From the NCBI GenBank assembly GCA_016748015.1, contig JAAOMT010000642.1, positions 14,128 through 38,120 on the forward strand: a DNA stretch of 23,993 bases, written 5' to 3'. Numbering within the stretch: position 1 is the stretch's first letter; each line of letters begins with the position of its first letter. A program made the translations under genes and the position numbers. A model generated the notes under the pieces. That model had not been told where the DNA came from. It saw only the letters and a list, made by a program, of their open reading frames with translations, and made no database searches. Source of the DNA: Geosiphon pyriformis. Taxonomy: Eukaryota; Glomeromycota; Glomeromycetes; Archaeosporales; Geosiphonaceae. Below are positions 1 to 23,993 of this stretch, piece by piece.

Positions 1-756
1 AAAGCCTGTAAATGTATATTTATTCACAGATTTTGTTAAATAATTTTTCTTTTCAAAATCTTTGAATTTTTCCCAAAATTGAGCTGAGCAACGTTCCCAA
101 TAAATATAAAATATTTTAGAGACAACTCCGTCTTCTACATATGGATATGGAATAGCATCCCATCTTGCGTGTGACGGCTCAACTGTAATAAAATTAAAAT
201 CTTGTTCCACAGTACCGAAAGAAATTGTCTTTTCAGAAAACATTACTGCTTTAGTGATGTTTCAAAAGTTTAGAGCCATGGAATTTCATTGAATATAGCT
301 TTTTATTTTTAGATTTCAAAAAAGAACTCCACCCTCCCCAAATATAAGAATAAATTTTTGCTGACCCCAAACTCGGTAATCACCAGTACCTCTTAGATAG
401 GAGTTTTTATAGCTTGGGAAGATTTGTTGACAAGACGCTCTCCATGAAAAAGTTGCACTCGATGACAATTGAGCCAAAACTTTTGCATCTTCAACAATTT
501 CTTTTACAAAGGTTATATCTTTATCGTCTCCAATTCCAACCACTTTATTATCAAGACCTCTGGCTGAAATAGAAAATCGCTGATTTGAGGTTTGAGTGTT
601 TCTGAGAGAAACATTTTCTTTTAGTGAATTTAAATGAATTTCATTGTGAGTTCTTATTCGTTCACTCTCAGCTATAAAATTAAATTCATTCGTAGATTGG
701 AAATGAAAAAGAGAAATTAGAGTAAAGGACAAAAAGATTGAAATTTTATGAATCAT
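1..756 (-). CDS. Secreted lipase-like protein (class 3 lipase fold), 3' part outside window
   Basis: Two exons are visible on the minus strand: 756 down to 333, and 248 down to the window edge. The intron between them (332-249) starts GTGGAG and ends AAAG or CAG, in phase 1. The start at 756 gives a hydrophobic signal peptide (MIHKISIFLSFTLISLF). Exon 2 reads through an aromatic-rich stretch (RWDAIPYPYVEDG, FYIYWERCSAQFW) and ends at the window edge in YTFTGF, where class 3 lipases carry the strand leading into the TGHSLGG nucleophile elbow. The same order and the same phase-1 first intron occur in the divergent gene at 1181. The catalytic Ser, Asp and His would lie outside the window, so activity cannot be judged. 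The weak 5' splice site is a reason for caution. Lipase-like identity is good; substrate is unknown. Confidence 0.72.
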
Positions 757-1180
757 ATTTGGCCATTTATATATTTTGCAATAAAAGAATTATGATTTTT
801 TTTAAAAAATAAATAAATAACAAAGTTCAAAGTAAAAAGCTAGATTTTGAAACAATATTAATCGGTTTTTGTGTGTGTTTCTTAATTAATGGTTGAACCA
901 AACTTTTTCCTCATATGATTGTACATTTACTTATATTCTTTGATGATCACGGAAAAAATAATTTGAAAATTGAAAAACTAAGTATAAAATGGGACAAAAC
1001 TTTTTGCAATTCAAAATACTAGAATATTTGTTTAATAATCGACAAATAAAAGCCTAGAAATCCAGGGATATTTGAAACAAATAAATGCATAAGCATTAAA
1101 CATATTCTATCTATAACTGGAATAAATTTCAAAACTGAAATGAGATTTCACAAAGGATCTTTTCAAAAAAAAGAAACATT
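757..1180. promoter_or_regulatory. Shared divergent promoter region of the two lipase-like genes
   Basis: These 424 bp separate the two start codons and hold no gene. A TATA-like TATAAAA lies at 983-989 on the plus strand, about 190 bp upstream of the ATG at 1181. On the minus strand TATATAAA lies close to the ATG at 756, probably too close to be the TATA box. Head-to-head placement suggests a bidirectional promoter or an inverted tandem duplication. No specific transcription-factor site is recognised. Confidence 0.35.
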
Positions 1181-2778
1181 ATGTCTAAAGAATTCATAAA
1201 GTACTTTAAATCAATTTTTTTTTTACAAATTATGGCTATAATTTTTTTCATTCTTTGGAATTTTTTTTTGTCACAATCAAAATCAATAAAATTGGAAAAA
1301 GTCCATTGCTTCTTGATACGAAATTATGAAGAATTCGAGTGTATTCATCATCCTCAGCAGATGCTACCAGTCAAAAAGTTTTCAATAAATAATCTCAAAG
1401 TTTCCCAAAAAAAAGATATAAATGATAAATCCGAAATCACGATCATGAAATCAAGAAATTTTACGGGTCCTCGTTATGTGAAAACCTTAGTTAATGATAA
1501 AGAGCTTCTAAAACTATTTGCTGACAAGGCAAATTTGGCCTGGATATCGCACTGCTATCAACAGAGTTATGGTAACCAATGAAACTTTGTCTTATTGGGG
1601 AATTTAAATTTTGCGACTTCTAATCATTTTTTATTAAAATACTGTAGTAGATCGTCAAGCCTCGGTTTCCTTTTTGACACATGATGAATCAAAAATCACG
1701 TTTAGTTTTGCACACCTCAATCACAATTCTTTAGCAGCGTTGGGACGACATGTACAAGATTTATCTACAATGGTTCAATTCCCAGACGTAACTGGTGCCT
1801 GGGTCGGGAAAAACTACTACATTAAGTGGAAAAAATACTTTGAAACTAACTTTTTCAATGGACTTCAAGTGTATTTGAAAAGTTCGTCGATACAATACAA
1901 TTTTACAAACTTTGACTTTACTGGATTCGGTCAAAGCGGCCGTAAGTTTATTATCAATCAAAAAAAATTATGAAATTAAAAAATATATTTTAAATTTAAG
2001 GTACTCTTTTTATAAAAAGCATATGTAGTCTTTGCTGCTCTCGAGTTCTTGAAAAAATATCAACCAAAAAAGAGGCCCATTGTTGTTACTTTTGGCCAGC
2101 CAAGAATGGGAAATGAAATTTTCGCTGCTTTTGTTCAAGCCAATCTTGAGGTAATTAATAAATAAATGAGTGTTTACAATAAGTAATTTGAGCATAATAC
2201 AAAATTTTTTTTACTAAATTTCTCGTTTGAAATTTATAAAAAAGATTTATCGTGTAACACTTGCAGATGATTTATTACCAAATATACCAATAAAAGGAGT
2301 AAAAGATTATTTGAAATGGAATGATGAAATTGAGAAACCAGAAAAATCACTGCCTATAGCATATGAACAATATAGACACTTTAAACCAGAATTTTGGATT
2401 GATGCTAAAGCACATGATATATCTGAGGAAAAATTAAACTGTGAATGTGAGCAAAATTTGGACCCACTTGTTTACAAGTGTTTTAACACACATTCATTCA
2501 ACGAAAATCCGGTATGAATTTTTACATTTGCCAATAAAGAGATAAATTTTTCTTACAATACTAACTTTTTTGAAACTTTCTAGGCGTGTAATGTTCGTAT
2601 ACATGAGATTTACTTTTCGAGGGAAATCAAGAGTACTGATAAAGATGAAAATTTTACTTATGGTCCATATTTTGGAAAAGACATGAGGAATTGTGAGAAC
2701 TTTAACAAAGATATGATTAAAAAAATAATCTCACAAAACAAGTTAAGGGGAGGACACATTAATAAACCTAATGTATAA
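1181..2778 (+). CDS. Lipase-like protein, complete five-exon gene, probable pseudoenzyme
   Basis: Exons 1181-1571, 1648-1941, 2020-2150, 2245-2511 and 2584-2778 join in frame to 425 codons. The last intron carries a textbook ACTAAC branch site, then CTAG. The N-terminus has a long hydrophobic segment (IFFLQIMAIIFFILWNFFL), a signal or membrane anchor. Class 3 lipase landmarks follow in order: the elbow TGFGQSGPYVVFAAL (family TGHSLGG), the strand VVTFGQPRMGNEIFAAFV, the Asp region YRVTLADDLLPNIP, YRHFKPEFWI, and a C-terminal GPYFGKDMRNC like the LSYFGINTGLC end of Rhizomucor lipase. At the elbow the nucleophile position is Gly. The usual catalytic His before YFG appears to be Tyr. The FRGT oxyanion segment is not recognisable (FAHL). 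Asp is kept. The intact reading frame argues for a maintained non-catalytic or altered-function protein, but recent gene death is possible. The acceptors at 1647/1650 and 2019 are the least certain. Confidence 0.8.
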
Positions 2779-3654
2779 TAGTAAATTCATTATGTCTATA
2801 ATTTTCTACTTTTAAATTATTTTTCCTATATAGAACACTTTTTGAAAATAATTAAATAATTTTCAACAAAATATTATTTTATTTTATTCGTTTATTAATT
2901 TAATAAGCATTTTGCATAAAGTATGGAAAATAATATAACATTATTTTTTTATTTACAATATTTTATATAAAAATAAATAATAATAAGAAATTTTTATAAA
3001 TTTAAAATTTTTTTTATTTAATTTTATTATATACGTAATAGCTTTATTAATAATAATAATAAAAATTCTTTTTAATAAAATAAAAATAAAAATAAAAATT
3101 TTATAATAATAAATAACAAATTAAATAAATTAAACTTTATTTTAAAATAAGAATTAAATATTATTTCTTGTATGATTATGATTTTATCAAACAAAATTGC
3201 AAAGTGCTATTTTTATCTTTATTTATTTTTATCTTACAATTTCAGTAATTATACATTTTGAATTTTTTGATATTTAAATTTTATTATATTAACTACAATT
3301 TTTGGATATGTAAACTTTGTTTTGAATAATAATATCAATTCTTAATTTTTTAGTCTTGGTAATCAAATATTTTTAAATGTAATAATAATCTGTTTCATAT
3401 ACTTAACCATTTTAATTTTGCAATAATAGAAGAGCTTGCCATCAGACATTAACTTGTGAAAAACAAATCACTTATTATTATTATGTCTTGAAATGAAAAG
3501 CTATAAAACATGTTTATTATTATTTAGATAATAATAGGTTTATAAAAATATGTAATAAGCATTAATAGATTATTTCAGATATTTCATAGTTTTGGTATAT
3601 AAAAAAAAAAGAAATAGCGGGGAAGATGTGGTAAACAAAAATAACATTTATACG
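2779..3654. other. AT-rich intergenic spacer, no gene seen
   Basis: This is the 3' flank of the lipase-like gene. It is almost pure A/T with runs such as AATAATAATAAT near 3050. No reading frame, RNA gene or repeat partner is recognised. Polyadenylation of the upstream gene probably falls in the first 200 bp, but no single clear signal stands out. Confidence 0.6.
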
Positions 3655-4434
3655 TCAACCTTTTTCTACAAGAAGGTTGGTAGCGTGATAAATTTCGCTA
3701 ATGGTAATACCGCCATCACTTTCCACCAGATTGTAAAACTGACATAAAATTTAAAAAAATTAATAGTAAAAAAACAGTTGCAATTTCAAAATGTCATTAA
3801 TTACTGCTATCCACAATTTTTTATCAAACATCTCTTGAAAATTGTTTTCTTTGTTGTCTTCAAATAAAAACACATGATTTAATACCCTAATTTAATTATA
3901 AAAAAGTTAAAAGTTAAAATGCATATAAATATAAATATAAAAAATACTCTATATATGATAATTAAACCGATTTGTGAAGAGATTACTAACCTCCATGGCA
4001 GCAATTTCACCATTATTTGGTCCTCCAAGATTAAACTCATCTTTGCCATCAAATAAAGATGTGATCTTGATAATTGTTTGAAATGCAAATAGAATATTAT
4101 TAAACCCAAAATTTAATAGATATGAATAAGAATAATTAATTACAATGAATTTAAGTTTTGCTTTGTCCATAATCACCATTTTTTAATAAATTTACTTTAT
4201 TGTTCAAGTTTCTTTTTTTTCTTCTTGAGCATGAAGAGCCCTCCAAAAGTTTTCTGTTGATCTTGAACCGAGAAATTTGTTGAGATTACCAAGCAACTTT
4301 TACACCTGGCATTTTAAATCTGTATCCTCAGCCGTGATGGAATCCAGAGCTTGATGCAAAACTTCTTCAGCTTTTGCTCCAGCTAAATATGTAAAATTTC
4401 TTTGAGATTCTCCCAAAAGAATATCGATATATTT
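3655..4434 (-). pseudogene. Decayed multi-exon protein gene, family not recognised
   Basis: Four exon-like blocks occur in order on the minus strand. The first, 4434-4204, follows a TATAG acceptor and contains LLGESQRNFTYLAGAKAEEV and SRSTENFWRALHAQE, with one in-frame TAA at 4302-4300. The second, about 4065-3990, encodes SLFDGKDEFNLGGPNNGEI, followed by a GTTAGT donor. The third, about 3880-3812, encodes FQEMFDKKLWIA, then a GTAATT donor. The fourth, 3738-3655, follows ATGTCAG and encodes FYNLVESDGGITISEIYHAT, ending in TGA. The amino-acid composition is that of a genuine soluble, helical protein, and the region has more G and C than its flanks. The in-frame stop and at least one phase mismatch between blocks indicate a pseudogene. 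I do not recognise the family and propose no function. Confidence 0.5.
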
Positions 4435-4909
4435 CTATAAAACACAGAGTAAAATATAGTACTATAAATAAAAAAAATTGCAAACAAAATGATTTATAAG
4501 ATAATTTCTTAATATCTGAAGCTCTGGGTGACGCGACTATACTCTTTGGATAATATACCAAATCCACTATATTGAAACATTAATCATGTATTTTTTGTCA
4601 GCAGAATTTATACTGATAGATAAAAGATCTTCAGAATGGAGTATAAGAAGTTTATGGAGCATAATGTAGTGTAAAATTATTTTCTTATCCATACTATTCA
4701 TGTTATCCTTCGTTTTCCTTGTCGCAATACTTCTTTGCCTATCATTTAATCCATCCAGTATTTTTTATCCTTTTAACATTCTAAATTTACCTTTATTTTG
4801 TGCTAGGTAAGAGGAATGCAGAAGAAAAAGGCGAGAAATGCGGAGACTCGCTTTCTGCATACTTAGCTATATATTTTATTTCATAATTCTTACGAATATT
4901 TCTCTACAG
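4435..4909. other. Spacer between two decayed genes
   Basis: No gene is recognised. A minus-strand stretch around 4500-4565 (YPKSIVASPRASDIKK) could be one more exon of the decayed gene to its left. A plus-strand GTAAGAG at 4807 with a pyrimidine-rich TTTCTCTACAG acceptor ending at 4909 could be an intron of the decayed gene to its right. Confidence 0.3.
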
Positions 4910-5925
4910 ACATAAGAATCTCAAAGAGAAGATTCTTCGTTTGTGGTGCCATTACACAAAAGGATCGCTCCATCTACTACTTTGTGAACTTTAAAGACCA
5001 GAATATACCACTTCTGGAAAAGATTCGACGAAGTGAATTTGTTGCATCATATAGGACTAGAGCCTCTGATAAGACTACATGAGCACTAATGGTCCGGGAA
5101 CAGCTACAAGAAGAAGGTTTCTTTTGAATATAATAAGTTAGCTCTTGCTTAATTATGTGTGGTCACATAGGATGTAATCAAACTGATCCTTATTTTTTCG
5201 ATTTTCTTTTTTCACGATAGTGCAACTTTTGAGCAAATCAACGTTAAAAAGGTGGCATAGGCGTCTTCTGGCAAACACTTGGCAATATACTTCAACGCGA
5301 TGCAATAGAACACCTTGGTCCTTTAGAAAGCCCAAAAATCAGATCCGCAGTCAATTTTCTTAACACTTTCATCGAATCAAATGGACATCTGATATTGCTC
5401 TCATATTCGATGCACTGTATAATGCAACGGAGGAAGCTCGTTGCATCTAGATTAAACGCCATCCGCTACATCGTCGCCATTGGCCCCTTAAGCATCTTGA
5501 AATAAACTCGAAAAAGTTGGCTACGTTACCATTTAATATAAAGGAGCCATTCCAGAATCAAAAATTCACGCTTGATAATTTTACAACTGTTGGAGCAAAA
5601 CAAAGGCTATTAAGTTACATAAGAGCGTTGAAACCTCTTAAAATTGAAGTTAATAATATACTTTTTGATGATAATACAACTGCTGAGGTATGTAAAAACA
5701 ACTTATCTAATTTATTATTTATTATTATTTTTATACTTTGCAAGATTACTAATATTATTTTATAGGAAGTGAGGAATCCATATTACTCGATGGTTCAAAA
5801 CATGTATGTGTATATTTTTTTTTTGTGGGTTTATTGAACAATTAATATTAATTTCTATATTATTTAGTGAATTATTAAAATTGTGAGTGTGTCAGAAATG
5901 CTCATGGAATATCGTCAAAGTTGGT
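4910..5925 (+). pseudogene. Decayed spliced gene, unrecognised protein
   Basis: From a good acceptor at 4909 the frame from 4912 stays open for 56 codons (FFVCGAITQKDRSIYYFVNF, then SEFVASYRTRASD) until TGA at 5080-5082. It then continues in frame (ALMVREQLQEEGFF). A second coding block runs about 5364-5687 in one frame interrupted by TAG at 5448: SDIALIFDALYNATEEARCI, HPLHRRHWPLKHLEINSKKL, NQKFTLDNFTTVGAKQRLLS. It ends in a clean intron (GTATGT at 5688, ATTTTATAG at 5765). The next exon EVRNPYYSMVQN meets another GTATGT donor, and a last block has SEMLMEYRQSW. Introns are well preserved while stops and frame shifts interrupt the exons, so this is a recently dead gene or two adjacent fragments. 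The middle (5100-5360) has no single consistent frame. Family and function are not recognised. Confidence 0.5.
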
Positions 5926-6243
5926 AATTGTTAACCAATTTTTTTTAAATATGGAAGGACTATTAGTGATCAGGTATTGAGTTTTTGAATTGCTTGCTTT
6001 AATAGATCTGATGACTTTTTTTCTTACTTTTTTTAAAAAAAAAACAATTAAGGAAGAAAGTACAAGTATAGCAACAGCTATTTAAAAATTTATTAAGAAT
6101 ACAATAAAAAATTGGTCATAGAAATAACTGGATTCTAAGATTCATTGAAAAAGATGAGTATAAGATTAAAAAAGCAAATAAGATTAACGCTTTTTAAATT
6201 ACTAAAAGATATGACAATAAAATTAATGAAAAATATAGATTAG
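5926..6243. other. AT-rich stretch with scattered coding traces
   Basis: No intact gene. A plus-strand stretch near 6145-6235 (FIEKDEYKIKKANKINAF) may be the upstream part of the decayed frame that follows, offset by a frameshift. The rest is A-rich and unreadable. Confidence 0.3.
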
Positions 6244-6537
6244 AATAAAGAAAAATGTTCTAGAATACAGACAGTTGGCATTAAACTTGATATTAATTAA
6301 AATATTAATTGTCAACATTTAAGATCTGATGATGATAATGATTTATCTAGACACTTTGAAAAATTACATCTGTAAGGTTCAATATAATAATTCGATGAAA
6401 GTCCCAGATAAGGCAGAAATATTTTCTTCTGTTCTAACAATTTTGGCCCTGAATACAAAAGTAAGATTGTTTAAAATATTAGTTATAATAAAACTAAAGT
6501 ATTCTTAAATAACAAGCTGTAATATAAGAGACAATAA
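6244..6537 (+). pseudogene. Transition-riddled C-terminal fragment of a repeated protein gene
   Basis: One frame of 98 codons reads as protein but is broken by seven internal TAA codons. Recognisable stretches are CSRIQTVGIKLDIN, QHLRSDDDNDLSRHFEKLHL, GRNIFFCSNNFGPEYKSKI and KTKVFLNNKL-stop-YKRQ-stop. The last stretch has a less damaged partner on the minus strand at the right window edge, ending KAKVFMNDRLWCERQ-stop. Comparison shows TGG to TAA (Trp to stop), TGC to TAT (Cys to Tyr) and GAG to AAG (Glu to Lys), all transitions. The stops at expected Gln or Arg codons fit the same process. The family is unknown to me. Its repetition and heavy decay suggest a transposon-associated or multicopy gene. 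Confidence 0.5.
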
Positions 6538-6893
6538 AAGTAGTTTAACCAAAAAATTCAATAATCCAATTACTTAAGAAGGCTGGACTCCAAAAACGAT
6601 TTTGAGACAAAAATTAGTGTCAGCTATATATGTGTATGCCAACTTCAAAAAAGTAAAGTAGAGATTTAATCGAATTTGGGTCTATGTTATGTATAGATTG
6701 TATGTTGTAATAGATAGTTATTTGATTTTTATTTCACTATAATAATGTTATTTAAGATTTGTTCAAGAAATATTATTAAATTATTAAGATTAATTTTAAT
6801 TACTAAAATAAAATATATTGAATTTGTGTAATATTTTAAATTATTCAATTATTCAATATTTAATATAAGTAATTTCCCAATAATTTTTAATTA
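6478..6893 (+). repeat. Inverted repeat A, left arm (partner 23584-23993)
   Basis: This arm matches the reverse complement of 23584-23993 over its whole length. Shared blocks include AGAGACAATAAA, CCAATTACTT/CCAATCACTT, GGCTGGACTCCAAAAACGAT, TATATGTGTATGCCAAC and a long AT-rich 3' segment with AAAATATATTGAATTTGTG. It carries the end of a protein frame plus about 350 bp of 3' flank. The left arm has T or A where the right arm keeps C or G, so the left arm is the more mutated copy. Confidence 0.85.
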
Positions 6894-6975
6894 TAAATAT
6901 AGATAAAGAAAATATTTGATTTGTTAAGACTAATTATTATTGCTTTATTTTAATTTTCAGTTTTGTAAAAAAAAA

Positions 6976-7395
6976 AATTTTGTGTTTAAAAATTCTAAAT
7001 GAGCCAAATTAATTATTAAAAACATATTTATTAAATTATTTTTATTGCTTAAATACATATGCTCTATGTTAAATACAACTTATGTTTTTTCTATGCATAA
7101 TTAGTTATTTGAGTCAATTAAAATTATACTACTTTATATTTAACTATCTAATATTATAAAAATTTCTGGTTAATAAAACAGTTATATTTAATACCAACAT
7201 TAATAATTTCTAAGATTTATACTTAAAAATTGTTTTAATTTAAAATTACATTTTGATATGTTCAAAAAAATTTTATCTAAATACTTTTCAAATTTAATTA
7301 ATACAGTATATTTATTAGCAATAAAACTAGTTAATTTATATTTGACTTAGTTATTATAAAAAACTTTTAAATATTTTAACTAAATTTACAAAGTT
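6976..7395 (+). repeat. Inverted repeat B, left arm (partner 10394-10790)
   Basis: This arm matches the reverse complement of 10394-10790. It begins TGTGTTTAAAAATTCTAAAT and ends ACTAAATTTAC. Shared blocks include AAATACAACTTATG, AATTAAAATTATACTACTTT, ATAAAACAGTTATATTTAAT and ACAGTATATTTATTAGCAAT. The left arm holds a short internal duplication (about 20 bp, AAATACATATGCTCTATGTT) that the right arm lacks. No protein is encoded. Confidence 0.85.
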
Positions 7396-9898
7396 ACAAA
7401 TTTTAGCTAAGGTTTTAAATTAATTTTAAGAACTAATTTTTTTAGCCAAAGTAAAGTACATATTTAATAACATATCTAATTTTTTTATTAAATTAAAATG
7501 AAATAACAGGTTTAAAGTTTTTTCTAATAAAAATTCTTAATAAGTGTTTGCAATTTTATTAAATTTTATAAAATATTAGTATATACAAACAATTTTTAAA
7601 ATTTTTTTTTGTTATTATATTTTTTACACTATTCTTGAATATTAGTTATTAACAATATAAAAAATGATAAAAGAATATTAATTTCAATTGTACAAAACTT
7701 TAAATTAGTAATTTTATTGATACTTAACTAATACAGCCATTTGATTCAGTTTATTTCATTAACATTAGTTTCTTATAGAGCTTTAAAATTTTAGATTTTA
7801 GCAATTAGCAGAATGTTAATCAATAATAATTTTCAATCACTATTATTTCTTTTTAAATAATCGGGTTTTTTTTGTTAGTTTTAATTGGTTAACATGATTT
7901 TTAACATAAATAGCAGACTGTTCAATAATACATGCAATTTTTGTGGTGGATATATCTATATTTAATGTAAATTATCTGTTTTTACCAAGATTTTTTTGGT
8001 AGCACATGTATATATACATTTCGAAATTTAAGTTACTCTTTAATTAAATAATAAATTAAACAAAGACAAATGTCATTGTTATTAGAAATAAGCATTCAGA
8101 TGTAATTTTAAGTTCGTTAGAATTATTGCAATATTTAAAGTTTTTTACAATTTTCTAAAAATTGTATTATTTTTGTGTGTGAAAAATTCATGTACCAGAT
8201 ATCAATAAAAAACTTTAAAAATATTTTGGCTTTTGCAAGATTGAAAACATAAAATCTTTTACAATAACAATTTTCAGTATAAATAATATGGCTAAATGTT
8301 TTAATATCTGTACTTTGTCTCTAAATTTTATTCATAGATGAGGTTAAAAAACCTTTTTTTTGATTTTGAAAATTATTATTTTATTAAAAGTTATAAGCTC
8401 TCCAAGAGTTTATATTTAGTATTTACATCTCTGCTAGTTTATTTATAAATTTTTTTGCTACTTTTAGAATTTATCAAAATTTTGAGTTATTCTAAAAGAA
8501 AAATGTTGAAACAAATTAATGACAAAAGTTCTTTGTTTAAAAAACAAAAAAAAAGCAAGATGTCAGTAAATATTTTAAATTATTTCAAAATAGAAATAGA
8601 AATAGAAATAGAAATAAATACACAAATTTTTATTAGATCATTTATATAAAATAGTTTTCATAAACTAAATGGAAGACATATTTTATAAAACAAACAAATA
8701 TAGTTGAATTTTGGAATAAAATTTAAATTTATCATGAAGCAACCATCAATTAAAAATTTTACACTCATGGATTTTATCAAGCCTATCCCAAATTTGCTGT
8801 GGTTGAACACAATAATACAAATTCCGAAAATCGAGTCATCCTGCTTAATAGATCAAAGATTTTTTGATTCGAGACTAAAACTCTTGGCTCAAGTGGTTTG
8901 GTACCTGGCCATAGAAAAATTTTTGACAACCTGAACGATCAAATCTTTTTGATATAGAATAGACTTTGTATCGAATAAAGGGAAAGATTTGAAGCAAACT
9001 ATTTAAATGCAGAGGTTAATATAATCTTTTAAAGTAAACTTGCCATAAGTTAATATTAAAATATATATTTTTCTTTATGTGCCAAGGTTCAAAGCAGAGT
9101 TTCAGCGCCAATTTTAACAGAGTCAATTTCGAATTTTTTAATTTAGAGATTTTATATCGAGATACAGTAAGAAAAAATAAATCGGAATTTATCAAATTAT
9201 TTCATTTATGGTCTATTTTTCGTAATTGCTATTCTAGGATATCAAAGATACCATCCCATACATATCTTATCAAATTATTCCGAGAGAAAGAATAACTTAC
9301 TGGGTTTTTGAGAATTCTCAAATGTCAAGATAATAAATTATCAGCCATTCAGAGCTTATGATTAATTAGATTTCATTGATGTTTCTTTGCTGACTTTCAG
9401 GATACCTAATATTGTTAGACTAAGTTAAAAAAGAAATCTCAACTAGAGGTATTTTTCAAATCGAATCTTTTTAAAACCTTTGAATTCTTATTAAAATCAC
9501 AATATCAAAAATCCAATTTCAGAATTCTTGAATTCACCAAAAAAAACTTGATGGTAAACAATAATTTTCATTCACAAGGATCTGAATCTGAATTTTCTAG
9601 TTGAGTTAGCTGCTTTATAATTGAAAATCTGGCTTCGATATTTAAAATAGAATTATATGACACTGTGCAACACAAGAACTTGAGTTTCGTAAGATAATAT
9701 TTAGTATTTGGGGGTAAAGATTCGTAAATAAGAGCATTTTCACCATCAGTAAACAAAATTATGAACAAAAGTTTTTGGAAAGCATATTTTTATACCATTA
9801 TGAATTGTAAAACATTATATTAAAAAAGTTCAAATAATCTACTACATATGAATAAAATTTTTTTTAAATTAGTAGTAGTGAATTTCGTTGAAAAACTT
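7396..9898. other. Interior of inverted pair B, no recognisable gene
   Basis: About 2.5 kb of AT-rich sequence between the arms. Short frames occur on the plus strand at 8704-8934 and 9077-9295 and on the minus strand at 9768-9568 (SLPPNTKYYLTKLKFLCC and SIIKQLTQLENSDSD). The stretch 8730-9770 has more G and C, including a few CpG, than its surroundings, so it may hold a broken gene. No frame shows a known motif or a convincing exon chain, and no transposase was recognised. Confidence 0.4.
8588..8616. repeat. GAAATA hexamer microsatellite
   Basis: About four perfect copies of the six-base unit AGAAAT, directly visible in the sequence. It is a simple repeat with no evident function. Confidence 0.9.
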
Positions 9899-10009
9899 TA
9901 TAAAAACTTGGGTTGAAATTATCCTTTTGAATATGTGAAGTTGCTCAACAAATTTTGTGAAATAAAATAACTTTTAATCTGAAATTTTACACAATTGAAT
10001 TTTGATAAG
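9899..10009 (+). promoter_or_regulatory. TATA-like element upstream of the 10010 exon
   Basis: TATAAAAA at 9899-9906 lies about 104 bp upstream of the ATG at 10010, a plausible core-promoter spacing with a short 5' leader. AT-rich surroundings make chance occurrence likely, so this only supports the exon call weakly. Confidence 0.25.
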
Positions 10010-10177
10010 ATGAGAGACATTCCTTTCTGGACTCTGATAATATTAGCAGCAGCCTATTTTTCTCAAATAGCAATTTCAGGACCAATACCGAGAGGACTTG
10101 ATGTTGACCATCATATAAAAAAGTATTTAGGTGAGGGTCATATCCCTCTTAAGACTTTGACCTATTATTCAAGCTAA
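10010..10177 (+). CDS. Signal-peptide first exon of a small secreted protein or truncated gene
   Basis: The ATG at 10010 opens a clean secretory leader: MRDIPFWTLIILAAAYFSQI, with a likely cleavage near AISG, then PIPRGLDVDHHIKKYLG. A GTGAGG donor at 10131 suggests exon 1 is 10010-10130, ending in phase 1. If unspliced, the frame runs to TAA at 10175-10177 and gives 55 residues. No downstream exon is visible, because inverted arm B begins at 10394 and LINE sequence follows. The exon keeps several C-containing codons and a CpG, so it is less decayed than its surroundings. It could be a small secreted protein, the orphan first exon of a longer gene cut by the repeat, or a captured gene piece. 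The family is not recognised. Confidence 0.45.
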   Translation: MRDIPFWTLIILAAAYFSQIAISGPIPRGLDVDHHIKKYLGEGHIPLKTLTYYSS

Positions 10178-10393
10178 TTAAAAATCTAAATAACTAAGTT
10201 GTAAATTTAAGAGCTTTACTTTTAATATATTTTAGTATCTTGTGTGAACAATTACCATTTTATTAGAAGATGAAGATTTTTATTGTCATTTATAATTTAT
10301 AATTTATAACTTATAATTTTTAATCGGATTTTTGAATAAAATCGTGTATTTCATGAGATTATACGATAATTCATATGCCGCAGAACATCTAAT

Positions 10394-10790
10394 TAGATTG
10401 GTAAATTTAGTTAAAATATTTAAAAGTTTTTATAATAATTAAGTCAAATATAAAATAACTAGTCTTATTGTTAATAAATATACTGTATTAATTAAATTAA
10501 GATAGAAATTTTTTGAATATAATATCAAAATGTAATGTTAAATTAAAACAATTATTAAGTATAAATTTTAAAAATTTATTAAAGTTAGTATTAAATATAA
10601 CTGTTTTATTAAGCAAATATTTTTATAATATTAGATGGTTAAATATAAAGTAGTATAATTTTAATTGACTTAAGTAACTAATTATACATAGAAAAAACAT
10701 AAGTTGTATTTAAGAAATAAAAAAAAATTTAATAAATATGTTTTTTAATAATTAATTTGGTTTATTTAGATTCTTTAAACACAAACACTA
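10394..10790 (-). repeat. Inverted repeat B, right arm (partner 6976-7395)
   Basis: Read on the minus strand it starts GTTTGTGTTTAAAGAATCTA and ends AACTAAATTTAC, mirroring the left arm with scattered transitions and small indels. With the left arm it encloses about 3 kb. I could not identify a target-site duplication just outside the arms. Confidence 0.85.
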
Positions 10791-11687
10791 GAAACTTTTT
10801 TCTTCTGCTTATTTCAAATACCTTAAAGAGTTATTTCTAAAAAAAAAGTTTTAAATCAAAAAAAAACTTGTATTATCAATTAACATTCAGTTATATATAC
10901 AAGAACCAAATATATTATAGTGTATTTTGAATCAAAAAAAACATAATGTTAGCTTTGACTGTATTTTCAGTTTTTAAAAACTTTATATTAAATAAACTAA
11001 GTTAGATTTATTTTTGTTTTATGTATAAGAAATTTGATTATGTTTTTTTTTTGTGTATATTTAATATATTATTAGTTTTTAAGACTAAATCTAGTTTTTA
11101 TTTTCTAGAATTTAATAAATATAGACTTACAGTTAACTATGCCAAAAAAGCTGTCTCAATTGCTTGTTTAATTTTTTTAACAGACTATTATAAATTTCAA
11201 ATTATTGGTTATAATGTTTTTGGTTTTTTTTTGCTTTTTTATTTTGTAGTGCTGTTTTTTCTAACACAATAATTTGTTTTTTTTATTTGTTTTTTTTTAA
11301 ATACTTACTTAAATGTTTTTAAATATTTTTTAAAACTTTTGGCTAAGCAATTTTCTGTAATTTGTGCTAAATTAAATTCAATATTTTAACTTCTTTTTTA
11401 GCTCTTCAATCTTTGCAGTTGTTAATAATTATTTTAATAGAAATTTCTTTTAATAATAATATAAATGTTTTAAGTTTACTTTTTTTTTTTCTGTTAATGT
11501 AATTTGTAATTTTTTATATTTAAATTTGAATAATAATAAAGTTTTTATTACCAAAATTAATGATTTAAAAACCAAAATAACAGTATTAAAGAGTTTTATT
11601 AATGTTGTTTTAATTTATTTAAATTTTTTTGTTTTTGGTATTAATCTTGTTTTTTTTAGTTTCTTAATAACCAGTTTTATTTAAAAA

Positions 11688-14600
11688 ATTACTACATATA
11701 ATATTTAAAAAATAAACAATTTTGTTAAGTAACTAAATATTATTTATTAATACAAAAAAATAAACAATTTAATTTTAATACTTTTAAAAACAAAGTTGTA
11801 TAATAAAATTAAATCATAGATTATAAATAAATTTAATAAGATTAGAGTTTTTACTTTAGATATAGATTTTAAATATTTGGGTCTTAATATTATAGTTATT
11901 ATAAATAGTAATTTGGTTAAACATATTTGCAAAGTTTTAAAAATGATTGGTCAGCTTTTGTTAATATAACTATTGTTTAAAAGTTGTTTTTTGGTTATAA
12001 TTTTTGGTTTGTATACTTATATTATTTTGAAAAAAAGTTGATTTAAGCTTATAGCATTAATTTAATACTAGTTATAACTATAAACAATAATATATTTGTA
12101 ATTCTTAGTAGTAATTTTTATAAATATTAAGAAGAAATTTGGTGGTTTGTTTTTAATAAATACAAAATTATTAATAATTTCAATAGAAAATAGATATTGT
12201 TTATTTAAATAATACATTCTGTAACTAATATTACATTCTTAAAAATATAATATTAAAGTAAAAAAATGATTAAAAATTTTATATCTTTTAGATTTTTAAG
12301 ATTTTAAAAAATTTTAAGTCTGATAACTTAGAAAAATTTCAGATTTTGTTGAGCAAATAAATTAAACTAAATTTAAGTTGAACTGTAAAATTTAAAGATT
12401 TATTTAATATTAGTTTTAGTAAATTGAATATAAAATAAATATTAGTTCAATTTAAGAGAATTTACAGATTTTATAAGATATTAAAAGCCAAATTTGCTGA
12501 TAATAATTACATTAAAATTTCTATTACAAAACACATAAAAGCTTTTATTAACAATAAAAAACAAATAATTAAAAATATACTAAAAAAATCTTGTAGAAAA
12601 TTGTAATAAATAATTTAATTAATAATAATAAGTTGATTTTGAAGCTTAATTTTGTTAAAAATAAAATAGATTTAATTATAAAAAACTTAATCAGAAAATA
12701 TATTGATAAGAATATTGTTTTTTTTCTTAATTGTAATAGTTTGTTTTACTTAATTATATTAACAATAATATATTTTTTAATATTATAAAAAAAATTGCTT
12801 TAGATAAATTTTTATTGGTTATTAATAAATTTTTTAATAGTAAAGCTATAAATTTGTCTAAGATATCTAATAAAATATAAAAGTATTGTAAAAGTTTTAT
12901 GTTAAATCTGCTTTTAAGTTTGTTTAATAAATGTTTAGTAAAAAATAGTTTTTAATGTTTAAAAAAAATCTGAATCTTAATAATTCCTAAGTCTTATAAA
13001 TAGAAAAGCATTTTAATAAACACTAAACTTTTTGTTTTAATAGAAGTTATAAGAAAAATACTTTCAAAATTTTATTTAATAATATTTTAAGAATTTACAA
13101 TAAATTTAATATCTTAAAAGAAAACAATTTTTTAGTTTTAAAAATTATATTTATTTAATTTTTTATTTTTATTGTTAAATTAGTAATTAAGAATGTTTTA
13201 AATTTAGTTGGTGCTTCAAAATATGTACAAATTATATAATTATATAAATTAAATATATTAAAAAACAGTTTAATAAGAATAAAAATATATAAAAAATTTA
13301 TTAAATTTTTTGGTTATATATATAATAGATTTTATTTTGTCTATTAAATACAAAATTTATGATGGCTTAAATTAAAATAAAATGTTTTTTTTTTTTGTAA
13401 ATAATTTTTTACAACTTTTTTTTGTACAAAATAAAAAAATATAAATTTTTTTTAAATATTAAATTAATTCTAAGTTTATAAATTACAAAAATTAAATCTA
13501 ATATAAATTTAATCTTGTTTATAGCTATTTGTATATTTGTTAATAACATGATTTAAATTAACAATAATTATGCAATAATACAAAATATTTTAAATATTAT
13601 TAATAAGTTTTTTGAGATTAATAATATAGTAATCAAGACCAAAATTAAAAATATTTTATTAATTATAAATAGTTTTCTTATTTTAGTTGCTAAATTTGAT
13701 AAAACTTATCAATATTTAAGTATTTATTTGTTAACTAATGATTTTTTTGGCCTTAATTTGAAAAAAACAAATTTAGATATAAAGTTTTTTTTAATAGTTT
13801 TGTAAAAAACCATTTTTAATAAACAGGTTTTATATTTGGTTTTAACTATTTTAAAGCTTATTATTGGTTATAAAACTCAGTTCAGTTTTGTTAACAAAAG
13901 TATTTATAAGAGATAAAATTATTTAATTAAAAAAAATTTAAAGTTAAAAACTAATTTGTTCCAAAATTTACTAAATAAAATTATATATTATTATTTTTTT
14001 ATAATTTAAAGTTTTTTAATTAGATTTAAACAAAAAAAAGATGGTTTTAATTATAAATTTTGTTAATGCCAATAAAAATTTTGACAAATTTTTCAAATAT
14101 AAATTGTTTAATTTGTAAGTTTTAAGTTAGATCTTTTAAAATTCATTTTAGTTTTTAGTTAAATTGAAAATCAATCTTTTTAACAACTTTTTGGCTAATA
14201 TTACCAGAATTTTTTTGATCAATAAAGTTTTTTTGGTAGTTTACACACTTAGTACATTTTATTTTAAATATAATATTCTTGTTTTAGAAATTTTAAATTA
14301 TTTTAAATATTTTAGAATAGTTAAATCTCTTAAATATTCCAGTATAATTTTTGTTAATCAATTTCTAAACAGTTATAAGAAATATTTTACTTAAAAAGAT
14401 TTTTGTTATTAGAATAGTTGAATTTCAAAAACTTTGTTTTTTTTTGGTTTTTATTAATTTTAAAGTTTATTATTATTAGTTATCTGACCAAAAATTATTC
14501 ACTATTTTTTTAATTATTATTTAAAATAAAAGTATTATATACAAAAAATTTTAATACTGTTTATTTTGGTTTAAAAAATATTTGTTTGCCTAAATCACAA

Positions 14601-15064
14601 TTTTTACAGATAGCTTAATTAAAATCTTAGTTTGTTTAATATGGTTAATAGTATGTTAATTTATTTTTTTAAAATATAAATATAAATATAAAAATTCAAG
14701 ATTTATTTTTTTGAACTTTAATTATATTGTAAGTTATAATTTTAGCTCTTAAATGTGTTTTAATATTTATTAAAATTATAATTTACTTAGACAACCAAAC
14801 TATTTTAAATGTTTATTAGATAAAATTGAATTTTATTGTGCTTAATTTTTGCAATAGTTGCTAAGTAAAATATTATTATATAATTAATATATTTAATAAT
14901 AAAAATATTTTATTAAAATAATTAAAAATAAAGATATTTAGGTGTTTTTAATAATAAATATACTAAAAAACTAGCAAAAATTAGATTACTTTTTCTGATT
15001 TAATATTATTAATTAATATAAAAAAAAATTTTTGGTTACAAATAACAAAATTGTATTTAATAAT
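11688..15064 (+). pseudogene. LINE copy 1 ORF2: endonuclease, reverse transcriptase, RNase H remnant
   Basis: Alignment to copy 2 fixes the landmarks. The start ATG is now ATT at 11688 (ITTYNI-stop-KINN against MTTYNIKGINN). The endonuclease stretch INNLILILLKTKLYNKI at about 11764 has the catalytic Glu changed to Lys at 11787-11789. The linker NNKLILKLNFVKNKIDLII lies near 12625. The reverse-transcriptase thumb-side block EVIRKILSKF lies near 13045. The catalytic box reads FVNN at 13536-13547 instead of FxDD, followed by a stop where Trp is expected. The KTQFSFVNKSIY block lies near 13880, and the RNase H stretch YLDNQTILN near 14785 keeps its Asp. The frame is full of TAA and TAG. Nearly every diagnostic change is C to T or G to A. 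The protein is certainly inactive. Confidence 0.8.
15053..15064. repeat. Candidate target-site duplication, copy 1 side of LINE copy 2 3' end
   Basis: GTATTTAATAAT sits immediately before the 3' end of copy 2. ATATTTATTAAT at 22450-22461 lies where copy 1 resumes. The two agree at 10 of 12 positions, and one difference is a transition. In this AT-rich context similarity by chance is possible. Confidence 0.45.
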
Positions 15065-15219
15065 ATATATTACTTTATTAAATTTGGTTTTTTTTTTTAT
15101 ATTTAACAAGTGAGTCCCAAATGTTAACTAGTACAATATATCAAATTAAATAATTTAAACTAGATATAAATCATCCATTTTTTATATGTAACCAGTTACT
15201 CAAGCCAATTAAAGCAATA

Positions 15220-18200
15220 CTATAAATTTATTTTAACAATTACTGTACTATTAGTACCAGAAAAAAAATTGCTAGGCTTATAGAATTCAAAACTGATATC
15301 ATGTACTTTTATAATTTTAAGCAATTTGATAACATTATTAGAAAATAAAGACAACAGACCACAAATCTCAGGAAACACTAAACTATCATGTATAATTAGG
15401 CTTTTTTTTTCCATAATTACTTTGTATTTAGTTTTTACTAATTATACTTTTGTATGATAGATCATCTCCAAACTCTGCATTAAATAAATTACTTTATTAT
15501 TAGCAATTTTGACATTATCAAAAATAGAAACAGTTTCTGAGCATTATTTCTTAAACACAAAATTTTTATATAAAGCAATATATATGGCACTATTAGAAAC
15601 ACACAAAAAAAGCATTTGCAAAATTCAAAACAATAGCAAGCTTAAATCTGACATAACACTTCACTAAATTGAGCATGACTTAAGCAGACTTTTATAAGCA
15701 TCAGAGTCTATTAAACACAAAAAGAAATGATTAAAAGTTTCCATTTTCTTACAATAAAGACGTGACACATTAGAATATTCTTTATTATACAGACATTTTT
15801 GAATAGCAACTGGTAAGTAATGATACAAAGCTTTTATAAAATATGAATACAAATTAGCAATAGACTTACTCATAAAACCAGTCACTAAATACAAGTCAGA
15901 ATGCCAAACTGAAGACATCTGAGTCTAATTTACATTTCCATTTAAATCTTTGTTAATAATACCAGATTTAGACCCAACTTTTTAATGTGCTTGCTAAACT
16001 ATTCTAAAGACATTACAAGTTAAATAACAAATATTTTCAGAGACTATTACCCTATTAGTTTTAATGTATTTTTCTTTAACAGGAACATAAAACAGTAAAT
16101 TAGAGCAAGAAACCAAGTTAGCCAGCACATTAGTCTGTTTATTACCCAAAACACCCAAATGGTTTTTAATTTTAACTTATAAAACATTGAGCTTTTTATA
16201 TCTAATAAAATTTGTAATATTACATCTTTTGAGCCAACAACAATTATGAAATCTGGTATGACCATATTCAATTCTGTAGTATAAGCATCCAAAGCAGCCT
16301 GGCTATTTGAGTAAATTATAACAGAGCTGAAAACTAGAACACAATCCAGAGCCAAAGCTACTACTTACAATTCAGCCATTGTGAAAAAAATTAAGCCATC
16401 AAATTCAACTCCAATACTAAGATTCAGATTAGCAAAAAATATGACATTACACTTTATTTCACATGTATCCAAATTCTTCAAACACTTATTTGTGTAAACA
16501 TTAATAATATCTAAACTAGTATCAAAAAAACTTTGCTGTATTGCAGAGATGTTATTAAAACTGAAAATGTTTGAAAACTCTAAAACATTACTAAAAAAAT
16601 GAGCAACAAGACAGAAAAAAGCATTGGCCAAATAATTACAAGCTAGCCTAAACCAAACAGGGACTGGGCTCTTGGGATTAAGTTATTTTCACTGACAAAA
16701 CCTCTTTTAATCAAAAATTGCTCTTTTTTTATCATACAATTGTTTAACAAAAGCAACACCAAACCTCTTAAGCAATCTAAAAACATTATAGAATACTGAA
16801 TTTTCCAAAACAAAAGACATAGAAATACCACTTGAAAATTGGAAAGCAGAAAAAAAACTATTGTTAAAAAACATATCATAGTTTAAAAAAATTTTAATCA
16901 CACCAGCCAGGAAGTTGTTAACCAGACTAATCCTTAACCTGACCAAAATTTGCAAAGAATACACAAAAAACCAACTTAAAACTTGCAAATCCAAAGACCT
17001 ATAAGTAAAAAAATGACCAAGAATACTATTAGCATTCAAAAAACACAATATGAAAGCAGTCTTATTTTTAGCCTACATTTGCTCAAAAGACTGTAGGTTA
17101 TACAAAAATAGATAATAAAGAGCCTTATTGGGAAAATTTTAAGGCAAATCTGTCTTTATTTTTAAATCTTTTCTAATAACTGTATCTTATTTACTGTATA
17201 TACTCTTAGAAATAAAACTAAATTGAGTTTTGTATCTAATAATAAAGTGTAGCACTGCTAAAACCAAATAAAAAAACTGCTTATTTAAAATAGCTTTTTT
17301 TAAGACCACATTAGCAAAAACCCTGACATCCAAGTGTATCTTTACTAAGCTAGGCTTAAACAAACTCTTAAAAAACAAAAAAATACCAAAATACCTATAA
17401 AATTTACCGTTTTGTGCAACCAATATTGGCAGATCACTTATTGATAATAAGACATCCTTAACTCTTTGGTTAATGAGAATGGCTATTGTTTTTTTATTAT
17501 TGATTGAAATGTCATTAATTCTAAAAAAATTACTTGTAATGTCTAAAATATATTAAGTAATAGCATAATTATTCCTCACCCAAATTGTGTCATCAATAAA
17601 AGCCCCAGCAGCCAAATGTAAAGTCAATCTGCTCTGGGTTTTTATTTTTCCAGTTTTAATGACAAATTTAATATTAATATAGTAACCACATAAGTTTTTA
17701 TGTTTCTTGACTTTACACAAAAAAGGGTCATAAAAGATCCTTTAAAGCAAAGATAAGAAAACTTTGCTCTGGTCTAGACTATCATGTACATAGTATCTAT
17801 TAGTAAGTTCATAATCTGTCATGATTCAGTTTACCTTATTATTGTAAATACTACTGAAAAAACTAACAAAGTGTTTACACATCTTAATCTGAACCAAACT
17901 ATTCTTTAGATAATGCCAATTAACAGAGTCATATGCTTTTCACATATTCTACAAAACTAGCCAAAGTTTATGACTTTTTTCCAAAGCATTTTCAATTATC
18001 AAGCCCATTACAAAAATAAAAGATTGAGTAGTAGTGCCCTTTAATACAGAGAAATTATTCCTACATAAAATGTCAAATCTGCTGTATACTAACAAAATTC
18101 TATCAAAAAGCAACTTGGAAAAATTTTTCCAAGTAGTTTCAATTAAAACAATTAGTTTAGTATTAGTTAAGATTTTTTCTCACTCATAAAGCTTAAAAAT

Positions 18201-19792
18201 TATTAATATCTAAGCTTTTTTCTAAGAACAAGACATCAATTTATGCACCAAACAAGAATTCAAGAGATTCAAAAGCATTACAAGAACAGAATTATCACAA
18301 TATTTTCAAAGTTTATTGGTAATATCAGACAAACCAGTAGCTTTTTCATTAGGCAAATTCTTAATTACCCATAACAGATTATTAAAAGTAACAGTATTTA
18401 TAATTCTAGAGAAAACAGTATTGTTAACATAAGCCAATGGTAAATATTAATAGCTCTATTAGTCAGAAACTCCACTTGTTACCAATTTTTTTCTCATCCA
18501 GTCTTCTATTATCTTATTAATTTTAAATTTAACAATATTAAGATCTAGAACTAACTTATTATTTACCACCAAATGATTTAAAACTACTTTTCAAAAAAGA
18601 TATTCCAGCATACTTCTAATTATGTAATCCTTATTGACTGCAAAACTCTCTATTTTTTTAATAATAGCTAATTTAATTTCTGATTTTTTGGCTTGCAAAA
18701 ACTAGCAAACAAAGTCTTATTAATGATTAAAGATGCTTATCAAGTTATTAAAGACTTAAATACACTATTAATACCTTTATATAAAGACTTGATAATTTTT
18801 TACACCAAAATTTCTAACTTATGAAACTTAAAGAACTTTTTGATAAAAACACTATCAAAGTTCTTGAATCATATTTTTCTGAAAACTTTATCTGCTGAAA
18901 AACACACTACTTTGCAAACAGTATTCTACATAGTATTCAGATCTGAAAATTTTTTGAACATAACAAACTCACCAGAAAACATAGCTGTATTAGCTGCTGT
19001 AGTCTCCTTAAACTTGCACCACTTTGCCTCATTAGCATTTTTAAAGTTGAATTTTCAATAATCTTTAATTGCTTGTTTGCAAAAAGAGTTCAACTGCATA
19101 TTTAATAATCCATCCGAATTCATAAACACAGAAACAGCTTGGTAATCAGTATCAAAGTGTTTACTAACATTCAGAATATTGTAATATACTATTATATTAA
19201 CCAAGTTTAAAGAGATAAATACATAATCAATTGTTTTTTTGGCACCTCTTAAATTCTTTTAAATAAAACTATTTGCTACTGAACTCCTTAACAAAAAATT
19301 AACCAACTTTAAATCAAAACACTTCTTGAAACTAGTGCATCTATGGAAACCATCCTTATTGAAATTTCCATCCAAGATAACAAAAAAAGATTCATTTACA
19401 GCTTTTGCAATTAATAAGTTAATGTTTTTAGCCTAAGCTAAACAAATTATTAGCACTGTATCAACATACAATTCTAAAATCAAAACAGAAAGTTTATTTT
19501 TAAAGAGCAATCTAACCAACAGAAGCTGGCCAAAATTCTTAAAAATCTTGTATACATGTCTTGCCAAAGAAATATTCATAATAATCATAATTCCAAAACC
19601 CAGATAACCAGAATCCAAATTAGAAGTGAATACATAAAGACCATCAAACTTGTCAGCAATCTATAGATAGACTTTTCCCTTTAGCTTTGTCTCAATAACT
19701 ATTGAAATCAAATTGTTTATATTTTTGTGCCAACAAATAATGTTAACTTGCTTAGCAGGATTGTTGATACCCTTAATATTATATGTAGTCAT
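15220..19792 (-). pseudogene. LINE copy 2 ORF2 polyprotein, about 1,520 codons, inactivated
   Basis: It starts MTTYNIKGINNPAKQ at 19792. The AP-endonuclease part includes SIVIETKLKGK (catalytic Glu kept), DSGYLGFGIMIIMN, GNFNKDG, and DTDYQAV where the family has DTDHQAV; the active-site His is Tyr at 19144-19142. The reverse transcriptase keeps AAGAFIDDTIWV, with FIDD at 17600-17589. RLLKRFGVAFVKQL and SNNFLAG-like blocks (LVNNFLAGVIKIFL) follow. The RNase H part has VYTNKCLKNL for the usual YTDGS and IYSNSQAALDA for the usual TDSQ, so two catalytic Asp are Asn. The C-terminus has SVWHSDLYLVTGF, IKALYHYLPVAI, a Cys-containing LYCKKMETFNH and MEKKSLII. Several TAA/TAG stops and at least two frame changes break it. 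Losses are mostly transitions. Confidence 0.82.
17589..17600 (-). other. Reverse-transcriptase catalytic box FIDD (LINE copy 2)
   Basis: The minus strand reads TTTATTGATGAC, then ACAATTTGGGT, giving FIDDTIWV. This is the motif C metal-binding Asp pair of reverse transcriptases, intact here although the rest of the protein is broken. The same site in copy 1 (13536-13547) reads FVNN. Confidence 0.85.
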
Positions 19793-19809
19793 CTTCCAAA
19801 TAAGATTAG

Positions 19810-21655
19810 TTATTGAAAGAAACAAGTATTAGAGCCCAAACCAGCATTGTTCACTCTGGCCAATAGGCTCATAATTGTGTTTGACAAATTGCTTAAAGTT
19901 TCTTTTAATTTTAAAACAACTGAAGGATTAAAACTTACCATTCTTATAATAGTCTCAACACTAATAATCACACTTGAGCTCTCACTTATTACTATATTCA
20001 CCCTCTAATTTTGTAATAAAAAAGTCATCAATAGCTGACACCCAGAACTAAACTGGAAAACCATTGGTTCAAGTGCATCCAACTTCTTAGCCAGCTTAAC
20101 TACTTGCTTTACAAGACTGTTAAAACTGCATTTAAGAGTGGCTAACTTATTATTTAATTCTATAGTTATCAGTAAAATAAATTTTATTACCAAAAAGGAA
20201 CCAGAACCAACCAAATTATTTTATGCAGGAAGAAAAGAAAAAGAAAACTCATTAACAATCTTAGTCCAAGAGATACTACTAAAAGAAACAGGATAGATAA
20301 TCAGCACTAAATGTTTAGCATAAATAAATGCCAGTCTGCTTTTATTTTTTTCTAACAACATTTTATGAAATAAACTACCAAAAAAAGTTTTTCTACTTAT
20401 AGAGCAGTCTAATGAAATATAACCCAATTTTTCACACTTAGCATATTTTGCTGAACTTAAATAAAACCAGTACAGATTGGCACTTTTTAAAACCAGCATA
20501 GTTTTTATAATAGTATTTAATAATTCAATTGATTTAAAACAAACAACCACACATTTTGTTTGAGCATAAGTAACTAGATGTTAATCAATAACACATGTTT
20601 TCTTATTCACAGACCCAATAAAATTTTAGATGTTATAAGCATTTGTTTTCATTAACAGTATATAGAGCAGTGCTTTATAATCATCTCAAAAATCCCATGT
20701 TTTTTGTCTCTATTAGTCTTAATTACACAAACTGCATCTTTTTTAATTAAGATAGACCACTTTGCCATGATTAAATTAGCATGATTTACTTTATTGAATT
20801 TAATCACAGCTTTTTGCCACAGCCCTACCAACTGCATTTTGATTGACTTAATTAATTCAAACTCAGAAAGCACAATATACATAGTCTTAGCTGATATTTC
20901 AATTGGAATTTTTTTTATTACTACAGCTCAATTTGATTACACAGCAGATTTTTTGAGATTGGCATTTACTGTGATCTTCACATTCTTTGTTATATCAGAC
21001 AGTTAAGTCAAGCTTGATTTAAAAGTAAATGTTGTTTTGACAATCTCAGTAAATTTTAAGAAGATAGAGACTTCTTCAAAACTATTGATTTTCAAAAATA
21101 ATTTTTTGACCACTACCAACTTCTCTTGAGAGAACTTTTTAATTATTTTATTCAAGCCAATATTCAAAGCAAATAATTTCCTAACCAGAATATTAACCAA
21201 AATTTTCAAAGAAAGAGAAAAATCCAGAAGAGTGTTTAATAAAATATTATCATTATTGTTATTACTCAAAAAATTAATTTTTCTCAGTAGCTTTTTCAGA
21301 ATTTTTTTGGTCTTAACATATAAATTCTTTAACATTTGGTTGGTATTTTTGTTATTAAAAGTGACTCCACTACTATAGTTAAAGTTAGTTTCCTTAATTA
21401 ATTACTTCTCTTCTATGTTAACACTATCAGACTTAATAGTATTGCCAGTTTTTGACCCCTAAAAATAACTATTCAATTCCTTAACAGAAGCTTTTTTAGT
21501 CTTGGCATTATTATTTAAAACACCATCTTTTTTTTTTGACAGTACAGATTTAAAACTATTTACTAAACCAGTATTTTTAATAGTCTTTTTTATAATAGTA
21601 ATACTAAAGCCAACAGTAGTTTTATAATCAAGCAAAAACGATTTTAATTTATCAT
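19810..21655 (-). pseudogene. LINE copy 2 ORF1, nucleic-acid-binding protein, inactivated
   Basis: Its start lies near 21655, where ATG is followed by a frame shift: ATGATAAATTAAAATC looks like ATGGATAAATTAAAATC with one G missing. Blocks in order are DKLKSFLLDYKTTVGF, FSQEKLVVVKKLFLKINSFE, EFELIKSIKMQLVGLWQKAV (RRM-like region), CFKSIELLNTII, and a degenerate zinc knuckle YAKCEKLGYISLDC at 20445-20404. The knuckle should be CxxCxxxxHxxxxC; the first Cys and the His are both Tyr. KLAKKLDALEPMVFQ in the coiled-coil-like C-terminal part comes next. The end at 19810 is 17 bp upstream of the ORF2 start, the usual tight ORF1-ORF2 spacing. The function inferred from the family is RNA binding in the retrotransposition particle. 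It is dead by stops and the lost ligands. Confidence 0.75.
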
Positions 21656-22449
21656 ACTAAATGATAAAAAAACTTTTTTCAAAAAACTTTTGAACTTTTT
21701 ATTGGGAATTTGGAACAAAGAAAAGAAAGAAGTTTTTTTTTTTTATTTGGTTTTAATATTGTAAACTTTTACATATTAATAATATTAATTAATATTTTGC
21801 TATTTTGGTTTAGTATTTTAACTTATATATAGTTATTAAATATATTAGTAATATTATTATTGGTTTATATATATATATAATAAAAAATTTACATAAAAAG
21901 TTAACTATTATAATTAAAAAAAAACTTTATAATAAGTGCTATTAATCTTATTTATAAAATAAACCATAAAAAAAAATATAGTATAAATAATTAATAATAA
22001 AATATAAAATTATTAGAGTATATAATATCAAAAATTCCAGAAATTTTAAAAATATTAGCAAAAATACCAAAAATTTCAGAAATATTAAGAATTTTAGCAA
22101 TAATTCAAAAAAATTATAAGAATTTTAGAAATTTGATATTATAAAAATTTATGTATATATAGCAAAAATATTAGAAACAAAAAAAACAAACAAGTTTAAT
22201 TAAAAACAAGTTGAATTTTATTTTATAAAATAACTTCTATAATTAATAATTTAACACTTAAAATCTACAATTATTTTAAATAAAATTATTAATTATATTA
22301 TTTAAATACAACTTTATGTATTTCAATTTATTTTATTGAATCTTAATTACTTTTACATTAATATTAATAATATTAAAACAATAATTTTTAATTATAATTA
22401 TTAATAAAATATTAATTTTTATTATATTTTTTTCTTTTTTGTTTTGTTT
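21656..22449 (-). other. 5' untranslated region of LINE copy 2
   Basis: No coding sequence is seen in these 794 bp. They are inferred to be the leader of copy 2 because copy 1 coding sequence resumes only at about 22450. The region is almost all A/T, with TATATATATATA at about 21870 and a degenerate tandem repeat at about 22028-22140. An alternative is that part of it is unrelated AT-rich filler. Confidence 0.45.
22028..22140. repeat. Degenerate tandem repeat of about 30-39 bp
   Basis: Successive units share the pattern CAAAAATxCC, AGAAATTTT, AAATATTAG: CAAAAATTCCAGAAATTTT, then CAAAAATACCAAAAATTTC, then a shorter CAATAATTC unit. Units differ in length by several bases. It may be a LINE leader repeat or simple low-complexity expansion. 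Confidence 0.5.
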
Positions 22450-22461
22450 ATATTTATTAAT
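22450..22461. repeat. Candidate target-site duplication, far side of LINE copy 2
   Basis: ATATTTATTAAT is the partner of GTATTTAATAAT at 15053-15064 and marks the proposed 5' end of copy 2. It is also in the same reading frame as the continuing copy 1 codons. Confidence 0.4.
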
Positions 22462-23200
22462 TGATTAAAAAAAACACTAAAATTATAATATTAAAAATTG
22501 TTTATAAAAAATGTTAAGATAAAATATAGAATATAATTAAAAAAACTAAAATTGCTTATTAAAAGAGTAAAAAATACCAAAATAAACTAGTTATTATGTT
22601 AAAAAAATTAGATGTTAAGTGTTGTCTACTATTATATTAAATCTTTGTTCATTATATAAAAAACTTTATTATTAAAATCTTTAGATTAACTAATTAATAA
22701 ATACAAATACAAAGTATATATTGTAACAATATAAAAATTTTTATTTATAGTTTTATATATAGCTTGAATTTTTGTATTTATAAAAAATTATTGTAAGTTT
22801 TGGAAGTTTTTAACTAATGTAAACTTGTTATTTTTTGCTGTGTTTTAATCTTTGTATTTAAGTACCAATAATATTAACTTATATTTGGCTCTAAATAAAG
22901 GTTTTGTGTTTAAGTTTTGGCTGGCTAAAGCTAAAGCTGTTTTTGTAAATATAAATTGGCCATTTCCTATTTAGTTGATTTTGTGTATAGTTTGGTCATA
23001 AGTTACAGAAATAAGATTTTTCTATCCAACTCAAAACTCCGAATGGAATTGGAGAAATGTGGTTTGTTGTATAATGTGAAATCAGTGCTAATTGTCATTT
23101 GATTGCCTTTTGAAAGAGGTGGGTCATTTATTGGAAGTGGTAGTTCCAGGATTGGATATTTGTTTTTTACTAGTGCTAGCATGTAAATCTAGTTGTATAG
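22450..23200 (+). pseudogene. C-terminal part of LINE ORF2, probable continuation of copy 1
   Basis: Plus-strand blocks match the end of the LINE ORF2. VVYYYIKSLF at about 22622 corresponds to the YFIKALY block of copy 2. YCKFWKFLTN lies near 22790, STNNINLYLALNKGFVFKFW near 22862, and LVDFVYSLVISYRNKIF plus MELEKCGLLYNVKSVLIVI at about 22973-23100, followed by a stop and GYLFFTSASM near 23155. Orientation and position in the protein pick up almost exactly where copy 1 breaks at 15064. The last 200 bp contain more C and G and fewer stops than the rest of copy 1. Hence a separate 5'-truncated copy of a related subfamily is the alternative. Confidence 0.65.
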
Positions 23201-23385
23201 TATTGCCTTGATCGGCCGAGTGGCTGGTCACGTTTAATTTAGAACTCCATGTGGTCGTATTGTATTATATAGTGATTGGGCTACACTCGTAAAAAACACA
23301 AAACTGAAAATAAAAGTTTGGATTAGAAATTAAAAATAAAGCAATAATAATCAGTCTTTATTTTTCTATCTATATTTGTAATTAA

Positions 23386-23407
23386 ATTATTATTATTATT
23401 ATTATTA
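23386..23407. repeat. ATT trinucleotide microsatellite
   Basis: About seven copies of ATT, seen directly. On the minus strand it is an AAT run that could be the tail of a short retroposed element. Confidence 0.85.
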
Positions 23408-23513
23408 TGCTTTAACAAAGTGAGGTCCTTCCACAACCTACAAAACACACGTGTTCTACAATAGGCGCTTTCTGCACGTGACCAGTCACCTGGACTAAGC
23501 ATTATCGAAATAT

Positions 23514-23550
23514 AAGAAACTGAAACTGAAACTGAAACCGAAACCAAACC
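23514..23550. repeat. GAAACT/GAAACC hexamer array
   Basis: About five tandem units of GAAACT grading into GAAACC, directly visible. The drift from T to C at the unit end is gradual along the array. Confidence 0.85.
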
Positions 23551-23583
23551 GAAGTAGCAACATATAATTATATTAATATAGTT

Positions 23584-23993
23584 TTAATTAAAAATTATTA
23601 GTAAATTACTTATATCAAACATTGAATAATTTATTAATTTAAAGTATTACACAAATTCAATATATTTTATTTAAGTAATTAAAATTAATCTTAATAATTT
23701 AATTAGATTTCTTGAACAAACCTCAGATAACATTATTATTGTAAAATAAAAATTAAATGACTATCTATTGTAACATGACATAGGCCCAAGCCCAATTAGA
23801 CCTGCACTTTCGCTTTTTTCAGAGTTGGCATACACACATATAAATGGCACTTATTTTCGTTTCGAAATCGTTTTTGGAGCCCAGCCTCCTCAAGTGATTG
23901 GATCGTTGGACCATTTGGTTGAACTGCCTTTATTGTCTCTCGCACCACAGCCTGTCATTCATAAATACTTTAGCTTTATACATTATAACTGAT
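23584..23993 (-). repeat. Inverted repeat A, right arm, runs off the window
   Basis: It is the reverse-complement partner of 6478-6893 and retains C and G (for example GATTTCGAAACGAAA where the left arm has GATTTTGAGACAAAA). Similarity is still strong at the last base of the window, so the repeat unit is longer than seen here. Confidence 0.85.
23930..23993 (-). CDS. C-terminal end of a repeated protein gene, partial
   Basis: On the minus strand the last codons read VIMYKAKVFMNDRLWCERQ, then TAA at 23932-23930. The left copy (ending at 6537) has the same tail broken by a Trp-to-stop change. The rest of the gene lies beyond the window, so function and integrity are unknown. A 4-bp difference between the two arms just upstream of YKAK means one copy is frameshifted here. 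Confidence 0.45.
   Translation of the reverse strand, partial: SVIMYKAKVFMNDRLWCERQ

Follow-up and report, generated by a model that had tools for sequence, protein, structure and literature searches.

The window analyzed here, a stretch of 23,993 nucleotides from Geosiphon pyriformis (contig JAAOMT010000642.1), carries a gene for a class 3 lipase-like protein that appears to have lost catalytic residues, and it raises the question of what such a protein could do and whether the loss is a matter of this gene alone. An earlier note, made from the sequence of the window, had read the gene as an uninterrupted 425-codon class 3 lipase made up of five exons and had suggested a secreted or membrane-anchored pseudoenzyme. 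Below, the gene is referred to as a member of subfamily A, and a lipase-like gene lying next to it on the opposite strand, which was absent from the earlier finding, as its subfamily B partner (Table 1).

The uninterrupted five-exon reading was confirmed. All four introns (76, 78, 94, and 72 bp) have GT–AG borders, and the site given before, 1938–2660, spans just the part from the nucleophile elbow to the C-terminal block of a gene that runs from 1181 to 2778. The same exons were recovered when a spliced aligner was applied to the window's first 6 kb; since the query was the gene's own protein, this agreement is a consistency check and not an independent prediction. Pfam matched the protein to Lipase_3 (PF01764) with a score of 44.1 bits (cut-off 22; E = 2.5e-11), and weak matches among PDB sequences were to class 3 lipases, feruloyl esterase A, and EDS1. 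The profile match supports a predicted α/β-hydrolase fold. The mean Kyte–Doolittle value over 19 residues is 2.45 for residues 12 to 30 and at most 0.96 elsewhere in the protein.

Table 1. Positions of the A gene, its partner B, and their diagnostic residues, counted from the first letter of the window.
Feature	Position	Strand	Basis or remark
B partner gene, lipase-like	1–756	−	Interrupted at the elbow by an N run
B exon 2, N run exactly at the elbow (YTFTGF)	1–245	−	Spliced alignment
B exon 1, Met codon at 756	366–756	−	Exon end by spliced alignment
424-bp stretch between the A and B start codons	757–1180	.	Presumed bidirectional promoter
Subfamily A gene	1181–2778	+	Five exons, 425 aa, no internal stop
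A exon 1 (start codon, N-terminal hydrophobic segment)	1181–1571	+	Spliced model
N-terminal hydrophobic segment, residues 12–30, IFFLQIMAIIFFILWNFFL, likely signal anchor	1214–1270	+	Kyte–Doolittle
A exon 2, ending just past the nucleophile elbow	1648–1941	+	Spliced model
KITFSFAHLNH where active class 3 lipases carry the FRG(S/T) oxyanion strand	1692–1724	+	Alignments
GGT codon for Gly225, which takes the place of the catalytic Ser	1929–1931	+	Ungapped alignments; Gly in 18/18 A loci
A exon 3 (helix following the elbow, GQPRMGNE strand)	2020–2150	+	Spliced model
A exon 4	2245–2511	+	Spliced model
Asp281 codon (RVTLADDLLPNIP), catalytic Asp position kept	2269–2271	+	Alignment to R. miehei lipase and feruloyl esterase A
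A exon 5 including the stop codon	2584–2778	+	Spliced model
ACT codon for Thr386, which takes the place of the catalytic His	2656–2658	+	HxGPYFG in Ser-bearing relatives

The elbow segment T-G-F-G225-Q-S-G aligns without gaps with TGHSLGG of Rhizomucor miehei lipase, so that Gly225 occupies the position of the nucleophile Ser, as had been read from these two motifs in the earlier note; the elbow of the A profile likewise aligns with TGHSLGA of feruloyl esterase A. Asp281 falls on the catalytic Asp of both enzymes, again as reported before, and is invariant in an alignment of six A sequences. The previous comparison of FTYGPYFG with LDHLSYFG was off by one in register, but the absence of His drawn from it stands: in the lipases of this genome that carry Ser, the block is HxGPYFG, which places Thr386 at the His position. 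FRG(S/T) is the oxyanion strand motif of active class 3 lipases, and a motif of this type is also present in relatives; at the sequence level, FSFAH stands in its place in the window A protein, in keeping with the description of this segment as unrecognizable. Hence, out of the features of a catalytic class 3 lipase, the protein has the Asp and lacks Ser in GxSxG, His, and FRG. Judged from these residues, ester hydrolysis by the usual Ser–His–Asp mechanism would be impossible for it.

To place the gene among its relatives, A loci were found by searching the genome (124.7 Mb in 406 contigs) with the protein and then modeled with a purpose-written spliced aligner, in whose models exons outside the Lipase_3 domain are less certain. 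Subfamily A comprises 18 loci including the window, every one of them with Gly in place of the nucleophile. Their elbows read GFGESS (eight loci), GFGQSG and GFGESN (three each), and GFGEST, GFGESG, GFGQSC, and GYGEGS (one each). Fourteen of the 18 models are free of stops and frameshifts; 13 of these, the window gene included, stay open as far as a stop codon, each with five exons, and the remaining one, L006, is broken off by Ns with its last exon unfinished. Among the four damaged models, L003 carries two stops, L004 five frameshifts and eight stops, L005 a frameshift and a stop, and L019 three frameshifts and two stops. Lipase_3 was the only Pfam match in each of six aligned members (E 0.01). 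All 15 rows have the catalytic Asp, and the catalytic His is missing in 12 of the 14 rows that could be scored, being replaced by Arg in eight, Thr in two, and Leu in two; L015 and L016 keep it, and one further row ends before the motif. Six Cys are common to the members with a complete C-terminus, which bears out the earlier remark that the Cys-containing ends are kept. A hydrophobic N-terminal part is present in all 15 members measured, with best 19-residue means of 1.36 to 3.92, the lowest and weak one in L014.

Two ways in which the window gene might still encode a working lipase bear on these alignments. A shift of the nucleophile by two positions, to the Ser of G-[EQ]-S (Ser227 in the window protein), would make A an active hydrolase; G-E-S does form the nucleophile elbow in other α/β hydrolases, and Ser occupies this position at 17 of the 18 A loci. 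However, L008 reads GYGEGS, so this Ser is not invariant, and it is often followed by Pro; the losses mostly extend to the His and the oxyanion segment, and no change in length favors a shifted turn. We hold such a shift to be very improbable. Alternative splicing that produces GxSxG, and with it a normal lipase, has in our estimate next to no chance of being the explanation: in the A models, exon 2 itself contains the Gly codon, and the exon boundary, with a GTAAGT donor just past the elbow, recurs in the paralogues. With Ser, His, and the oxyanion segment lost, and given the N-terminal hydrophobic segment and the Cys, a non-hydrolytic protein of the secretory pathway or a membrane is the best reading of the window gene.

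We then considered how far the loss of Ser extends among the lipase-like genes of this genome. In the Pfam search of the genome, 150 of 748 candidates were scored, and a census was made of 143 models, consisting of 80 further loci, chosen approximately by their Pfam rank, and all models from loci fetched earlier. The census includes loci picked as relatives of A, and some models have stops or frameshifts; because of this sampling, the proportions hold for the genes examined and not for the genome. The nucleophile position was readable in 138 of the 143 models, which had Gly (102), Ser (25), Asn (4), Ala (2), Asp (2), Arg (1), Glu (1), or Cys (1), meaning that Ser is missing in 113 of 138; the five models set aside are two unreadable rows and three without a value. 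Without the 18 A models and the 16 B models whose elbow could be read, Ser is missing in 79 of 104. As a side observation, L059 and L106, L068, L055, L022, and L063 have Asn, Asp, Arg, Cys, or Ala there, next to the Gly that is common elsewhere.

A tree of 124 of these models (Gly 93, Ser 22, other 9) was computed with the elbow masked; many of its inner branches were weak, 62 of 121 being open. In this tree, A forms one group (SH-aLRT 99) and B another (94), the two being sisters (83). One branch (SH-aLRT 98) contains 114 rows; of the 22 Ser rows, it takes in 12 and leaves out 10. The Ser label requires 12 changes on the tree, against a mean of 20.6 for shuffled labels (0 of 500 shuffles as low), a comparison from which the direction of change is not readable. 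Among the other 75 rows with Gly or another residue, His is present in 49 of 58 readable cases and the simple Asp pattern in 68 of 75. Because Gly is family-wide and most Ser-less relatives keep Asp and His, the alignments and the tree indicate that the loss of Ser is old and shared and that A has gone further than the others, mostly losing the His too. The nearest rows outside A and B are L082 (GFSVGG, with Ser) and L078 (GFGIGG, without Ser), in a group of 29 rows (SH-aLRT 84); these two may mark the state before the loss of Ser, or a return to it. A recent loss of Ser confined to the window gene is ruled out, since Gly is common to all A loci and the readable B partners.

Codon models indicated that subfamily A is constrained as a whole, with ω = 0.41 for 15 A sequences (MG+F3X4; stops of L003 treated as gaps). 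For 12 B sequences, the corresponding estimate was 0.35 to 0.36. Pairwise ω among A sequences was 0.32 to 0.61 at synonymous distances below 1.2, with the exception of one pair formed by the window copy and its twin on C52. Close pairs of other Gly-type lipase-like genes gave 0.31 to 0.77, and one very close pair gave 1.26.

This exception concerns the state of the window copy itself. A 3.3-kb block with the A–B pair, up to the N run, occurs twice: window positions 1–3277 are 94.5% identical to the C52 copy (L003, C52:14800–20500), in which both genes are disabled, the A gene by two nonsense codons and its B partner by two frameshifts. The second copy may be a duplicate, an allele, or a second nucleus. 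Between the two A genes, dN is 0.030 and dS is 0.034 (ω 0.90). Polarized by the other A sequences, the nonsynonymous and synonymous changes number 12:3 on the window branch and 17:3 on the C52 branch, with 2:1 unpolarized. The window-branch counts fit neutrality, and ω = 0.41 is not rejected by them (P 0.14); both branches jointly do reject it (31:7, i.e., 31 of 38 changes nonsynonymous, P 0.012). No recent constraint on the window copy was detectable in the 15 changes on its branch. A dN/dS near 1 together with a lack of expression had been named in the earlier note as a finding that would speak against its reading, and half of this is seen: the recent dN/dS of the window copy is about 1, although subfamily A taken as a whole is under constraint.

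One must weigh the idea that this copy has no function and has just begun to decay after duplication, with a frame that is open merely through youth, whatever holds for the other members of the subfamily. The disabled twin on C52, a relative on C298 with five frameshifts and eight stops, and the ratio of changes just given all favor it. Against it, the frame, splice sites, Cys, and motifs of the window copy are all intact, and the 15 changes are too few to argue against constraint. Such decay is a possibility to be taken seriously, but in our judgment it is still the less probable course. The single-gene interpretation gives way to a family-level one; the pseudoenzyme suggestion of the earlier note stands as the best reading, but it had treated as the oddity of a single gene a loss that is old and family-wide, and the window copy itself may be decaying.

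B elbows are of the type GFGxGA, and Gly was found in all 14 readable elbows (two of them from decayed copies) of the 17 B models at A loci, the unreadable ones being those of the window, L006, and the decayed L018. The B genes at L054 and L116 provide two further Gly elbows. The catalytic His is present in all 11 B rows of the tree with a readable motif; one row is unreadable. B lies head-to-head with A at 15 of the 18 A loci. The modeled 5′ ends are 118 to 776 bp apart at 13 of these, values that are approximate because local models may start late; the distance is 813 bp at L006, which has a truncated B model, and the start codons in the window are 424 bp apart. At L015, B genes stand in tandem with A on one strand, and no B gene was found beside A in the fetched stretch at L014 or at the decayed L004. 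B genes for which the match lists hold no adjoining A occur on C378, C203, C295, C317, and C168.

Distances between A proteins and between their B partners are correlated, with r = 0.64 over 14 of the 15 head-to-head loci (L006 being left out) and r = 0.90 over 10 loci when four with partial or badly decayed B models were left out as well; neither value was reached in 5000 permutations. With one locus per close cluster (eight loci), r was 0.51 (54 of 5000 permutations). The A–B pairs have thus been duplicated as units, with their linkage retained. Decay is one-sided at several loci, with A intact and B badly decayed at L012, L017, and L018 and the reverse at L019, which shows that the pair is not obligate; lesser damage to the pair is seen at L003, L005, L006, and L011. 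The linkage could stem from an inverted duplication, with no complex implied.

Taken together, we consider it reasonably probable that the A protein is a membrane-anchored or secreted lipase-fold protein without hydrolytic activity and that A and B are partners in binding or sensing lipids. According to this proposal, A would stem from a lipase-like lineage that by then had Gly instead of Ser and would then also have lost the oxyanion segment and, mostly, the catalytic His. The protein would have a class 3 lipase fold and be either anchored in a membrane in a type II-like manner or secreted. A and the divergent B, which has no Ser and has kept its His, would be carried as a unit, probably with one intergenic promoter for both. 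The two proteins, if made, would enter the secretory pathway and cooperate there or at the cell surface in non-catalytic lipid binding or sensing. The partnership is modeled on the EDS1-type lipase-like heterodimers of plant signaling, as a likeness of action and not of membership.

A wider version of this idea concerns the life of the organism. No match to the fungal fatty acid synthase domain PF08354 was found in the genome in a search that did find the control in Corynebacterium glutamicum and that intron-bearing genes may escape, and for want of this domain the organism may live on host lipids. Two papers report no fungal fatty acid synthase for arbuscular mycorrhizal fungi (PMC4771724, PMC12574304). 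A primer for the 18S rRNA of these fungi found no site in the genome with up to one mismatch allowed, a result that either weighs against such an origin or is due to rRNA missing from the data searched. That most class 3 lipases of this genome have become more than 100 non-hydrolytic proteins by the change of Ser to Gly, that the A–B pairs are heterodimeric lipid receptors or carriers, at the surface or secreted, and that a life on host lipids is possible, is an extension that we regard as unlikely as a whole.

The remainder of the window is of another kind. From about 15000 to 21500, the minus strand carries a long run of degenerate open fragments with a strong strand skew and the look of old retroelements, presumably resembling the retroelements of arbuscular mycorrhizal fungi. 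Pfam gave no match in nine fragments of the window, five of them from this region. A short open frame on the plus strand (9983–10177) with a secretion signal-like start, MRDIPFWTLIILAAAYFSQIAISGP, had no Pfam match either. The stretches 6750–8500, 10250–15000, and 21500–22700 are very A+T-rich, their G+C content being mostly 10 to 21%.

Genomes of Glomeromycotina have a mean of 189 lipases according to one comparative study (PMC12574304). Surveys of lipases that are based on homology may count genes without Ser as enzymes, and if the genome studied here is of the Glomeromycotina kind, as we suspect from the retroelement-like fragments and the missing match to PF08354, many of the lipases in such counts may not be digestive enzymes. 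Dead lipases that form a constrained and repeatedly duplicated pair are candidates for proteins that bind or sense lipids, perhaps where the organism meets a host. The series from Ser-bearing genes through Gly-bearing genes with His and Asp to A, mostly without His, is a natural experiment in giving up catalysis. No title or abstract describing a radiation of Ser-less lipases was found in the literature searched, in which few subscription papers are included. Within the literature covered, a radiation of non-hydrolytic lipase-fold proteins with A–B pairs is apparently undescribed.

Among known proteins, the PF01764 lipases, such as R. miehei lipase and Aspergillus feruloyl esterase A, share with A a homologous core that starts ahead of the elbow and extends to the Asp loop, including the GQPRxGN strand and the Asp, and the C-terminal GPYFG/SYFG block. 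A differs from them in having Gly for Ser and Thr for His, in the loss of the oxyanion segment, in the N-terminal hydrophobic segment, and in a Cys-rich C-terminal part. The GID1 and D14 hormone receptors and the insect yolk proteins are α/β-hydrolase folds that have turned to ligand binding or storage, with catalytic residues lost or reused; unlike A, they belong to other branches of the fold. EDS1, PAD4, and SAG101 have lipase-like domains and form mutually exclusive signaling heterodimers, and the Ser–Asp–His triad is retained in EDS1 and PAD4 (PMC9528080). A differs from the EDS1 family in its secretory-type Cys and its anchor, with no sign of a common functional origin, and Pfam gave no match to the EP domain in the target protein at E ≤ 10 or in six A members at E 0.01, the EP model being assumed to be in the library. 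A heterodimer of A and B is a possibility suggested by head-to-head gene linkage. EDS1 accounts for 4 of the 13 PDB sequences matched by the A profile (E ≤ 0.01).
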